Below are positions 1 through 64,000 of a stretch of 64,000 bases of DNA, in pieces. A program made the position numbers and the translations under genes. How positions within the stretch are numbered: the first letter of the stretch is position 1; each line of letters begins with the position of its first letter. The notes beneath the pieces were generated by a model, which was given only the letters and a program-made list of their open reading frames with translations, had not been told where the DNA came from and made no database searches. The DNA is from Saxibacter everestensis. GTDB lineage: Bacteria; Actinomycetota; Actinomycetes; Actinomycetales; Brevibacteriaceae. The DNA lies in the NCBI RefSeq assembly GCF_025787225.1, contig NZ_CP090958.1, positions 2,094,550 to 2,158,549 of the forward strand. Reading direction: 5' to 3'.

Positions 1-18
1 TCGCACTGCCATCCCCGG

Positions 19-519
19 TCACATGTGCGTGGCGTCCGGATCGACGTAGGAAATCCGCGCCCGCTGCACAACGACCGCGTCGATGATGGCGTTACCGATC
101 ACCGCGACGGCCAGGGTGAGGAACAGCGTGCCGCCGTGGATGCCGTCGACCTTGCTCAGCTGACTGGCCAGGATGAGGAAGAGCACGGCCTTGAACAGGA
201 ACCCTGCCATCAGCGCGCCGGCCAGCCCGGTGAGGGACAATGTGCGGCCGACATACATGGTCAGTGCGGTGATTCCGAGGAAAACGGCAGCCATGCCGGC
301 ACCGATCAGCGCGCCGGCGACCCCGGGGGCACCGGCAACGAAGTAGCCGACAACGGCACCGACGACCGCGATCGCGGCGGCGAAACTCACGCCATAGACC
401 AGCAGCAGTTTCCAAACCCTTCGCCATTGCAGCTCGACGGCGGTCGGCTTCCGGTCACGGGCCGGCCGGAACGGGTCCGGCGCTCCGGAGGGCCCGGGTC
501 CGCCTGGCGGGTTACTCAT
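19..519 (-). CDS. AtpI-like membrane protein (ATP synthase protein I family)
   Basis: Small integral membrane protein of 166 residues. A Pro/Gly-rich cytoplasmic head (1-35) is followed by four hydrophobic segments at about 38-62, 66-90, 95-120 and 129-150. This size and topology fit the AtpI/ATP synthase I family, which assists F-type ATP synthase c-ring assembly or ion supply. Context supports the call: it follows wecA directly (its ATG abuts the wecA stop), as in other Actinobacteria, where atpB comes next; here that lies beyond the left edge. No catalytic motif is expected. The family call rests mainly on topology and position. Confidence 0.75.
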   Translation of the reverse strand: MSNPPGGPGPSGAPDPFRPARDRKPTAVELQWRRVWKLLLVYGVSFAAAIAVVGAVVGYFVAGAPGVAGALIGAGMAAVFLGITALTMYVGRTLSLTGLAGALMAGFLFKAVLFLILASQLSKVDGIHGGTLFLTLAVAVIGNAIIDAVVVQRARISYVDPDATHM

Positions 520-1626
520 TCAACTCTCCTGGTGCTGTCGTAGTTTGCGGCGCAGTGGCGAAAAGGTCAGTACGAGCGTAATGATTGCCAGACCCAACGA
601 GAGTGGGACGACGATCCGCCAACTGACCATCAGGAATGCAACGCAGCCAAACGCCACGATTGCTACCCAGAGGTACATGATCAGCACGGCCCGCGCGTGG
701 GTGTGCCCCAGGCCGAGCATCCGGTGATGCAGGTGCTTTGCGTCCGCACTGAACGGCGATTTCCCAGCGCGCAGCCGCCGGATCACAGCCAGGGCCAAGT
801 CTGTCAGCGGCAGTATCAACACCGCAACCGGCAGCAGCACCGGAAGAAACGTCGGAATGACCCGCTCCTGCGAGATAAGCGCGGGGTCAACCTGTCCGGT
901 GACCCGGATCGCCGAACCCGCCAGCAGCAAGCCGATCAGCATCGAGCCCGAGTCACCCATGAAAATATGCGCGGGATTGAAATTGTGCGGCAGAAAACCG
1001 ATACAGGCGCCGACCAGCGAGGCGATGATCAACGACGCCAGGTTGGCGTAGGTGTTCTGGTTCGCGTCGATCGCCAGGTAATAGGTGTAGAGGAAGAATG
1101 CACTGCCGCCGATTGCCACCACCCCGGCTGCCAGGCCGTCGAGCCCGTCCACGAAGTTGATCGCGTTGATCGTGAGCACGACAACGAAAATCGTCAGAAA
1201 CATCGAGGTGCGCGATGAGGCGATAAACAGCCCGTTGACCGGCAACGACACCAGCGATACACCGTTAATCGCCATGAACCCCGCGGCAAGTACCTGACCA
1301 GCGAGCTTGGTGATCCAGTTGAGGTCCCAGATGTCGTCGACAACGCCGAGCACGCAGAGCAGTACCGCGGCGCCAAGCACGCCGAGCACGAGGTTGCTGT
1401 CGGAGAAGATCGGCTGCAGGAACGGCATCTGGCTTGCGACCGCGAAAGCAACGAGCACACCGCACAGCATCGCCACGCCGCCGAGCCTTGGGGTCGGCAC
1501 CTTGTGCACGTCCCGATCCCGTAACGGGGCGAAGACCAGCTTCCGCTCCGCCAGGCGACGCACCATGGGCGTCATCAGGTAGGCCACCGCGGCGGCCACA
1601 AGCATGATCAGCAGATAGCCGCGCAC
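520..1626 (-). CDS. wecA: UDP-GlcNAc:undecaprenyl-phosphate GlcNAc-1-phosphate transferase (WecA/TagO family)
   Basis: Polytopic membrane enzyme of the MraY/WecA superfamily, 368 residues. It transfers a sugar-1-phosphate from UDP-GlcNAc to a polyprenyl phosphate carrier, starting arabinogalactan/teichoic or other wall glycan synthesis. Visible hallmarks are the Mg-binding pair VVDD (about 96-99), NFVDGLDG (157-164), FMGDSGS (222-228) and the C-terminal HLHHR loop near 300, which favours WecA over MraY. About eleven hydrophobic segments are present. It lies between tsaC (stop abuts) and atpI, the same order as Rv1301-rfe-atpI in M. tuberculosis, and is probably cotranscribed with them. Confidence 0.9.
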   Translation of the reverse strand: MRGYLLIMLVAAAVAYLMTPMVRRLAERKLVFAPLRDRDVHKVPTPRLGGVAMLCGVLVAFAVASQMPFLQPIFSDSNLVLGVLGAAVLLCVLGVVDDIWDLNWITKLAGQVLAAGFMAINGVSLVSLPVNGLFIASSRTSMFLTIFVVVLTINAINFVDGLDGLAAGVVAIGGSAFFLYTYYLAIDANQNTYANLASLIIASLVGACIGFLPHNFNPAHIFMGDSGSMLIGLLLAGSAIRVTGQVDPALISQERVIPTFLPVLLPVAVLILPLTDLALAVIRRLRAGKSPFSADAKHLHHRMLGLGHTHARAVLIMYLWVAIVAFGCVAFLMVSWRIVVPLSLGLAIITLVLTFSPLRRKLRQHQES

Positions 1627-2442
1627 CTAGGCTCGCTCATTACCGTCGTTGTCGAGTTCCGCGTCATCGGCGAGCGGCGGGTCTGAATCCGGCACCACCT
1701 CGTCGAACAGGGCGGTTGTGTCATCCTGGTCTTCGGCCGCGGCAGCCGTATCGGATGGCGCAGCGTCGGGTTCTGCCACAGCCCTGGCCGGATTACCGTC
1801 GACGTCCAGCAGTTCCGGGACGACAACCCGCAGCGCATCAAGCGTGATCGCGCCCTGACGCACCACTCGCAGAGGAGTTACGGTGGCGTCGACAATCGTC
1901 GAGGGCGCCGCACTTCCCGAAGCGCCTGACTCCAGGTACAACTGGACGGATTCGCCGAGTTGGTCCCTGGCCTCGTCGGCGGTGGCGGCGGCGGGCTTCC
2001 CGGTCTTGTTGGCACTGGAGACCGCGAGCGGACCCGTGCGCCGCAAGATGGCGAGCGCTGTATCGTCGGCCGGCATCCGAATCGCCACCGTGCCATGGGT
2101 GTCGCCCAGGTCCCAGTCGAGGGATGGCTGCGCCTGACAGATTATGGTCAGAGCGCCCGGCCAGAATTCAGTGGCCAGGCGGCGACCCGCGTCCGGAACG
2201 TCGCTTGCCAGCCCGTCCAGGGTTTCAACCCGCGGGATCAGCACTGGAGGAGGCATGTCCCTCCCCCGGCCCTTCGCTGAAAGCAGCGCCGCGACGGCAT
2301 CTGCCGAGAAGGCATCTGCGCCGACACCGTAGACGGTATCGGTCGGCAGCACAATCAGCTCACCGCGTTCGATCGTTCGGGCTGCCTCGTCGAGGATCAA
2401 ATCCTGCAGATCGTCGTTACGGCAATCGTAAAACTTGCTCAC
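1627..2442 (-). CDS. tsaC: L-threonylcarbamoyladenylate synthase (Sua5/YrdC/TsaC family)
   Basis: Makes threonylcarbamoyl-AMP from Thr, bicarbonate and ATP, the first step of the t6A37 modification of ANN-decoding tRNAs. The YrdC domain fills residues 1-200, with PTDTVYG near residue 33, a KGR segment near 60 and SSANKTG further on, which form the nucleotide/Thr pocket. Residues beyond about 215 are an acidic Asp/Glu/Ala tail without a domain; the larger Sua5 C-terminal domain is absent. I prefer the GTG at 2442 (product begins MSKFYDC) over an upstream TTG. It follows prmC after a short gap, in the usual prfA-prmC-tsaC order. Confidence 0.9.
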   Translation of the reverse strand: MSKFYDCRNDDLQDLILDEAARTIERGELIVLPTDTVYGVGADAFSADAVAALLSAKGRGRDMPPPVLIPRVETLDGLASDVPDAGRRLATEFWPGALTIICQAQPSLDWDLGDTHGTVAIRMPADDTALAILRRTGPLAVSSANKTGKPAAATADEARDQLGESVQLYLESGASGSAAPSTIVDATVTPLRVVRQGAITLDALRVVVPELLDVDGNPARAVAEPDAAPSDTAAAAEDQDDTTALFDEVVPDSDPPLADDAELDNDGNERA

Positions 2443-2464
2443 GATCAACTAGTCTCTCACTTCC

Positions 2465-3418
2465 TCAGTCCGGCGCAGTTCCCTGACGCTTAATTCTCCT
2501 GGCGGCGGTCACCCGATCGCGACCGGTCAGATCCCGGTGTGTCTCGATCCCAGCCCAGATTTCCTGGCTCTGCAACATATAACGGACCGTCGCGCCCTGC
2601 TCCTCGGAGTGCTCCATTGCGAAATAGCCGTCATCGACGAGCAATGCGCCGGCTCGCTGAGCGATTGCCGCCGGTATCCGCAGCCCGTCGGCGCTTCCGC
2701 CGTAGAGCGCCATGTCCGGGTCATGGTCGCGCACCTCCGGATCCACCGGCGTCGCGCCGTGCGGAATGTAGGGCGGATTGCTGACAACCACATCGATACC
2801 GGCCTCGTGTCCAGCCAGTGCAGTCGCGGCATCGGCCCGGACCAGTTCGACTTTACTGCCGGTCTCGGCGAGCCGATCCCGGTACGCCGCCAGGTTCTGC
2901 TCGGACCAGGCGAAAGCCTCTTTTGACAGCTCAACGCCGAAAACCTGGCTGCCCGGGGCCTCCAGGGCCAGGGACAGCGTCATAGCGGCCGATCCGGCGC
3001 AGAGGTCCGCGGCCGCTACCGCCCTGGCATCATCCGCACCGACGCCGGCAGAAGGGCTGGCGCAGGTCCGCCGCTGGTGGGCGCGCCGAAGTGCCGAGAT
3101 TCCGAGGCCCGCGAGCAGTTCCGTCTCGGGGCGCGGCACGAAGACCCCTGGACCCACCCTGACCTCAACGTGCCGGAAGTAGGCGATCCCGGTCAGGTGC
3201 TGCAGCGGAACCCGCTCGGCCCGAAGCCGGATCAGCTCGTCAAATCTGCTCAGTTGTTCCGGGCCGAACGCTTCGTCGCCGAGCGCCAGCCGGGTGTGCA
3301 GCTGAGCGACGGTCAGGCCGAGTACGTGCGCGGCGAGCGACCTCGCATCGGATGACGAGGCGTCGATTCCTGCCGCCGCCAGTTCGGCGGCGGCGTGATT
3401 AAGCTGAGCTCGAATCAT
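2465..3418 (-). CDS. prmC: Peptide chain release factor N5-glutamine methyltransferase
   Basis: SAM-dependent methyltransferase that methylates the Gln of the GGQ motif in release factors; its substrate RF1 is encoded just upstream. The 317-residue protein has an N-terminal helical domain (1-80), the FVPRPETE segment (93-100), a SAM loop DLCAGSAAM (138-146) and the catalytic NPPY signature at 214-217. An Ala/Arg-rich insertion at about 110-135 separates FVPRPETE from the SAM loop and makes this copy slightly longer than usual. The ATG at 3418 lies 47 bases after the prfA stop. Confidence 0.93.
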   Translation of the reverse strand: MIRAQLNHAAAELAAAGIDASSSDARSLAAHVLGLTVAQLHTRLALGDEAFGPEQLSRFDELIRLRAERVPLQHLTGIAYFRHVEVRVGPGVFVPRPETELLAGLGISALRRAHQRRTCASPSAGVGADDARAVAAADLCAGSAAMTLSLALEAPGSQVFGVELSKEAFAWSEQNLAAYRDRLAETGSKVELVRADAATALAGHEAGIDVVVSNPPYIPHGATPVDPEVRDHDPDMALYGGSADGLRIPAAIAQRAGALLVDDGYFAMEHSEEQGATVRYMLQSQEIWAGIETHRDLTGRDRVTAARRIKRQGTAPD

Positions 3419-3465
3419 GGCATGACTTTCGCTTCACGTGCGCTGGGAGCGGGCGGGACGGACGA

Positions 3466-4563
3466 CTATTCAGCCAAAGCGTCATCGAGGCGGGATTCCT
3501 GGTCGGCGATCAGGCACGACTGGACGACAGGCTCCAGGTCGCCGGTCAGAACCTGATCCAGGTTGTACGCCTTGTATCCCGTGCGGTGGTCCACGATCCG
3601 GTTCTCCGGGAAGTTGTAGGTCCGGATCCGCTCCGAGCGGTCGACTGTTCGGACCTGCGACTTGCGGACCAACGATGCGGCCGCATCCGCCTCTTCCTGT
3701 TGCCGTGCCAGCAGCCGGGCGCGCAGGATACGCATTGCCTGCTCCCGGTTCTGCAACTGGGACTTCTCATTCTGGCAGCTGGCCACAATTCCGGTCGGGA
3801 TATGCGTTATTCGCACCGCGGAGTCGGTCGTGTTCACTGACTGCCCACCCGGGCCGGAGGAACGGTAGACGTCAATCCGGATCTCGTTGGCCGCGATGTC
3901 GACCTCCTCCGGCACGTCGACCTCGGGGAAAACCAGAACGCCGGCAGCGGAGGTGTGGATCCGTCCCTGTGACTCGGTGACCGGAACCCGCTGGACCCGG
4001 TGCACGCCACCCTCGAACTTCATCCTCGCCCAGACTCCGTTGGCGGGATCGTTGCTGGTGCTCTTCAGTGCTACCTGAATATCCTTGTAGCCGCCGAGAA
4101 CACTCTCGGTTGAATCAATCACCTCGGACTTCCAGCCCCGTGATTCGGCGTACTTCAGATACATCTTCAGCAGATCACCGGCGAACAGCGCTGACTCGTC
4201 GCCGCCCTCCCCCGCCTTGATCTCCAGGATTGTGTCTCTGCCATCGTCAGGATCCCGCGGCACCAGCAGCTGACGAAGCTTTGCGGCAGACTCGTCGAGG
4301 GCAGGCTCAAGTTCCTTCACCTCGGAGATGAACGACGGATCCTCGGCAGCGAACTCCCTGGCAGCCTGGAGGTCGTCGGAAAGCGCGTGCCACTCGTTGT
4401 AACCTTCAACAATTCGTTCCAGCTCGGCGTACCGGCGACCGAGCTTTTTCGCCATCCCGGCATTTGCGTGCACCGCGGGATCGGCCAACTGCTCCTGCAG
4501 CTGCCGATGCTCATCGATGAGCGCGCGCACCGAATCGAAGTTCTGGTTCACCGCTTCAGCCAT
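3466..4563 (-). CDS. prfA: Peptide chain release factor 1
   Basis: Class I release factor for UAA and UAG codons, 365 residues as expected. The catalytic GGQ loop is at 239-241 (context SGPGGQSVN). The codon-recognition tripeptide is PVT at about 194-196, which matches the PxT signature of RF1; RF2 would have SPF. The N-terminal coiled region (1-100) contacts the ribosome. The ATG at 4563 has a purine-rich stretch about 12 bases upstream. It lies between rho and prmC, but the rpmE gene that sits between rho and prfA in mycobacteria is missing here. Confidence 0.95.
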
Positions 4564-4641
4564 GTATCTGTCATCTACTTCCGTATGGATCCGTGCGGGT
4601 ACGAGACTCTTGCACCGATAGTCGTCAAATAATGAGGGAAC

Positions 4642-4700
4642 GACAAATCCCCGCCCGGAACGACCCGCGCAGTGCTGCGTGGGTCGTTCCGGGCGGGGAT
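4642..4700 (-). terminator. Strong hairpin terminator after rho
   Basis: A 20-base arm at 4647-4666 pairs perfectly with 4681-4700. The inner bases extend the stem by about five more pairs across a G-T wobble, leaving a tiny loop. On the minus strand the hairpin begins a few bases after the rho stop codon and is followed by TTTGTCGTT, a weak U-tract. It separates rho from prfA transcription at least in part. Confidence 0.75.
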
Positions 4701-4707
4701 AGCCTAG

Positions 4708-6849
4708 CTAGTCGTCCGCGGCCGAGCCGGGCAACGGAGTCGTCTTCTGGACCTGCATCAGGAACTCGACATTGGAGCTGGTTTCCTTGATCTTGCCCAG
4801 AAGCAGTTCCACCGCCTGCTGCTGCTCGAGGCCCGAGAGCACCCGACGCAGCTTCCACATGATCTTGGTCTCTTCGGCGCTCATCAAGTTTTCTTCCCGG
4901 CGGGTACTCGAAGCGTTGACGTCGACGGCGGGGTAGATCCGCTTTTCGGCCAGCGCCCGGGAAAGGCGCAACTCCATGTTGCCGGTTCCCTTGAACTCTT
5001 CGAAGATCACCTCGTCCATCTTCGAACCGGTTTCAACCAGTGCGGTCGCCATGATGGTGAGCGAGCCGCCGCCCTCGATGTTGCGGGCGGCACCGAAGAA
5101 GCGTTTCGGCGGGTACAGCGCGTTCGCGTCCACACCACCGGACAGGATTCGGCCCGAGGCGGGCTGCGCCAGGTTGTAGGCGCGTCCCAGCCGGGTCATG
5201 TTGTCCAACAGGACGACTACGTCAGTGCCCATTTCCACCAGCCGCTTGGCCCGTTCGATCGCCAGCTCGGCAATCGTTGTGTGGTCCTCGGCAGGCCGGT
5301 CGAAGGTGGAGGCGATGACCTCGCCCTTCACCGCGCGCTGCATATCGGTGACCTCTTCCGGACGCTCGTCGACCAACACGACCATGAGGTGGACCTCAGG
5401 GTTGTTAGTCGAAATCGCGTTGGCGATCTGCTGCATGATCATCGTCTTACCCGCCTTCGGCGGCGACACGATCAGGCCGCGCTGGCCCTTGCCGATCGGT
5501 GCCACCAGGTCGATGATCCTGGTGGAAACGATCTTCGATTCGGTCTCCAGCCGCAGTCGTTCCTGCGGGTAGAGCGGCGTAAGCTTGCCGAATTCGACGC
5601 GGCGCTTCGCATCCTCGACTGGCAAACCGTTCACCGAGTCGAGCCTGACAAGTGCGTTGAACTTCTGGCGCTGATTGCCGCCGTCGTTCTCGACCGGCTG
5701 CTTTACCGCGCCAACGAGGGCGTCGCCCTTGCGCAGGCCGTTCTTCTTGATCTGGCCCATGGAGACATACACGTCATTCGGTCCGGGAAGGTACCCGGAC
5801 GTGCGAACGAAGGCATAGCTGTCATGCACGTCGAGGATACCGGCCACCGGCAGCAGGATGTCGTCTTCGCGGATCTCGACATCTTCATAGTTGTCCGGGC
5901 CGCGGTTTCCGCGACGCTTGCGGTCACGAACCCTTGAGCGGCCTCGGCGGTTGCCGCGGTCGTCATCGTCGCGGCGGTTGCTGTTCTCATCGCGACGGCC
6001 ATTGCGGCGGTTGCCGCGATCTCCGCGGTCGTTACGGTCGCCCGAATCGCCGTCGCCGTCGTCATCGCGGCGGTTGCTGTTCTCATCGCGACGGTTGCTG
6101 TTCTCATCGCGACGGTCGTTGTTCTCGTCCCGGCGATTGCCCCGGTCGTTACGCCCGCCACGGTCCTTGCGGTTACCGCGGTCACGATCATTCGACTCGC
6201 TGTCGCCGTCATCGTCCCGGCGGTTGCTCCGCTCGTTACGGTCAGTACGCTCATCGCGGCGCTCGCTACGGTCAGTGCGCTCATTACGGTCGTCACGACG
6301 GTTGCGATCCGAGCGGTCCTTGCGGTTGCCGCGCTCGGCCTGGCCATCATCGGCTGTGCGCTCGGATGATCGCGACTCGGCGACTTCCTCGCTGGCTGCC
6401 GGGGCGTTGTCGCCCTCGGTTGCATTGCCACGGGAGCTCTGGCGTCCCCGTCCGCGGCCACGGCCACGTTCACTACCGGCCGCGTCCTGTCCCGAAGACC
6501 GATCGGCCTGAACCTCGGTTGCGGGGCTTCCTGCGTCCGGAGCTGCTGCTTCGGCTGGTGCTGGCGAGGCGACCGGAGCTGCTGCTTCCGCCGGTGCCGT
6601 CGCGGTTCGGGCCTCGCGGCGCTTGGCCGGTGCTCCCTGGGACTTTGCGGTTGAGCGCTCGCCGTTGCTCGGGGCCTGCTTGCCCTTGATCGCCTCGATG
6701 AGGTCACTCTTGCGCATTTTGCCGGTGCCCTTGAGGCCCAGCTCGGATGCCATGGCCTGCAGCTGCGGCAAGCGCAGTGCGGTGAGGCTTCCGGATCGGC
6801 TCGGCCCGCTGGAAACGGGCTGCTGAACCTCGGCGGTGATTTCGGTCAC
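4708..6849 (-). CDS. rho: Transcription termination factor Rho with charged N-terminal insertion
   Basis: Hexameric RNA-dependent ATPase/helicase that terminates transcription. From the GTG at 6849 (preceded by a GGGGAAGGA ribosome site) it has 713 residues. The N-terminal Rho helix-extension (about 15-55) carries [17 protein letters not shown] low-complexity region (about 55-320) is rich in Arg/Asp/Asn/Gly with repeated NRRDEN-type units. The cold-shock RNA-binding fold and the RecA-like ATPase follow, with Walker A PPKAGKT, the Walker B segment [11 protein letters not shown] and an R-loop near [11 protein letters not shown]. The long polar insertion is typical of actinobacterial Rho and binds RNA in studied relatives. 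An in-frame start farther upstream would add 16 residues but has no ribosome site. Confidence 0.95.
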
Positions 6850-7248
6850 GAAGGATCCTTCCCCTCGTATGCGGTTGTCGTTTATTAACGAATACAACCG
6901 GGATGGACAACCCGGGGTGTTTCGGGTCGTAGCAGATAAATTGGCTGAAATTTACGTAGTCCTCGCCCTCGACCTGGGCTACATGAGAGCGGTCGAAGGC
7001 CGAGAATACGAGATGTGCATCGGCGTCCCGGGTCGTAATACTTAGCGGGGTTTTGCGTGCGTGCCTGACGCCACTCAGTTGCTGACTTCTTACCGAGGGA
7101 ATCGACACACCGTGCCTGATCCTTTGCCATGAGGCGATGTCGAAGGACTTTGCCTTGGGCACCTAGCCGTTGACGTTACTTGCCAGGAATCAGGCCGGTC
7201 GATGCACCTCCACTGTAACACTTACCCCGGGTTCCGTGCGCGACCCCG
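6850..7248 (-). promoter_or_regulatory. Long 5' leader/promoter region of rho
   Basis: About 400 bases lie between the cls stop and the rho GTG. A TACAGT-like -10 element near 7215 could give a leader of roughly 350 nt. The reading frames here lack ribosome sites and have mixed codon choice, so I do not call a gene. Long autoregulated leaders are known for rho in other bacteria; no known riboswitch fold was recognised. Confidence 0.35.
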
Positions 7249-8727
7249 CTACTGCAGGGCCGAGGTAAGCCGGCACAAGTTGTCGACGTAGCGCTGCCAC
7301 AGCGGACGTTGAACCCAGTTTTCGAGGTGTAGCTGGCGACTGTCGCGCCGGTACTGGTCCTCGATCTTCCGTACTTCAGCGACAAACTCCGGAGCGCAGA
7401 CCATAAGTGAGATCTCCAGATTCAGCGAGAACGAACGCATGTCCATGTTCGAGGAGCCGACCACGGCGACATCGTCGTCAATCGTGACGAGCTTCGAGTG
7501 CAGCACGTAAGGCGACTTGTACAGGAAGATCTGCACACCGGCGCGGAGCAGCATTTCGTAGTAGGACCGCTGGGCGTGATAGACCAGCCACTGATCGCTG
7601 GTCTCCCCCATGAAGATCTGCACGTCAAGACCGCGTTGCGCAGCGGTTGTGATGGCGTAAAGCATCGACTCATCCGGAACGAAGTATGGGCTGGTAATGA
7701 CCACTCGTTCTCGGGCGCTGTAGAGCAGCGCATTGAAGAGCCGCAGGTTGTTCTCACCCTCGAACCCGGGTCCGCTCGGCACGATCTGGCATTGCAGGCC
7801 ATCGTCGAGGTCGGATGGTTCCAGCACGTTAATCACGTCGGTCAGCAGTTCGTTGGTCTCGCCGTACCAATCGCTGACGAACAGCGCGTTGATCTGGTCC
7901 ACAACCGGCCCGGTGGTACGGACCATAAGGTCCTTCCACTGCAGTCCGCGTCGCAGGTTGACCTTCTTGTTGTAGCTGCGGTCGATGATGTTCTGCGAGC
8001 CGGTGAATCCTACCGAACCGTCGATCACCAGGAGCTTTCGGTGATTGCGAAGGTCCGGACGCTGATAGTAGCCGCGCCAGGGCCGGATCGGCAGCATCCG
8101 GTACCACTCGATGTTCATCGCATCGAGCCGGTTCACCGTTCGCCGGTAGCCGACGCTCCGCGCGCTGCCGATGTGATCGAGCAACAGCCGGATCTTGACG
8201 CCCCGGTTCGCCGCGCTTTCCAGCGCCTCAATAAACGGCGTGGTGGTGCTGTCGAGGGCGAATATGTAGAACTCGACGTGCACATAGTCCTTTGCCCGGG
8301 TGATCGCATCGGTCATCGCATCCAGGGAATGCTGGTAACCGTCGAGCAGCTCGACGGCGTTGCCGCCGATCAGCGGCAGAGCGCCCAGTCGGCGGTTCAG
8401 GATTGCGGCCGAGCGCACCCAGCCCGGCAAAGTCGCCAGGTCCCCGAGCTGCTTCATGCCCTTGGTGTTACCCACGATCACCGAGTCGATGTAGTCCTGT
8501 TTCTCCCGGCGCTTCTTCGGCAGCTTCGGGCTGCCGATTGCCAGGTACAGCAAGATCCCGATGTAAGGGATGAAGAAAATTGCCAGCAGCCAGCCCAGTG
8601 CGGCCGATGGCCTCCGGTTCCGGGGCACAATTCCGATTGCCACCACGCGGATCGCGATGTCGATCGCGATCAGGGCGGCGGTGACAACTGTCGGAATGCC
8701 GGAGATGGAAACAGAAGGGAACAGCAC
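7249..8727 (-). CDS. cls: Cardiolipin synthase (phospholipase D family)
   Basis: Membrane phospholipid enzyme joining phosphatidyl groups to make cardiolipin. Two N-terminal hydrophobic segments (TVVTAALIAIDIAIRVVAIG and LGWLLAIFFIPYIGILLYLA) precede two PLD catalytic motifs: HRKLLVIDGSVGFTGSQN and HSKLVTIDDDVAVVGSSNMD. Both keep the H-x-K-x4-D triad. The GTG at 8727 is my preferred start (492 residues), 16 bases after the thrB stop, but it has only a weak ribosome site. The longest open frame would overlap thrB and is less likely. Its placement between thrB and rho suggests readthrough from the threonine genes. Confidence 0.88.
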   Translation of the reverse strand: MLFPSVSISGIPTVVTAALIAIDIAIRVVAIGIVPRNRRPSAALGWLLAIFFIPYIGILLYLAIGSPKLPKKRREKQDYIDSVIVGNTKGMKQLGDLATLPGWVRSAAILNRRLGALPLIGGNAVELLDGYQHSLDAMTDAITRAKDYVHVEFYIFALDSTTTPFIEALESAANRGVKIRLLLDHIGSARSVGYRRTVNRLDAMNIEWYRMLPIRPWRGYYQRPDLRNHRKLLVIDGSVGFTGSQNIIDRSYNKKVNLRRGLQWKDLMVRTTGPVVDQINALFVSDWYGETNELLTDVINVLEPSDLDDGLQCQIVPSGPGFEGENNLRLFNALLYSARERVVITSPYFVPDESMLYAITTAAQRGLDVQIFMGETSDQWLVYHAQRSYYEMLLRAGVQIFLYKSPYVLHSKLVTIDDDVAVVGSSNMDMRSFSLNLEISLMVCAPEFVAEVRKIEDQYRRDSRQLHLENWVQRPLWQRYVDNLCRLTSALQ

Positions 8728-8743
8728 ACTCGAACTATATCTA

Positions 8744-9724
8744 TCAGCCTGCCAGGCAGCGTGCGCCCGCGTCCGCAAGCCGGAGCGAACGAACCGTCGT
8801 CCGCGGGACCGAGGGTTCACCGCCGGTGGCACTCCACCGTTCGTCCAGCAAGCCGAGAACACGCTGCACCCGATCGGCCAGCTCCGGCTCTGCGCTCATC
8901 ACCAGGACGGTCGGGCCGGCGCCGGAAACCACGGCCGCCAGGTTCTCCGCCCGCAGGGCGTCGACGAGTTCGAGGGAATACCGCATGGCGGGACGGCGGA
9001 ACTCCTGATGCAGAAAGTCCTCGGTGCCGGCCAGCAATAGCCGGGGATCGGAAGCGAGTGCGTGAACCAGCAGCGCGGTGCGGGCGGAATTGCTGGCCGC
9101 CACACGATGGCTGACAGTTTCGGGAATCAGCCCCCGGGCCGCCTCGGTTGAAAGCCGCATAGCGGGGATGACGACGACGAAGCCAATGTCCGGACTCACC
9201 GTCAGTGGCGCCGCGTGAGCGGCACCATCGTCGTCAAGCCAGCTGACCGTCGCGCCGCCTCGGAGCGCGGGCGCGGCGTTGTCGGGATGCCCCTCGAGTT
9301 CGGTCGCCAGGGCCAACTGGGCATCGGCATCCAGACCGGCTTCCCCGGCCGATTCCAACAGGGCGCTGGCCGCGGCTATACCGGAGACAACTGCTGCGGC
9401 GGATGAGCCGAGGCCCCGGGAGTGCGGGATCAGGTTGCTGCAACGAAGCTTCAGCGCAATATCGCCTCCCCCCTCGACGCCGGCCCGGCTCAACGCGATC
9501 CGAAGGGTTTTCAGCACCAGATGGGTCTCATCATCCGGCAACGTCCCGGCGCCTTCGCCTGAGACGACGATCAGCGACGTCGAGCCGGGTTCAAGCACCT
9601 CGACATGCAGTTCGTCCCGTAGGTCGAGCGCTATGCCCAGTGAGTCGTAGCCGGGGCCGAGGTTGGCCGAGGTTGCCGGAACCGACACCGAAATTCTGGT
9701 GCCGGGGGTAAAAACCGCGTTCAC
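8744..9724 (-). CDS. thrB: Homoserine kinase
   Basis: GHMP-family kinase that phosphorylates homoserine with ATP, the step before threonine synthase. The 326-residue protein starts with the substrate strand VPATSANLGPGYDSLG and carries the ATP loop PHSRGLGSSAAAVV at about residue 100. A C-terminal GHMP domain contains SGAGPTVLVMS. The start is a GTG at 9724, four bases after the thrC stop, with GAGG about seven bases upstream. It is the third gene of a hom-thrC-thrB set whose tight spacing implies one transcript. Confidence 0.95.
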   Translation of the reverse strand: MNAVFTPGTRISVSVPATSANLGPGYDSLGIALDLRDELHVEVLEPGSTSLIVVSGEGAGTLPDDETHLVLKTLRIALSRAGVEGGGDIALKLRCSNLIPHSRGLGSSAAAVVSGIAAASALLESAGEAGLDADAQLALATELEGHPDNAAPALRGGATVSWLDDDGAAHAAPLTVSPDIGFVVVIPAMRLSTEAARGLIPETVSHRVAASNSARTALLVHALASDPRLLLAGTEDFLHQEFRRPAMRYSLELVDALRAENLAAVVSGAGPTVLVMSAEPELADRVQRVLGLLDERWSATGGEPSVPRTTVRSLRLADAGARCLAG

Positions 9725-9728
9725 TGGG

Positions 9729-10802
9729 TCAGGCCTCGAGACCGAGTTCGTGCGCCGCGCTCATTGCGTCGACCGGAACCTTGACCGGCACGGCCTCCGT
9801 TCCGTCGGCGTTGCGAAGTGCCCACTGCGGATCCTTCAGACCATGCCCGGTCACGGTGACGACGACCTTTGCGCCTCTGGGAAGTTCGCCACGTTCGTGG
9901 CGACCGAACAGGCCAGCCACACCTGCCGCCGAGGCAGGCTCGACGAAGATGCCGTCGCGCGAAGACAGCATCCGGTGCGCGATCAGGATCTCGTCGTCGC
10001 TGACCGCCCCGATGAATCCGCCTGACTCATCCCTGGCGGCGATCGCCTGACTCCAGGAAGCAGGGTTACCGATCCGGATGGCCGTGGCAATGGTGTCGGG
10101 TTCGGTAATCGGGTGCCCGGCGACGAGTGGCGCGGCCCCCGCGGCCTGGAAGCCCCACATCGCCGGGGTCTTCGTCGACCTGCCGGCCGCGGCATATTCC
10201 CGGTAGCCCCGCCAGTAGGCCGTCAGGTTACCGGCGTTACCCACCGGCAGGCAGTGAATATCCGGCGCATCGCCGAGAACGTCGACAACCTCGAACGCCC
10301 CGGTCTTCTGACCCTCGATCCGGTCCGGGTTGACCGAATTCACCAGGTGCACCGGGTACGATTCGGCTAGTTTGCGGGCCAAAGTCAGGCAGTCGTCGAA
10401 GTTTCCGTCCACAGCCAGAAGCTTGGCGCCGTGGGCCACCGCCTGACTGAGCTTGCCCATCGCGATATTGCCATCGGGCACCAGCACCGCACAGGTAATC
10501 CCGGCGGCCGTCGCATAGGCGGCCGCTGAGGCGGATGTGTTTCCGGTCGAGGCGCAGATCACGGCCTTGGCGCCATGTTCGACCGCCTTGGAGATCGCCA
10601 TGGTCATGCCGCGGTCCTTGAACGATCCGGTGGGGTTCATCCCCTCCACTTTCACGTAGACCTCGGCCTCCAATATCCGGGAGAGGTGTTTGGCGTGCAC
10701 CAAAGGGGTGCCGCCTTCACCAAGGGTGACGACCGGAGTGCTGTCGGACACATCCAGAAAGTCAGCGTATTCATTGATCACGCCGCGCCAGGGGGTCGCC
10801 AT
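9729..10802 (-). CDS. thrC: Threonine synthase
   Basis: PLP-dependent enzyme that converts O-phosphohomoserine to threonine. The 357-residue, class-I-short form has the PLP lysine in TGSFKDRGM (about residues 56-64) and the phosphate-binding loop [15 protein letters not shown] near residue 85. The usual C-terminal TGHGLKDP is also present. It lies two bases after the hom stop and four bases before thrB, so translation is probably coupled within the operon. Confidence 0.95.
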
Positions 10803-10804
10803 GT

Positions 10805-12124
10805 CTATTGCAGTCCTTCCACTCGCAGCGTGCTTGCCACCGCGTTGACAACGTCGAGTTTTTCAAGCGATTTCACTGTCGCCGCCAGTGCCGACTCCGC
10901 ACCGAGGTGCGTAGCGATGATCAGCTCGGCGCGCTCTGCGCCGTCGTTGCCGGCGCCATCGACCGGTGCGAGCTTTTGCCGCACGGTCTCGATCGAGACA
11001 CCGTGCGAGGCGAAGACCTCGGTGACCTTCGAGAGCACGCCGGGACGATCAACCACATCGAGGGTTATGTGATAGCGGGTGCGGATCTGGTCGATGGGCA
11101 GCAGCGGCAGGGCCCCGTTCGATGGTTCGCTCTGTCCGCGGCCGCCCAGCACACGGCGGCGGGCCACCGAGATGATGTCGCCGAGAACCGCCGAGGAGGT
11201 TGGCGCGCCGCCGGCACCCTGGCCGTAGAACATCAGCTCTCCGGCTGCTTCGGACTCCACGAAGACGGCGTTGAAGGCGCCATGCACGCTGGCCAGCGGA
11301 TGCTCGTGTGGCACCAGGGCCGGGTACACCCGGGCGGATACTCCGTCGGAGCCATCGGCCTGTTCCAGCCGTTCGCAGATGGCCAGCAGCTTCACTGCGT
11401 AGCCTTCCGCCTTCGCCCGGGCGACATCCGCGGCGGTGACCGCCGTGATGCCCTCGACGTAGACGTCGCTCAGGCTGACCGGCGTGTGGAACGCCAGGTT
11501 CGCCAGGATGGCCGCCTTCGCGGCGGCGTCATGCCCGCCGACGTCGGCGGTGGGATCGGCTTCTGCGTAGCCAAGCTCCTGTGCCTTCTTCACTGCGTCG
11601 TCGAATTCCCAGCCCTCGGAATCCATTTTGTCGAGCACGTAGTTGGTGGTGCCGTTGACGATGCCGAGAATGCGCTGCACTTTGTCGCCGGCAAGCGATT
11701 CGCCGACCGGCCGCACAATCGGAATGGCGCCGGCGACCGCGGCCTCGTACTCCAGCCGGACCCCGGCCTGAACCGCCGCAGCCAAAAGGTCGGCGCCATG
11801 TTCTGCGAGCAGCGCCTTGTTGGCCGTCACAACCGAGGCGCCGTGACTGATAGCTTTCAGGATCAGGCTGCGGGCAGGTTCGATCCCGCCCATCAACTCG
11901 ACGACGATATCGGCGCGCCCCACCAGCCCCTCAGCATCGTCGGTGATCAGCGCCGGGTCGATGCCCGCACGCGTCCGGTCGGTGTCACGGACCGCGATAC
12001 CGGTCAGCTCGAGTCGCGCGCCGATTCGTTCGGCGTAAGCTTCGGCGTGCGTCGTGAGCCGCTGTGCGACCTCGGTTCCGACGACGCCGCATCCGAGCAA
12101 TGCCACCCTTAAGGGTTCAGCCAC
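10805..12124 (-). CDS. hom: Homoserine dehydrogenase
   Basis: NAD(P)H-dependent reduction of aspartate semialdehyde to homoserine, the branch point toward Thr and Met. Residues 1-130 form a Rossmann fold with GCGVVG at the start. The catalytic domain contains [12 protein letters not shown] and [21 protein letters not shown]-terminal ACT domain from about 350 on ([20 protein letters not shown]) indicates allosteric control, as is usual for Thr feedback in this family. The GTG start at 12124 is preceded by AGGAAG. First gene of the threonine set, 57 bases after lysA; no peptide-leader attenuator was found in that gap. Confidence 0.95.
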
Positions 12125-12181
12125 CAGGCTTCCTCTCTGTTCTGTAATCCGTGGTTATTCTCATCAGTGCGTCTTCTCCGG

Positions 12182-13621
12182 TCAGCCGGCCTGGCCGCCA
12201 TCATCATCCAGGTCAAAGGCGAGCAGGTCGTCGATGGTTTCCCGCCGCATGATCAGCCGGGCCGCGCCGTCACGGACAGCGACCACACCCGGCCTGGGCA
12301 CGTGGTTGTAGTTGCTGGCCAGCGAGCGGCAATACGCTCCCGTGCCCGGAACGGCCACCAGATCCCCCTCGGCCAGGTCGGAGGGCAGGTACTCGTCGCG
12401 GACGACGATATCGCCGCTTTCACAGTGCTTCCCGACTACCCGGGAAAGCACCGGGTGACCAGCCGGGGCCCGGGATGCCACTGTGCAGGAATAGTCGGCG
12501 CTGTACAGCGCGGCACGCACATTGTCGCTCATGCCGCCGTCCACCGAAACGTAGCGCCGGTAGCCATGTCCGGTCTCGACATCCTTGATCGTGCCGACCC
12601 GGTAAAGGGTGAACATGCTGGGCCCGGCGATCGCACGGCCTGGCTCGATCGAGATGCGCGGCGGCACCATGTTGAGCGATTCACACACCCGGGCGATCAC
12701 GCTCGCCAGGGTGGTGGCCATGTCCTCGGGTGACTGCGGGTCATCCTGCGAGGTGTAGGAGATGCCGAAGCCGCCACCCAGATCGAGCTCCTCGAGCGGT
12801 GCACGTTCGACGCCGAACTCGGCCTGCAGATCGGCACGCAGGCCGAGAATCCGGCTTGCCGCCACCTCGAAGCCCGACATGTCGAATATCTGCGATCCGA
12901 TATGGCTGTGCAATCCAAGCAGCCGCAGCGACGGTTGGTCGAGCACCCGGCGTGCTGCTTCCGCAGCCTGGCCGGAGGTCAGCGAGAGTCCGAATTTCTG
13001 GTCCTCGTGCGCGGTGGCAATGTAGTCATGGGTGTGGGCCTCAACACCCACAGTCACCCGCAGTAGCACGGGTGCCACCGTACCGAGTTCGACCGCCACC
13101 TTGCTGATCCGCTCGATCTCATCCAGGCTGTCGACGATGATCCGGCCGACACCGTACTCGATTGCCTGACGGATTTCGGCGGTCGACTTGTTGTTGCCGT
13201 GCAGCCCGATCAGTTCGCCGGGGATGCCAGCCCGCTGGGCGACGGCGAGTTCCCCTCCGGAACAGGTGTCCAGCCGCAGACCTTCGTCCGCGACCCATCG
13301 GGCAACCTGGGTACTGAGGAATGCCTTGCCGGCGTAATAGACGTCGACGCCTCCGCAGAGGCCGGCAAAGGCGTCGTCGAACGCTGACTTGAAGCCACGG
13401 GCTCGGGCCCGGAAGTCGTCTTCGTCGAGCAGGTAGCTTGGCGTGCCGAACCGGGTGGCCAGTTCGGTGACCGGCATGCCGGCCACGGTCAGCACGCCGT
13501 CGCTACGGCGCGCGACGTTGGCGGACCAAATGCCCGGCACGAGCGCGTTGACGTCGTCGGGCACGGGAAGCCAGGCAGGGCCGGCACCGGAGTGCAACGC
13601 CCCGGCAACATGGTTGATCAC
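12182..13621 (-). CDS. lysA: Diaminopimelate decarboxylase
   Basis: PLP enzyme for the last step of lysine synthesis: meso-DAP to L-lysine and CO2. The alanine-racemase-type barrel has the PLP lysine in VDVYYAGKAFL. The glycine loop GGGFGISY, substrate residues EPGRAIAGPSMF and the dimer-contributed CESGDIV segment are visible. I place the start at the GTG at 13621, two bases after the argS stop (479 residues); the longer frame would overlap argS and encode unrelated Arg/Pro-rich sequence. argS-lysA-hom is the conserved actinobacterial order and suggests translational coupling. Confidence 0.94.
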   Translation of the reverse strand: MINHVAGALHSGAGPAWLPVPDDVNALVPGIWSANVARRSDGVLTVAGMPVTELATRFGTPSYLLDEDDFRARARGFKSAFDDAFAGLCGGVDVYYAGKAFLSTQVARWVADEGLRLDTCSGGELAVAQRAGIPGELIGLHGNNKSTAEIRQAIEYGVGRIIVDSLDEIERISKVAVELGTVAPVLLRVTVGVEAHTHDYIATAHEDQKFGLSLTSGQAAEAARRVLDQPSLRLLGLHSHIGSQIFDMSGFEVAASRILGLRADLQAEFGVERAPLEELDLGGGFGISYTSQDDPQSPEDMATTLASVIARVCESLNMVPPRISIEPGRAIAGPSMFTLYRVGTIKDVETGHGYRRYVSVDGGMSDNVRAALYSADYSCTVASRAPAGHPVLSRVVGKHCESGDIVVRDEYLPSDLAEGDLVAVPGTGAYCRSLASNYNHVPRPGVVAVRDGAARLIMRRETIDDLLAFDLDDDGGQAG

Positions 13622-13623
13622 AA

Positions 13624-15276
13624 CTACATCCGATCCGGCGCGCTGACGCCGAGCAGGCCGAGGCCGGTGGCAAGGACGGTGCGGGTGGCGTCGTTGAGCC
13701 ACAGCCGGGTCCGGTGGGTATCGCTGACCACCTCATCGCCGAAGGGAGTGACCCGGCGCGCGTCGTACCACTTGTGAAACAGGCCGGCGAGCGCCTCGAG
13801 GTACCGGGCAACCCGGTGCGGTTCACGCAGTTCGGCGGCCTGCGCCACAACGCGCGGGAAATCGCCGAGCTGAGCCAGCAGCACAGCCTCGGTTTCGTGG
13901 TCGAGCTGTGCGGGATCGAACCCGTCCTCGCGCTTCACTTGCGCGAGCGCCGCATTACGACTCACCCCCGCGCTGCGAGCGTGAGCGTATTGCACGTAGT
14001 ACACCGGGTTCTCGTTGTTGCGCTTGGTCAGCACGTCCAGGTCGATGTCGATGGTCTGGTCCGCCGAGGACCGGCTCAGCGAGTACCGGGCGGCATCGAT
14101 GCCGACGGCGTCAACGAGGTCTTCCAGCGTTATCACCGTGCCGGCGCGCTTGCTCATCCGGACCGGCACGCCGTCCCGCACCAGGTTGACCATCTGCCCG
14201 ATGACCACCTCAACCGAGGCGGGATCGTCACCGAAGGCGGCCGCGGCAGCCCGGAGCCGGTGTACATAACCGTGGTGGTCCGCGCCCAGCATGAAGATGC
14301 AGAGATTGAATCCGCGGGACCGTTTGTCACGCAGGTAGGCGAGGTCACCCGAGATATAGGCGGGCTTGCCGTCCGACTTGATCACGACCCGGTCTTTGTC
14401 ATCGCCGAACTCGGTGGAACGCAGCCACCAGGCGCCGTCGGAGAAATACATCAGGTCGGAGGTCTTCAGCTCCTCGACGACGCCCTGTACCGCACCGGAT
14501 TCGTGCAGCGTGTTCTCGTGGAAATACACGTCGAAGTCAACGCCGAACTCGTGCAGGCTGGCCTTGATCTCATCGAACATCCGGCGCACGCCGAGCGCAC
14601 GGAAAAGCTCTTGCGCAGTTTCGTCATCCGCCTCGAGCACATCTGGACGCTCGGCGACAACTGCCTTGGCGATATCGCTGATGTACAGACCGCCATAGCC
14701 GTCCTCCGGCGCCGGCAACCCTTTCGCCGAGGCGAGCAGCGAGCGCGCGAAGCGGTCGATCTGGGCGCCGTGATCGTTGAAGTAGTACTCCCGGGTGACC
14801 TGCGCGCCGCTTGCCTGCAACACGCGGGCAAGGGAGTCGCCGACCGCTGCCCAGCGGGTGCCACCGAGGTGAATCGGTCCGGTGGGGTTCGCCGAAACGA
14901 ACTCGAGGTTCACATTGAGCCCGGCCAGTGTTTCGTTCTGGCCGAACGCTCCCCCGGCTTCCACGATGGAACGGGCAAGCTCGCCGGCCGCCGCAGCTCC
15001 TACAGTGATGTTCAGGAAGCCCGGGCCAGCGATATCGACCCGTTCCACCCCTGCGTTCTCCCGTAGCCGACGGGCAACGATCTCGGCGAAATCACGGGGC
15101 GGCATTCCGGCCTTCTTGGCAAGCTGAAGCGCGACGTTGGTCGCCCAGTCACCGTGCTCGCGATTCTTCGGCCGCTCCACGGTCAACTTCTCCGGGATAT
15201 CCGCGGCGAATTCGCCGGCTTCAGATGCGGTCGTCAGTGCAGCGCGAATGGCTGTTACAAGTTCTTCGGGAGTCAC
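13624..15276 (-). CDS. argS: Arginine-tRNA ligase
   Basis: Class Ia aminoacyl-tRNA synthetase, 550 residues. It has an N-terminal Add1 tRNA-contact domain, the HIGH-type signature [11 protein letters not shown] (about 128-138) and a KMSK-type loop VRMSKRAGT. The anticodon-binding DALR domain is at the C terminus. The start is a GTG at 15276. A TAGGCT -10 element lies about six bases upstream with no room for a ribosome site, so the mRNA is probably leaderless. It heads the lysA-threonine-rho block and may set expression of the run. Confidence 0.95.
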
Positions 15277-15583
15277 CTGTCTAGCCTACTTAGTTCCGTC
15301 AACGCTTTTTGCAGCACGTCCGGGCGATGAGACACAGGTCTCAGCAAAATTCGGATCTCCCACCAGCTTTCCGGTGTATTCGGGCCAGCGTGTTCACGCG
15401 GATGGCACGTGGATGGGCGAGCGCGTTGCGGCGCCGGTCGCGTGCATCGATGTTGCGGCGAGGGATGGCGAGCCACGCCGAACCGCTGCAGTCCCGGTCC
15501 GAAGACGGCGCAGGTTGCCAACCCATCCCGGACGCAGGTTGCCAGCCCGGGATAGGCAATTCTTGCCCTGTAGGCTCGTAAGC
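15277..15583. promoter_or_regulatory. Divergent promoter region between argS and the histidine phosphatase gene
   Basis: About 300 bases without a supported gene. Each edge carries TAGGCT (15571-15576 on plus; about 15283-15288 on minus) ending 6-7 bases before the start codon, as expected for leaderless transcripts. At about 15507-15550 a direct repeat of roughly 24 bases occurs twice (unit containing GACGCAGGTTGCCA then CCC). No riboswitch fold was recognised. Confidence 0.45.
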
Positions 15584-16156
15584 ATGACCACGATTGCACT
15601 TGTTCGCCATGGCCAGACCGACTGGAACGCCACGGACCGACTGCAGGGCAGCTCGGACATTCCGCTGAACGAGTTCGGCAGGGAGCAGGCGCGGCAGACG
15701 GTCCGCAAGCTTACCGGCGCTCAGTGGGATGGAATCGTTTCCTCGCCGCTGTCCCGCGCGGCCGAGACCGCCGACATCCTCGCTGCCGGCCTGCACACCG
15801 AGGTTTACGAGCGGATGCCGGAGCTCATCGAGCGCAGCTATGGCGAGGCGGAAGGCCTGACCCTGCAGGAGGCCAAGAACCGCTGGCCGGGTGGCGGCCT
15901 CTTCCCGGGCCAGGAATCCGAAGAAGAGGTGACCGCACGCGGAATGAAGGCCATCGACGTGCTTGCCGGGAGGCATCCCGGCCAGCAGGTGGTCGCAGTG
16001 GGGCACGGCACCTGGATTCGTGTTGTCCTATCCACGATCCTGGGCACCCCGGTGGACCACATCCTGAACACCGCGCTGAGCGAGATCAACAACGACAGTG
16101 GACGCTGGGCGGCGACAATCGTCAACAACGAGCCGGTGCTCCCCGCGCACTCCTAG
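15584..16156 (+). CDS. Histidine phosphatase family protein (phosphoglycerate mutase-like)
   Basis: A 190-residue branch-1 histidine phosphatase. The catalytic signature ALVRHGQTDWN is at residues 4-14; SSPLSRAAETA holds the second phosphate-binding Arg, and AVGHGTWIR the second catalytic His near 140. Broad substrates (sugar or nucleotide phosphates) are known in this family, so a true glycolytic mutase is unlikely at this length. The ATG at 15584 lies seven bases after a TAGGCT -10 element, arguing for a leaderless start; the longer frame upstream has no ribosome site. The stop codon lies inside the first copy of a 50-bp tandem repeat. Confidence 0.9.
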   Translation: MTTIALVRHGQTDWNATDRLQGSSDIPLNEFGREQARQTVRKLTGAQWDGIVSSPLSRAAETADILAAGLHTEVYERMPELIERSYGEAEGLTLQEAKNRWPGGGLFPGQESEEEVTARGMKAIDVLAGRHPGQQVVAVGHGTWIRVVLSTILGTPVDHILNTALSEINNDSGRWAATIVNNEPVLPAHS

Positions 16157-16260
16157 TCAGGAGCAGGCAGAGCCCGCCTAGTTCTAGTCCGGCAGAGCCC
16201 TCCTAGTCAGGAGCAGGCAGAGCCCGCCTAGTTCTAGTCCGGCAGAGTCCGTCTAGTCCG
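16151..16260. repeat. Two-copy 50-bp tandem repeat plus partial third copy
   Basis: Bases 16151-16200 and 16201-16250 match at 49 of 50 positions, followed by a partial third copy. The first unit begins with the last codon and stop of the phosphatase gene, so the repeat straddles that gene's end. Between it and the MFS gene (16261-16415) I see nothing else. Confidence 0.9.
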
Positions 16261-16415
16261 GCAGAGCCCGCCCACGAAGAACGCTAACCGTATGCAGGAT
16301 CGCACCCTGAATTCTCGCGTGGTTTTACACAGTGTCCGCGTCCTCGCCGGGCGCCAGCACAACGTTCGCGTCCCTCTCTGGGCTGCCCTCTCGCCGGTCT
16401 GACCCGTCTATGTCG

Positions 16416-17693
16416 TCAGCCCTTGGCCCGCCGGTGCCAGGTGTCCTCGACGAAGAGCGGCCGGCACGCGTACCAGCCGCCGATCAGCAGCAGGATCAGC
16501 ATTGCGACCAGGAAGATGAACGACAGTCCCCACCCGCCGGTTGCGTCGTGGAACAGGCCGAATGTCAGCGGCCCCAGGCATGCGATCGCGTATCCGACGC
16601 CCTGCACGAACCCGGACAGCGACGTCGAGCCGATCGGCGTCCGGCTGCGGACGTTGATCATCGTCAGTCCCATCGGGAACGTTGAGGGCCCCAGGCCGAT
16701 CAGGCAGATCCAGACAACGGTGCCCGTGGTCGGCGCGAGATACAGCCCGGTGTAGCCGGCGAGGAAACAGAAGACGCTGGCCAGAACATAGCCAAAGGGC
16801 TTGCGGGCCCGGGTCGCCACACTCGGCATCGCCAGGCCGGACACCAGGCCCAGCCCGGCGAAAAGCGAGAGCATAGTGCCTGCGAATGCCTCACTGGATC
16901 CAGCGCCGATCAGGATCTCCGGGATCCAGGTGAACATCGCGTAGGTGTTGAGCGATGTGGTCGCGAACATCAAGGTGAGTCCCAGGCCTACGGACGAGCG
17001 CCACACTCGGCCCTTCTGATCGGCTGTTGCGAGCTCAGGAGCCTCGTCCACGCCTGCCGAACCGACCGATCCAGCCGCGGAATCCTCGGCGGATCCGGCG
17101 GTCGGTTTTTGCCGGCGGCGAGTAATCAGCACGCCGATCCACGGCAACGCAGCCAGGAATGCCAGCACCGACCAGCTGGCGACCGAGAATCGCCAGTCGG
17201 CGCCGTCGGCGATCGGAATTGCAAGTAGCGGCGGCACGAAGGTTCCGGTCTGCAGGACGACCAGGTACATCGTGCTCAAGGTGCCCACCCGGTCCGGGAA
17301 GTAGCGCTTTACCAACGGCGGGATCACGACGTTGCCGATCCCCATTCCGGCCAGTGCGACAATCGACCAGATCAGGAAACCAAGCGATTCACCAACGAAA
17401 GAACGCGCCAGCTGGCCCGCGCCGGCCAAAAGCATGCCAAGCAGCGCGAGGCGCTCCAGGCCCACCCGGTGCGCTATGAATGGGGTGAAATAACCAAAGA
17501 CCGCAAACGCCGCAGGCGGAAGCAAGCCGAGCACTCCGATGAACGCGGTGTCGAAGTGCAGGTCCGCGCCAATCGGCCCGAACAGCGGGCTCGGAGCGGT
17601 GACCGCGGTCCGCAGGTTGAAGGCGGCAAGCAGAATGCCTACCAGGATGAGCGTCCGACCTCGCCACAGTGGTCGCTTGCTCATTGTCGACAT
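16416..17693 (-). CDS. MFS transporter (CynX/NimT-like)
   Basis: Twelve-helix major facilitator of 425 residues from the ATG at 17693 (product begins MSTMSKRP; GAAG lies just upstream). The first helix carries AAFNLRTAVTAPSPLFGPI, characteristic of the CynX/NimT cyanate/nitroimidazole group, and a basic loop with ITRRRQK separates the two six-helix halves. The central loop (about 190-220) is Ala/Ser/Glu-rich. The substrate cannot be set from sequence. It stands alone, convergent with the histidine phosphatase; a longer start would add 20 residues. Confidence 0.88.
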   Translation of the reverse strand: MSTMSKRPLWRGRTLILVGILLAAFNLRTAVTAPSPLFGPIGADLHFDTAFIGVLGLLPPAAFAVFGYFTPFIAHRVGLERLALLGMLLAGAGQLARSFVGESLGFLIWSIVALAGMGIGNVVIPPLVKRYFPDRVGTLSTMYLVVLQTGTFVPPLLAIPIADGADWRFSVASWSVLAFLAALPWIGVLITRRRQKPTAGSAEDSAAGSVGSAGVDEAPELATADQKGRVWRSSVGLGLTLMFATTSLNTYAMFTWIPEILIGAGSSEAFAGTMLSLFAGLGLVSGLAMPSVATRARKPFGYVLASVFCFLAGYTGLYLAPTTGTVVWICLIGLGPSTFPMGLTMINVRSRTPIGSTSLSGFVQGVGYAIACLGPLTFGLFHDATGGWGLSFIFLVAMLILLLIGGWYACRPLFVEDTWHRRAKG

Positions 17694-17838
17694 AACTTCA
17701 CATGCTTTCTCTTCCGCGGCGACGTCCGGCTGCTGCAACAGCAACCTCGGCACAATTTCCTATAGGTCCACGATGTAGCTTATCGAGGATCAACCGCCGC
17801 TCGGCGCAGTTTCGCTGCGACATCGGACACACTGCTAG

Positions 17839-18813
17839 CTACTCATCCGGGCGTTTCTCGCGCTGCTCCGGGCGTTTCTCGCGCTGGGCGTCAGCAAGCC
17901 GAGCCAGCCGCGAACGGGCCGCCTGCTCACTCGGACCCTGGTCACCCAGTGCCCTGCCGACCACGCCGAGCACGATCCGGGTGGCGGAGATGACCGGCAG
18001 CCGGATCGAGCCGCGCCCACCGATCCGGACGTTGGGGACTTCCAGGCCCAGCAGCTCACGGTATTTCGGTTCCAGCGAAGCTACCGCCCCGCCGAACAGC
18101 ACTCGGTAGCCCGGCCTGAGCATCAGCGCCAATGGTGGACGGCGCAGGAAGCCAATCGTCTCGCGCACGGTATCGGTTGCACACAGCACGCCTGAGTCGT
18201 AGAAGGCGTTCAGCTGCCGCTGCAGTTCGGCCGCGGACCGTGGGGGCTCCGGCACGCCCATCAGATCGCCGGCGATCGCCCATTCCCGCACATAGTCGTC
18301 CTCATCACCCGGGAAGCGTTTGCCCCAGATCCGGTGCGTCGCGAGAAACGAGTCAGTGAAGGCCAAATGGACCCAGCTCAGCAGCTCGGGGTCGTTCGCG
18401 GAGTAGGCGACCTCCCGGCCCTTGGCGTCCAGGTAGCTGCCGCGCACCCGTTCGTGCAGCTTCCGCACCCATGCGGTGCCTTCACTGGCTGCCTTGGTGT
18501 CGCCATAGGTAACCGTGAAGATCCAGCGAATCGTTCCGGCCAGGCGGCCGAGCGGATCATCGCGAAAATTCGACCAATCACGCACTCCGGCCATCGCACC
18601 CGGATGCAATGCCTGCATCAGCAGCGCACGGATACCTGCCACGATTGTCGCCATCTCCCGGTGCACGGTCCACACGGCCGAATCGGATCGGAAGTAACCG
18701 GCATCATCGCCATCGGCCAGCCGGAGTTCCCACTCCGGCACCTCCCGGGCCTGCCCCGCGAACGTCATCCGCAGACGATCCTGAAACGGGTGCGGCACCG
18801 AAAACCTGATCAT
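17839..18813 (-). CDS. MpaB-like oxygenase (DUF2236 family)
   Basis: Predicted heme-type oxygenase of the ER-bound MpaB/latex-clearing superfamily, 324 residues from ATG 18813. Typical conserved segments are LLMQALHPGAMAGV (His near 65), DPLGRLAGTIRWIFTVTYGD and LLSWVHLAFTDSFLATH with a metal-binding His. These match the DUF2236 pattern of paired histidines. Function in Actinobacteria is unknown. The C terminus repeats REKRPEQ because of a 21-bp tandem duplication ending just before the stop. A longer start (15 more residues) is possible; neither has a good ribosome site. Confidence 0.85.
   Translation of the reverse strand: MIRFSVPHPFQDRLRMTFAGQAREVPEWELRLADGDDAGYFRSDSAVWTVHREMATIVAGIRALLMQALHPGAMAGVRDWSNFRDDPLGRLAGTIRWIFTVTYGDTKAASEGTAWVRKLHERVRGSYLDAKGREVAYSANDPELLSWVHLAFTDSFLATHRIWGKRFPGDEDDYVREWAIAGDLMGVPEPPRSAAELQRQLNAFYDSGVLCATDTVRETIGFLRRPPLALMLRPGYRVLFGGAVASLEPKYRELLGLEVPNVRIGGRGSIRLPVISATRIVLGVVGRALGDQGPSEQAARSRLARLADAQREKRPEQREKRPDE
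17846..17886. repeat. 21-bp tandem duplication at the 3' end of the MpaB-like gene
   Basis: The 20 bases 17846-17865 recur exactly at 17867-17886 (period 21). The repeat keeps frame and duplicates seven residues (REKRPEQ) immediately before the stop codon. Confidence 0.9.
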
Positions 18814-18860
18814 TCCAACAGTGTCGCAGTTCGACGGGGCGAACATACAGATCTGCAACG

Positions 18861-18892
18861 AAAAAGCAGCCCCACCTGATGGTGAAGCTGCT
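18861..18892 (-). terminator. Intrinsic terminator of tRNA-Arg
   Basis: On the minus strand a 12-bp stem (18892-18881 with 18876-18865, two G-T pairs) with loop ATCA is followed by TTTTCGTT. It begins about eight bases after the tRNA CCA end. Confidence 0.88.
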
Positions 18893-18900
18893 CCTCGTTC

Positions 18901-18976
18901 TGGTGCCCGCGACAGGATTCGAACCTACGACCTTCTGCTCCGGAGGCAGACGCTCTATCCACTGAGCTACGCGGGC
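18901..18976 (-). tRNA. tRNA-Arg (anticodon CCG)
   Basis: Full cloverleaf on the minus strand: acceptor GCCCGCG pairs with CGCGGGC, discriminator A and encoded CCA at 18903-18901. The anticodon stem TCTGC/GCAGA encloses loop CTCCGGA, giving anticodon CCG, which reads CGG. The T-loop is TTCGAAT. It is single copy here and is followed by its own terminator. Confidence 0.97.
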
Positions 18977-19047
18977 CAGCGGACTAGACTCTACCAGTTC
19001 TCAACCCGAGTCCTGTAACCGAGTCCTGATCCGCGGCACTGTTGGAC

Positions 19048-20082
19048 CTAGTCGCGACCGCCGCCCGGGGTGTACTCCCAATGCCAGGGCTCATACTTAC
19101 TGGTTTTCGCCCAATCCGGGTTTTCCCAGCCATACTCGGCGCCGTGCTGGACCAGCCAGTTGTACTGGACGCCGCTTGCGGTCGCGGCACCGCCGCCGAA
19201 GTCGATCGCGAGGCCAAGACCGTGCTGGCTCTTACCTGGCGTAGCGGCCAGGCCCGGCTTCCGGGAGGCGACCGAAACCTGCGATTCGTACGAACGGTAG
19301 GTGTCGGTCAGAACCATGTCGTCGCCTGTTTCCGCCTTGAATGCGGCGTTCATCTTCGCGAAGCTGACCGCGGCGTCGGCACGCAACTTGTGATCGGCGA
19401 TGCCGACCTTGCAAAGCACCGAATCCGGGAGCTTGCCGTTCTCGAAGCTGCCCGCCGGCTTCTTGCCATCGCAGCCTGGCAACACTGTCCGGGTGATCGA
19501 ACGACTCGCGGCGTCGGCCTTCGAGCGCTTTTCGACACCGCTCGCTGCGTTTTCCTTCTGACGGGAGGTATCGCTGTTGCCACTGACGATGTCCTCGGGA
19601 ACCGTCTCCGGTGTGCCGTTCACCGCCTCGGCACTCAGTACCGTGGAAGCGTCCTGCTGGGCGATGGTCGGCGTTTCGGCCTGGGCGTCAGGCGAGGAAA
19701 ACGCTCCGGAGACCAGGAAAACGGCCAACGCACTACCGGCGACTGTCAATCCGGTGAGCGAACTCAGAGCGACAGCCTTGCCGCGGGCCGACTTCCGCCG
19801 ACGCGAGTCGGCTAGGCCACGATCGGAGACTTGCCTGGCCGGAATGGGACCGGCCCCAGCCGAAGATTCTGACGGGTTGGCTACCGATGTCGAAAGAGTC
19901 GCGGTGTCCTCGGAACCGGCCAACGTGTGCGCCTCACCGTTAATGGTCTTTCCGCGCTGCGCCAGCAACGGGGAAACCACCTTGCGCTGCGCTCTGGTGG
20001 CGGCGCGCTTAACGGGGCTTTGGGAAGCGAGACGTTGGTCACGGCGACGAATCGGACTCGATTCGGCACGGTGCGAACCCAC
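19048..20082 (-). CDS. Membrane-anchored D-alanyl-D-alanine carboxypeptidase, VanY/M15 family
   Basis: Peptidoglycan peptidase, 344 residues from the GTG at 20082, which has AGGGAGA about seven bases upstream; a longer frame from 20136 lacks a ribosome site. A basic cytoplasmic tail is followed by one transmembrane helix (ALSSLTGLTVAGSALAVFLV) and a Ser/Thr/Ala-rich spacer. The C-terminal M15B domain has RSYESQ, SQHGLGLAIDF (Zn-binding His and Asp) and EPWHWEY (third Zn ligand). It trims stem peptides at the cell surface. An L,D-transpeptidase gene lies upstream on the same strand, so this is a small wall-remodelling neighbourhood. Confidence 0.9.
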   Translation of the reverse strand: MGSHRAESSPIRRRDQRLASQSPVKRAATRAQRKVVSPLLAQRGKTINGEAHTLAGSEDTATLSTSVANPSESSAGAGPIPARQVSDRGLADSRRRKSARGKAVALSSLTGLTVAGSALAVFLVSGAFSSPDAQAETPTIAQQDASTVLSAEAVNGTPETVPEDIVSGNSDTSRQKENAASGVEKRSKADAASRSITRTVLPGCDGKKPAGSFENGKLPDSVLCKVGIADHKLRADAAVSFAKMNAAFKAETGDDMVLTDTYRSYESQVSVASRKPGLAATPGKSQHGLGLAIDFGGGAATASGVQYNWLVQHGAEYGWENPDWAKTSKYEPWHWEYTPGGGRD

Positions 20083-20480
20083 AGATATTCTCCCTCGGTT
20101 GGAAACAATCACGCCACCGAGGGCGCATTGAAACACTGGACTGCTTTAGGACTCATCGGCACCGAACGCTAAGCGACCGGAACCATTTGATAACAACAGC
20201 ATAACGGCCACCACCGGGGCGGACGCAAGTCCGAAACTGAATTTGACTCAGAATCCGCGGATTCAAGCGGAAGTTGCCTTCGAAACCGAGGCCGTTATCA
20301 ACCGGTGACCAAGTCACTATACGCTCTCGGGCGACTAGCCCAGCCGTGCCACGCCGCAGCACCTCACGGTACTTCGGGCGTCCGACCGCTGAGTAATTCC
20401 GGCCGCCGCTACGCAGGTCCGACTGGTCTGCGGAACACGACTCTCGTACTCAGGCGGACTGGCCGCCGGTCTCGGCCGAT
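20083..20480 (-). promoter_or_regulatory. Leader/promoter region of the VanY-type gene
   Basis: About 400 bases with no supported gene. A TATAGT -10-like element lies at 20316-20321 (minus strand) and a TATGCT element near 20200, giving a leader of roughly 110-230 nt. VanY-type genes in Actinobacteria can carry c-di-AMP (ydaO) riboswitches, but I could not find that motif's conserved core here. Confidence 0.3.
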
Positions 20481-21692
20481 TCAGTCGTCGGTCAATGCTG
20501 ACAGCTTTTTCCATTTCTTCCAACTCAGCGCCCAGTCATAGATGTCCGTGCGCTCGTCAGCGAGTCTGACCTTGGTTCCGCTCACCTCGACCGGATCACC
20601 GTACATCGCCATCTTGAAGTACTTCTTCGCGTTCGCCGTGGACAGGTTAATACAACCGTGCGAGACATTTGCGCTGCCCTGGGACCCCGTCGTGTTCGGA
20701 TTGGCATGAATGAACTCGCCATTGTTGTTGATCCGAACCGCCCAGCGCTCCATCAGCGAGTAGTTGTACCGCTCGGAGGTCATCCGCTTCTTTTCCCACT
20801 TCTCGGTTACCACGTGGGTTCCGGAGCGGGTGTTACGGTCGGTTTCACTGTCCGAGCCATAGGACGCCGGTAACGTTGCCACGGTCTCGCCATCGCGAAT
20901 CACCACTATCTTGTGGCTTTTGGCGTCGGCCTTGACGATTTGCTCCCGGCCGATCTGGAAGTCCAGCGTGATGTCCTTGACGCCGTACACTCCGCCGCCC
21001 TGGTCCGCTTGGCTCAGCGGGAGATCGACGTGCACATCATGAAATGAGGGCCAGTAGTCCTTCGGCCGGAAATGCAGCTGTGACTTGCCCGATTGCTCAG
21101 GAAGCCACGCCCAGGAGCCTTCGATTTCCTTGAACTCGCTGTCGTCGGCATCCTCGTCCTTCACCGTGACCTTTAACAACTTCTCGACATCAGGACGTGC
21201 CTTTTCCGCAACTTCGCCGGCGAAAGAGACTGTGATGGGCACGGCCACGCCGTAGGTTGCGTCATCGCTCAGGTTGACCGTGGCTCGGCGGGTCTTCTCC
21301 GCCCTGGGTGTTTCGACCTTGCCACTGGCCTCGCCGCCCGCGGGACCGTAGGCCGTCCAGGTCCAATCAGCAGCCGGCGGCAGCTTGTTATCGGATGTCC
21401 ACGCTTTCCCATCGTCGCTGAGCCGGCCGGGGACCTTGTCCCCGTCGCCATCGGTCACCGCGACGGACTTCAGCCGGCCCGACTCGACGTCCAGGGTGAG
21501 CGGTTCGCCGTAGGCCAGGGCGCCGTCTGAACTGCCGTCCAGCACCCGGATCTTTTCCGGCGCAACACTGGTCGTGGTTTCGCTTTGGAGGGCCGCGCCG
21601 GAGGGCTCTTGGCCGCTGTCGCATCCGGTGCCGAGCAGCACGGCGACAACGAGCAGCATCGCGCTGACTGTCTGACGAGTGGCTTTGGTCAC
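20481..21692 (-). CDS. L,D-transpeptidase lipoprotein with Ig-like domains
   Basis: Makes 3-3 peptidoglycan crosslinks. The 403-residue precursor has a lipoprotein signal with lipobox LGTGC (Cys near 24). Two Ig-like domains follow (about 45-250), then the YkuD catalytic domain with HVVTEKW and the active-site signature HVSHGCINLS, where His and Cys are conserved. This architecture matches mycobacterial LdtMt2-type enzymes. The GTG start at 21692 is preceded by CATAAT eight bases upstream and no ribosome site, suggesting a leaderless mRNA. Confidence 0.93.
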   Translation of the reverse strand: MTKATRQTVSAMLLVVAVLLGTGCDSGQEPSGAALQSETTTSVAPEKIRVLDGSSDGALAYGEPLTLDVESGRLKSVAVTDGDGDKVPGRLSDDGKAWTSDNKLPPAADWTWTAYGPAGGEASGKVETPRAEKTRRATVNLSDDATYGVAVPITVSFAGEVAEKARPDVEKLLKVTVKDEDADDSEFKEIEGSWAWLPEQSGKSQLHFRPKDYWPSFHDVHVDLPLSQADQGGGVYGVKDITLDFQIGREQIVKADAKSHKIVVIRDGETVATLPASYGSDSETDRNTRSGTHVVTEKWEKKRMTSERYNYSLMERWAVRINNNGEFIHANPNTTGSQGSANVSHGCINLSTANAKKYFKMAMYGDPVEVSGTKVRLADERTDIYDWALSWKKWKKLSALTDD

Positions 21693-21799
21693 GGTATCCG
21701 ATTATGCCACCGCGACGCGGGTTGGGATGCATCCAACCTCTGTGCAAGACCGCGAACGTCCTCCAGGCGAGTTCCTGCCAGAAGTTCGTGATCCTCACC

Positions 21800-21844
21800 G
21801 ACCGGCAATTCACAGACCGGCAACTCGCCGACCGGCATTTCGCC
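21800..21844. repeat. Three-copy 15-bp tandem repeat 3' of the CNNM gene
   Basis: Units at 21800-21814, 21815-21829 and 21830-21844 share the core GACCGGCA and differ at a few positions. The block starts ten bases after the stop of the downstream CNNM gene on the minus strand. Confidence 0.85.
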
Positions 21845-21853
21845 GGTAGAGCC

Positions 21854-22912
21854 CTAGGTGAGCCGAGCGCGCTCCCGCTGCATTGCGTCGTGCACCTCGC
21901 CCACGAGTTCCTCGAGCACGTCTTCCAGGAAGACCACGCCGTGCGTCGTGCCCTCGGCGTCCAGAACCCGGGCGACATGTGAGCCGCTGCGTTGCATTGT
22001 CGCCAGAGCGTCTTCCACCTCATCGGTGAGTGCGACATTGACCAGGGCCCTGAAGCGTTTTTCCGGCACCGGTTCACGGTGGGTGTACGCCTCGTCGTCG
22101 GCGTACAGCACATCCTTCAGGTGCAGATAGCCGACCAGGTCCCCGTCATCGTCCTCAAGCAGGAACCGGCTGAACCCGGTCTGCCCGACCAGGCGCTCGA
22201 CCTCTTCCGGCGTGCACCCCACGGCGATGGTGACCAGCTTGTCCTTGGTGACCATGACGTCGCCGGCGGAGTACTCGGAGAATTCCAGGGCGCCGGACAG
22301 CAGACCCATCTCGTCGGTGAGCTTTCCCTCTTTCATCGACTCGCTGACGATCGACTGGACTTCCTCGACGGTGAAGGTCGAGTTCACTTCATCCTTCGTG
22401 TCCACCCTGAACAGCTTCAGCAGGCCATTTGCCGCGGCGTTGAGTGGAACGATGACGAACCTGAAGACCCTGCCGATCATGACGAGCGGCGGTGCGAGCA
22501 GCAACGCCGCCCGATCCGAGACTGCGAGCGAAATGTTCTTCGGGATCATTTCACCGACCACAACGTGCAGATAGGTGACAATGACGAGTGCCAGCGCGAA
22601 TGCGATAACGTCAACGGCCGCTTCCGGGATGCCGAGCAGTGCCAGCGGGCCCTGGAACAGGTGGTGGATTGCCGGCTCCGAGACATTGAGGATCAGCAAC
22701 GAGCACACGGTGATCCCGAGTTGGCACACCGCGAGCATCAGCGAGACGTGCTCCATAGCCCACAATGTGGTCTTCGCGGCGCGCGACCCCGCCTTCGCCT
22801 GGGGTTCGATCTGGCTGCGGCGTGCGGCGACAACGGCGAACTCAGCAGCGACGAAAAACGCGTTCGCCGCGAGCAGGATCACCAGCCAGACAATGCCCAT
22901 GAAATCGCTCAC
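21854..22912 (-). CDS. CNNM/CorC-family membrane protein (hemolysin family)
   Basis: Second gene of a CNNM pair, 352 residues. The N-terminal DUF21 membrane domain (1-190) has AANAFFVAAEFAVVAARRS and the conserved GEMIPKNISLAVSDR. A CBS pair follows (about 200-330), with VMTKDKLVTIAVG. The CorC_HlyC transporter-associated domain found in longer members is absent. CNNM/CorC proteins move or sense Mg2+/Co2+. The ATG overlaps the upstream gene's stop by four bases, so the pair is translationally coupled. The order GuaB1-CNNM-CNNM matches Rv1843c-Rv1841c. Confidence 0.9.
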   Translation of the reverse strand: MSDFMGIVWLVILLAANAFFVAAEFAVVAARRSQIEPQAKAGSRAAKTTLWAMEHVSLMLAVCQLGITVCSLLILNVSEPAIHHLFQGPLALLGIPEAAVDVIAFALALVIVTYLHVVVGEMIPKNISLAVSDRAALLLAPPLVMIGRVFRFVIVPLNAAANGLLKLFRVDTKDEVNSTFTVEEVQSIVSESMKEGKLTDEMGLLSGALEFSEYSAGDVMVTKDKLVTIAVGCTPEEVERLVGQTGFSRFLLEDDDGDLVGYLHLKDVLYADDEAYTHREPVPEKRFRALVNVALTDEVEDALATMQRSGSHVARVLDAEGTTHGVVFLEDVLEELVGEVHDAMQRERARLT

Positions 22913-24375
22913 TTGTGCACCCTCCCCTCGATCGGCGGATCAGCATGCACGACGGCTGCCCTGATTTCGGCCACTGCCGCACCCGTATGGTCGTGGCCAG
23001 GTTGCCCGCGGTCGTGGCCAGGTTGCGCGCGATCGTGGCCGGGTTGCGCGTTCCGGTTAACAGTGTTGTCCGAGGCGCTGGCATTCCTGGCGGGCACGTA
23101 GCGGACCCGGTCGACTCGACGCCCGTGCATCCTTTCTACGACCAGGTGCCCGTGGTCCAGCTGGGCCACGTCACCGACCGCAGGCACACGGCCGAGGTGG
23201 GCCATCAGGAATCCACCGACCGTTTCGTAGGAGCTGTCATCCGGGATATGCGAGTCAAGCCGTGAGTTCGCCTCGTCCGGCCGGGTCAGACCGGGCAGTA
23301 TCCACGAACCATCCCGGGTTCGGCGCACAGTCGACCTGGCGCGGTCATGTTCGTCCGCGACCTCTCCGACGAGTTCCTCGACAACGTCCTCCAGGGTGAC
23401 TACACCTGCCGTGCCGCCGAACTCGTCGATGACGACCGCCATCTGCAGGCCGCGACCGCGCAGTTCGAGCAGCAGCGGATCGAGCCTAACTGTCTCCGGC
23501 AATTGCACTGCCTCGCTCATCAGGCCACCGGCGTAGGCGTCGTGCCGGTTCTCGTGCGGAACGGAAACCGCCTGCTTGACGTGCACGACGCCGACGATGT
23601 CGTCGCGAGACTCACCGATTACCGGAAAACGCGAATAACCGGTGCGCCGGGCGATGACCACGATCTCTGCCGCGGTGGTGTCCTTGTTGACGGTGGTGAT
23701 CCGGGTGCGAGGCGTCATCACATCCGCTGCCGTGCGCTGCGAAAACGCCAGCGACCTGGTCAGCAACACCGCGGTCTGCACATCCAGGGTGCCCGCCTCG
23801 GCCGAGCGCCGCACGAGAGCGACAAGTTCCTCCGGCGCCCGGCCGGAGGAGTTCTCTTCCTGCGGTTCCAGCCCCATGGCACGCAGCGCCCGGTTGGCGG
23901 TGCCGTTGAGCAAGGCGATCATCGGCCCGAAGACGAAACTGAAGCCCAGCTGGAATGGCGCGACGAAGCGGCCGGTGGCCAATGGCAGTGAAATAGCGAG
24001 GTTCTTGGGTACCAGTTCACCGATCAGCATCGAGAACAGCGTCGCCGCGAACATCGCGATGGACACGCCGACCGGCGCAATGGCCGCCTCGGGGACGTTA
24101 AGGGCAGCGAGCGGACCAGCCAGCAACTTAGCGAGCGACGGCTCCATCAGGTAGCCGGTCAACAGGGTGGTGAGGGTGATTCCCACCTGCGCGGCGGACA
24201 GCTGTGTTGAAAGCGACCGTACGCCCTTGAGTAGTTGCTTTGACCCGCGTTCAGACCGCTCGACGGACTCCTCGACTGTATGCCGGTCGAGGGTGATCAG
24301 GGCAAACTCCGCTGCCACGAACAGGCCTGTGCCCACCGTCAGGAGTAGGGCCAGGCCTAAAAGTAACCATTCCAT
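22909..24375 (-). CDS. CNNM/CorC-family membrane protein with C-terminal CorC_HlyC domain
   Basis: First gene of the pair, 488 residues. DUF21 domain 1-190 (FVAAEFALITLDRHTVEESV, GELVPKNLAISLPLATG), CBS pair about 210-340 (VMTPRTRITTV), and a CorC_HlyC domain ending near RRVDRVRYVPAR. The last about 60 residues contain a GHDRxQP heptad repeat encoded by a 21-bp tandem DNA repeat (22990-23052), probably disordered and His-rich. The likely role is divalent cation export or homeostasis. It is preceded by a structured leader. Confidence 0.9.
   Translation of the reverse strand: MEWLLLGLALLLTVGTGLFVAAEFALITLDRHTVEESVERSERGSKQLLKGVRSLSTQLSAAQVGITLTTLLTGYLMEPSLAKLLAGPLAALNVPEAAIAPVGVSIAMFAATLFSMLIGELVPKNLAISLPLATGRFVAPFQLGFSFVFGPMIALLNGTANRALRAMGLEPQEENSSGRAPEELVALVRRSAEAGTLDVQTAVLLTRSLAFSQRTAADVMTPRTRITTVNKDTTAAEIVVIARRTGYSRFPVIGESRDDIVGVVHVKQAVSVPHENRHDAYAGGLMSEAVQLPETVRLDPLLLELRGRGLQMAVVIDEFGGTAGVVTLEDVVEELVGEVADEHDRARSTVRRTRDGSWILPGLTRPDEANSRLDSHIPDDSSYETVGGFLMAHLGRVPAVGDVAQLDHGHLVVERMHGRRVDRVRYVPARNASASDNTVNRNAQPGHDRAQPGHDRGQPGHDHTGAAVAEIRAAVVHADPPIEGRVHK
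22990..23052. repeat. Three-copy 21-bp in-frame repeat in the CNNM gene's 3' region
   Basis: Units at 22990-23010, 23011-23031 and 23032-23052 contain TCGTGGCC(A/G)GGTTGC. They encode three GHDR-type heptads near the C terminus, adding several histidines. Confidence 0.88.
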
Positions 24376-24556
24376 TAGCGGGCGCCGCTCGGCGCGGTCA
24401 AGGATTCCGGATCAGAATCGGATGCGCAGCGGCGCGAAGTCGCGGAAACGCGACTAGGAAAGGAAGATTCCCGCCGGCTGGAGGCGGGAGATGGACAAGG
24501 GCGGCCGGCACAATGCCGGCCGGGACTTGAACTGGTCATGTCAGTAACTCTAGCAA
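24376..24556 (-). promoter_or_regulatory. Structured 5' leader of the CNNM pair
   Basis: A TAGAGT -10 element (about 24548-24553, minus strand) would yield a leader of about 165 nt. In order it contains a perfect 9-bp hairpin (24522-24502), a G/C hairpin near 24470-24490, a perfect 7-bp hairpin with tetraloop (24455-24438) and a 6-bp GC palindrome (24395-24382) seven bases before the ATG. The first hairpin could instead be part of the guaB1 terminator. No match to the M-box core was recognised. Confidence 0.45.
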
Positions 24557-24591
24557 CCAGCCGCCCCCCGGCCAACCCGCCGGCATCGGAC

Positions 24592-26148
<1,557 letters not shown>

Positions 26149-26207
26149 CTAGTCTTGACCATGAGTCCATAACAAGCTTGCGACGATGGAAGAGGGCGAT
26201 TTTCGCC

Positions 26208-29200
26208 GTGTCCGATCAAACGGTCCACCCCGGCATGGGTGACTTCGGTGCCAATGAGTGGCTCGTAGACGAAATGTACGAGCGGTTCAAAGAAGACAAA
26301 AACTCGGTTGACGAGGCCTGGTGGGAGTTCTTCGAGGACTACACTCCCGAGGAATCAGCCACGAACGGGACGCCGGATCGGAGCAGCGGTTCCACGGCGA
26401 AGCCCGTGACTGCCGAGACCGCGGCGAAGGCCGAAGCCAAGCCTGAGGCCAAGCCGGCCGCGAAGACCGAAGTCAAGCCTGAGACCAAGCCGGCCGCGCC
26501 GAAGGCTGAGGAGAAGCCGAAGGCAGAGACCGAAGCCAAGCCCGCAGAGGCCAAGCCGGCCGCGAGGACCGACGCCAAGCCCGCAGCGGCCAAGCCGGCC
26601 AAGGCAGAAGCTGCCGACGAGGCACCGGACAAGATCACTCCGCTTCGCGGGCCGGCCAAGTTGCTGGCGAGCAACATGGACTCCAGCCTTGAGGTTCCAA
26701 CAGCCACCAGCGTTCGCGCTGTGCCCGCAAAGCTGCTGATCGACAACCGGATCGTGATCAATAGCCATCTGCGTCGTTCACAGGGCGGCAAGGTCTCATT
26801 CACCCACCTGATCGGGTTCGCCGTGATCAGGGCGCTGAGCAAGTTCCCTTCGCAGAACGTGTACTACGACATCATCGATGGCAAGCCCAGCATGGTGGCA
26901 CCGGCACACGTGAATTTCGGTCTCGCGATCGACATCCCGAAGAAGGACGGCACCCGCGCCCTCCTGGTCCCCAATGTGAAGAAGGCCGAGGAACTGGATT
27001 TCGCCCAGTTCTGGGGAGCCTACGAGGACCTGGTCAAGAAGGCGCGTAACGGACAGCTGACCGCGGGCGACTTCGCCGGCACCACTGTGTCGCTGACCAA
27101 CCCCGGCGGCATCGGCACCGTGCACTCGGTGCCGCGCCTCACCAAGAAGCAAGGCTGCATCGTCGGCGTCGGCGCACTCGACTACCCCGCCGAGTTCCAG
27201 GGCGCCAGCCTCGAAACCGTCACCCGGCTCGGCATCTCCAAGGTGCTCACACTTACCTCGACCTACGACCACCGGGTGATCCAGGGTGCCGGTTCGGGTG
27301 AGTTCCTGCGCCTCGTGCACGAGTTCCTGCTCGGCGGCGACGGCTTCTACGACGAGATCTTCCGCTCGCTCCGGCTGCCGTACGAACCAGTGCGCTGGGT
27401 CAACGACATTCACGTCGACCCCGAAGATGAGATCAACAAGACCGCGCGGGTCCAGGAACTCATCGACTCCTACCGCACCCGCGGGCACCTGATGGCGGAC
27501 ACCGATCCACTGGAGTACCGGCAGCGGCGCCATCCCGACCTCGACGTGCAGACGCACGGGCTCACCCTCTGGGACCTCGACCGGGAATTCCCCACCGGTG
27601 GATTCGCAAATCAGCCTCAGATGTCGCTGCGCAAGATCCTCGGCGTGCTGCGCGATTCGTACTGCCGGACCACCGGCATCGAGTACATGCATATCTCAGA
27701 TCCGGTGCAACGCAAGTGGTTCCAGAACCGGGTCGAGAAGCCGTTCGACAAGCCCAGCCGCGACGAGCAGATGCATATTCTCGGCCGGCTCAACGCCGCG
27801 GAGGCGTTTGAGACGTTCCTGCAGACCAAGTACGTCGGCCAGAAGCGTTTCAGCCTGGAAGGCGGCGAATCCACGATCGCGCTGCTCGACCAGGTGTTGG
27901 CCAACGCCGCGGACGCAGGCCTCCCCGAGGTCACCATCGGAATGGCGCACCGCGGCCGGCTGAATGTGCTTGCCAATATCGCCGGCAAGTCATACGGCCA
28001 GATCTTCCGCGAATTCGAAGGCACCCAGGATCCGCGCAGCGTCCAGGGTTCCGGCGATGTGAAGTACCACCTGGGCACCGAGGGTTCCTACACCTCTGCG
28101 GCCGGCAACTCGATGAAGGTTTACGTTGCGGCCAACCCATCGCACCTTGAGACCGTCGATCCTGTGCTCGAAGGCATTGCCCGGGCCAAGCAGGACCGTA
28201 TCGACCTGGGTGGCGCGGCCTTCCCTGTGCTGCCAGTGCTGGTGCACGGCGATGCCGCATTCGCCGGCCAGGGTGTCGTCACCGAGACGTTGAACCTCTC
28301 AGAGCTTCGCGGCTACCGGACCGGTGGCACGATCCATGTCGTGATCAACAACCAGGTAGGTTTCACCACCAGCCCGAGCTCCTCGCGCTCCTCGTTCTAC
28401 TCCACAGATGCCGCGAAGATCATCAATGCGCCGATCATCCACGTGAACGGCGACGACCCGGAGGCTGTCGTCCGTGCCGCGCGGCTCGCCTTCGAGTACC
28501 GCCAGGAATTCGCCAAGGACGTTGTCATCGATCTGGTCTGCTACCGTCGGCGCGGCCATAACGAGGGCGACGACCCATCGATGACCCAACCGATGATGTA
28601 CGAGCTGATCGACGCCAAGCGCAGTGTCCGCAAGCTGTACACCCGTGCGTTGATCGGCCGAGGCGATATCAGCGAGGCCGAGGCCGAAGAGGCGCTCAAG
28701 GACTACCAGGCCAGGCTTGAGGCAGCATTCGCCGAAACACACGATGCTCAGACATCTTCGGTGCCGATCGTCAGCGATGACGATGCTCCGGTATCCGGAC
28801 TGGAACGCCCCGAGGCCCAGCGCGGCGAAGACGACCAGCCACAGTCAGTGGAAACTGCCGTCGACAGTTCGGTTATCGAGCGCATCGGCAAGGCACATGT
28901 CAGCCCTCCGGAGGGCTTCACGGTGCACAAGAAGCTGAAGTCACTGCTGGAAAAGCGCGACCTGATGTCGCGTCAGGGTTCGATCGACTGGGGATACGGC
29001 GAGTTGCTTGCTTTCGGCTCGCTTTTGGTCGAAGGCGTTCCGGTCCGGCTAACCGGCCAGGACTCACGTCGTGGCACGTTCGTGCAGCGCCACTCGGTGC
29101 TGATCGATCACGGGAACGGCAACGAGTGGACGCCGCTATCGAACCTCTCCGACGACCAGGCCCGGTTCTGGGTCTACGACTCGTCGCTGTCGGAGTACGC

Positions 29201-30002
29201 CGCCATGGGCTTCGAATACGGATACTCGGTGGAACGTCCCGACGCGCTCGTACTGTGGGAGGCCCAGTTCGGTGATTTCGGTCCGGGCGCCCAGTCGATC
29301 ATCGACGAGTTCATTTCCTCTGCGGAGCAGAAGTGGCAACAGAACTCGTCGGTTGTCCTGCTGCTCCCGCACGGGTACGAGGGCCAGGGCCCGGATCATT
29401 CATCGGCCCGGATCGAGCGTTACCTGCAACTGTGCGCCGAGAACAACATGACAGTCGCCCAGCCGTCGACGCCGGCATCGCACTTCCATCTGCTGCGCCG
29501 GCAGGCATACTCCCGGCCGCGCCGCCCGCTGATCGTCTTCACGCCGAAGTGGATGCTGCGCCTGAAGGCGGCGTCCTCGCCGGTGGAGGACTTCACGACC
29601 GGTGGATTCCAGCCCGTCATCCCGGACACCAGCGTTGAGCCTCAGAACGTCGATCGGGTCCTCCTGGTCTCCGGAAAGCTCTACTGGCAGCTGTTGGAGG
29701 CCCGTGAGAAGGCTGGCGATACCAGGACGGCGCTGGTCAGGTTCGAGCAGCTGTATCCGTTGTGCGGGGAATCGATCGCCAAGGCGCTCGACGTTTACGG
29801 GGACGCGGAACTGGTCTGGGTGCAGGACGAGCCGGAGAACCAGGGGCCGTGGCCATCGATCGCGCTCGGCCTGCCGAAGTACCTTGGCGGGCGCAGTCTG
29901 CGCGTGGTGTCGCGGCGTGCTTCGGCCTCACCGGCGACCGGACTGAAGAAGGTCCACGACATGGAGCAGGCCGCCTTGATCAAAACTGCTTTCGAGCGTT
30001 AA
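26208..30002 (+). CDS. kgd: Multifunctional 2-oxoglutarate metabolism enzyme (2-oxoglutarate dehydrogenase E1 fused to E2 domain)
   Basis: TCA-cycle enzyme that decarboxylates 2-oxoglutarate with ThDP and joins the ODH complex. From the GTG at 26208 it has 1264 residues. The N-terminal GANEWLVDEMYERF helix is followed by a Lys/Pro/Ala/Glu linker (about 45-145). Next come an E2-type acyltransferase domain (about 150-400, with TYDHRVIQGAGSGEFL) and the E1 domain, with HRGRLNVLANI, GDAAFAGQGVV and RRRGHNEGDDPS for ThDP/Mg binding. This is the actinobacterial OdhA/Kgd fusion. A TTG 30 bases upstream is an alternative start; AGAGGG lies 11 bases before the GTG. Confidence 0.96.
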   Translation: MSDQTVHPGMGDFGANEWLVDEMYERFKEDKNSVDEAWWEFFEDYTPEESATNGTPDRSSGSTAKPVTAETAAKAEAKPEAKPAAKTEVKPETKPAAPKAEEKPKAETEAKPAEAKPAARTDAKPAAAKPAKAEAADEAPDKITPLRGPAKLLASNMDSSLEVPTATSVRAVPAKLLIDNRIVINSHLRRSQGGKVSFTHLIGFAVIRALSKFPSQNVYYDIIDGKPSMVAPAHVNFGLAIDIPKKDGTRALLVPNVKKAEELDFAQFWGAYEDLVKKARNGQLTAGDFAGTTVSLTNPGGIGTVHSVPRLTKKQGCIVGVGALDYPAEFQGASLETVTRLGISKVLTLTSTYDHRVIQGAGSGEFLRLVHEFLLGGDGFYDEIFRSLRLPYEPVRWVNDIHVDPEDEINKTARVQELIDSYRTRGHLMADTDPLEYRQRRHPDLDVQTHGLTLWDLDREFPTGGFANQPQMSLRKILGVLRDSYCRTTGIEYMHISDPVQRKWFQNRVEKPFDKPSRDEQMHILGRLNAAEAFETFLQTKYVGQKRFSLEGGESTIALLDQVLANAADAGLPEVTIGMAHRGRLNVLANIAGKSYGQIFREFEGTQDPRSVQGSGDVKYHLGTEGSYTSAAGNSMKVYVAANPSHLETVDPVLEGIARAKQDRIDLGGAAFPVLPVLVHGDAAFAGQGVVTETLNLSELRGYRTGGTIHVVINNQVGFTTSPSSSRSSFYSTDAAKIINAPIIHVNGDDPEAVVRAARLAFEYRQEFAKDVVIDLVCYRRRGHNEGDDPSMTQPMMYELIDAKRSVRKLYTRALIGRGDISEAEAEEALKDYQARLEAAFAETHDAQTSSVPIVSDDDAPVSGLERPEAQRGEDDQPQSVETAVDSSVIERIGKAHVSPPEGFTVHKKLKSLLEKRDLMSRQGSIDWGYGELLAFGSLLVEGVPVRLTGQDSRRGTFVQRHSVLIDHGNGNEWTPLSNLSDDQARFWVYDSSLSEYAAMGFEYGYSVERPDALVLWEAQFGDFGPGAQSIIDEFISSAEQKWQQNSSVVLLLPHGYEGQGPDHSSARIERYLQLCAENNMTVAQPSTPASHFHLLRRQAYSRPRRPLIVFTPKWMLRLKAASSPVEDFTTGGFQPVIPDTSVEPQNVDRVLLVSGKLYWQLLEAREKAGDTRTALVRFEQLYPLCGESIAKALDVYGDAELVWVQDEPENQGPWPSIALGLPKYLGGRSLRVVSRRASASPATGLKKVHDMEQAALIKTAFER

Positions 30003-30008
30003 ACCTCG

Positions 30009-30626
30009 ATGAGCAGCACAGGACGTTCAACAGGAATTCTTAACGTAGTGGCCGTCGGCGACGAACTTGTCGCCGGGCTCGGCGATGCCCGCGGCCAGGG
30101 CTGGGTAGGTCGCGTCGCCGCTCGCACACTGAGCGAGGGGCACAACCTACGGATGTTCGGACTCGGCGTGCCGAGCGAGGGCACCGCGGCGCTGTCGTCC
30201 CGCTGGTACGGCGAGGCCTCGCGGCGCTATGCCACGAGCGCTGACAACCGGCTGATCATCGGGCTGGGCTGCGCTGATCTCGGCGAGGGTCTTTCACTCG
30301 CCCGGTCTCGGCTCAACCTGGCGAATCTGCTGGACGAGGCGCTGTCCAAAGAGGTCTCCACCTTCGTTGTTGGCCCCACTCCGACGGTTCACGACGAGGC
30401 GAATCGGCGGATCCAGGAACTGTCCGCCGGCTTCGCCGATGTGGCAAGCAGGCGCGGCGTCAACTACGTGGACACGTTCACCCCGCTGCTGAACCACGAG
30501 CAGTGGCGCACGGATGTCGGCGCGAGCGATATCGGGTTGCCCGCGCAGGCCGGCTACGGTCTGCTGGCCTGGCTGGTGCTGAACCGCGGCTGGTACAGCT
30601 GGCTCGGCCTGCCCTCGCCGGCGTAG
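30009..30626 (+). CDS. SGNH/GDSL-hydrolase-fold protein lacking catalytic residues
   Basis: A 205-residue protein with an SGNH-like layout: block I reads VAVGDELVAGLGD, where the catalytic Ser of GDSL is Glu. A block III-like segment reads LGCADLGEG instead of GxND. The C-terminal DxxH block appears as SDIGLPAQAGYG, without His. I infer that it is not an esterase and may bind a ligand. It starts seven bases after the kgd stop, so it is cotranscribed and possibly linked to central metabolism. No signal peptide or membrane helix is seen. Confidence 0.75.
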   Translation: MSSTGRSTGILNVVAVGDELVAGLGDARGQGWVGRVAARTLSEGHNLRMFGLGVPSEGTAALSSRWYGEASRRYATSADNRLIIGLGCADLGEGLSLARSRLNLANLLDEALSKEVSTFVVGPTPTVHDEANRRIQELSAGFADVASRRGVNYVDTFTPLLNHEQWRTDVGASDIGLPAQAGYGLLAWLVLNRGWYSWLGLPSPA

Positions 30627-30707
30627 CACCGGCGGAGACCGGCGGGCGGCTCGCGCAGGAGCACCCGGCTATGGCACGATACGACAGGGAAAACAAAGGA
30701 GAAATAT

Positions 30708-30782
30708 ATGAGTAAGCGAGCACGCAAGCGCCGCGCCCGTAAGGGCGGCGCCGCAAACCACGGCAAGAAGCCAAACACTTAA
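30708..30782 (+). CDS. Ribosomal protein bL37 (24-residue actinobacterial protein)
   Basis: An ORF of 24 codons preceded by a strong AAAGGAG site with six-base spacing. The product is extremely basic: it begins MSKRARKRRARKGG, then AANHGKKPNT. This Lys/Arg block followed by the NHGKxPN tail matches bL37, a tiny 50S protein known from mycobacterial ribosomes and often missed in annotation. A perfect 14-bp terminator hairpin begins six bases after the stop, confirming a discrete transcription unit. Confidence 0.88.
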   Translation: MSKRARKRRARKGGAANHGKKPNT

Positions 30783-30787
30783 AGAGC

Positions 30788-30826
30788 AATGCCCGGGTCG
30801 CATCAAGCGACCCGGGCATTACTGTT
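30788..30826 (+). terminator. Intrinsic terminator after bL37
   Basis: A perfect 14-bp stem, 30788-30801 with 30807-30820, and 5-base loop ATCAA, followed by ACTGTTT. The U-tract is weak but the stem is very stable. Confidence 0.88.
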
Positions 30827-30860
30827 TCCGGCACTACCGTACTGTTTCCGGCACTGCTGT
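30821..30860. repeat. Two-copy 20-bp tandem repeat after the bL37 terminator
   Basis: 30821-30840 and 30841-30860 begin identically (ACTGTTTCCGGCACT) and differ at only a few later bases. The repeat lies in the gap between the convergent bL37 and rsrA genes. Confidence 0.85.
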
Positions 30861-30907
30861 TCCGACGCAGAAGCAGAAGCATCCAGCGATTCCGGGTGCT
30901 TGAATGC

Positions 30908-31210
30908 TTAGAGTCGACCGGTATCCGAGGTTTCGATCACAATGCGCTCCCGGATCCGTTCCCGAAGGCTGGCGGGGGCGCTTTCGCTGCACGAGCGCCT
31001 GACCAGATCCTTGAGCATCGACTCGATGCTCAGCTCCGACTCGCATGGCGAGCACTCCTGCAGGTGCGCCTTGATTTCGGCGATCTCCGCCTGGCCAAGC
31101 TCACCATCAAGGTAATCGTAGAGCCTGCGCAGATTCTGCCGCCGGCTCTCCTCGCAACATCCCTTGGACGCTGGTGGCGCCTCTTCCGATAAACGTTCTT
31201 CCGTGCTCAC
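30908..31210 (-). CDS. rsrA: Anti-sigma factor RsrA (mycothiol system, zinc-binding)
   Basis: ZAS-family redox-sensitive anti-sigma factor, 100 residues. It binds SigR in the reduced, zinc-loaded state and releases it when disulfides form under thiol stress. The zinc motif HLQECSPCE (H-x3-C-x2-C) lies near 48-56; an upstream Cys pair (KGCCEE) and a C-terminal Cys are present. The GTG start overlaps the sigR TGA stop (GTGA), so production is coupled to SigR, and AGGTGAGGAA supplies the ribosome site. The partner gene lies immediately upstream. Confidence 0.93.
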
Positions 31211-31818
31211 TTTTCCTCACCTGCGTTTGTCATTCCACGCTCCCGCGCGTAGTCCACAAGCATTTCGCGCAGCTGCCGACGTCCGCGATGCAATCGGGAC
31301 ATGACGGTGCCGATGGGCGTGTCCATGATGTCGGAAATTTCCTTGTACGAAAAACCCTCGACGTCGGCGTAGTAGACAGCCATCCGGAAGTCTTCCGGCA
31401 GGGAGTTCAACGCCTCTTTCACGTCCGAATCGGGAAGGTGGTCCAGCGCCTCGACCTCGGCCGATCTTCCGCCTGCCGAAGTGTGGGAATCGGCTCGGGC
31501 AATCTGCCAGTCCTCGATGTCCTCGCTATGCGATTCCAGCGGTTGGCGCTGCTTCTTCCGGTACGTGTTGATGTACGTGTTCGTCAGGATTCGATACAGC
31601 CAGGCCTTGAGGTTGGTGCCTGGTCGATACTGGTGAAACGCCGCATATGCCTTTGCGAACGCCTCCTGAACCAAGTCCTCCGCGTCGGCAGGGTTGCGTG
31701 TCATCCGAAGCGCGGCGGCATACAGCGGATTGAGGTATTCGAGTGCATCCCGCTCAAAACGAGCCGAGCGCTCACTATCAGTTTCACCCTCGGTCGCCCG
31801 GGTTAAGTCGTCAGTCAT
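31207..31818 (-). CDS. sigR: ECF sigma factor SigR (SigH), thiol-stress regulator
   Basis: Group IV sigma factor activated by thiol oxidation. From ATG 31818 it has 203 residues: region 2 contains [23 protein letters not shown] and region 4 ends [21 protein letters not shown]. It is cotranscribed with rsrA. The same frame stays open upstream to an ATG at 31950, adding 44 residues (beginning MECTPDVQG). A consensus SigR-type promoter ends just before that ATG, pointing to a longer, autoregulated isoform like SigR' of Streptomyces. The short form would need another promoter farther up or internal initiation. Confidence 0.93.
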
Positions 31819-31950
31819 CACGGGCAATGCTACCCGTCCCTCGGAGCCTTTATACCTCTTTGCGCGCGCAGTCGGTTCAGCTGCTGTTACGGTCAAGCGA
31901 TTGACCCCTCTTTCGCACGTTTCGCCTTGCACGTCGGGCGTGCATTCCAT

Positions 31951-31983
31951 TGGATTCAACTAACCCGGAGCGCGCGGTATTCC
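31951..31983 (-). promoter_or_regulatory. SigR-type autoregulatory promoter for the long SigR isoform
   Basis: On the minus strand GGAAT (31983-31979), 18 bases, then GTTG (31960-31957) match the SigR consensus GGAAT-N18-GTT. The predicted transcript start falls at or next to the A of ATG 31950, so the mRNA would be leaderless and encode the 44-residue-extended SigR. Confidence 0.72.
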
Positions 31984-32051
31984 ATTGCCCTGCCCGCTGT
32001 GGTCTCCGACGGCGACCGTTATGCTCGGATAAGACCAACTTTGGAGGCAAA

Positions 32052-32627
32052 ATGAGTACTGTCCGTCGACTAGCCCGCCCCCTGCTGTCCATCGCTTTCA
32101 TCAGCAATGGCGTCCACCGGGTTCGTAAGCCAGAGCAGAGCGCGGCGTCGTTGGCTCCTCTTGTGGGCAAAGTCAATGACAACGTCGATTTTGCACTCGA
32201 CGCGACTACTGTCGCGCGTGCCACCGGCGCAGCCCAGATTGGTGCAGGATTGCTTCTGGCCACCGGAAGATTGCCTCGGTTCTCGTCATCGGCATTGGTG
32301 GCGACGCTCGTGATCGATACCGCCGGCGAAAAGTTCTGGAAGGTCAAGGATCCGACCGAACGCAAGGCCGGGCAGCAGCGCTTCCTCACCGGGTTGTCTC
32401 TGCTTGGCGGCGCACTATTGGCTTCCGTCGACACGGACGGCAAGCCCGGCGTGGCCTGGCGCGCTCAGCATGCCGCAGATTCGACCAAGAAGTACGTTGG
32501 CCGCGGCGCCAGCCGCACCGCCAAGGCGGCTGGGCGGACCTCAAAGGCCGCGCGGCGTGAAGCCAAGCGGGCCAAACGTGGCGCTGACCGCTTCGCGAAA
32601 CAGGCTGTGGATGCCGTCACCAGCTAG
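32052..32627 (+). CDS. DoxX family membrane protein
   Basis: A 191-residue protein. Hydrophobic segments at about 5-20, 60-80, 90-105 and 120-140 match DoxX, including RPLLSIAFISNGVHRVRKP and GAAQIGAGLLLATGRLPRFS. The C-terminal about 40 residues are Lys/Arg/Ala-rich and cytoplasmic. DoxX proteins take part in oxidative/thiol stress complexes in mycobacteria, which suits its divergent position from sigR. The ATG at 32052 has GGAGG at five-base spacing. Its 3' end overlaps aroA by 17 bases. Confidence 0.85.
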   Translation: MSTVRRLARPLLSIAFISNGVHRVRKPEQSAASLAPLVGKVNDNVDFALDATTVARATGAAQIGAGLLLATGRLPRFSSSALVATLVIDTAGEKFWKVKDPTERKAGQQRFLTGLSLLGGALLASVDTDGKPGVAWRAQHAADSTKKYVGRGASRTAKAAGRTSKAARREAKRAKRGADRFAKQAVDAVTS

Positions 32628-33963
32628 CTCATTGCCCGTCCAATCGAGACCGGCCGTCTGGCCCGCTCCGCGACGCGAATCGGCGCTCGATGCCCGGGTG
32701 AGCATTCCGGGTTCGAAATCTCTGACGAACCGGTTCCTCGTCCTCGCGGCACTTGCAGACGAGCCGTCCCGGCTCAGGTCGCCGCTGCATTCGCGTGACA
32801 CCGAGTTGATGGCCGCTGCGTTAAGCGCGCTGGGAGCCACCGTTACCAAAACAACCGCCAGCGGCGATTTCGGCTCGGACTGGCTGGTCCAGCCGCTCCC
32901 CCGCGTCGGCGCCCCGGGACCGCTTCAGGTGGACTGCGGGCTGGCCGGCACAGTTATGCGGTTCATTCCACCGGTTGCTGCGCTCTGCTCGCAGTCGGTC
33001 GTGCTCGATGGCGACGCCGGCGCCCGCATCCGGCCAATGAGAACCACAATCGATGCCCTGCGCGCTCTCGGGGTGCAGATCGACGACGGCGGCCGGGGCC
33101 TGCTCCCTTTCACGGTTAACGCAACCGGTCAGGTTCGCGGTGGCAACCTGACCATCGACGCCTCGGCCTCGAGTCAGTTCGTTTCGGGCTTGCTGCTTGC
33201 CGGTGGCCGGTTCGACCTCGGGCTCGACCTGCGTCACGCCGGCCCGGTCCTTCCCGGCCGGGCGCATATCCGAATGACGATCGAGGTACTGCGGGACGCG
33301 GGGCTTCTTGTCGATGATTCCGAGCCGGACCGATGGCAAATCGAACCCGGAGTTCCGCGCGGGCTCGACGTCACGGTCGAACCGGATCTCTCAAACGCCG
33401 CGCCATTCGCAGCGGCCGCGCTGGTCAGCGGTGGTTCGGTGCAGATCAGGGACTGGCCGACCTGGACAACCCAGGCGGGTGACTCGATGCGCTGGCTGAT
33501 CGACGCCTTCGGTGGTTCATCGTCACTCGACCGGAGTGGCTTGACGGTCCACGGCACGGGCGAACTGTCCGGGGTGGACGTGGACCTCGGCGAGGTCGGC
33601 GAGCTGACCCCGGTCGTCGCTGCCGTTGCCGCACTTGCCGACGGGCCGTCAAGGATTCGGGGCGTGGCGCACCTGCGCGGCCATGAGACCGACCGACTGA
33701 AGGCGCTGACGACCGAGATCAACCGGCTTGGCGGCTCAGCGGAGGAAACCGCGGACGGTCTGCTGATCCGGCCTGCCAAGCTGCATGGCGGGGTGGTCGA
33801 GACGTACCACGATCACCGGATGGCGATGGCTGCCGCGGTGATCGGATTGCGCGTACCGGGTGTCGGCATCGAGAATGTCGACACAACGGCAAAGACGCTG
33901 CCCGAGTTCACCCAGTTGTGGACTTCCCTCGTCGACTCCGCCGGCAGGAACCGTGAGTCCTAA
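32611..33963 (+). CDS. aroA: 3-Phosphoshikimate 1-carboxyvinyltransferase (EPSP synthase)
   Basis: Shikimate-pathway enzyme joining PEP to shikimate-3-phosphate, 450 residues from the ATG at 32611. Signatures are IPGSKSLTNRFLVLAAL (about 32-48), DCGLAGTVMRFIPP (PEP loop), ASASSQFVSGLLL and the C-terminal YHDHRMAMAAAVIGLR. The first 25 residues are a Pro/Ser tail, so a later start is possible. It overlaps doxX by 17 bases and rsgA by 11 bases, implying one transcript. Confidence 0.94.
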   Translation: MPSPASSLPVQSRPAVWPAPRRESALDARVSIPGSKSLTNRFLVLAALADEPSRLRSPLHSRDTELMAAALSALGATVTKTTASGDFGSDWLVQPLPRVGAPGPLQVDCGLAGTVMRFIPPVAALCSQSVVLDGDAGARIRPMRTTIDALRALGVQIDDGGRGLLPFTVNATGQVRGGNLTIDASASSQFVSGLLLAGGRFDLGLDLRHAGPVLPGRAHIRMTIEVLRDAGLLVDDSEPDRWQIEPGVPRGLDVTVEPDLSNAAPFAAAALVSGGSVQIRDWPTWTTQAGDSMRWLIDAFGGSSSLDRSGLTVHGTGELSGVDVDLGEVGELTPVVAAVAALADGPSRIRGVAHLRGHETDRLKALTTEINRLGGSAEETADGLLIRPAKLHGGVVETYHDHRMAMAAAVIGLRVPGVGIENVDTTAKTLPEFTQLWTSLVDSAGRNRES

Positions 33964-35005
33964 ACGCACTTACTCGGAGAGCGACGTCCGGATTCGGCCG
34001 AATTCGAAGGGTTCACGACCCCGGACGAAAGATCGCCCCCGGTACGACGAAGCAATTCAGGCCCGGGTGATCACTGTGGACCGCGGACGCTACACAACGC
34101 TTGTCGACCAGGGCACCGAAACGGAGCGCGCCGTAATCGCGGTGCGCGCCCGGGAACTGCGCCGCACCCCGGTCGTCGTGGGTGACCGAGTCGATCTGGT
34201 CGGCGATGTCAGTGGTGCGACCGATGCTCTCGCCAGGCTTGTCCGGATCCGGGAGCGTGCCACCCTGTTGCGGCGCAGCGCAGATGATGGGGACTCCACC
34301 GAGCGCGTCCTCGTCGCCAACGCGGACCAGCTGGTTATCGTCACCGCGGCCGCGGATCCGGAACCTCGGCCCAGGTTCATTGACCGGTCGCTTGCCGCCG
34401 CCTTCAATGCCGGCATGGATGCCCTGATCGTGGTCACCAAAACCGACCTGGCCGGCGCCGATGCACTGGCTCGGCTCTATGACGCCATCGACGTCGCCGT
34501 GCTGGCGACCTCCCTCCCGCCGGAGGACGCCGAGGGCGATGTGGCAGCAGTGGGCGTTGAGGAGGTACGCCGTCGGCTTCAGGGCAAGACCAGCGTTCTG
34601 ATTGGCCACTCCGGCGTCGGGAAGTCCACGCTGATCAACGCACTCGTCCCCGAGGCGAGGCGGGCAACCGGAGTGGTGAACGCCGTCACCGGGCGTGGAC
34701 GGCACACATCCTCATCCGCGATCGGGCTCCGCCTGCCGGACGATGAGCACGGCTGGGTAGTCGATACGCCCGGCGTGCGCAGTTTCGGACTGGCCCACGT
34801 GACGCCGGAGACCCTGCTGGCTGCGTTCACCGATCTGGTTCCCGCCAGCGCCGACTGCCCGCGGGGCTGCCTGCACCACGAAAATTCCCCCCGATGCCAA
34901 CTGGACAGCTGGGTGCAGGCCGGCAATGCCGGCGCACGGGGTCAGGAACGGCTGGACTCGTTTAGGCGACTTCTCTCCGGAGTGGAACAGCAACCTGGCG
35001 CCTGA
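33953..35005 (+). CDS. rsgA: Small ribosomal subunit GTPase RsgA
   Basis: Circularly permuted GTPase that matures the 30S subunit, 350 residues from the GTG at 33953 (AGGAA upstream; overlaps aroA). Order of parts: OB fold (about 30-110), G4 TKTDLAG, G1 GHSGVGKSTL, G3 DTPGVRSFG, then a zinc knuckle with CPRGCLHHENSPRC. A basic N-terminal tail (1-30) probably contacts rRNA. aroA-rsgA-hisN is a common actinobacterial run. Confidence 0.94.
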   Translation: MSPKRTYSESDVRIRPNSKGSRPRTKDRPRYDEAIQARVITVDRGRYTTLVDQGTETERAVIAVRARELRRTPVVVGDRVDLVGDVSGATDALARLVRIRERATLLRRSADDGDSTERVLVANADQLVIVTAAADPEPRPRFIDRSLAAAFNAGMDALIVVTKTDLAGADALARLYDAIDVAVLATSLPPEDAEGDVAAVGVEEVRRRLQGKTSVLIGHSGVGKSTLINALVPEARRATGVVNAVTGRGRHTSSSAIGLRLPDDEHGWVVDTPGVRSFGLAHVTPETLLAAFTDLVPASADCPRGCLHHENSPRCQLDSWVQAGNAGARGQERLDSFRRLLSGVEQQPGA

Positions 35006-35146
35006 TCGGCGTTCGTCCACGCAACTCAGCAGATTCAGCCACCCGACGCCGTCCACCCGATGCCACCCCGGGCACGTCACCCGTCGCCGTTCAACACGTG
35101 AAACCTCCCCCAAACGCCATCCGCTGGCCGGTAGAGTGTTGAATTT

Positions 35147-35956
35147 ATGACCCCCTCACAGCTCGGCGACGGCAATTCAACCGACCACAGCGAAGACCTC
35201 CGTCTCGCCCATGTCCTGGCCGACGCTGTGGATTCAGTTACGCTGTCCCGGTTCAAAGCCCTCGATCTGAAGGTCGAAACGAAGCCCGACCTCTCCCCGG
35301 TTACGGACGCCGATCTCAGTGCAGAGGAAACGCTGCGCGGCCAACTGGCCCGGACCAGGCCGCGCGATGCCATCATCGGCGAGGAGTTCGGCACCGTCGG
35401 CAGCTCGAATCGGAAATGGATCCTCGACCCGATCGACGGAACCAAGAACTTCGTCCGAGGCGTTCCGGTGTGGGCAACACTGATTTCGCTGGTCGTCGAT
35501 GACGAACCCGTTGTCGGTCTCGTGTCAGCGCCGGCGCTTGGCCGCCGGTGGTGGGCCTCGAAGGGCACCGGCGCCTGGTCCGGCAGCAGCCTGGCGAGAG
35601 CCAGCAGAATCAACGTCTCGAAGGTCGGCTCCCTGACCGATGCCTCGCTATCGTATTCATCGCTGGCCGGCTGGAAGGATCGCGGTAATCTTGACGGCAT
35701 GCTGGGCCTGATGTCGTCCGTCTGGCGAACCCGTGCCTACGGCGACTTCTGGTCGTACATGCTGCTTGCCGAGGGCGCCGTCGACATTGCCGCCGAGCCG
35801 GAGTTGAACGTCTACGATATGGCTGCGCTGGTTCCGATAGTGACCGAAGCCGGCGGGAGGTTCACCTCGCTGGACGGCGTGGACGGTCCATTTGGTGGAA
35901 ACGCGGTAGCCAGTAACGGACTATTGCACGAGGAAGTTCTGAGGTATTTACGGTGA
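35147..35956 (+). CDS. hisN: Histidinol-phosphatase (inositol monophosphatase family)
   Basis: Actinobacterial HisN dephosphorylates histidinol phosphate in histidine synthesis. The 269-residue protein has the metal-binding motifs GEEFG (about 78-82) and WILDPIDGTKNF (about 89-100), plus YDMAALVPIVTEAGG near 225, where the usual WD is YD. A TAGAGT -10 element (35132-35137) lies nine bases before the ATG with no ribosome site, so a leaderless start is likely. Its stop overlaps the next gene by four bases. Substrate assignment follows the aroA-rsgA-hisN context; an IMPase role is the alternative. Confidence 0.88.
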   Translation: MTPSQLGDGNSTDHSEDLRLAHVLADAVDSVTLSRFKALDLKVETKPDLSPVTDADLSAEETLRGQLARTRPRDAIIGEEFGTVGSSNRKWILDPIDGTKNFVRGVPVWATLISLVVDDEPVVGLVSAPALGRRWWASKGTGAWSGSSLARASRINVSKVGSLTDASLSYSSLAGWKDRGNLDGMLGLMSSVWRTRAYGDFWSYMLLAEGAVDIAAEPELNVYDMAALVPIVTEAGGRFTSLDGVDGPFGGNAVASNGLLHEEVLRYLR

Positions 35957-37194
35957 GTCTGCACGAAACATCGATGGCACTGACGCCGGGGCGCTGGAAG
36001 CGAGTCGCTGCGGCGGCGGGGTTGGTGAACGACCGGGGCGTTCTCGCGCCGACCATCTTCGCCGAGATGTCGGCACTCGCCGGCCGCACCAACTCGATCA
36101 ACCTGGGCCAGGGCGCACCCGACACCGATCCGCCTGCCGAGATTCTCCAGGCCGCGCATGCCGCCATCGATGCGGGAATCAACCAGTATCCACCAGGGCA
36201 GGGCAACCCGGAGCTGTTGCGCGCGGTCTCGGCGCATCAGAAACGGTTCTATGACCTCGACGTCGACCCGGAAGCGGAGGTTCTGGTGACGACAGGCGCG
36301 ACCGAGGGTATTGCCGCCTCGATTCTGGCCCTGGCTTCCCCCGGTGATGAAGTCGTGATTTTCGAACCGTTCTACGACGAGTATCCTGCCTGTATCGAGA
36401 TGGCCGGCGCCGTACGGCGCACAGTGCCACTCTCCACACCTGACTTCAGCTTCGACCCCGAAGTGCTTGCTGCCGCGTTCAGCGAGAAGACCGTCGCGGT
36501 CATCATCAACAATCCGCACAATCCGACCGGCAAGGTCTTCACCCCAGCCGAATTGCAACTCATTGTCGATGCGGCGAACCGGGCCGGCGCCTGGATCATC
36601 TCGGACGAAGTCTACGAACACCTGCTCTTCGACGGCCGCATCCATACCCCGGTCGCCACTCTTCCGGGCGCCAGGAACCGGACTATCACCATCTCCTCGG
36701 CGGGCAAGACCTTCAGCGTGACCGGCTGGAAAATTGGCTGGCTGCACGCTCCGGCGGAGGCACGGGCCGCCATCCAGGCAATCAAGCAGTTCCTGACTTA
36801 CGTCTCCGGCGCTCCTTTCCAGCCGGCGGTCGCCCGTGCGCTGGACTTCCCGCAGCGGATTTTCGATGCCGAACGCGACAGCCTGAGCGCACGCCGGGAC
36901 CTGCTGACCCGGGTGCTTCGCGATGACATCGGCCTGGAAGTCTACGAGCCGCAGGCCGGTTACTTCGTCAACGCCGATGTCGGCGCTGTCACCAGTGATG
37001 ACGCGCTGACGTTCTGCCGGGCGCTCCCCGAGTTGTGCGGCGTCGTCGCGGTGCCCGTCATCGCGCTGTGCACGCCGGGATCAGCCCAGTATGAATCGAT
37101 GCGGACCCTGGTTCGATTCGCCTTCTGCAAGCAGGTGCCGGTGCTGGAGCAGGCAGCGGCCCGGTTGCAGAAGCTGCGAGTGCTGGCTCACTAG
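35953..37194 (+). CDS. PLP-dependent aminotransferase, class I/II
   Basis: Fold-type I aminotransferase of 413 residues. Conserved parts are NLGQGAPDTDPP, NNPHNPTGKVF, ISDEVYEHLLF and the PLP lysine in SSAGKTFSVTGWKIGW, with the C-terminal VRFAFCK. The closest family types by motif are DapC-like N-succinyldiaminopimelate aminotransferases and kynurenine/methionine aminotransferases; I cannot choose between them. The GTG start overlaps hisN by four bases, so it is operon-coupled. A 15-bp direct repeat follows the stop. Confidence 0.87.
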   Translation: MSLHETSMALTPGRWKRVAAAAGLVNDRGVLAPTIFAEMSALAGRTNSINLGQGAPDTDPPAEILQAAHAAIDAGINQYPPGQGNPELLRAVSAHQKRFYDLDVDPEAEVLVTTGATEGIAASILALASPGDEVVIFEPFYDEYPACIEMAGAVRRTVPLSTPDFSFDPEVLAAAFSEKTVAVIINNPHNPTGKVFTPAELQLIVDAANRAGAWIISDEVYEHLLFDGRIHTPVATLPGARNRTITISSAGKTFSVTGWKIGWLHAPAEARAAIQAIKQFLTYVSGAPFQPAVARALDFPQRIFDAERDSLSARRDLLTRVLRDDIGLEVYEPQAGYFVNADVGAVTSDDALTFCRALPELCGVVAVPVIALCTPGSAQYESMRTLVRFAFCKQVPVLEQAAARLQKLRVLAH

Positions 37195-37252
37195 TAGTCA
37201 GCAGCGCCGGCAGTAGTCAGCAGCGCGCGTTTTTGTGACGCTTTTTGTCACG
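37193..37252 (+). repeat. Direct repeat and possible weak terminator after the aminotransferase gene
   Basis: AGTAGTCAGCAGCGC occurs at 37193-37207 and 37212-37226, straddling the stop codon. It is followed by TTTTT and a small GTGAC/GTCAC hairpin, which may act as a weak terminator. Confidence 0.55.
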
Positions 37253-37294
37253 GCCATGGCACCGCGCACCTTGTCGACTCTAGATTGAATCCAC

Positions 37295-37402
37295 GGTTAA
37301 GAGTGCCAGCACGATAAGCCCCGGCTTGCTGGCCAGCAACCCCTGTGAGCTCGCGGGGTGCTCCGGGTGACAACCAGGGTGTGCCAGACAGGCACGTCAA
37401 GT
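37295..37402 (+). promoter_or_regulatory. SAM-IV riboswitch
   Basis: The stretch GAGTGCCAGC, then AAGCCCCGGCTTGCTGGCC, then AGCAACCC and GGGGTGCTCCGGGTGA, enclosed by GGTT/AACC, matches the SAM-IV aptamer order. A hairpin GTGCC-AGACA-GGCAC follows. It lies 43 bases upstream of the class V aminotransferase ATG, so SAM should repress that gene. SAM-IV is found mainly in Actinobacteria, before sulfur and methionine genes. Confidence 0.88.
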
Positions 37403-37444
37403 AGCGGACATTGTGTCCCGCGAGAGTGCAAAGGCTTGGTTGCC

Positions 37445-38848
37445 ATGACAATCCTCGATTCCCGCTCCGCCGTCACCGCATCCGGTGCCTCCGCCGATTC
37501 CGATCCGGCCGGCATAGTGCTCGGCGGAGACCTGACGATTCCCCTGCTGGGCGGTGACGTCGTCAGCTATGCGAATCTGGACTATGCGGCCTCCGCACCG
37601 GCTCTCACCGAGGTCGCCAACTTCCTCAATGATATTTCGCCGTACTATGCCAGCGTTCATCGCGGCGCCGGCTATCTGTCCCAGGTCAGTACCTCGGTAT
37701 ATGAATCCGCGCGGCTCGCCGTCAGTGCATTCGTCAACGCCCGCGACGGCGACTCGGTGATTTTCACCGCGAACACCACTGATTCGCTGAACCTCCTTGC
37801 CGGTGTGGTCGCGTCCGGCGTGGCAGACACCGGAGGCGGCCTGCGGCGTGACGTGGTCTATCTGGACATCGAACACCACGCCAACCTGCTGCCCTGGCAA
37901 GCAATCGATCATCGGGTCGTAAGCGTACGAAACACGCTGCGGGAGACGATTGACGAGCTCGACGTGGAGCTGGCCGGCGCTCCTGCGGCTCTGCTGGCGG
38001 TTACGGGGGCCTCAAACGTCACGGGCGAAGTCCTGCCGCTTCGGGAGCTCGCGGAGCTCGCACATCGGCACGGAGCGCGCATAGCCGTGGACGCCGCCCA
38101 GCTGGCCCCTCATCGGCGAATCGATGTGGCCGGAGACAACATCGACTACCTGGTCTTCTCCGGCCATAAGCTCTATGCGCCGTTCGGATCCGGTGTTGTC
38201 GTCGGGCGCGCCGACTGGCTGGATGCGGGGAAACCGCACCGCGCCGGCGGTGGCGCCGTCCGCGAGGTCCAGGCCAACTCGGTCAGCTGGACGACGGGGC
38301 CGGCCCGCCACGAGGCCGGCTCACCCAACGTGCTTGGCGCGGCCGCGATCGCCAAAGCCTGCAAGGTGCTGCAGAACCTCGATCAGGACGACTGGCATGA
38401 GCATGAAGAACATTTGCGCCGCCGGCTGGTTGATGGCGTTGCCGACATCGACGGCGTAGAGACGCACCGGATCTGGGCCGAAGAATCGCTGGATGCGGTC
38501 GGAATCGTCACGTTCAGCGTTCGCGGCTACGACCCGGGTCTGGTAGCGGCCTATCTGTCCGCCGAGCACGGCGTCGGAGTCCGCGATGGACGATTCTGCG
38601 CTCATCCGTTGACCAAGGCCCTGGGGCTGGACAGGGGCGGCTGCCGGGCGAGCTTCGGCCTTGGCTCGACCGAGGACGACGTCGACCGCCTGCTGGAAGG
38701 TCTCAGGGCGCTGCTCGACGGCGGGCCGCAGGCGAGCTATGTCGTAGATGCCGGACGCTGGGTACCGGAGCACGAGACCAGGCACTTCCCCGCCTGGGCG
38801 CCACCGATCTCCGGAACTGCCGGAGCCTCGCCCTGCGAGGCGGATTAG
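37445..38848 (+). CDS. Cysteine desulfurase-like class V aminotransferase
   Basis: PLP enzyme of 467 residues from the ATG at 37445. NLDYAASAP opens the fold; YYASVHRGAGYLSQ, EHHANLLPWQ, VDAAQLAPH and the PLP lysine in VFSGHKLYAPFGSG follow. It resembles SufS/NifS, but lacks the common active-site Cys loop in clear form, so a selenocysteine-lyase or other sulfur-amino-acid role is possible. Control by the SAM-IV aptamer ties it to sulfur/methionine metabolism. It lies alone, at the left edge of the accessory island. Confidence 0.87.
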   Translation: MTILDSRSAVTASGASADSDPAGIVLGGDLTIPLLGGDVVSYANLDYAASAPALTEVANFLNDISPYYASVHRGAGYLSQVSTSVYESARLAVSAFVNARDGDSVIFTANTTDSLNLLAGVVASGVADTGGGLRRDVVYLDIEHHANLLPWQAIDHRVVSVRNTLRETIDELDVELAGAPAALLAVTGASNVTGEVLPLRELAELAHRHGARIAVDAAQLAPHRRIDVAGDNIDYLVFSGHKLYAPFGSGVVVGRADWLDAGKPHRAGGGAVREVQANSVSWTTGPARHEAGSPNVLGAAAIAKACKVLQNLDQDDWHEHEEHLRRRLVDGVADIDGVETHRIWAEESLDAVGIVTFSVRGYDPGLVAAYLSAEHGVGVRDGRFCAHPLTKALGLDRGGCRASFGLGSTEDDVDRLLEGLRALLDGGPQASYVVDAGRWVPEHETRHFPAWAPPISGTAGASPCEAD

Positions 38849-39102
38849 CCCGGCGTAGCCGCCGCCTCGCTGCTGGCGACAGACCGAGAACGCTGTGCAG
38901 AACAGCGTGTGAATTCAGGCCTTGATCCTGCACGCACTCGGCGTTCCTGATCGAGGGCGTCCCGAAGTTCGCGTTTTGAAGGGTAATGCCGCTTGCCTAG
39001 GGACATCGTGACGCCAAAGACTCTCGCTTTTTCCGGATCATGCCCCCTGACCTGGCCAGAGGGTTCGACCAACATCGAGATCCCTGGGCCTCGGCGCGAC
39101 AT
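38845..39102 (-). CDS. Unrecognised small ORF at the island edge
   Basis: An 85-codon frame on the minus strand. It includes GPGISMLVEPSGQVRGHDP and YPSKRELRDALDQ, reads like protein, and has less GC-biased third positions than the backbone. There is no convincing ribosome site and its stop overlaps the end of the class V gene. It may be a remnant of a mobile-element gene. The rest of 39103-39454 shows nothing I can name. Confidence 0.25.
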   Translation of the reverse strand: MSRRGPGISMLVEPSGQVRGHDPEKARVFGVTMSLGKRHYPSKRELRDALDQERRVRAGSRPEFTRCSAQRSRSVASSEAAATPG

Positions 39103-39454
39103 ATAGGCCGCCATGCACGAGATCCATGGCATCGGGACGCCATGGCGTTGAGGGTCAGGTAGGCGCGCAGGTTGGCGTGGATGATCCGGATGGGGCGCGA
39201 ACTACTGACATGCTTCAAAGTTGAGGCCGAAACGCCGACTGTGGGCCCCGACGCCGACGCGTACGTTGACGGCGTCGAGACCGCACACGCCGTGGCGGGC
39301 ACGGGCGATCGGCCGCGGCCATCCCGTCCCACAAGCGGCTCCTCTGGCGGGACCGTGCGATCACGGTTCAAGGCACCTCTTCTTCGCGACGCCGCAGACT
39401 AAAGCGAATACCGAGGACTATGTCCAGGTGGCGATACCCGACGTATCCGATTGT

Positions 39455-40414
39455 TCATCGCTCTTGGTTGAGTTGCGTGGTAGTTGCTGGGGTGAGGGCT
39501 GGGCCGGTTTTGCGTGTCCACCACCAGATGACCGCGGTGATGGCGATAACAGCGAGGGCAGGAAGAAGCTGGTATGGCGTACCGACTCCCGCTGATCGGT
39601 CCTGGATTGCTGCACCGAAGTCGACGCGCAGGTAGAAGGCTGCGATGAAGGTGAGGGTGTTGAGGATGGCGTGGAGGACGATTGCAATCTCCAGGCCGCC
39701 TGTGCGCCAGGTGATGATCGCCAGGCAGGTGAAGAGTGTCAGGTACCACGTGATGATGTACGGGTCGGTGGATCCGTGCATGGCGGTGAACAGCACACTG
39801 GTGACGACGACGCCGGCGACAAGTCCGGCGCGGGGACTGCGCGTCCAACTCCCGATGACGCGGAAGGCCAGCCCGCGAAAGCCGTACTCCTCGCCCGTCG
39901 TCTGCAGCGGGGTCAAGAGGAAGGTGACGAGGAACATTGCGATGAGGTCGGTCTGTGACCACGGGACCTCCTCGGCCGGGGCAAGGAATCCCAGACCGTT
40001 GACGATGAGCCATGCGGGGCCGAAGACCAGGAGCGCTTTGCCTAGAAGATCGAAGCGGAACCACGAGGTTACGGAGTGTAGTGATGCTGCGGGCACGCCG
40101 TAGAGCCATCGTTGGATGAGCATGCTCCACGGGATGAGAAGAGCGAGCCCGATCATGCTTCCTGCGTGTCGGACAGGCGTGTAATCGGTCGGGCTGTTTC
40201 CTAGCTGGGTGTCGATGAGCGCACTCACCCAACCGGTGGCGAGGGAAAAGAAGACCAGGCCCGCGAGCAGGAGCACGATCGCGAGGATGCCGCGGGCGAT
40301 GTGCCGGTCGTCGCCAGCGAGGACCCGGTGGTACTCCACTCCGCTGGGCACCGAGGAGATATTCTTCGGACCCCTAGGTGTGAGGAGCCAAACCGGATTG
40401 GTTGTCGTCTTCAT
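39455..40414 (-). CDS. CPBP family intramembrane metalloprotease
   Basis: Polytopic membrane protein of 319 residues with about eight hydrophobic segments. The CPBP/Abi signature is present: TGEEYGFRG (EExxxR) near 180, LFTAMHGS with a catalytic His near 222, and LHAILN near 265. Family members cleave CAAX-type or membrane substrates or give bacteriocin immunity. AAGGA precedes the ATG at 40414. It is divergent from a TetR gene across a palindrome-rich region, so it is the likely TetR target. Confidence 0.87.
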   Translation of the reverse strand: MKTTTNPVWLLTPRGPKNISSVPSGVEYHRVLAGDDRHIARGILAIVLLLAGLVFFSLATGWVSALIDTQLGNSPTDYTPVRHAGSMIGLALLIPWSMLIQRWLYGVPAASLHSVTSWFRFDLLGKALLVFGPAWLIVNGLGFLAPAEEVPWSQTDLIAMFLVTFLLTPLQTTGEEYGFRGLAFRVIGSWTRSPRAGLVAGVVVTSVLFTAMHGSTDPYIITWYLTLFTCLAIITWRTGGLEIAIVLHAILNTLTFIAAFYLRVDFGAAIQDRSAGVGTPYQLLPALAVIAITAVIWWWTRKTGPALTPATTTQLNQER

Positions 40415-40711
40415 ACAAATCCTTCCGTGATGTTCAATCAGCGGCTCGATCGAACCGCTGGTGGTATTGCAGCGAGGCGGTCAGCCTGCACCTGTTCCGA
40501 TATTCGTGTTCCGGGTCAACGTGCGGGCGACATGGTTGTCGAGAGCGAGAGAATCGGCTCAGTTCCCGGCGGCGTCGAGCAGCCAGTGGTAACACAGTCG
40601 GCTTCGTCCCCCCTCCGTCGCCAACACGCTGATTACCAATACGCTGTATTGGATCGATCGCAGTCCGAGAGTAGCATGGTTGACTAATACGGCGTAACGG
40701 AAGGGCGAAAC
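40415..40711. promoter_or_regulatory. Divergent CPBP/TetR control region with operator palindrome
   Basis: A perfect 7-bp-arm palindrome CCAATAC-GCT-GTATTGG lies at 40636-40652. Related half-sites occur at about 40622-40636 (CACGCTGATTA) and 40684-40697 (TAATACGGCGTAA), the last a few bases before the tetR ribosome site. The array suggests cooperative binding by the adjacent TetR. No gene is supported in the rest of the gap. Confidence 0.7.
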
Positions 40712-41314
40712 ATGGAACAGCAACCACCTGAGGGAATAGGTAGCAGGGATAAGATCCTGTGGGCAGCCGCGACGATGCTGGGAGAGGAACCCGGTGCCGT
40801 GATGAGCGTGCGAGCAGTCGCGGCCCGTGCCGGGGTGAGCACCGGGTCTCTCCAGCACCACTTCCCCACCAAGCGCGAACTGATGGATGAGGTGATGACG
40901 TTGGTGTACGACTTGGTGCTCCCCGAGGACACCATCCACGACACCTCGATACCGGCGAGGGAACGACTCATGGCTTGCCTGCAACGCCTGCTTGCGTCGG
41001 TCGGAGCCGATCCGCGCGACGCATGGCGCCAGACCTTCGACCGCTACGTCGCAACCGAGCCCTCCGAAGCAGCCAGCGCAGAGTACCTGGCCATCGAACG
41101 AGAACTTCGCCGCCGCATCGAATACTGCCTGAACGTCATTCAGGACGAAGGCTCACTTGCACCAGGAGACAACGCACGACGAGCCCAGATCCTGTTCACC
41201 ATCGTCAACGGGCTCTCTATCGCACAGGCACTGCCCTCCGACGATTCACAGCTCGCCACCGAAATCGACGTGCTGTACGCAGGTGTTGACTGGGCCATGG
41301 CCCAACGAGCCTGA
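40712..41314 (+). CDS. TetR family transcriptional regulator
   Basis: One-component repressor of 200 residues. The N-terminal helix-turn-helix (about 15-60) contains ILWAAATMLGEE, VRAVAARAGVSTGSLQHHFPTK. The C-terminal ligand domain is all-helical and variable. GAAGGGCG precedes the ATG by a few bases. It is divergent from the CPBP protease gene, with operator-like palindromes between, so autoregulation and control of the protease are likely. The ligand is unknown. Confidence 0.9.
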   Translation: MEQQPPEGIGSRDKILWAAATMLGEEPGAVMSVRAVAARAGVSTGSLQHHFPTKRELMDEVMTLVYDLVLPEDTIHDTSIPARERLMACLQRLLASVGADPRDAWRQTFDRYVATEPSEAASAEYLAIERELRRRIEYCLNVIQDEGSLAPGDNARRAQILFTIVNGLSIAQALPSDDSQLATEIDVLYAGVDWAMAQRA

Positions 41315-41345
41315 AGACCGACTGGTCCGACGAACCACCGGACGA

Positions 41346-41702
41346 TCACGAAGGACCCTGGCCCCACCAGCCCGACACCCCGTTTAGCGTGCTAACGATG
41401 GCAGCCTCTGCGGGTGCTCGCATGGCCAGGAAACGCGCCCTAGGACCTGCGACGACCACGTGAGATCGCTCGAAAATGAGATTGTCGAAACCGGGAAAGG
41501 GCACCGGCTGCACGTCCGCGATCTCCAGACCGGATAGCTGGCGGCAGTGAAGCCTTTGAGCCCCCAGATGCGCGGCGTGCATCGGCGCATCATACGTAGG
41601 AGGTCGGCTGTCCTGCCTGCGCTTCGACAGGGAGACGATTGCTTCGGCACGGTCGAGGTTCAGCAGGTCCGTAATAACGCGTTCCTGTTCGGCGGCCGTC
41701 AA
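41346..41702 (-). CDS. Unrecognised ORF in the island, possibly a remnant
   Basis: A 118-codon frame from a TTG start. It includes TAAEQERVITDLLNLDRAEA and FPGFDNLIFERSHVVVAG, with codon choice consistent with coding DNA. It has no recognised domain, no ATG and no good ribosome site, and the frame opens just after a stop codon. It could be the C-terminal part of a decayed gene. No function is proposed. Confidence 0.35.
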   Translation of the reverse strand: MTAAEQERVITDLLNLDRAEAIVSLSKRRQDSRPPTYDAPMHAAHLGAQRLHCRQLSGLEIADVQPVPFPGFDNLIFERSHVVVAGPRARFLAMRAPAEAAIVSTLNGVSGWWGQGPS

Positions 41703-41785
41703 TGCCCGACCGCCGCGAACGAGCGAGCGAGCGAGCCGATCAGATCATCACCACCACGGCGAAGCTGGAGGCCCGTCAGCTGTGA

Positions 41786-41938
41786 TCTGCCGCAACTGCG
41801 AGGTGCCTCGCGCTCCTGCCGGTAGCGACAGTCATCGCTGGGCTCTGGATGGGCATTTCTGGGCTCTTCGTGGGTCGCCAGCCTGGTCGGGACGTGGAAG
41901 GGTCGAGGGATGCCCCGGTGGCCGAGGTGGCGCAGTAG
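41786..41938 (+). pseudogene. Fragment of a membrane protein
   Basis: A frame opening after TGA reads a single hydrophobic helix (LALLPVATVIAGLWMGISGL) followed by a polar tail and stop. It looks like the last transmembrane segment of a lost transporter or similar protein; no start or ribosome site is visible. Confidence 0.25.
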
Positions 41939-41961
41939 TCGCCCTCCATGAACCCTTGCTG

Positions 41962-42411
41962 CTACTTCTCCGGCTGCTCTCCGGGCGCATAGAATCCGCT
42001 CACTGCTTCCAAGTACCGAACGACGACTTGCAGCTCACTCGAGCTGAACTGTCGGCTGAGCTGATCGAACTCAGCATCGGTGTTGCCATACAACGTCTGG
42101 AGTGGGGCGATCGCTTCTGCGACCAGCTCGATTCGCGTCTTCCGGCGGTCTGCTGGGTCCATAGTACGGCGCACGTACCCAGCCTGTTCCAGCCTGTCGA
42201 GCAGCTTCGTGACCGTGCTGGTCGGCATTCCCGTGGTGTCGCTGATCTGCCGTGGTGTTCGCACATCCTCGCGCAGGACCATGAGATGCAGCGTCTGGAG
42301 GTCCGCAACTCGTAGCCCGTGCTCCCTGGCCACCCTCTCGTTTCCCAGGATCGCGTGCACCAGCTGACGCTGGAGCACCACCCTTACTTGGCCTACTAGC
42401 CCGTCGCTCAT
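41962..42411 (-). CDS. MarR family transcriptional regulator
   Basis: Winged-helix regulator of 149 residues from ATG 42411, preceded by AGAGGAG at good spacing. DNA-binding core: TPRQISDTTGMPTSTVTKLL, then the wing GYVRRTMDPADRRKTRIEL, as in MarR. It is divergent from an NmrA-like gene across an 86-bp gap with a palindrome, so it probably represses itself and that gene. The longest frame starts inside the divergent region and is rejected as the start. Confidence 0.9.
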   Translation of the reverse strand: MSDGLVGQVRVVLQRQLVHAILGNERVAREHGLRVADLQTLHLMVLREDVRTPRQISDTTGMPTSTVTKLLDRLEQAGYVRRTMDPADRRKTRIELVAEAIAPLQTLYGNTDAEFDQLSRQFSSSELQVVVRYLEAVSGFYAPGEQPEK

Positions 42412-42434
42412 CGACACTCCTCTTGATACACTGC

Positions 42435-42447
42435 TCCCGAATCGGGA
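42435..42447. promoter_or_regulatory. Candidate MarR operator
   Basis: TCCCGA-A-TCGGGA is a 13-bp palindrome between the divergent marR and NmrA-like genes; a second TCGGGA half-site follows near 42457-42463. Its position over both promoters fits MarR autorepression. Confidence 0.6.
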
Positions 42448-42497
42448 ATAACCATGATCGGGAACATCCCACGAGTGTATTGCATGTGAAGGGCGAG

Positions 42498-43133
42498 ATG
42501 AGGATTCTGGTACCGGGAGCAACCGGCATGGTTGGTGGTCACGTGGTTGAACAAGCACTCAGGCGCGGATATGAGGTTGTCGCGATCGCGAGGAACCCGA
42601 CGAAGCTCACCATAGGGCACCCACGGCTCGCGAAAGCCCGGGCCGACATCCTCAACGCGGCGTCAGTCGAACCTCTGCTCAAGGGGATCGATGCCGTGGT
42701 GAGCACGGTCGGGATCGGTACCTCCAAGCAGCCGACGACCCTCTACTCGGAGGGCACTCGGAACCTCCTAGCCGGGATGGATAAGCACGGAGTCGAACGA
42801 ATCGTTGTAATCTCGTCCGAAGTGGCCGAGCACTGGGCACACCAGGGTCTCTTCAAGCTGTGGATCGTGCTGCCGCTGCTGCAAAAGTTCATCGGCGCGA
42901 CATACGACGACATGCGTCGTATGGACATTGCGCTCTGGGAGTCCAGCGCGCAATGGACGACGATCCGGGCCCCGCGAATCCGACCAGCGTCTGCGACCGG
43001 CCGCTACCGCCTCAACGCCGACAAGCCGATCCGGCAAGGCTGGACGATCACGGCCCCAGACATGGCCACAGCGCTTCTCGACATCGCCGAGCGCGACGAC
43101 CTCGGCCGACAGCCTGTCTACGTCGCGAACTAA
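42498..43133 (+). CDS. NAD(P)-binding oxidoreductase (atypical SDR, NmrA/NAD(P)H-binding family)
   Basis: A 211-residue Rossmann protein. Residues 1-15 contain LVPGATGMVGGHV, an NAD(P)-binding GxTGxxG loop, with IARNP following as a NADP-type selectivity patch. ISSEVAEHWAHQG replaces the usual SDR Tyr-Lys site, so it is probably a sensor or quinone-type reductase. AAGGGCGAG precedes the ATG. It is probably controlled by the divergent MarR, a common pair for electrophile or quinone stress. Confidence 0.86.
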   Translation: MRILVPGATGMVGGHVVEQALRRGYEVVAIARNPTKLTIGHPRLAKARADILNAASVEPLLKGIDAVVSTVGIGTSKQPTTLYSEGTRNLLAGMDKHGVERIVVISSEVAEHWAHQGLFKLWIVLPLLQKFIGATYDDMRRMDIALWESSAQWTTIRAPRIRPASATGRYRLNADKPIRQGWTITAPDMATALLDIAERDDLGRQPVYVAN

Positions 43134-43444
43134 CCGACGCTGGAGGCGGACGAGGCGGTAGCCCCGCGGACGATCATTGTCAGCCTCTTGTCGGGCGAGG
43201 CTCTCCGCGCGCTGGCGTGGCCGAGAATCCGCTGCACCGCCTTGACGTTTGCCCCGGCGCTGATCGCGAGCGGCGGCGCCGTGTGGCGGAGGTCGTGAGG
43301 CGGAGGTCGTGAGGCGTCACCCTCGGCATGACGGGAGGCTCGGGCTGCTTCGCCGCCTTCGCCTCGCTGACGGAGCCGGTGGAGTTCGACTTCGAAGCGA
43401 TCGAAGTCGAACTCGTCGAGGAAGAACCGCGCATAGCCAGCCAA
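43134..43444 (-). pseudogene. Tyrosine recombinase (integrase) remnant, frameshifted
   Basis: The minus strand encodes the C-terminal part of a phage/ICE-type integrase. PHDLRHTA carries catalytic Arg and His; AISAGANVKAVQRILGHASA is the family core. The frame upstream (VMPRVTPHDLR) is joined out of phase because the 14-base unit CTCACGACCTCCGC is duplicated in tandem near 43285-43315. The N-terminal core and the catalytic Tyr region are missing, so it is inactive. It adjoins tRNA-fMet, a typical integration target. Confidence 0.8.
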
Positions 43445-43453
43445 TTCACCGGG

Positions 43454-43498
43454 ACAAAAATAGAGGCCCTGTCCAGCATTTCTGCTGGTCAGGGCCTC
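43454..43498 (-). terminator. Intrinsic terminator of tRNA-fMet
   Basis: Minus-strand hairpin GAGGCCCTG...CAGGGCCTC with an inner CCAGCA/TGCTGG stem (15 pairs, one T-T mismatch, four-base loop), followed by TATTTTTG. It begins a few bases after the tRNA 3' end. Confidence 0.92.
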
Positions 43499-43504
43499 TT
43501 CCAG

Positions 43505-43578
43505 TGGCGGGGGTAGGATTTGAACCTACGACCTCCGGGTTATGAGCCCGGCGAGCTACCGAACTGCTCCACCCCGCG
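43505..43578 (-). tRNA. Initiator tRNA-fMet (anticodon CAT)
   Basis: Cloverleaf on the minus strand: acceptor starts CGCGGGG, anticodon stem CCGGG/CCCGG around loop CTCATAA. Three consecutive G-C pairs next to the anticodon loop, the A11-T24 pair and an unpaired 1-72 position (C opposite C) mark it as initiator. The CCA end is not encoded. An integrase remnant and terminator lie just past its 3' end. Confidence 0.95.
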
Positions 43579-43621
43579 ACGCAAGACTTAACTTTACGCA
43601 CAAGATCCTGCCAATGCAAAT

Positions 43622-43745
43622 CGGCGAAAAATCCGCCTATTTGCGCGGATTTTCGGCCGTTTCCAACCTGCCAGATCCTCCCTGGCCGTGTTGGTTTGTC
43701 GCAGTTGCGGTCGATATTTCCGCCCGAACTGCGACAAACCAACAC
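43622..43745. repeat. Two inverted repeats between UPF0182 and tRNA-fMet
   Basis: First, CGAAAAATCCGC (43625-43636) pairs with GCGGATTTTCG (43645-43655), one bulge. Second, a perfect 19-bp repeat, 43688-43706 with 43727-43745, separated by 20 bases. Neither has a clear U-tract on the minus strand. They lie downstream of the UPF0182 gene and may terminate it, or the long one may be a mobile palindrome. Confidence 0.75.
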
Positions 43746-43792
43746 CTCGCCGATCCGGCAGCCTATTCAAGGCCCCGAAGGCTGCCGAACCG

Positions 43793-46780
43793 CTACGGCG
43801 TTGCCGGGGCGGACGGTGTCGCCGGCGCCGTGGCGTCGTCCGACGACTTCTTGCCGGCGATCTCCTCCTGTGCCCGGGTAGCCCGCTCCACAGCATCGTT
43901 CAGCCGCTTCTGCGCGTCGCCGTAGGCGCCGAAGTCGCCCTTGCTCAAGGCGTCCTGACTTTCCTTCAGCGCGTCACGTGCGTCCTCCAGCGCCTTTTGC
44001 AGCTCTTCTTCGGCCGTTGCCTGCTGCGGCTCGCCGCCGTCGCCGTCCTCAGACGGATCCGGCGCGTTCGCGTCACCAGCGTTAGCACCTGAATCGCCAC
44101 CGAAGATCTGGTTCAGCGCCTCGTCGAGAGTCGGCGCGAACCCGATCTGGTCACCGAACGCCACCAGCACACGCTGCAGCAGCGGGTAGGAGGTCTCCCC
44201 CGCCGACCGGACGTACACCGGCTGGACGTAAAGCAGACCGCCGCCGACCGGAAGGGTCAGCAGGTTGCCGTTCTGCACCTGGGATGAACCCTGACGCAGC
44301 AGGTTCAGCTGATTCTGAACGGTCGGATCGGCGTTGAAGTTGTTCTGCGCCTGACCCGGTCCTGGAACCGCGGAGTTCCTCGGCAGCTGCAGCAACCGCA
44401 ACTTGCCATACGCATCCGACGGCGCGCCGGCCTTGTCGCCCGCGTCGGCATCCGCGGCGAGGAAGCCGGTTAGCACGTTTCGGGTCTGGCCCGCGGCCGA
44501 CCGCGGGATGAACGACGTCGTCAGCGAGAACGCCGGATCGTCCTGGCCGGGCATCTGCAGCGTCAGGTAGTACGGCGGTTGAGTTGCCGCGCCGGTTTCA
44601 CTGCTCGCCGTCGGGTCATTCGGCGTGGTCCAGAAGTCCTGCGCCGAGTAGAAGGCCGCAGCATCCGACACGTGGTACGACGCAAGCAGCGTCCGCTGAA
44701 CCTTGAACAGATCCTCAGGGTAGCGAAGGTGGCTCATCAGATCGCTGGAGATCTCGCTGACCGGCTTGATCGTATTCGGGAATGTCTTCATCCACGACTT
44801 CAGCACCGGATCCTGCTCATCCCAGGCAAACAGGTCGACGCTACCGTCAAAGGCATCGACAGTGGCCTTGACCGAGTTGCGGATGTAGTTGACCTTCTCG
44901 CCGGGAAGGGCAGCGACATTGCCATTCCGTGCGGTGTTTGAATCCGCGGTGACGTCGTCAAGGGTTTCCGGACGGGAGTACGGGTACTCAGCGCTCGTCG
45001 TATACGCGTCGACGATCCACTTGACCTTGCCGTCAACCACAGCCGGGTACGGGTCACCATCAACCGTCAGGAACGGAGCGACCTTCTGCACGCGCTCCCG
45101 TGGATTGCGCTCATACATGATCTGCGACTGATCGTTAAGAGCATCGGAAAGCACGATCTGCTCGTCCTGGAACTTGATCGCGTACAGCAGACGGTTGAAC
45201 AGGTTGCCGACGCTCGGTCCACCGTCGCCGTTGAACGTGTAGTTCACCTGGCCGGACGGCTCATCATCGGCCGGGTAGTCAAGCTCGCGCTTCTGTCCGT
45301 CGGCCGGACCGCCAACGATCGAGTACTCGGGCGCCCGCTCGCCGAAGTAGATCCGTGGTTCGTAGTCACCCAGCTCGCCGACCGACGGAATGCCGGACTC
45401 GGAGAACACCGGCCGGCCGTCACTTGCGCGCTGGTTGCCATAGGCTGCCACGACACCGAAGCCGTGGGTGTACACGATCGTCTGGTTGTACCAGGACGGA
45501 TCGGACCCCAGGCCGGCCGTGTTCAGCTCACGGGCGGCGATTACTGTGTCCTGGATCTTGTCGTCAATGGCATACCGGTCGACGTCCAGCTGCTCCGGGA
45601 AGCTGTAGTACTGCTTGTTCTGCTGCAGCTGACGGAAGGAATCCGATACAAGGTTCGGATCGAGCAGCCGGATGCTGGCCGTGGTTTCGGCGTCCTGGCG
45701 CAGGGCGCCGCTTTCACCCTCGAGGGTCGGGTCGTAATTGGTCACCTCGACATCATCGATGCCGTACGCCGCCCGGGTGCCCTCAAGGTTTCTATTGATG
45801 TATTCGGCCTCAAGCGTCTGCTCGGACGGGCGGACCTGGAACCGCTGCACAACCCAGGGATAGATCCCGGTCGAGACGATGCCGAGAATGACCAGGAGCG
45901 CGGTGCCGACGATAGGCAGCCTCCAGCGTCCCCAGACAGCCGCGGCGACGAAGAGCAGCGCGACGATAACCGCTGCTATGGCAACGATCGCACGCGCCGG
46001 AAGCACGGCGTTGACATCCGTGTACGTCGCGCCGGTGACCAGCCCTTCCGAATCCGTCAGGCTGCCGTATCGCTGCATCCAGATGCTCGCGCCCTGCATC
46101 AGCACGAACACGCCGACGGCGACGGAAATCTGGATCCGGGCGGTCTTGGTCAGGTCGAGCCGGCGTTCCCGGGTGGGGCGGATGCCGCCATAGAGATAGT
46201 GCACGACGACGGCGGCGATAAGCGACACCATCGCCACAGTTCCGATCAACCCGACCAGGTAGCGCAGCCAGGGCAGAGTGAATACATAGAACCCGTTGTC
46301 CAGGCCGAACTGCGGCTCAGTCTGGCCAAAGGGCTCCTGATTGATCCACAACAGCACGGTCTGCCACTGTGAGGCTGCCGATGAGGCGGCAAACAATCCG
46401 AGCAGCGCAGGCACGGCGATCATCATCACTTTGCGCAGCGGCTCGATTGCCTCGCGGTATCGGTCGAGGTTCTCCTGTTGCGGAGTGGAGGGCACATAGA
46501 CCGGACGCGACTTGAACGCGATGTTCATCGTCAGCCAGGCGACGGCGCCCATCAGCAGGCCGGCCCCGACGAAGAGAGCGCCGCGAGCCAGCCATGCCGT
46601 AGTGAACACCTCGAGGTATTTCACCTGGCGGAACCAGAGCACCTCGGTGTAGATCTGCGCAAAGATTATGAACGCGACAATGAGCGCGGCAACGATGCCG
46701 ATTGTCGGAAGCAGCGGTGAGCGCTTGCCAGGCGCAGCGCTCTTTGGTCGGTTGCTGCCGGCCGGTGGTGGGAAAGTCAC
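43793..46780 (-). CDS. UPF0182 family membrane protein
   Basis: A 995-residue actinobacterial protein of unknown function. The N-terminal about 320 residues have seven hydrophobic segments (including LLPTIGIVAALIVAFIIFA and ALFVGAGLLMGAVAWLTMNI). A large extracytoplasmic region follows with conserved ESGIPSVGELGDYEPRIYFG and FAWDEQDPVLKSWMK. The C-terminal about 120 residues are acidic with a coiled-coil (EELQKALEDARDALKESQDA). It is followed on the same strand by no close gene and lies downstream of the PDZ/S16 gene, as in Rv3194c-Rv3193c. Confidence 0.92.
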   Translation of the reverse strand: MTFPPPAGSNRPKSAAPGKRSPLLPTIGIVAALIVAFIIFAQIYTEVLWFRQVKYLEVFTTAWLARGALFVGAGLLMGAVAWLTMNIAFKSRPVYVPSTPQQENLDRYREAIEPLRKVMMIAVPALLGLFAASSAASQWQTVLLWINQEPFGQTEPQFGLDNGFYVFTLPWLRYLVGLIGTVAMVSLIAAVVVHYLYGGIRPTRERRLDLTKTARIQISVAVGVFVLMQGASIWMQRYGSLTDSEGLVTGATYTDVNAVLPARAIVAIAAVIVALLFVAAAVWGRWRLPIVGTALLVILGIVSTGIYPWVVQRFQVRPSEQTLEAEYINRNLEGTRAAYGIDDVEVTNYDPTLEGESGALRQDAETTASIRLLDPNLVSDSFRQLQQNKQYYSFPEQLDVDRYAIDDKIQDTVIAARELNTAGLGSDPSWYNQTIVYTHGFGVVAAYGNQRASDGRPVFSESGIPSVGELGDYEPRIYFGERAPEYSIVGGPADGQKRELDYPADDEPSGQVNYTFNGDGGPSVGNLFNRLLYAIKFQDEQIVLSDALNDQSQIMYERNPRERVQKVAPFLTVDGDPYPAVVDGKVKWIVDAYTTSAEYPYSRPETLDDVTADSNTARNGNVAALPGEKVNYIRNSVKATVDAFDGSVDLFAWDEQDPVLKSWMKTFPNTIKPVSEISSDLMSHLRYPEDLFKVQRTLLASYHVSDAAAFYSAQDFWTTPNDPTASSETGAATQPPYYLTLQMPGQDDPAFSLTTSFIPRSAAGQTRNVLTGFLAADADAGDKAGAPSDAYGKLRLLQLPRNSAVPGPGQAQNNFNADPTVQNQLNLLRQGSSQVQNGNLLTLPVGGGLLYVQPVYVRSAGETSYPLLQRVLVAFGDQIGFAPTLDEALNQIFGGDSGANAGDANAPDPSEDGDGGEPQQATAEEELQKALEDARDALKESQDALSKGDFGAYGDAQKRLNDAVERATRAQEEIAGKKSSDDATAPATPSAPATP

Positions 46781-46837
46781 TCTTTGTACCTCTTAGAAAT
46801 CGTTGAAGCAGGTGATGCTACTTAGAATCAGTGCGCG

Positions 46838-47968
46838 TCATTTTGCAGTGCATGCTGGCAGATCGCCGGTGCGCCCCCCACTGCCAATTGTCTCTACGGC
46901 GGTGCGGGCATCATCGAGTGTCTCTACCCTGATGACCTGTAGGCCTTCCGGCACGTGGTCGACCACTTCGTCGCAATTGTCCGCAGGCGCCAGGAAGTAC
47001 TCCGCACCGGCGCTCTTCGCACCGTAGAGCTTCTGACGGATTCCGCCGATCGGGCCGACCTCGCCGTCGGTGTCGATTGTGCCGGTCCCGGCGATGTGCT
47101 CTCCCCCGGTCATTGCCCCTGGCGTCAGGGTGTCGACGATGCCGAGGGCGAACATCGTGCCGGCCGAAGGCCCGCCGATGTTCTCCAGCTTGATGCTCAC
47201 CTCGAATGGGAAGGTGTAATCGGGCGTCAGCAGCACCCCGAGCTGATACTTGCCGTCGTTCTTCTTCGGCGTCACGTTGACTACCTGGTTGCCACCGTCA
47301 CGCTCGACGGTGATCGGAACCGGATTGCCGTCACTGGCGGCGACGACCGCCTGAAGCCCGGTCAGCGAGGTGACCGGTTTGCCGCCGGCGGCGGTGATCA
47401 CATCGTTCTCGGCTACCTTCCCCTCGGCAGGTGAATCCGGGGAAAATCCTGACACGGTGAGTTTCGTGGTGTAGGCAATCTTCAGGTTCGCCAGTGCCGC
47501 CGCAATTGCGGTTTCCTGTGATGACGACATCTCGGCCGTGTTTACTTCTTTAATGTCTTCGGAACTCACGCCAGCGGGATATACCGCTTCCGCCGGCACC
47601 ACAGCGTGCTTCTGGTTGAACCAGCTGCCGAGGACGTTGTTGAAGCCGAGGTCGCTGTTCGGTCCGCCGCTGACCGCAACAGTCAGCAGATCGAGATTAC
47701 CGTCGGTCGGGAATGTCTGATGTCCCGCTATGTTGATCAGCTTCTGCCCATCGACGGTCCCCAGGGTGTTCACAGTAGGGCCGGGCGTTTCAATCACATA
47801 GGGAATCTTGAACATCGACAGCGTGACGATCAGCACAAGAGTGAGAAACCCGGAGATCGCCAGCACCGGACGGGACCGGGAGGATCGGGGCGTGCTCGGC
47901 GAAACCGTCAGACCCTCGTTGGTCTGCGGGACCGGCTTATCAGTCCGGTCGCCGATCTGATGCACCAC
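46838..47968 (-). CDS. PDZ and Lon-protease (S16) domain membrane protein, YlbL-like
   Basis: A 376-residue membrane-anchored serine protease. One transmembrane helix (PVLAISGFLTLVLIVTLSMF), a PDZ domain (about 150-240, FSPDSPAEGKVAENDVI), and an S16 domain with catalytic Ser in GGPSAGTMFALG and catalytic Lys in the GGIRQKLYGAK segment. Members act in envelope quality control. The start is a GTG at 47968 with AAAGGA upstream; a later GTG is possible. Divergent from the Zincin_2 gene. Confidence 0.9.
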   Translation of the reverse strand: MVHQIGDRTDKPVPQTNEGLTVSPSTPRSSRSRPVLAISGFLTLVLIVTLSMFKIPYVIETPGPTVNTLGTVDGQKLINIAGHQTFPTDGNLDLLTVAVSGGPNSDLGFNNVLGSWFNQKHAVVPAEAVYPAGVSSEDIKEVNTAEMSSSQETAIAAALANLKIAYTTKLTVSGFSPDSPAEGKVAENDVITAAGGKPVTSLTGLQAVVAASDGNPVPITVERDGGNQVVNVTPKKNDGKYQLGVLLTPDYTFPFEVSIKLENIGGPSAGTMFALGIVDTLTPGAMTGGEHIAGTGTIDTDGEVGPIGGIRQKLYGAKSAGAEYFLAPADNCDEVVDHVPEGLQVIRVETLDDARTAVETIGSGGRTGDLPACTAK

Positions 47969-48138
47969 GGTCTGCGTCCTTTCGATGATGAAAGTCCAGC
48001 TTAGTTTACGATCAACTCCGGCTTCGACCCGGCTGCATTGTGCTCACAGCGATATCCCAGCGAAGTTGCGGCAGGCAGGGACGATACGGCCGGGTTTAGT
48101 CGTTACGGTAAATACAGGTCAATTGCGAAAGAGGGATC

Positions 48139-49746
48139 ATGAGCGCTTCAGACTCCAATAACGACGACGAGAATACTCCGGACCGCAACCCGGATGATTC
48201 TGGTGATTCGGTGAACCCGTTCGCCGATGCTCTCGGAGCCTTGTTCGGCAAGGATTTCGCCGAGAAGCTCGGCCAGGGCGGCAATTTCGACCCCTCGCAG
48301 CTCGCGGCCGGCCTTGGCGCCGACCCCGCGATGATGTCCCAGATGTTTGCCCAGGTTCAGGCGATGATGTCCAACACGGATCAGTCCCCGATCAACTGGA
48401 AGCTCGCGCAGGATTCTGCCCGGGCAAAAGCAGCCGGCAATGACCCGAGCGTCACCGCCGAGCAGCAACGCGAAATCGCGGAAGCCTACCGGCTGGCGCA
48501 GCTGTGGGTCGCCAACGCAACGGTTCTGGACGCCGCCGGAGCCAACGCCAAGGCGCTCTCCCGGGCCGAGTGGGTCGAGCAGACCCTGCCCACCTGGAAG
48601 CTCCTTGCCGAACCGGTTGCCGCCAGCGTCTCCAAGGCGATGGCGGAAAACCTTGCCCTGCAGGCCCCTGCCGAGATTCAGGCAATGATGGCCGGCGCCG
48701 GCCAAATGCTCCAGTCGGTCGGCGGCAGCATTTACGGAATCCAGCTCGGACAGGCCGTTGGCACGCTCGCCGGATCAGTCCTTACTTCAACGGAAATCGG
48801 ATTCCCGTTGATGGAGGGAAGCACCGCTGCATTGCTGCCGACGAATATCTCGGCATTCGCCGAGGACGCTTCGGTTCCTCTGGATGAAGCACGGCTCTAC
48901 CTCGCTGTCAGGGAAGATGCGCATCTCAGGCTGTTCTCCCACGCCAATTGGCTGAGGTCGCATGTTCAGACCCTCGTGCAGGAATACGCCCAGGGCGTGC
49001 GGATCGATTCCTCCCGACTGGAAGACCTCGCCGGACAGTTCGATATGTCCGATCCGAGCAGAATCACCGAGGCACTGTCCTCTGGTCTGTTCGAGATTCC
49101 GGATACCGAAGCGCAGAAGAACGCGCTGCAGCGGCTGGAGACCACCCTGGCATTGATCGAGGGCTGGGTCGACGCCGTGACCCATGAAGCGACAGCAGCC
49201 CTGCCGAGCCGCGAGGCACTTCGTGAGTCGATGCGTCGCCGCCGCGCGAGCGGCGGCCCGGCCGAGAATACATTCGCAACCCTGGTCGGACTCGAACTGC
49301 GTCCGCGCCGACTCCGCGACGCCGCAGCCTTGTGGGCGCTTATCGCAGAGGAGAAGGGCAACCAGGTCCGCGACGATATCTGGGCTCACCCGGACCTGCT
49401 GCCATCGACGGCCGACCTCGACGACCCGCTGGGGTTCTTCGAACGCAACGAGCAGGCCGAACAAGCAAGTGTCGACGTAGATGCTGCCCTCGCGCAGCTT
49501 TTCGCAGACGCCGAGAAGGCTGACAGCGCCGAAGAAGAGGATTCCCAGGCTCCGGCCACGGACTCCGGCGATGAGTCCGACGGTTCGACTGGTTCGACTG
49601 GTTCGACAGGTTCGACAGGTTCGACAGGTTCGACAGGTTCGACAGGTTCGGTCGGCGATACGGGTTCAGCTGAGGACACGACGGCCTCGGCCGACGACAA
49701 CGCCACAGACGACAATGATGGCGGCGAGGAACCCAAGAAGCCGTGA
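48139..49746 (+). CDS. Zinc-dependent metalloprotease-like protein (Zincin_2/DUF2342 family)
   Basis: A 535-residue cytoplasmic protein conserved in Actinobacteria (Rv3195-like). The core contains NISAFAEDASVPLDEARLYLAVRE and DAHLRLFSHANWLRSHV. At the expected HExxH position I read REDAH, so metal binding is uncertain. The C-terminal about 90 residues are acidic and contain a perfect Gly-Ser-Thr tripeptide repeat encoded by a 9-bp DNA repeat. AGAGGGAT precedes the ATG. The Nudix gene overlaps its stop by four bases. Confidence 0.88.
   Translation: MSASDSNNDDENTPDRNPDDSGDSVNPFADALGALFGKDFAEKLGQGGNFDPSQLAAGLGADPAMMSQMFAQVQAMMSNTDQSPINWKLAQDSARAKAAGNDPSVTAEQQREIAEAYRLAQLWVANATVLDAAGANAKALSRAEWVEQTLPTWKLLAEPVAASVSKAMAENLALQAPAEIQAMMAGAGQMLQSVGGSIYGIQLGQAVGTLAGSVLTSTEIGFPLMEGSTAALLPTNISAFAEDASVPLDEARLYLAVREDAHLRLFSHANWLRSHVQTLVQEYAQGVRIDSSRLEDLAGQFDMSDPSRITEALSSGLFEIPDTEAQKNALQRLETTLALIEGWVDAVTHEATAALPSREALRESMRRRRASGGPAENTFATLVGLELRPRRLRDAAALWALIAEEKGNQVRDDIWAHPDLLPSTADLDDPLGFFERNEQAEQASVDVDAALAQLFADAEKADSAEEEDSQAPATDSGDESDGSTGSTGSTGSTGSTGSTGSTGSVGDTGSAEDTTASADDNATDDNDGGEEPKKP
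49582..49644 (+). repeat. Seven-copy 9-bp microsatellite in a CDS
   Basis: The unit GGTTCGAC(T/A) repeats seven times from 49582 to 49644, plus a degenerate eighth copy. It encodes GST repeats in the acidic tail of the Zincin_2 protein; copy-number change would keep frame. Confidence 0.92.
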
Positions 49747-50309
49747 GTTTTGAACGGCTGGTGCCCGGCGCGGTCGACACGCTCACCCGCTGGGCACCGG
49801 ATGCCCCCCGGATGGCGGGGCTGCGTGACGACTATTTGCGCTGCATCGAGACACACGGCGCCTCCGCGCTGCAAAAGGGCGGACATTCAAGCCATCTCAC
49901 CGCAAGCTGTTTCGTACTCGACCCAGCTGCCACGTCGATCCTGCTGACCTATCACCGCAAGGGCCGTTTCTGGGTGCAGTTCGGTGGGCATCTGGAAGCG
50001 GGCGATTCCTCGCTGAGCGCGGCCGCCCTTCGCGAGACCATCGAGGAAAGTGGCGTGCGGTCGTTTCGGACCGAGCCAGGGGCAATTTTCGATCTCGATC
50101 GTCACGCCCTGACGTCGGCGTTTGGCAACTGCCGCGAGCACCTCGACGTCGCCTTCGTGGCCAGCTGCGAGCGCTCCGCTCCGATCCAGGTCAGTCTGGA
50201 GAGCGAAGACGTAGCCTGGTGGCCAGTCGACGACCTGCCGCAGGATGTCGTCCCCGATCTGCCGCCGCGGGTTCACCGAGCAGTGCAATGGGCCCGCCAG
50301 GCGGCCTAG
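49743..50309 (+). CDS. Nudix hydrolase
   Basis: A 188-residue Nudix protein. The Nudix region reads GGHLEAGDSSLSAAALRE followed by TIEESGV, near residues 80-104. The usual first Glu is Asp and spacing is one residue longer than canonical, so substrate range may differ. The N-terminal 40 residues are helical. The GTG start overlaps the preceding stop by four bases, so it is cotranscribed with the Zincin_2 gene, and it is convergent with the YgjP-like gene 18 bases away. Confidence 0.85.
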   Translation: MSFERLVPGAVDTLTRWAPDAPRMAGLRDDYLRCIETHGASALQKGGHSSHLTASCFVLDPAATSILLTYHRKGRFWVQFGGHLEAGDSSLSAAALRETIEESGVRSFRTEPGAIFDLDRHALTSAFGNCREHLDVAFVASCERSAPIQVSLESEDVAWWPVDDLPQDVVPDLPPRVHRAVQWARQAA

Positions 50310-50327
50310 TCACGAAACCGCACTCCC

Positions 50328-50852
50328 TCATCGGGACTGCTCGATCCGGAGGCAGTCGGAGTACCCGTTGAGGTAGGCCTGGGCTCGTTCGGTCCGTGGA
50401 TAGGCGGATACCAGCGCCCAGAAGGCCTTGCTGTGATTTGCCTCCAGCAGATGCGCCAATTCGTGAATGATCACGTAGTCAGTCACCCACTGCGGCATCG
50501 GCTGCAGCCGATGGGAAAGGCGGATCGCGCCTACGGATGGCGTGGTCGACCCCCAGCGGCTGTTCTGGTTGCGCACCCACTCGATAGTCAGCGGATTCGC
50601 CCGGTTCCCGAGGTACTGCTTCGAGAGTTCCTCCGCCCGGCGCTGCAGGTCCATGTCGGAGCTCTTGGTCTTCGACAGCTTCTTCTGCAGCCGGGCGACC
50701 ATCTTCTCAACCCAGAAGTCCTCTTGTTCCCGGCTGAAATGCGCGGGAATCGACACCACTGTCGTGGCTCCTTCCCGGAATGCAGAGACCGACGACTTCC
50801 GGCGACGCGACCTGCGCACCTCGATCGCGGATTGAATTTCGGCTGCTGTCAT
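50328..50852 (-). CDS. YgjP-like metallopeptidase domain protein
   Basis: A 174-residue WLM/YgjP-type zinc peptidase from ATG 50852. The signature YVIIHELAHLLEANHSKAFW has HExxH and a third ligand His nearby. RNQNSRWGSTT upstream is family-typical. Function is unknown. A longer start (up to 36 residues) exists but overlaps the divergent gene and lacks a ribosome site. The frame sits in the Rv3193c-Rv3202c-like block. Confidence 0.87.
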   Translation of the reverse strand: MTAAEIQSAIEVRRSRRRKSSVSAFREGATTVVSIPAHFSREQEDFWVEKMVARLQKKLSKTKSSDMDLQRRAEELSKQYLGNRANPLTIEWVRNQNSRWGSTTPSVGAIRLSHRLQPMPQWVTDYVIIHELAHLLEANHSKAFWALVSAYPRTERAQAYLNGYSDCLRIEQSR

Positions 50853-51007
50853 GGCGACCACGGTAGCCGATGGCACTGACATCGCAGGAGCAGCGTCTCG
50901 GCAAGCCATTCTATCGGCGTATCCGGCTTCGTTTTCCACAGATTTTCGCTGGGCGCCCAATAGAACCGCTTCGTGCTCCTAGACTCATCAGCAGTGAAGG
51001 AGACCCC

Positions 51008-51940
51008 ATGTTGCAACTGTTTCCGGCTCTGCGCCAGGCATGGCGCAGCTCTCACTGCCTCCAGCTTGGAATCCAGGACCCGGTCCTGATCGACGGGTTG
51101 GACGGCAAGGACGAGTTATTGCTCGTTGCTCTGCGGGCCGGCGTCAGCGAAGCTGAGTATCGTCGGCGGACGGCAGAGCTCGGTGTCGATCCCGCCCGGG
51201 CCGATAGTTTGCTTCGCCTGCTCGGCGAGGCGCAGGCCCTCGTGCCGGCACCAGAGAACACCGCGGAACGTGTCACGAATCCGTATGACAGCCGGCTGGC
51301 TCACTTCTCTGCCGTCTCGCTGAAGTACCGGGAGACGCCGAGTGTGATTTCGTCTCGGCGGTCCGGCAAGCGGGTGTTACTCGTCGGCCATCCCGGGTTC
51401 GCCGACCAGCTCAAGTTGGCGCTTGCGACCGGCGGGATCACGGCAGACCTGACCGATTGTCTTCCGGAGCGGGATCCGGATGTCGATCTCGTGGTGCTCA
51501 TCGCCTCGGATGTAGCCGATCCTGCGCTCGCTGACGAACTCATGCGCAACGATATCCCGCACCTTCTGGTGACAACAGGCGAAACAACGCTGACGGTTGG
51601 GCCGCTGGTCGTGCCCGGCACTACGGCCTGTCTGCGGTGTTCCGAATTGCAGCATTGCGACGAGGACGCCCAATGGCCGATCGTCTTTGCCCAGCTATGC
51701 GCAGGTTCCCGGCCGCCACCGGACCCGGATCCCCTGCTGGTGACGGCTGGGGCAGGGCTGGCGGCCCTGCAGTGCGCAACCTTCCTCGATGCCCGTCGCA
51801 CGGCCTCGGCGCTCTCCGCCAGGCTTGAACTCGCACTGCCCGACGGCGATGTCAGCCGACTGGATATCACCCCACACCCGCGGTGCGGGTGCCAGACGAT
51901 GCCGACATCCAGCGCAGCGTCTGCCTGGGATGCCAGTTGA
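51008..51940 (+). CDS. ThiF/cyclodehydratase-like protein (actinobacterial, Rv3196-like)
   Basis: A 310-residue protein from ATG 51008, with AAGGAG six bases upstream. It resembles TOMM cyclodehydratase partners and ThiF-like folds: PLVVPGTTACLRCSEL contains a CxxC, HCDEDAQWP follows, and the C-terminal PHPRCGCQ gives a second Cys pair, suggesting a zinc site. No ATP-loop of an active E1 is clear. No peptide precursor gene is visible nearby, so a bacteriocin role is not supported. The order matches Rv3195-Rv3196. Confidence 0.8.
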   Translation: MLQLFPALRQAWRSSHCLQLGIQDPVLIDGLDGKDELLLVALRAGVSEAEYRRRTAELGVDPARADSLLRLLGEAQALVPAPENTAERVTNPYDSRLAHFSAVSLKYRETPSVISSRRSGKRVLLVGHPGFADQLKLALATGGITADLTDCLPERDPDVDLVVLIASDVADPALADELMRNDIPHLLVTTGETTLTVGPLVVPGTTACLRCSELQHCDEDAQWPIVFAQLCAGSRPPPDPDPLLVTAGAGLAALQCATFLDARRTASALSARLELALPDGDVSRLDITPHPRCGCQTMPTSSAASAWDAS

Positions 51941-52108
51941 CCGTCGTCTTGGGACCGTGGTTGAGCTCCGAGGTCGCAGCGAGCATCCCCGCCCGATGCA
52001 CCAGCTGCGACGGCCACAGTCCGGACCATTGACGGACGGTCCATCGGCAGCTGGCCTCCCGGCTGCGTCAGAACAGCCGCAACCGGGGCGGCCGGCCGCA
52101 GGCATCGG
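51941..52108. other. Spacer with no recognised element
   Basis: Between the cyclodehydratase-like gene and the 64-residue ORF. In mycobacteria an ABC1-type kinase gene (Rv3197) lies here; no trace of it was seen. Confidence 0.4.
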
Positions 52109-52303
52109 TCAGCGGATTCCCTTAACAACGCCGGCCAGGTAGACCTCCCGGTTGCGACGTTCCAGCCGCAGCCGGTCCTCGGTTGGGTTGTCTGGCTCGA
52201 TCGCACTGACCATTAGTGCCAGTTGCTTTAATTTCCCGAGCCGGCGTGACCAAGAACCTAAACGCTGTCTGAGTCGTGGCCGGCGTGCTGCCTTCTTTAA
52301 CAT
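52109..52303 (-). CDS. Small conserved-looking protein of unknown function
   Basis: An ORF of 64 residues with AAGGA six bases before the ATG at 52303. The product is basic and Arg/Lys-rich at the N terminus (MLKKAARRPRLRQRLGSW), then has a hydrophobic stretch KLKQLALMVSAIEP and an acidic/basic tail ending NREVYLAGVVKGIR. It looks soluble and helical. The GC-rich hairpin CCCG-TTTT-CGGG lies just upstream. It is on the same strand as whiB7, 173 bases beyond it. No homologue is recognised. Confidence 0.6.
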   Translation of the reverse strand: MLKKAARRPRLRQRLGSWSRRLGKLKQLALMVSAIEPDNPTEDRLRLERRNREVYLAGVVKGIR

Positions 52304-52476
52304 AACCATTCCTTCGTGCCCGAAAACGGGCGCTAAAACATTGCTCGACGGCGCAGGCCAAGCCCACGCCAACATTGGTGGAACATCGCAATTAGCGACG
52401 TGATTTCGAAGCGCTCGGATGCCGCCGCGGCTTGGAACAGGTGCGATTATCCAAGCAATACAACGACCGGGTGTGC

Positions 52477-52782
52477 CTAAGCCGCCGAGGCAACCTTCCG
52501 GGGCCGGCCGCGACCGCGCTTCCTGGCCACAATGACGCCTTCGACGAACAGCTCGCCGCCCCAGACGCCAGAGTGCTCACCGCGCTCCTTGGCACCTTCC
52601 AGGCACGCGGCACGCAGTGGGCATTCGGCGCACAGCAGTTTTGCCATTTCTATGTCCCGCGGTGACTCGGCGAACCAGAGCTCTGGGCTGTTTCGTTGAC
52701 AGGGAGATGCCGGTACCTGCGGATTTTGCCCGGCAGATAGCGCTTCTGACTGCAGCCCGGATAGCAAATCGGGCAACAACAT
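52477..52782 (-). CDS. whiB7: WhiB family redox transcription factor WhiB7
   Basis: A 101-residue [4Fe-4S] regulator from ATG 52782 (AAGGAAT at five-base spacing). Four cysteines: SPCQRN, LLCAECP, AACLEG. The GVWGG turn and a C-terminal AT-hook RGRGRPRK separate it from WhiB1/2 and identify WhiB7, which activates antibiotic resistance genes with SigA. It is next to uvrD2 as in mycobacteria. Its leader contains a uORF and terminator, so induction by ribosome inhibitors is expected. Confidence 0.95.
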   Translation of the reverse strand: MLLPDLLSGLQSEALSAGQNPQVPASPCQRNSPELWFAESPRDIEMAKLLCAECPLRAACLEGAKERGEHSGVWGGELFVEGVIVARKRGRGRPRKVASAA

Positions 52783-52870
52783 GGTGATTCCTTCGCTTGT
52801 GAGAGGTGAGTGTCCGTGGCTGAGTTTGGGAGACAGTCGAACCTCTGCGGCGGCACTCGCACTGGTGCCG

Positions 52871-52910
52871 AAACTACAAAGGCCGCGTATCCCGATGGGG
52901 ATCGCGGCCT
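52871..52910 (-). terminator. Attenuator hairpin in the whiB7 leader
   Basis: AGGCCGCG (52910-52903) pairs with CGCGGCCT (52887-52880), with inner ATCCC/GGGAT, then TTGTAGTTT. It lies between the uORF and whiB7 ATG and would stop transcription unless an alternative fold forms. Confidence 0.78.
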
Positions 52911-52931
52911 GTGCCAAGCGAATGGCGAGAA

Positions 52932-53036
52932 CTAACTCAGGCGGTCGCGGATCCCGGAATGCTGACGGATGCGGGGCAGGATGAACTGCACCCGGTCCAT
53001 GCCGAGCGTGCCGTATGTCGCTATTGCTGTGTTCAT
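52932..53036 (-). CDS. whiB7 leader uORF (34 codons)
   Basis: Preceded by an excellent AAAGGAGG site at short spacing. The product is 34 residues (starts MNTAIATYGTLGMDRVQF, ends GIRDRLS). Its stop is 150 bases before whiB7 and 22 bases before the attenuator. Known whiB7/wblC leaders work by ribosome stalling on a uORF; this arrangement fits, but the codons that would stall are not evident. Confidence 0.78.
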   Translation of the reverse strand: MNTAIATYGTLGMDRVQFILPRIRQHSGIRDRLS

Positions 53037-53190
53037 ATTTCCCACCTCCTTTTCCATGGTGCCTTGCGCGGTAACACAAGGCACATTCGAACCTGACAAC
53101 TACACTCTAGACAGTCGACATCATCGCGCGCCAGTTATTTAATTAGTTTCTTCCTTAACTACCACTTTGAGGCACTCGCCAGCTTTCCGA
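53037..53190 (-). promoter_or_regulatory. whiB7 promoter region with AT-rich box
   Basis: On the minus strand an AT-rich stretch (AAACTAATTAAATAACTGG, about 53132-53150) precedes a TAGAGT -10 element near 53105-53110, about 22-25 bases away. WhiB7-dependent promoters in mycobacteria carry an AT-rich box just upstream of -35, so autoregulation is plausible. Confidence 0.55.
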
Positions 53191-55311
53191 TCAGGTGTTT
53201 TTCGCGTCGCCGGAATGTGCCGAGACCGCCGATAGAACCTGCTCTCCATAGCGTTCAAGCTTGGCCGGCCCCACCCCGGGCACCTCTGCGAGGGCGGCCA
53301 GGTCGCTGGGACAAAGCTCCGCTATCGCCATCAGGGTGACATCGGTGAACACAACGAACGCCGGCACGTTACCCTCCTGGGCGTGCCGCAGCCGCCAGGC
53401 CTTCAGTGCTTCGAAGAGCTCCTCGTTGTATGCCGGCGGGCATTCTGCGCACCGGGCCAGTTTTCGCTCGGTCACACTGTGCAGCAGCTTGCCGCAACCG
53501 GCACAGTGCGTCGGCAGGGGCTTCTTCGACCTCGGCTTTCGAGCAGTACCCTCCGTCGGGTTTTTGGCTGCCGGCCGCGGCCGTGAACGGGCGCCTGCCG
53601 TGTCCGTCGGCCGCAACTGGGCGATAAACCGCGAAACGCGGCGGTTCGCCCGGCCTCCAGGTGACCTGGACAGCGACCAGCTGAGCGTCAGGCGGGTCTC
53701 CGCCCGGGTAATGCCGACGTACAGCAGACGCCGCTCCTCGTCCACGGCTTCTGTCGTATCCGCGAATGAGATCGGCATCAGACCCTCGTTCAGGCCGACC
53801 AGGTATACCGACGCCCACTCAAGGCCCTTGGCCGCATGCAGCGAGGCTAGTGTGACCCCCTGCACCGTTGGTGCATGCTGGTTGTTCGCCCGATCCTCGA
53901 GCTCGGTGATCACGTCCCGCAGAGTCGGCGGCACGTCGGACTCACGAGCCGCAATCTCATCGGCAAGCGCCACGATGGCCTGCAACGATTCCCATCGCTC
54001 ACGAACAGCACCTGCAGTCTCAGGCGGGTGCTCGCTCCAGCCGAGCGACCCGAGAACGTCGCGGACATTCTGGCCGATCGGTTCGCCAGGTGCGACCGAA
54101 CGCGCGGCGCCGCGAATCAGCAGCATCGCCTCGCGCACTTCCTTACGGGAGAAGAACCGCTCACCGCCGCGGACCAGGTAACCCACGCCGGCGGCGGCAA
54201 GGGACTGCTCAAGAGCAGCGCTCTGGGCGTTCGTCCGGTACAGGATGGCGATCGAACTTGCAGGCGTACCGCTGTCGACTTCCTGGCGCACCAGCCGGGC
54301 GATGCCGGTCGCCTCGGCCTCATCGTCAGGAAATTCCTTGAAGACCGGCTGAGGGCCGGACTCCCGCGCCGCGATGAGTTCAAGGCGGCCGAGTCCGGAC
54401 GCCGTTGCGAGGAGCCGGTTGGCCAGGGAGACGACCTGGGGAGTTGACCGATAGTCGCGCACCAGCTTGACCAGGGTCGCGTTGTCGAACCTGCGGGTGA
54501 AGCCGAGCAGGTGCTCCGGGCTGGCACCGGTGAATGAGTAAATGGTCTGGCTGGCGTCGCCGACAACACACAGATCGTCACGGTCGCCCAGCCACAGGTC
54601 AAGCAGGCGCTGCTGGAGCAGGGAAACGTCCTGGTACTCGTCGACGACGAAGTGCCGGTACTGCGAGCGCACCGTTCTGGCGATGTCCTCGTGGTCAGTG
54701 AGGATACCGGCCATCAGCAGCAGGACATCCTCGAAGTCAAGCACTCCCCTGTCGATCTTGACCTCTTCGTAGACCCGAAGCAGTGAGGTCATCGTTGCAA
54801 CATCGAGCCCCGCCGGCATTGGACGGTGCTTCTTCGCAACCGCTGCGGCATAGGTCGCGTCGGTCAGCATGGAGACCTTGGCCCATTCAAGTTCCGCAGC
54901 AAGATCGCGGATCGTCGCCCTGTCGGTATTGATCCGCAGCCGGTGCCCGGCTTCCGCTAGCAGCGGAGCCTTGTGCTCGGCCAGTCGCGGGATCGACCCG
55001 CCAATCGCCTGAGGCCAAAAGTACTGCAGCTGGCGCAAAGCGGCGGAATGGAAGGTGCGCGCCTGCACAGTCGGGGCTCCCAGCTCCCTGAGCCGGGACC
55101 GCATCTCACCGGCCGCGCGAGCGGTGAAGGTGACGGCAAGGACTTCGGTTGGCTTATAGATCCCGGAGGCTACCCCGTAGGCGATCCGGTGCGTCATCGC
55201 CCGAGTTTTGCCGGTGCCAGCGCCCGCCAGAACACAAACCGGACCGTTGAGCGCGGTGGCGACCTCCCGCTGTTCGGGATCGAGCGCTTCGAGAAGTCGA
55301 TCAGGGGTCAC
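53191..55311 (-). CDS. uvrD2: ATP-dependent DNA helicase UvrD2
   Basis: SF1 helicase of 706 residues. Walker A LAGAGTGKTRAMTH (about 28-41); motif Ia TFTARAAGEMRSRL; motif II/III DEYQDVS; motif VI GITRAETRLTLSW. Beyond 560 comes a basic linker, a tetracysteine zinc domain (CAGCGK ... CAEC) and an HRDC domain, as in mycobacterial UvrD2. Role: DNA repair and replication. Start ATG at 55311 overlaps the nudC stop by four bases. Confidence 0.94.
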   Translation of the reverse strand: MTPDRLLEALDPEQREVATALNGPVCVLAGAGTGKTRAMTHRIAYGVASGIYKPTEVLAVTFTARAAGEMRSRLRELGAPTVQARTFHSAALRQLQYFWPQAIGGSIPRLAEHKAPLLAEAGHRLRINTDRATIRDLAAELEWAKVSMLTDATYAAAVAKKHRPMPAGLDVATMTSLLRVYEEVKIDRGVLDFEDVLLLMAGILTDHEDIARTVRSQYRHFVVDEYQDVSLLQQRLLDLWLGDRDDLCVVGDASQTIYSFTGASPEHLLGFTRRFDNATLVKLVRDYRSTPQVVSLANRLLATASGLGRLELIAARESGPQPVFKEFPDDEAEATGIARLVRQEVDSGTPASSIAILYRTNAQSAALEQSLAAAGVGYLVRGGERFFSRKEVREAMLLIRGAARSVAPGEPIGQNVRDVLGSLGWSEHPPETAGAVRERWESLQAIVALADEIAARESDVPPTLRDVITELEDRANNQHAPTVQGVTLASLHAAKGLEWASVYLVGLNEGLMPISFADTTEAVDEERRLLYVGITRAETRLTLSWSLSRSPGGRANRRVSRFIAQLRPTDTAGARSRPRPAAKNPTEGTARKPRSKKPLPTHCAGCGKLLHSVTERKLARCAECPPAYNEELFEALKAWRLRHAQEGNVPAFVVFTDVTLMAIAELCPSDLAALAEVPGVGPAKLERYGEQVLSAVSAHSGDAKNT

Positions 55312-56303
55312 GGAAGCGGCCGGCCCAGCCAGGTCTCGATCAACTGATGGGCAATTGACGCCGCGCCCGGCAACTCAATTTCTCCCGAGGCCGCGGCGGC
55401 GAATAGCTCGCCCCGGGTGAACCAGCGCGCATCGAGAATCTCCACACCGTCGATTGCGATCTCGGTTGATTCGGCAGAGGCGAAGAAGCCCAGCATCAGC
55501 GAGGACGGAAACGGCCAGGGCTGCGATCCGAGGTAGCGCGGGTCGGTTACCACAACGCCGGTTTCTTCGAAGACCTCACGGATAACCGCCGATTCCAACG
55601 ATTCCCCAGGTTCCACGAATCCGGCCAGGGTGGAATAGCGGTTCGACGGGAACAGTGCGTTGTGCGCCAGCAGGATCCGTTCCTCGCCGTCATCACCGAC
55701 CGGGTGGATGACGGCCATGATCACGGCTGGATCGGTACGCGGAAAATGTTCGCTGTTGTCGGCTGGATCCCGCCGGACCCATCCGCCCTGCTCGGGGATT
55801 GTCGGCGTACCGGTGCGGGGGCTGAACTGGTGGGTGCGATGCCAGTTACTGACCGCGACGAGTTCGGTCAGCGCGCCGATGTCGCGATCGGAAAGCTCCG
55901 TGGCGAGGTCGCGCAGCGCGCGCCATGATTCAGCTACCGGCTCCAGCCGGGCGGCATCGTCGTCCGAGAGGGCGACGCCGACAATTGCTGTTGGCTTATC
56001 GAAGTCGGCGTCGTCCGGCAGCGTCACGCCGAGAAAGATCCGTAGCAGCCCGGTACCGACGTCCGCAGGCGAAAAGTAGCGCAGTCGGTCGCCGTACACC
56101 AACGTCTGGCCATTGTGAACGACGATAACTCTGGTGGCCTCGTCACGCCACAGTTCATCGAACAGTTCCGGGTTGTTCCGGTAGAGGTAAGCGCGGTCAA
56201 GAGCCGAACGAGACAAGCTGCGGTGCCTGAATCCGCCCCGTTCACCAGAGGCATTCGGCAGTGAGGGAGTGTGGTCGGATGTCATTGCCGGAATGCTGCT
56301 CAT
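55308..56303 (-). CDS. nudC: NAD(+) diphosphatase (NudC)
   Basis: A 331-residue NADH/NAD pyrophosphatase that also decaps NAD-RNA in relatives. The Nudix box GFVEPGESLESAVIREVFEE and the NudC-specific SQPWPFPSSLM are present. The zinc-ribbon cysteines of E. coli NudC are missing (SPRTGTPTIPEQGGWVRRDP), as in the mycobacterial protein. The start at 56303 or 56285 is uncertain; neither has a strong ribosome site. Divergent from the APH-like gene, overlapping uvrD2. Confidence 0.9.
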   Translation of the reverse strand: MSSIPAMTSDHTPSLPNASGERGGFRHRSLSRSALDRAYLYRNNPELFDELWRDEATRVIVVHNGQTLVYGDRLRYFSPADVGTGLLRIFLGVTLPDDADFDKPTAIVGVALSDDDAARLEPVAESWRALRDLATELSDRDIGALTELVAVSNWHRTHQFSPRTGTPTIPEQGGWVRRDPADNSEHFPRTDPAVIMAVIHPVGDDGEERILLAHNALFPSNRYSTLAGFVEPGESLESAVIREVFEETGVVVTDPRYLGSQPWPFPSSLMLGFFASAESTEIAIDGVEILDARWFTRGELFAAAASGEIELPGAASIAHQLIETWLGRPLP

Positions 56304-56445
56304 AACTCAACGGTACAAAACGCCGACGCGAATCGGCAGTTGGCCCACCCTCGGCCCACTGGCTGGTCTCGCGTCCGATGGGCTCTCACACTGTTTTCCG
56401 ACTCACTGGAGGCAGGAGTGGGCAAAGCCAGCTGAATTGCATACG

Positions 56446-57519
56446 GTGAATGCCGTGACACTAACCCCTTTTCGCCTCGCTGCACTTGCCTCGGCCGCCC
56501 TTCCTGACTTTGCCCCCTCGAAGGTCACAATGTTGCCGCACAGCACCGACACTCTGGAAGCACTGGTCAGCGATGACGCGGGTAAACAGGTCACAATTAA
56601 TGTCGCACTCAACGCGCTCGAAGCCCTACGCGGCGATGCGGAACGGAGCGTGCTCCTGATCCTGACCGACAAGGCGGCGGCAGATCTCCCATTCGCGCTG
56701 CCTGAGGTCCTGGGCCAGGCAAGTACCAGCGACGTCGGCTCGCTTCGGTTGAGCAGCAGCGATGATTCAGCGGACACGCATTTCGACGGCGAAGGCCAGG
56801 CTTTCATCTTTTCCGCGTTGCCGGGCTCCCCGCTAAGTCTCGAACAGCTGCGGCCGGGCCCCGGACTGACCGCTTCTCTTGGGCGGGCGCTGGCAGCAAT
56901 TCACGAACTGAATCCGGACATAGTGCGTGATGCCGGTCTGCCCGACTATGACGCAGACAGCTACCGACAGCGCCGACTGGCCGAGGTCGATCAGGCCGCG
57001 GCTACCGGGAAAGTACCGGCACGGCTGCTCAACCGGTGGGAAAAGCAATTGGAGAACGTCGCGTTGTGGCGTTTTCAGCCGACGGTCTGCCATGGCGAGC
57101 TTTCCGAAGACCGGGTGCGGGCCGAAGGCGACCGCATAGTCGCGGTGACCGGCTGGGCTCAGCTTCGGGTTGCCGATCCAGCCGATGATCTGGCGTGGCT
57201 GATCGCGTCCTGTGACGGTACGGTCATCGATTCGATCATGGAGGCGTATTCGCAGGCCCGCGGCGAAGCGCCGGGACCGATGCTACGACGGCGGGCCGAG
57301 CTACTCAGCGAGCTTGCCCTGGTTGGCTGGCTGCTCTACGGCCTGAGCCAGAACGATCAGAACGTGATCGACGATGCGACCGACATGTTGGCCGAACTCG
57401 ACGATCAACTGCATCGGGAAGAGGAGGCCGAACGCGAGGCGTCGGAGGCGGCGGCTTCCGAGGCTGACTCGCCCGAAGACCCGGAACAGAATCCAGGCGA
57501 CGGACGTCAGGGCTACTGA
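56446..57519 (+). CDS. APH-like phosphotransferase family protein (degenerate)
   Basis: About 357 residues from the GTG at 56446; the frame is longer upstream but lacks ribosome sites. The C-lobe segment VCHGELSEDRVRA corresponds to the catalytic HGDxxxxN of aminoglycoside/macrolide phosphotransferases, with Asp changed to Glu and Asn not conserved, then GWAQLRVADPADDLAWLI replaces the DFG-like region. The last about 60 residues are acidic. It sits between nudC and adnB, where Actinobacteria often have a phosphotransferase. An active kinase is doubtful. Confidence 0.75.
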   Translation: MNAVTLTPFRLAALASAALPDFAPSKVTMLPHSTDTLEALVSDDAGKQVTINVALNALEALRGDAERSVLLILTDKAAADLPFALPEVLGQASTSDVGSLRLSSSDDSADTHFDGEGQAFIFSALPGSPLSLEQLRPGPGLTASLGRALAAIHELNPDIVRDAGLPDYDADSYRQRRLAEVDQAAATGKVPARLLNRWEKQLENVALWRFQPTVCHGELSEDRVRAEGDRIVAVTGWAQLRVADPADDLAWLIASCDGTVIDSIMEAYSQARGEAPGPMLRRRAELLSELALVGWLLYGLSQNDQNVIDDATDMLAELDDQLHREEEAEREASEAAASEADSPEDPEQNPGDGRQGY

Positions 57520-57580
57520 TCCCCCGGCACAAGCCACCCGCGCGAGTCACCAGCTGCTGGTAACCACGCGTGCGACTCAG

Positions 57581-57647
57581 CGCAGCCGGAAGAACAGTCA
57601 CCGCTGGTAAGAGACAGCCACCGCAGCCGGAAGAACAGTCACCGCTG
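57581..57647. repeat. Direct repeat of 26 bp at the adnB 3' end
   Basis: CGCAGCCGGAAGAACAGTCA plus six more bases occurs at 57581-57606 and 57622-57647, 41 bases apart. The second copy contains the adnB stop codon, so the gene's tail has been duplicated into the gap. Confidence 0.9.
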
Positions 57648-60600
57648 CTTGTAGTACTGGGCAAATCTGCTTTCGAGCTCGGCGGAATCAGGCAGGTCGG
57701 CGAGGCTCACCTCCTCGTTGGATCCCAGATAGAAGAACGTCGTGGTGATGTTCTGCAGCGGAACTGACTCCTGTTCGGAGAACGCCACCCGGTACAGGGC
57801 TAGCTGGAGTTCGGTGTGCGACCTTTCGGTGGGCGTGGGTGCTCTTCCGGTCTTCCAGTCGACCACCTCATATTGGCCAGCACCGTGATCGAAAATCGCG
57901 TCGATCTTCCCGGGTATCGTCAGCTCTCCGAGCTGGATCTCAAACACCCGCTCAACATCCATCGGCCTCAATGCAGCGAACCGTGAGGCGAGGAACGTAG
58001 TCTGCAGTTTCGCCAGGTTGGCCCGCCCCTGCGCACCGAGTCCGCCGTGATCGAATGGATCGCGGGCGACTTCTGCCTCGTCGAGCTCAAACAGCGCGGC
58101 CTGACCGTACCGCTGTTCCAGCCACTCATGGAAGGCGGTGCCGAGCCGGGCGGCATGCGACGGCGGCCGAGGCATCGGCCGCGCGATCGAAGCGGCTGCG
58201 GCCGCCGGATCCCTATCCACGGCAATCAACCGGGTGGGCGAGATTCTGCTCGGAAAGCTGACCGTCGCGGGTCCCCGGGACACAATGTCACGCTCGGCGA
58301 GCAGCAGGTCTATGTAATGGTTGACCGATCGCTCCGGGCCGGCAGCGACAGGAGGCTGGTCGGCCGTCTGCTCGGCCGCGTCCTGGGCGGGAGTCCGCTC
58401 GGCAGCTGCTCGCTCAAGACAACTCAGCACAAGATCGGCCGCATCGTCTCGCGCCGCAGGTTCCCGGCCGGTGCTACTGCCTGCAACGGGCGGCCATTCC
58501 TCCTCACGAGCGCGCAACTCGATCGGGTTTGCCTCACCCTTGACCGGCTGTTCCGGCCAATCGGAATCCGTGATCACGCCGCCGCCGACTAGTTCGGCGA
58601 GATAGGTCGATGGCTCGCGGGGGTTGACACCGGCACCCCAGAATGACGCGCTCAGCCATAGCGACGTTCGTGCCCGGGTAAGCGCCACATAGGCCAGCCG
58701 GCGTTCCTCGGCTCGGTGATGGTCGATGTTTCTGTCCTTGAAATCGTCGAGCGCATCGCGCAGATCGGCCTGGTGCTCGGCGTCCCGCCAGTGAAAACCG
58801 GGCAACTGATCCCGGTCACCGCGCAGCTCGGTTGGAATCTGCCCTAGCTGCAGCCAGCCGGAGGTTGCCTTGGGCTTGCCGGGGAACACTCCCTCGACCA
58901 GATCGGGGATCGCCACCGCATCCCATTCGAGTCCTTTGGATGCGTGCACTGTCAATAACTGAACCGCATCGGGATTCGGCTCCGCCGTCGGCAGCTGCAG
59001 TCCACGCTCCTCGCTCTGCGCGGCGTCCAGCCAGCTGATGAATGCACCAAGCGTCGGGGCGTCTCCCGAGCTGCTGAACTGGTACGCCACCTCGGCGAAC
59101 GCATCCAGATGCGCACGAGCGGCGGAGGTCGAATATCCGGGCCGCGCGGCGACCTCGATGTCGAGCAGCAATGCACGCTCCACTTCACGCACGAGATCGA
59201 CGAGGCCCTGTCCGGATCGTCTGCGCAGCTCTCGCAGGGTGGCCGACAGGTCATGCAGCCGGTGATGGCCAGACGATGAGAACGCCGGTTCCGACTCACC
59301 CGGCTTATGCCAACCCACCGGCGGTAGTCCATCCAGACCGTCTGCGAGGCTGTAACTGTCAACGGCTTCGGCAGTGGCGGGCCCGTCGGTCGCACCGGAG
59401 CCCAGACGACTCGCATGCAGCTGGCGCGACCAGTCGGAAAGCGCGGCGAGATCCCTCGCTCCCAGCTGCCAGCGTGGGCTGGTCAGCAGGCGCATCAATG
59501 AATCCCCGCGGTCCGGATCGTGCACAACCTGCAGCGCACAGACGATGTCGATAATTTCCGGAGTTCCCAGCAGTCCACCGAGCCCGACGACCTCAACTGG
59601 TATTCCGGCCAGCCGAAGTGAAGCCTCGATTCCGGGGAACTGGGAGCGTCGTCGGCAGAGCACCGCAACGCTCCGTTTCAGATCGCGCTGCTCGGCAACC
59701 CAGCGAGCGAGCGACTGATCTTCGTCGCGCAGCCCCGTGTGGGCATCGACCGCACCGGCCAGCACGGAGACTGTGATGGCGCCATCCTCGACGCCTGGTC
59801 GCGGCTTGAGTTCCGGACCCGGGACGCCATCTGCGCGCAACGGCTTGGCCAGAGTATTGGCTGCGTCGAGAACCGCCGCGTCGTTCCGCCAGCTCGTCGA
59901 TAGGTAGCGAACCTGCGCCGGACTGCCGGCCTGCGCCGCGAAGTCCTGCGGGAATCGTCCAAGGTTACCGCTGCTTGCTCCGCGCCAACCGTAGATCGAC
60001 TGATGCGGATCACCAACCGCGGTCACCGGGTGCCCGTCTCCAAACAGCGACTTCAGGAGGACGAGCTGCGAGACCGAGGTGTCCTGATACTCGTCGAGAA
60101 GCACAACCGACCAGCGTTCCCGTTCATCGCGCCGGACATCGTCGACCGTGCTGGCGAGCTGCGCGGCAAGTTGCACCTGATCGCCGAAGTCCAATACCCC
60201 CCGATCCCGTTTGAGCTCCAGGAACCGCCGTACCAGCGGAACAAGCGCCTCTTTCGCGGCAACGTCGCCAAGCGCGGCCTGAACCGCCGCGTACGGTGTT
60301 CCCGCCGGCGGGTGACGGTCCGCACTACGCTCGAAGGCCCGAGCGTCTTTTGGTAACCGTTCAGCCATTTCACGCAAAGATCCCGTGACCCCGAGAATCT
60401 CCTCCGGCTCACGCAAGTGCTCCGCGCACCCGGAAGCGAGCTGCAGCACAGCAGAGACGACACTGCCGAATGGCTTGTCCAGGAAACCGAGTTCGTCAGC
60501 AGACGCAGCCTCGACGACCTCCGCTGCCAACTGCCATCGCCCTGCCTCCGACAGCAGGCTGGCACCCGGCTCCACCGCGATCCGAAGCCCGTGGTCCCTT

Positions 60601-60971
60601 ACCAGGGAGGCGGCGTAGGCGTTGTAGGTTGAAACGGTCGCCTCGCCCAATCCGAGCTCGGTTGCCGAGGCCGCGATGACCTTGCGGTGTCTCAGTGCCC
60701 GGAGACGTTTGCGAACCCGCTCGGCAAGTTCTCCGGCTGCCTTGCGGGTAAAGGTCAGGCCGAGGATTGCATCGGGGTCGACGAACTGGTTGGCGACCAG
60801 CCACACGACCCGGGACGCCATGGTCTCCGTTTTTCCGGATCCAGCGCCGGCAACAACAAGGCCGGGTTCCAGCGGAGCTTCGATAACGGCGCGCTGTTCC
60901 TCAGTGGGTAACGGACGCGCCAGGATCGTGGCGATATCGGCTGCGCTGTACCTGATGACGTTGCGGTTCAT
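57639..60971 (-). CDS. adnB: AdnB subunit: helicase-nuclease of the AdnAB double-strand-break resection complex
   Basis: A 1110-residue SF1 helicase fused to a RecB-type nuclease. Walker A GAGSGKTETM near residue 45, motif II DEYQDTS, motif III near DPHQSIYGWRG, and motif VI VALTRARTSLW. The C-terminal nuclease has IPGKIDAIFD and EVVDWKTGR, the D-x-K catalytic pair. With AdnA it resects double-strand breaks, replacing RecBCD/AddAB. Start ATG 60971 overlaps the adnA stop by four bases (ATGA); a longer frame is rejected. Confidence 0.92.
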   Translation of the reverse strand: MNRNVIRYSAADIATILARPLPTEEQRAVIEAPLEPGLVVAGAGSGKTETMASRVVWLVANQFVDPDAILGLTFTRKAAGELAERVRKRLRALRHRKVIAASATELGLGEATVSTYNAYAASLVRDHGLRIAVEPGASLLSEAGRWQLAAEVVEAASADELGFLDKPFGSVVSAVLQLASGCAEHLREPEEILGVTGSLREMAERLPKDARAFERSADRHPPAGTPYAAVQAALGDVAAKEALVPLVRRFLELKRDRGVLDFGDQVQLAAQLASTVDDVRRDERERWSVVLLDEYQDTSVSQLVLLKSLFGDGHPVTAVGDPHQSIYGWRGASSGNLGRFPQDFAAQAGSPAQVRYLSTSWRNDAAVLDAANTLAKPLRADGVPGPELKPRPGVEDGAITVSVLAGAVDAHTGLRDEDQSLARWVAEQRDLKRSVAVLCRRRSQFPGIEASLRLAGIPVEVVGLGGLLGTPEIIDIVCALQVVHDPDRGDSLMRLLTSPRWQLGARDLAALSDWSRQLHASRLGSGATDGPATAEAVDSYSLADGLDGLPPVGWHKPGESEPAFSSSGHHRLHDLSATLRELRRRSGQGLVDLVREVERALLLDIEVAARPGYSTSAARAHLDAFAEVAYQFSSSGDAPTLGAFISWLDAAQSEERGLQLPTAEPNPDAVQLLTVHASKGLEWDAVAIPDLVEGVFPGKPKATSGWLQLGQIPTELRGDRDQLPGFHWRDAEHQADLRDALDDFKDRNIDHHRAEERRLAYVALTRARTSLWLSASFWGAGVNPREPSTYLAELVGGGVITDSDWPEQPVKGEANPIELRAREEEWPPVAGSSTGREPAARDDAADLVLSCLERAAAERTPAQDAAEQTADQPPVAAGPERSVNHYIDLLLAERDIVSRGPATVSFPSRISPTRLIAVDRDPAAAAASIARPMPRPPSHAARLGTAFHEWLEQRYGQAALFELDEAEVARDPFDHGGLGAQGRANLAKLQTTFLASRFAALRPMDVERVFEIQLGELTIPGKIDAIFDHGAGQYEVVDWKTGRAPTPTERSHTELQLALYRVAFSEQESVPLQNITTTFFYLGSNEEVSLADLPDSAELESRFAQYYKQR

Positions 60972-63900
60972 GGCAGCCGGCTTTCGTGCTGGACAGGACA
61001 TGAACTTCTAACCGGGCAGACCGAGCAGTATTGGTTCTCTCTCGCGGTAAAAGCGCCGGCCGCCATGCCTTCGGCAACGTCGAGCACCATCGATGTGGCC
61101 CATAGTGGGTCGTCATCTGACTGAAGCGGTGGTTGCTCCTGGATCGCGGTTCGTACCCCGGATGCCAGCTGAACCAGGCGCGCGCCGCCGGACACATTTC
61201 CTTCTGGAAATGCCCCGGCTCCGACGGCCGCCTGATAGCTGCCCAACTGCGGATGCCGCTCAAGGTCTGCCGCTGCCGGTTTCGATTTGCCGGTCTTGAG
61301 GTCGATGACGACGAGTTTGCCGTCGGCATCGCGTTCGATTCGGTCAACCCGGCCCCGCAGACTGGCCCGGCCGATCTGGGTGGAGAACTCCCGCTCCACA
61401 TCGACGAGCGCCTCTCGATGTGCGCTCTGATAGTCGCCGAGTTTCGAGACGATGGCTTCCGCTCGGCGACGCTGGGACTCGGCGATCCAGGGCGCCTGGG
61501 CGGTGAGTTCGTCTGCACGCAATTCCAACTGTTCGCGCAATTGCGCGGCGTCAGCCTGCGGGAACTCCGCGGCCAGCTCATGCACCAGGTTTCCAAGCGT
61601 CTGACTCAGCGAATCGGGTCCCCTGCCGCCATGGCTCTCCAGGAACCAACGCAGGCCACAGGTCTGAAACGATTCGACCCGCGACGGCGACACCGAAATC
61701 GGTTGACCATCGGCGACAAGCTTGCCGGCACTGCTCACCGGCAGCTGACCGTACCACTGCGCCGGATGCGCCCCGGGCACGTTTTCCCGGGCAAGCCGTG
61801 CCAGCGCGCGGGCAGCCGCGGAGGCACCCAGTCCCGCCCCGTCGTCGGCCGGGGAGCGCCAACCCGGCAGTGCCAGCTCGGGCGGCTCCACGCCCCGGCC
61901 GGCTGACTCCAACTGCATCGCCTCGATCGATGCCTCAAGTTCGGCGCGAAGCGAGGCCGCGATGCCCCGCAGCGTCAGCGCCCGCGGGACAACGGTCAAT
62001 GGCCGAGCAGCCTCGTCATCGCCGCCGTCTTCCGGGGCGACCAGCGAAACAAAGGCCGACGGCGCGGCATCCTCATCCCGTACTGCGGTGACAATCAGCT
62101 GCTTTCTCGCCCGGGAACATGCCACGGCGAAGGTTCGCAGTTCGTCGTCGAGAGTCTCCCTGCGCTGTGCCCTGCCCGAACGCTTCTCATTGTCGAGCAC
62201 GGCGTCGACGATGTCTCCTGCGCCCAGCAGCGACCCGCGCAGGGTGAGGTTGGGCCAGCTACCCTCCTGCACATCAGGGATGACGACGAAGTCCCATTCC
62301 CTCCCCGAGGCTCCCGCTGCCGTCGTCAGCGTTACGGCGTCTTCGTGCGCCGCTCGTTGCGCCAGGGAATCTTCGGTAACACTCTGCCGAAAGACGTGTT
62401 CAAGGAACGCGGTCGAGCGTGCGCCCGGAAACAGAGTGTCAAACTTCTCCGCGGCAGCGAACAGCCGCATCATTGCGTCGAGGTCCGCATTGGCGGCATC
62501 CTGATCCCTGCCCCGGCTCAACGCGGCCTGCTGCCACATCCCGGCGAGTCCGGTGGCATTCCACATCTCCCACAGCAGCTCGTGCGGACCAGCCGCAGCG
62601 GCCTTCCGTCCCGCGGCAAGCATCGCCGCGACCCGGCGGGCAGCAGGCGTGACGGCGGCGCCAAGCGTCAGCAGTCGTTCCGGGGCGATTACGGCTTCCG
62701 CAAGCAGCTCGTCGCTGGATCGCGACCCGCCACCATGCCTTTCCTCGGCTCGCAACGCCACCCTGAGCCGGCGAAGTTCGACTCCGTCGGCTCCCCCGAT
62801 GCGCGAACACAGTAACTCCACAGCCTGGTCAGCGGACAGCTCTAGTTCGTCGCGAGAGACGAGGTGCATTGCCAGCAGCATTGGTCGAACCGCGGGCTCC
62901 TCGCGCAGCGGAATGTCTGGCGCGCCATCGCCGACCGGGACTCCGGTGGCAATGAGTTCCCTGCGCAGCGGGCCAAGCGCCGAGGACGACCTGGCCACCA
63001 CCGCCATCTGATCCCAGGGCACCCCGTGGTCAAGATGAGCCGCTCGCAATCGCCCGGCTATCAGCAGCCGCTGAGCCGCGGCTGAACCGACAAGATGAGT
63101 CTCGGCGGCGCCGGTGCGTTCCCCGGCCTCCGGTTGGACGGTTCTGCGTTGGCTTGCCACTCCGGCAACTCCGATGTGAGAGCTGACTCGCTCGGTCACG
63201 GCCCGAAGCGCGGCCGGCTGCCGCCAGGAATTTCGCAGCGTCACCACCCGCGACGACACCCCGAAGCGACCAGAAGCCGCGGCTGCCACCAGACGCGGCT
63301 CGGCGCCCCGGAAGCCCTCAGTCGTGGCATCCGGATCGCCGAAGACGCTGCAGCGCGCCCCCAGCAGGGCAAGCGCATCGACAAGACGGGCGCCGGCTTC
63401 GGTCAGGTCCTGGATGTCGTCGACCACGACGTATTTCGGCACCCGCCAATTCGCGAACCCGACCGCAGCGCCCGCCGACAGGCCTGCTCCGGCAGCTTGC
63501 CGAAGCAGGCCGGTAGCGGTAGCGACCACCGCAGCCGGATCGTAACCGCCGCCAAGCTGAAAACCTGCGACCTGTTCATACTCCTCAAGGACATCTGCAC
63601 AGGCCAGCCACTCCGGCCGCTGTCTTTCGTGTCCCAGCCGGCTCAGGTCCTCGGCAGAGAGGCCCCACTCCATCGCCCGCATCAGGACCTCACGAAGCTC
63701 GTGCCGGAATCCGTCGGTAGCCCGGACCTCTGCCGTTATGCCCGCTGGCCACTCCGGCTCGCGCCCTTCGCCCCGGCTATGCCCGTCCAACAGCGCGCGC
63801 AGCACACTGTCCTGCTCGGGGCCGGAGATGAAAGTGGGCGCCGGATCACCCAGGGCGGCTGCCCTCGCCCTCACCAGGCCGAACGCCAGGCTGTGCGGCG

Positions 63901-64000
63901 TCCTTGCCAATGGTCCGGAACTGGCGATCCGGAGCCGATCGCTGAGCTGCTGCCGCAGTACGGAAGCACGATCCCGGGTCGGTGCCAGCGTGAGGATCTC
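60968..64000 (-). CDS. adnA: AdnA subunit (partial; start lies beyond the right edge)
   Basis: The frame is open to base 64000 without a start, with LTLAPTRDRASVLRQQLSDRL upstream of the longest listed start, so the N terminus is missing. Visible: SF1 helicase parts (VVDDIQDLTEAGARL; VVIPDVQEGSWPN) and a C-terminal AddB-like nuclease with RGRVDRIERDADGK, VVIDLKTGK and an iron-sulfur staple of one Cys in TCGLRWFL plus CSVCPVRSSC. AdnA acts with the downstream AdnB in break resection. Confidence 0.92.
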   Translation of the reverse strand, partial: EILTLAPTRDRASVLRQQLSDRLRIASSGPLARTPHSLAFGLVRARAAALGDPAPTFISGPEQDSVLRALLDGHSRGEGREPEWPAGITAEVRATDGFRHELREVLMRAMEWGLSAEDLSRLGHERQRPEWLACADVLEEYEQVAGFQLGGGYDPAAVVATATGLLRQAAGAGLSAGAAVGFANWRVPKYVVVDDIQDLTEAGARLVDALALLGARCSVFGDPDATTEGFRGAEPRLVAAAASGRFGVSSRVVTLRNSWRQPAALRAVTERVSSHIGVAGVASQRRTVQPEAGERTGAAETHLVGSAAAQRLLIAGRLRAAHLDHGVPWDQMAVVARSSSALGPLRRELIATGVPVGDGAPDIPLREEPAVRPMLLAMHLVSRDELELSADQAVELLCSRIGGADGVELRRLRVALRAEERHGGGSRSSDELLAEAVIAPERLLTLGAAVTPAARRVAAMLAAGRKAAAAGPHELLWEMWNATGLAGMWQQAALSRGRDQDAANADLDAMMRLFAAAEKFDTLFPGARSTAFLEHVFRQSVTEDSLAQRAAHEDAVTLTTAAGASGREWDFVVIPDVQEGSWPNLTLRGSLLGAGDIVDAVLDNEKRSGRAQRRETLDDELRTFAVACSRARKQLIVTAVRDEDAAPSAFVSLVAPEDGGDDEAARPLTVVPRALTLRGIAASLRAELEASIEAMQLESAGRGVEPPELALPGWRSPADDGAGLGASAAARALARLARENVPGAHPAQWYGQLPVSSAGKLVADGQPISVSPSRVESFQTCGLRWFLESHGGRGPDSLSQTLGNLVHELAAEFPQADAAQLREQLELRADELTAQAPWIAESQRRRAEAIVSKLGDYQSAHREALVDVEREFSTQIGRASLRGRVDRIERDADGKLVVIDLKTGKSKPAAADLERHPQLGSYQAAVGAGAFPEGNVSGGARLVQLASGVRTAIQEQPPLQSDDDPLWATSMVLDVAEGMAAGAFTARENQYCSVCPVRSSCPVQHESRLP

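Follow-up and report, generated by a model that had tools for sequence, protein, structure and literature searches.

Clade-wide loss of catalytic residues in a probable SGNH-fold pseudoenzyme encoded next to kgd in an actinobacterial order

A gene located directly downstream of kgd very probably encodes, on the basis of sequence comparisons, a maintained SGNH-fold pseudoenzyme, since its dN/dS values are low despite the loss of catalytic residues. The gene occupies positions 30009..30626 on the forward strand of the window (the whole stretch of 64,000 nucleotides analysed), starts with ATG, and encodes a protein of 205 amino acids that is without the Ser, Asn, and His of the catalytic set. Its homologues appear to hold an unusually full record of catalytic residue loss in a pseudoenzyme maintained across an order. 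The combined reading, in which such a pseudoenzyme has an accessory partner in the PDH-ODH machinery, is one that we moderately favor; the placement of the partner within that machinery, taken by itself, is tentative.

The gene next to kgd and the fold of its product

The kgd gene (26178..30002, forward strand; NF008907 match of 2056.5 bits) ends six bases before the ATG of the SGNH-fold open reading frame (ORF) at 30009. A gene for a CBS-domain membrane protein (22909-24375) is found upstream of kgd, and the gene for the 24-residue ribosomal protein bL37 (30708..30782, forward strand; NF047428, 45.7 bits) follows downstream, as a neighbor only and outside the claim made here. A scan for promoters and terminators over 25900-31000 returned signals that were not above the level of shuffled sequence. 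In the window, the SGNH gene may well be co-transcribed with kgd.

To assess the fold, the window protein was compared with profile and structure libraries. It matched PF13472 (Lipase_GDSL_2) with 60 bits against a cut-off of 32.9, and the closest solved structure by sequence in a phmmer search of the PDB was 1vjg (Nostoc alr1529; E 6.7e-16). An AlphaFold2 model, for which the window protein was combined with 33 Micrococcaceae-type loci, had a pLDDT of 83.3 and a pTM of 0.83, and its best PDB match was 1z8h, again Nostoc alr1529 (VIA-align Z 25.7 over 191 residues, rmsd 2.0). By both profile and fold match, the window protein is a true SGNH/GDSL fold. The sole NCBIfam match of the protein was to trpA and lay below the cut-off. 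The libraries searched match these proteins only to the GDSL-like lipase/acylhydrolase family, a name that would be misleading for the clade.

Inspection of the catalytic blocks showed that the protein has lost three of the residues that give SGNH its four letters. Glu19 (codon GAA, 30063-30065) replaces the catalytic Ser in block I (VGDEL), and Ala89 (GCT, 30273..30275) replaces the oxyanion-hole Asn in block III (GCAD). In the block V loop DIGL (30528..30539, within SDIGLP), Asp174 is kept and Leu177 (TTG, 30537-30539) takes the place of the catalytic His; all these codons are on the forward strand. Only the oxyanion Gly of block II is present, as G53. The first-pass annotation of this DNA had thus correctly recognized an SGNH-fold gene right after kgd, the change of Ser to Glu in GDEL, and a DxxH block without His; it had overlooked the loss of the oxyanion Asn, so that one letter more is missing than was noted.

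Spread of the gene and order of residue loss

A match to the gene was detected in 55 of 59 relatives and in 201 of the 248 genomes of the order; class-wide, 44 of 296 genomes had a match, with members of the order counted in. A scan of genome contigs retrieved 68 named loci, nearly all of them, judged by title, from Micrococcaceae (f6, a code linked to this family by the named Arthrobacter loci that the tree contains). One Micrococcaceae-like copy, L052, lies on a contig titled Acidobacteria MAG, which is probably a binning error.

Over 98 orthologous loci, position 19 was Glu in 75, Pro in 15, Gln in 3, Asp in 2, and Arg and Ala in 1 each, and one row did not cover it. Because 97 loci cover the position and none has Ser, the change is not due to chance or to a sequencing slip, which are also ruled out by the clade-wide pattern and by dN/dS. 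The conservation of GDEL, proposed earlier as a check, holds for Micrococcaceae, where Glu was observed in 66 of 67 loci, but not for g2, a genus of the window's own family, in which Pro is the commonest residue (Pro 15, Glu 5, Gln 2, and Arg 1 among 23 loci). GDEL is therefore a habit of the clade that is only partly conserved and not a fixed motif.

The history of these losses was analyzed on a tree of 109 representatives. For much of the order, these include one or two members of each genus; the window's family and Micrococcaceae contribute several, f38 contributes 8 of its 20 loci, and the set is completed by 10 unlinked homologues. Rows with fewer than 150 residues after HMM alignment were left out, and the trait columns were masked in the main tree and unmasked in an earlier quick tree. 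In the masked tree, the 76 Ser-less rows form one clade (support 100/97), which is nested among kgd-linked homologues of families f5, f17, and f38 that retain Ser and His. The fewest changes required on this tree were 2 for Ser, 9 for His, and 8 for Asn (2, 7, and 8 on the unmasked tree), and the catalytic His is retained in 32 of the 76 Ser-less rows. These change counts and the His still present indicate a single loss of Ser where the clade begins, followed by later and repeated losses of His. The initial proposal that both residues disappeared together is therefore incorrect as history.

The remaining residues of the set are scarce in the Ser-less clade. The block III Asn was found in 1 of the 76 rows and the oxyanion Gly in 22; no row has at least three of S, G, N, and H, and 36 have none of the four. 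Position 19 is occupied by E, D, A, Q, R, or P. All four residues are present in 10 of 10 unlinked homologues, 9 of 15 rows from f5 and f17, and 3 of 8 from f38. The same operon position thus provides a natural series from all four residues, through loss of Ser and loss of Ser and His, to loss of all, which lets the order of events in the evolution from enzyme to pseudoenzyme be tested.

Further observations concern individual lineages. Within f17, most members of which bear Ser and His, L190 has undergone a separate change of Ser to Glu together with loss of His (GDEY, DGLP). The Ser-bearing L106, L191, L194, and L195 of f17 and L144 of f5 have GAS or GSS for GDS, so that in these the Asp beside the nucleophile changes first. 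Four of the ten unlinked homologues are extra copies with all four residues in G399 (L217, L223), G406 (L218), and G444 (L219), where they coexist with the Ser-less gene of the kgd-linked type in the same genomes.

Linkage to kgd and its limits

In the flanking sequence fetched for 72 representatives, 66 had kgd upstream and in the same orientation, 58 of them within 500 nt. Three of the six misses (G419, G512, G502) also have a kgd on the same strand, at a distance of approximately 4.5-10 kb. Downstream neighbors are much looser, with bL37 in 26 and rsrA in 18 of the 72, about 1.5 kb downstream having been examined for most. The operon link of the SGNH gene with kgd is real and old.

In 21 of the 72 representatives, a gene for a DUF6104 protein (PF19599) separates kgd from the SGNH gene, and a DUF6104 match was obtained in 20 of 20 f38 loci. 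A search of 13 genomes found it in 4 (G058, G037, G052, G188); it was not found in the window's genome, G002, G001, G041, G043, G048, and G504, nor in G056 and G039, both of which are without the SGNH gene. From its position between the two genes in 21 of 72 representatives, its presence in all f38 loci, and its detection in 4 of the 13 genomes, the ancestral gene set was probably kgd-DUF6104-SGNH. Where the gap between kgd and the SGNH gene is long, it contains varied ORFs in some genera and DUF6104 in others. The DUF6104 gene is single-copy and encodes 58 amino acids (L186 of f15, L205/G058:C1:280541-280714, and the 20 f38 loci). Lineages with DUF6104 in this intermediate position keep His, and the gene is missing in the window's genome and in others with few catalytic residues. 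Among open-licence PMC papers, none was found under the name DUF6104.

We compared the lists of genomes with a gene match and with a kgd match across the 248 genomes of the order, in which 20 of the 47 gene-less genomes were named directly and the rest were obtained by subtraction from the kgd list. Among the 201 gene-bearing genomes, a kgd match was missing altogether in G440 and was limited to the E2 domain in G456 and G504. The 47 gene-less genomes include 28 with kgd (17 of f19 and 11 of f20) and 19 without (18 of f4 and the incomplete G370); the SGNH gene is absent in f19 and in part of f20. Two lineages, one represented by G504 and G540 and the other by G456, lost kgd and kept the SGNH gene. 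In the genus of G504, the SGNH gene is present in 9 of 9 genomes and a full kgd in 7 of 9. Between the G504 and G540 genes, the synonymous changes number 95.6 and the non-synonymous ones 29.4, and their dN/dS of 0.046, read as a sign of constraint only, is similar to the constraint in kgd-bearing congeners.

The kgd-less keepers G504 and G540 (L213, L226, L235) and G456 (L215, L227) have small genomes. Their SGNH gene lies beside a sigma-factor gene (L226) or a CBS-domain membrane protein gene (L227), within the same neighborhood. In G456 it adjoins a homologue of the window's CBS-domain membrane protein, a likeness judged by eye, and the arrangement looks as if the stretch containing kgd had been cut out.

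These data bear on the first-pass suggestion that the gene is coupled to 2-oxoglutarate metabolism, and on the reading that its product binds Kgd and modulates 2-oxoglutarate dehydrogenase. The genomic coupling stands, and the six-base gap, the frequent position of kgd upstream, and the looser downstream neighbors all favor a Kgd-specific regulator. In addition, the sole exceptions at E57 and at Q180 among the 76 Ser-less rows are the two kgd-less rows, which is a small hint toward a link with Kgd; however, this hint consists of two rows, one of which belongs to a fast family. Dependence on Kgd is not supported as proposed, as the gene is kept under constraint in genomes without kgd and 28 kgd-bearing genomes do without the gene. 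A regulator specific for Kgd is thus unlikely. The sequence data are best read as pointing to a binding role, and the case for Kgd as the sole partner is weakened.

The distribution of the E2 acyltransferase gene gives a weak indication that the dehydrogenase machinery as a whole is involved. This gene is kept in G504, G540, and G456, and all 9 of the f4 genomes tested are without both E2 and the SGNH gene, although this double absence concerns a single family and may reflect one event. A counter-example is G440, a fragmented genome in which the SGNH gene is present and no match to kgd or to E2 was obtained.

Constraint on the remaining protein and comparison with known systems

Median dN/dS values, obtained by a simple Nei-Gojobori method at high dS and serving to show constraint only, were 0.125 for Ser-less Micrococcaceae (683 pairs, dS 0.1-1.2), 0.223 for Ser-less g2 (168 pairs), 0.257 for the Ser/His-intact f38 (183 pairs), and 0.426 for f17 (78 pairs, dS up to 2.5). 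At least 93% identity across the 76 Ser-less rows was observed at 51 positions. The residues R101, L102, A105, D109, R148, P159, H163, W188, and H192, the last of which is found in most members and is Asn in the window protein, are common to members of f5 and f17 and not to f38 or the unlinked homologues. As the f5 and f17 members have the same residues, this set was fixed across the order before the loss of Ser. By comparison, fixation of Glu57 (GAG, 30177..30179, forward strand) is confined to the Ser-less clade, where it is present in 75 of 76 rows. His163 (CAC, 30495..30497, forward strand) is present in 91 of 91 rows of the order, whether the catalytic residues are present or absent, and is the only invariant His of the Ser-less clade (76 of 76).

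Such conserved residues could form a rebuilt site with another chemistry, for example, H163 with E57, D90, or T59, and D90 is indeed fixed and positions 40, 59, and 96 stay Ser or Thr in the Ser-less clade. However, most of these residues are ancestral or are shared with members in which Ser and His are intact, three key catalytic residues are lost, and no position is conserved as Ser, Thr, or Cys in as many as 93% of the 76 rows. Glu19 as a new nucleophile is ruled out by the variation at position 19, which leaves the clade without a common nucleophile there, and no alternative conserved Ser/His pair was found at 93%. We consider a new enzyme quite improbable. The idea that catalysis is gone because the gene itself is on its way out draws on the stepwise residue loss, the absence from f19 and part of f20, and the split copy in G434, and can be dismissed as highly improbable given the low dN/dS, the 51 strongly conserved positions, the retention after the loss of kgd, and frames that are open in nearly all listed copies.

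Disrupted copies, which had been looked for in relatives, are rare: the G434 gene runs in two overlapping frames, and L097 is a broken match. A TGA within f17 copies was a normal C-terminal stop, not a disruption, in the four copies inspected. With residues lost clade-wide, no replacement pair of Ser, Thr, or Cys with His that would restore a triad, and purifying selection, the initial proposal of a pseudoenzyme is supported.

The tree and the residue patterns show that the protein stems from a catalytically equipped SGNH homologue that was located beside kgd already, probably with the DUF6104 gene between them. The nucleophile Ser disappeared a single time at the root of the large clade, and the oxyanion Asn, the oxyanion Gly, and the catalytic His eroded independently or later, while the remaining protein has stayed under purifying selection. 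The conserved set from R101 to H192 may serve non-hydrolytic binding; such a function would have come first, would have made catalysis dispensable, and the chemistry would then have been dropped. With less certainty, the protein might act in the cytosol as an accessory to the hybrid PDH-ODH machinery, the 2-oxoacid dehydrogenase system of actinobacteria, rather than as a partner of Kgd alone. The complete scenario, in which an SGNH hydrolase was recruited to a kgd-DUF6104 operon as an enzyme, acquired a surface for binding, and only afterwards gave up catalysis to become an unrecognized, order-wide PDH-ODH accessory, is speculative. Should the PDH-ODH machinery prove to be the partner, an unknown component would be added to a much-studied node of actinobacterial metabolism. 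Among open-licence PMC papers, we found none that joins SGNH with 2-oxoglutarate dehydrogenase in actinobacteria; a search combining GDSL, odhA, and Corynebacterium returned nothing on topic as judged from the title, and GDSL is unmentioned in the kgd literature among the matches listed.

The closest structural relative, Nostoc alr1529 (1vjg, 1z8h), resembles the window protein in its fold over 191 residues, the GDxxxxGWxxR motif, GPxP, and the surroundings of block V, but retains GDSF and DGxHP, whereas the window protein is without Ser, Asn, and His. In an SGNH lipase of Streptomyces rimosus, the replacement of Ser, Asn, or His by Ala in each case gave an inactive enzyme, according to the available text of the study (PMC10779480). 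Dead GDSL enzymes are reported for plants, with 3 of 116 in Arabidopsis in the accessible part of that work (PMC4757993); they likewise keep an SGNH-type fold and have lost catalytic residues, and another cellular role was proposed for one of them there. The plant proteins form a distant branch and are likened at the superfamily level, whereas the clade described here is bacterial, operon-linked, and characterized by graded losses.

As far as the available sections of two further papers go, the actinobacterial OdhA/Kgd is regulated by the FHA protein OdhI/GarA (PMC10415282, PMC10581250), and Corynebacterium OdhA is part of a hybrid PDH-ODH complex (PMC10581250). If the reading of a Kgd partner were right, the SGNH protein would resemble OdhI/GarA in assisting the same dehydrogenase without being an enzyme itself. 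OdhI/GarA differs in fold, and in the sections available the binding of OdhI was shown by experiment, whereas the SGNH protein is known here from its sequence.

Follow-up and report, generated by a model that had tools for sequence, protein, structure and literature searches.

The whiB7 locus and its leader

The window, the whole 64-kb stretch of DNA that was analyzed, codes on its minus strand for a WhiB7 protein. A leader containing a short upstream open reading frame (uORF), a predicted terminator hairpin and a predicted promoter precedes the gene (Table 1). The protein has a WhiB domain (PF02467, E 3.8e-13). A uvrD2-like gene adjoins whiB7 both in the window genome and in its nearest relative (G197, L034). 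Within the family of the window genome, whiB7 is encoded only in these two genomes at E <= 1e-12. At that threshold none of the 57 genomes listed for the large sister genus g2 encodes it, and g66 lacks it too, which suggests whiB7 may have been lost in g2. A WhiB7 scan of genome contigs found two Gordonia loci only. The whiB7 frame is open 5' through the entire leader to a TTG at 53079 (window 52477-53079, minus strand; 200 aa), and automatic annotation could therefore miscall the uORF and the terminator as part of whiB7.

Table 1. Features of the whiB7 leader and its surroundings, in window positions
Feature	Position	Strand	Details and basis
uvrD2-like helicase gene (upstream context)	53191..55311	-	identified by reading the translation
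Predicted WhiB7-type promoter	53104..53140	-	AT box TTAAATAA; pattern match; relatives
Promoter -35-like TGGCGC	53133-53128	-	18-nt spacer to -10
Promoter -10 TAGAGT	53109-53104	-	predicted transcription start ~53101-53097
5' hairpin just before the uORF Shine-Dalgarno	53059..53084	-	11 bp; -17.8 kcal/mol, z -6.3
uORF Shine-Dalgarno AAAGGAGGTG	53043..53052	-	near-perfect
uORF, 34 codons and TAG stop	52932..53036	-	ATG 53036, TAG 52934-52932; reading-frame list, sequence
Antiterminator 5' strand GGGATCCGCGACCGCCT (uORF codons 28-33)	52939..52955	-	pairing, folds, shuffles
Antiterminator loop	52913..52938	-	two small predicted stems: GAG..CTC at the stop codon; GCCA..TGGC
Intrinsic terminator (attenuator) hairpin, predicted	52880..52910	-	13 bp; fold energy, order-wide hairpin
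Terminator 5' arm AGGCCGCGATCCC	52898..52910	-	common to terminator and antiterminator
T-rich tail TTTGTAGTTT	52870..52879	-	directly 3' of hairpin; imperfect, modest
whiB7 CDS, 101 aa	52477..52782	-	PF02467; AT-hook RGRGRPRK near the C-terminus

The uORF encodes the peptide MNTAIATYGTLGMDRVQFILPRIRQHSGIRDRLS, with two Ala in 34 residues and without a single-residue run before codon 22. The 9-mer AAGGAGGTG of its Shine-Dalgarno (SD) sequence occurs once in the window against 0.25 occurrences expected by chance. Just 5' of the SD is a stable hairpin. The nearest relative also has a strong hairpin at the equivalent site, different in sequence, and such a hairpin is not general in the order (z < -2 in only 5 of 51 leaders).

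The predicted terminator lies 21 nt beyond the end of the uORF and reads AGGCCGCG ATCCC-CATC-GGGAT-A-CGCGGCCT, with CATC as the loop. At -24.0 kcal/mol versus a shuffle mean of -9.9 (z -5.5), it was matched by 0 of 200 shuffles; the complete leader also folds better than 200 of 200 shuffles (z -3.8). A strict consensus scan for terminators and promoters made no calls at the leader because its rules are E. coli-like, and no Rfam family matched window positions 50000-56000 at E up to 1. An earlier note on this DNA had described a well-started 34-codon uORF, a hairpin with a T-rich tail between it and whiB7, and an AT-rich promoter. All three held up, and the hairpin has 13 bp, not just 8. A small inverted repeat, CGGCAC..GTGCCG, is found 3' of the terminator (window 52868-52849, minus strand), and GGCAC/GTGCC is repeated elsewhere within the leader.

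An antiterminator and its dependence on ribosome position

The earlier note had seen no obvious alternative antiterminator, a view that did not survive. Codons 28-33 of the uORF (GGGATCCGCGACCGCCT) are complementary to the 5' arm of the terminator, interrupted by a one-base and a three-base bulge. The 58-nt antiterminator segment has a fold energy of -24.5 kcal/mol versus -24.0 for the terminator. The end of the uORF pairs with its own arm at -22.0, while all 54 uORF ends taken from other leaders pair worse (mean -14.3). This pairing is also stronger than that of 200 out of 200 dinucleotide shuffles of the same uORF end (z -3.8). When the uORF was recoded synonymously, 13 of 2000 versions matched or beat the real pairing. 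Of 2000 permutations of synonymous codons within the uORF, 136 gave a partner at least as good, so at the codon level this leader is just mildly exceptional.

In the full-length leader at equilibrium the terminator has a probability of 1.0 with the ribosome masked at any of 18 positions. As such folds are uninformative on a switch, we used truncated transcripts in which the RNA ends after the terminator 5' arm and a ribosome is placed along the uORF. The ribosome was taken either to separate the upstream RNA or just to mask 31 nt. Without a ribosome the antiterminator probability is 0.99-1.0, and it is the same with a ribosome that separates the upstream RNA at codons 1-22. With masking only, the antiterminator forms at codons 1-16 and 22 and less surely at codons 18-20 (0.46-0.86). 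Once half of the 3' arm is made, this masking-only value for codons 18-20 drops to 0.02-0.12. A ribosome anywhere from codon 24 to the stop leaves an antiterminator probability of 0.0-0.1 in the truncated transcript. Folding the leader with the uORF covered and uncovered, as the earlier note had proposed, thus yields a competing fold that depends on the ribosome in truncated transcripts. In these models the codon dependence is the behavior expected from a ribosome-gated switch.

Since the full-length RNA always favors the terminator, the switch must be kinetic. A rough saddle-path estimate puts the barrier from antiterminator to terminator at ~8-10 kcal/mol with the 3' arm complete. Assuming ordinary prefactors, the antiterminator would last about a second or less, a lifetime that may be similar to the time a polymerase needs for clearing the T tract.

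whiB7 leaders across the order

To compare this leader with others, we surveyed 149 sampled genomes of the order, 80 of which encode a whiB7 homologue at E <= 1e-20. A recognizable GC-rich hairpin is present in 63 examined leaders (55 non-redundant), mostly of the GGCCGCGG..CCGCGGCC type. Conservation of the hairpin with its T-rich tail extends through the order, with a z of -6.1 versus column shuffles. This bears on whether the uORF works mainly via Rho-dependent termination or translational coupling and not via the hairpin switch. Such a precedent is said to exist in M. tuberculosis, where, as the title of D'Halluin et al. 2023 has it, Rho and translated uORFs shape premature termination, and the imperfect T tail of the window's terminator would fit it. 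However, a strong hairpin and T-rich tail have been kept across the order, and Rho would act on an untranslated uORF, the polarity opposite to induction by translation inhibitors. A mainly Rho- or coupling-based mechanism has very little chance of being right.

An SD-led uORF with its stop 7-31 nt before the terminator is found in 51 of the 63 leaders under a search rule that allowed -5 to 45 nt. These uORFs code for 31-99 aa (median 75), and the peptide is not conserved. Even the nearest relative, with a uORF of 31 codons, has no peptide similarity or shared motif. In the uORFs of the order taken together, alanine is the commonest residue (14%). The mycobacterial whiB7 responds to alanine starvation according to a passage of PMC10727445 that cites a Rock laboratory report. 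The uORF could on those grounds sense one signal, through a drug-dependent arrest peptide or starvation for a single amino acid, and not general translation speed. A high Ala content is however expected from GC-rich genomes, and the window's uORF has neither many alanines nor an early run of any residue. An unconserved peptide of such variable length, with no motif common to the nearest relative, also argues against it, and a specific signal seems improbable.

We examined the pairing of uORF end and terminator arm in a non-redundant set of 54 whiB7 leaders from the order. In 28 of these, the sequence within 250 nt that pairs best with the arm has its end 15-50 nt ahead of the terminator, with 8.0 expected (p 2e-10). 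Across leaders, own uORF ends pair better than foreign ones (p 9e-8), better than stretches located farther 5' within that leader (p 1e-5) and better than their own dinucleotide shuffles (p 2e-9), though as the leaders share ancestry all these comparative p values are optimistic. Arm and partner change together, as in GGAGTCC/GACTCC, GGAGCCC/GGCTCC, GGACCC/GGGTCC and GGATCCCG/TCGGGA; the pair in the window is GATCCC/GGGATC. RNAalifold, run on antiterminator regions that had been aligned by sequence without guidance, gave no covariation signal, probably because the uORF ends fail to align by sequence. When the arm was scanned for partners over the entire leader, most individual leaders were unexceptional versus shuffled regions. 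The signal thus lies in position and covariation and does not show in each leader taken singly. In the nearest relative a T6 tail follows a strong terminator, the promoter is similar, and a GCCGT..ACGGC stem stands between uORF and terminator at the position of the antiterminator loop; its antiterminator at the equivalent site is only weak (-13.5 kcal/mol).

These data also weigh on the possibility that the terminator is constitutive, that induction comes solely via the promoter through WhiB7 autoregulation, and that the pairing of uORF and terminator is incidental. A WhiB7-type promoter is indeed predicted at the leader, and at equilibrium the full leader never adopts the antiterminator fold. 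Yet in the 54 leaders the place of the partner and its complementarity depart far from chance, and both follow the arm as it changes. In addition, every one of the 51 scored leaders has its uORF stop at 7-31 nt from the terminator (the rule allowed -5 to 45 nt). An induction through the promoter alone strikes us as quite unlikely.

The uORF comparison raised in the earlier note thus had a divided outcome: the uORF, its spacing from the terminator and its complementarity to the arm are recurrent in the order, while the peptide is not. From complementarity kept while the peptide varies we infer that a general sensor of translation speed is favored over a specific arrest peptide.

A proposed uORF-controlled attenuator and its predicted promoter

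We propose that the leader is a cis-acting, uORF-controlled transcription attenuator of whiB7, a reading to which we give a probability of roughly 0.88. RNA polymerase would initiate at about 53100, at a promoter probably activated by WhiB7 itself. At normal translation speed the leading ribosome, at codons 24-34, would cover GGGATCCGCGACCGCCT. That would leave the terminator 5' arm available to its 3' arm, and transcription would end ahead of whiB7. If the ribosome slows down or halts within the first two thirds of the uORF or fails to initiate, codons 28-33 would be exposed. They would capture the terminator 5' arm before the 3' arm exists, allowing read-through into whiB7. Computation shows the elements, the two mutually exclusive helices, the way truncated folds depend on where the ribosome stands, and the order-wide covariation; where transcription starts, that it terminates in the cell, that drugs induce the gene and that WhiB7 regulates itself are putative parts of the model. 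The antiterminator bases are exactly defined, which opens the mechanism to compensatory mutation.

Lee, Lee and Roe 2022 and Burian and Thompson 2018 reportedly describe a uORF-mediated transcription attenuator of whiB7/wblC. The whiB7/wblC switch by uORF-mediated attenuation is also described in passages of PMC10727445, PMC9618640 and PMC11550727 that cite Lee et al. 2022. Ribosome-mediated attenuation is thus already published for whiB7/wblC and the lineage is what is new. With this and the competing fold, the attenuation architecture seen in the earlier note is supported as the best reading. Like the published attenuator, the window has the same gene with a long leader, an SD-led uORF, a Rho-independent terminator, an antiterminator built from uORF and terminator sequence (here computed) and an AT box just before the -35 (here a sequence feature alone). 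Those defining features of the whiB7/wblC attenuator that can be judged from sequence are all present. Unlike it, the window's uORF is short, with a sequence of its own, the arm is GATCCC in place of the usual GGAnCCC with the uORF end changed to match, and there is the additional strong 5' hairpin.

In the mycobacterial whiB7 leader (PMC4128351), too, the uORF begins ~10 nt after the SD and is followed by a stem-loop with a T-rich tail. The distance from transcription start to whiB7 is ~350 nt there versus a predicted ~320 nt here, and attenuation was observed by RNA-seq there while that of the window is predicted from sequence. In the ilvB1 attenuator of M. tuberculosis (PMC13236596) ribosome position on a leader ORF likewise selects terminator or antiterminator. 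Amino-acid operon attenuators of that kind rely on runs of regulatory codons that specify the end product; the window's uORF has none. The order-wide covariation backs the antiterminator model independently of the experiments in Streptomyces and mycobacteria, and with the proposed attenuator an antibiotic-stress switch already known elsewhere would also occur in this lineage, where the sister genus seems to have lost whiB7.

WhiB7/WblC promoters have an AT-rich site a few bases before the -35 and a 16-19 nt spacer (PMC3905903, PMC7157823). The layout in the window, AAATAA-C-TGGCGC-18 nt-TAGAGT, fits this and is a putative WhiB7 site. Several relatives have a similar AAATA..TTG/TGG element 5' of their uORF. 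The pattern AAATAABTGGCG-N16-22-TAGNGT, derived from the window and the nearest relative's leader, has one match in the window and was found in 0 of 100 shuffles. Over the whole genome the stringent pattern has two matches, with zero for reversed-pattern controls. The second (L087:1503-1539; G000:C1:996839-996875) is ~140 nt 5' of an RsgA-family GTPase gene. An RsgA paralogue is activated by WblC in S. coelicolor (PMC7157823), which supports both genomic matches as WhiB7 promoters.

It is possible, though doubtful, that the whiB7 attenuator senses translation speed independently of the peptide, with the RNA leading its evolution, and that the rsgA-like gene is a second one similarly wired in this genome. 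In such a sensor peptide and length would drift freely and the 3' end of the uORF would stay complementary to a drifting arm. The rsgA-like leader has an unexceptional fold (z -0.75), and the start region of its gene is within a predicted hairpin. Between the promoter copy and the gene lies an SD-led uORF of 21 codons, MTVLNDLPQKAIVVSRDARQR, at L087:1573-1638.
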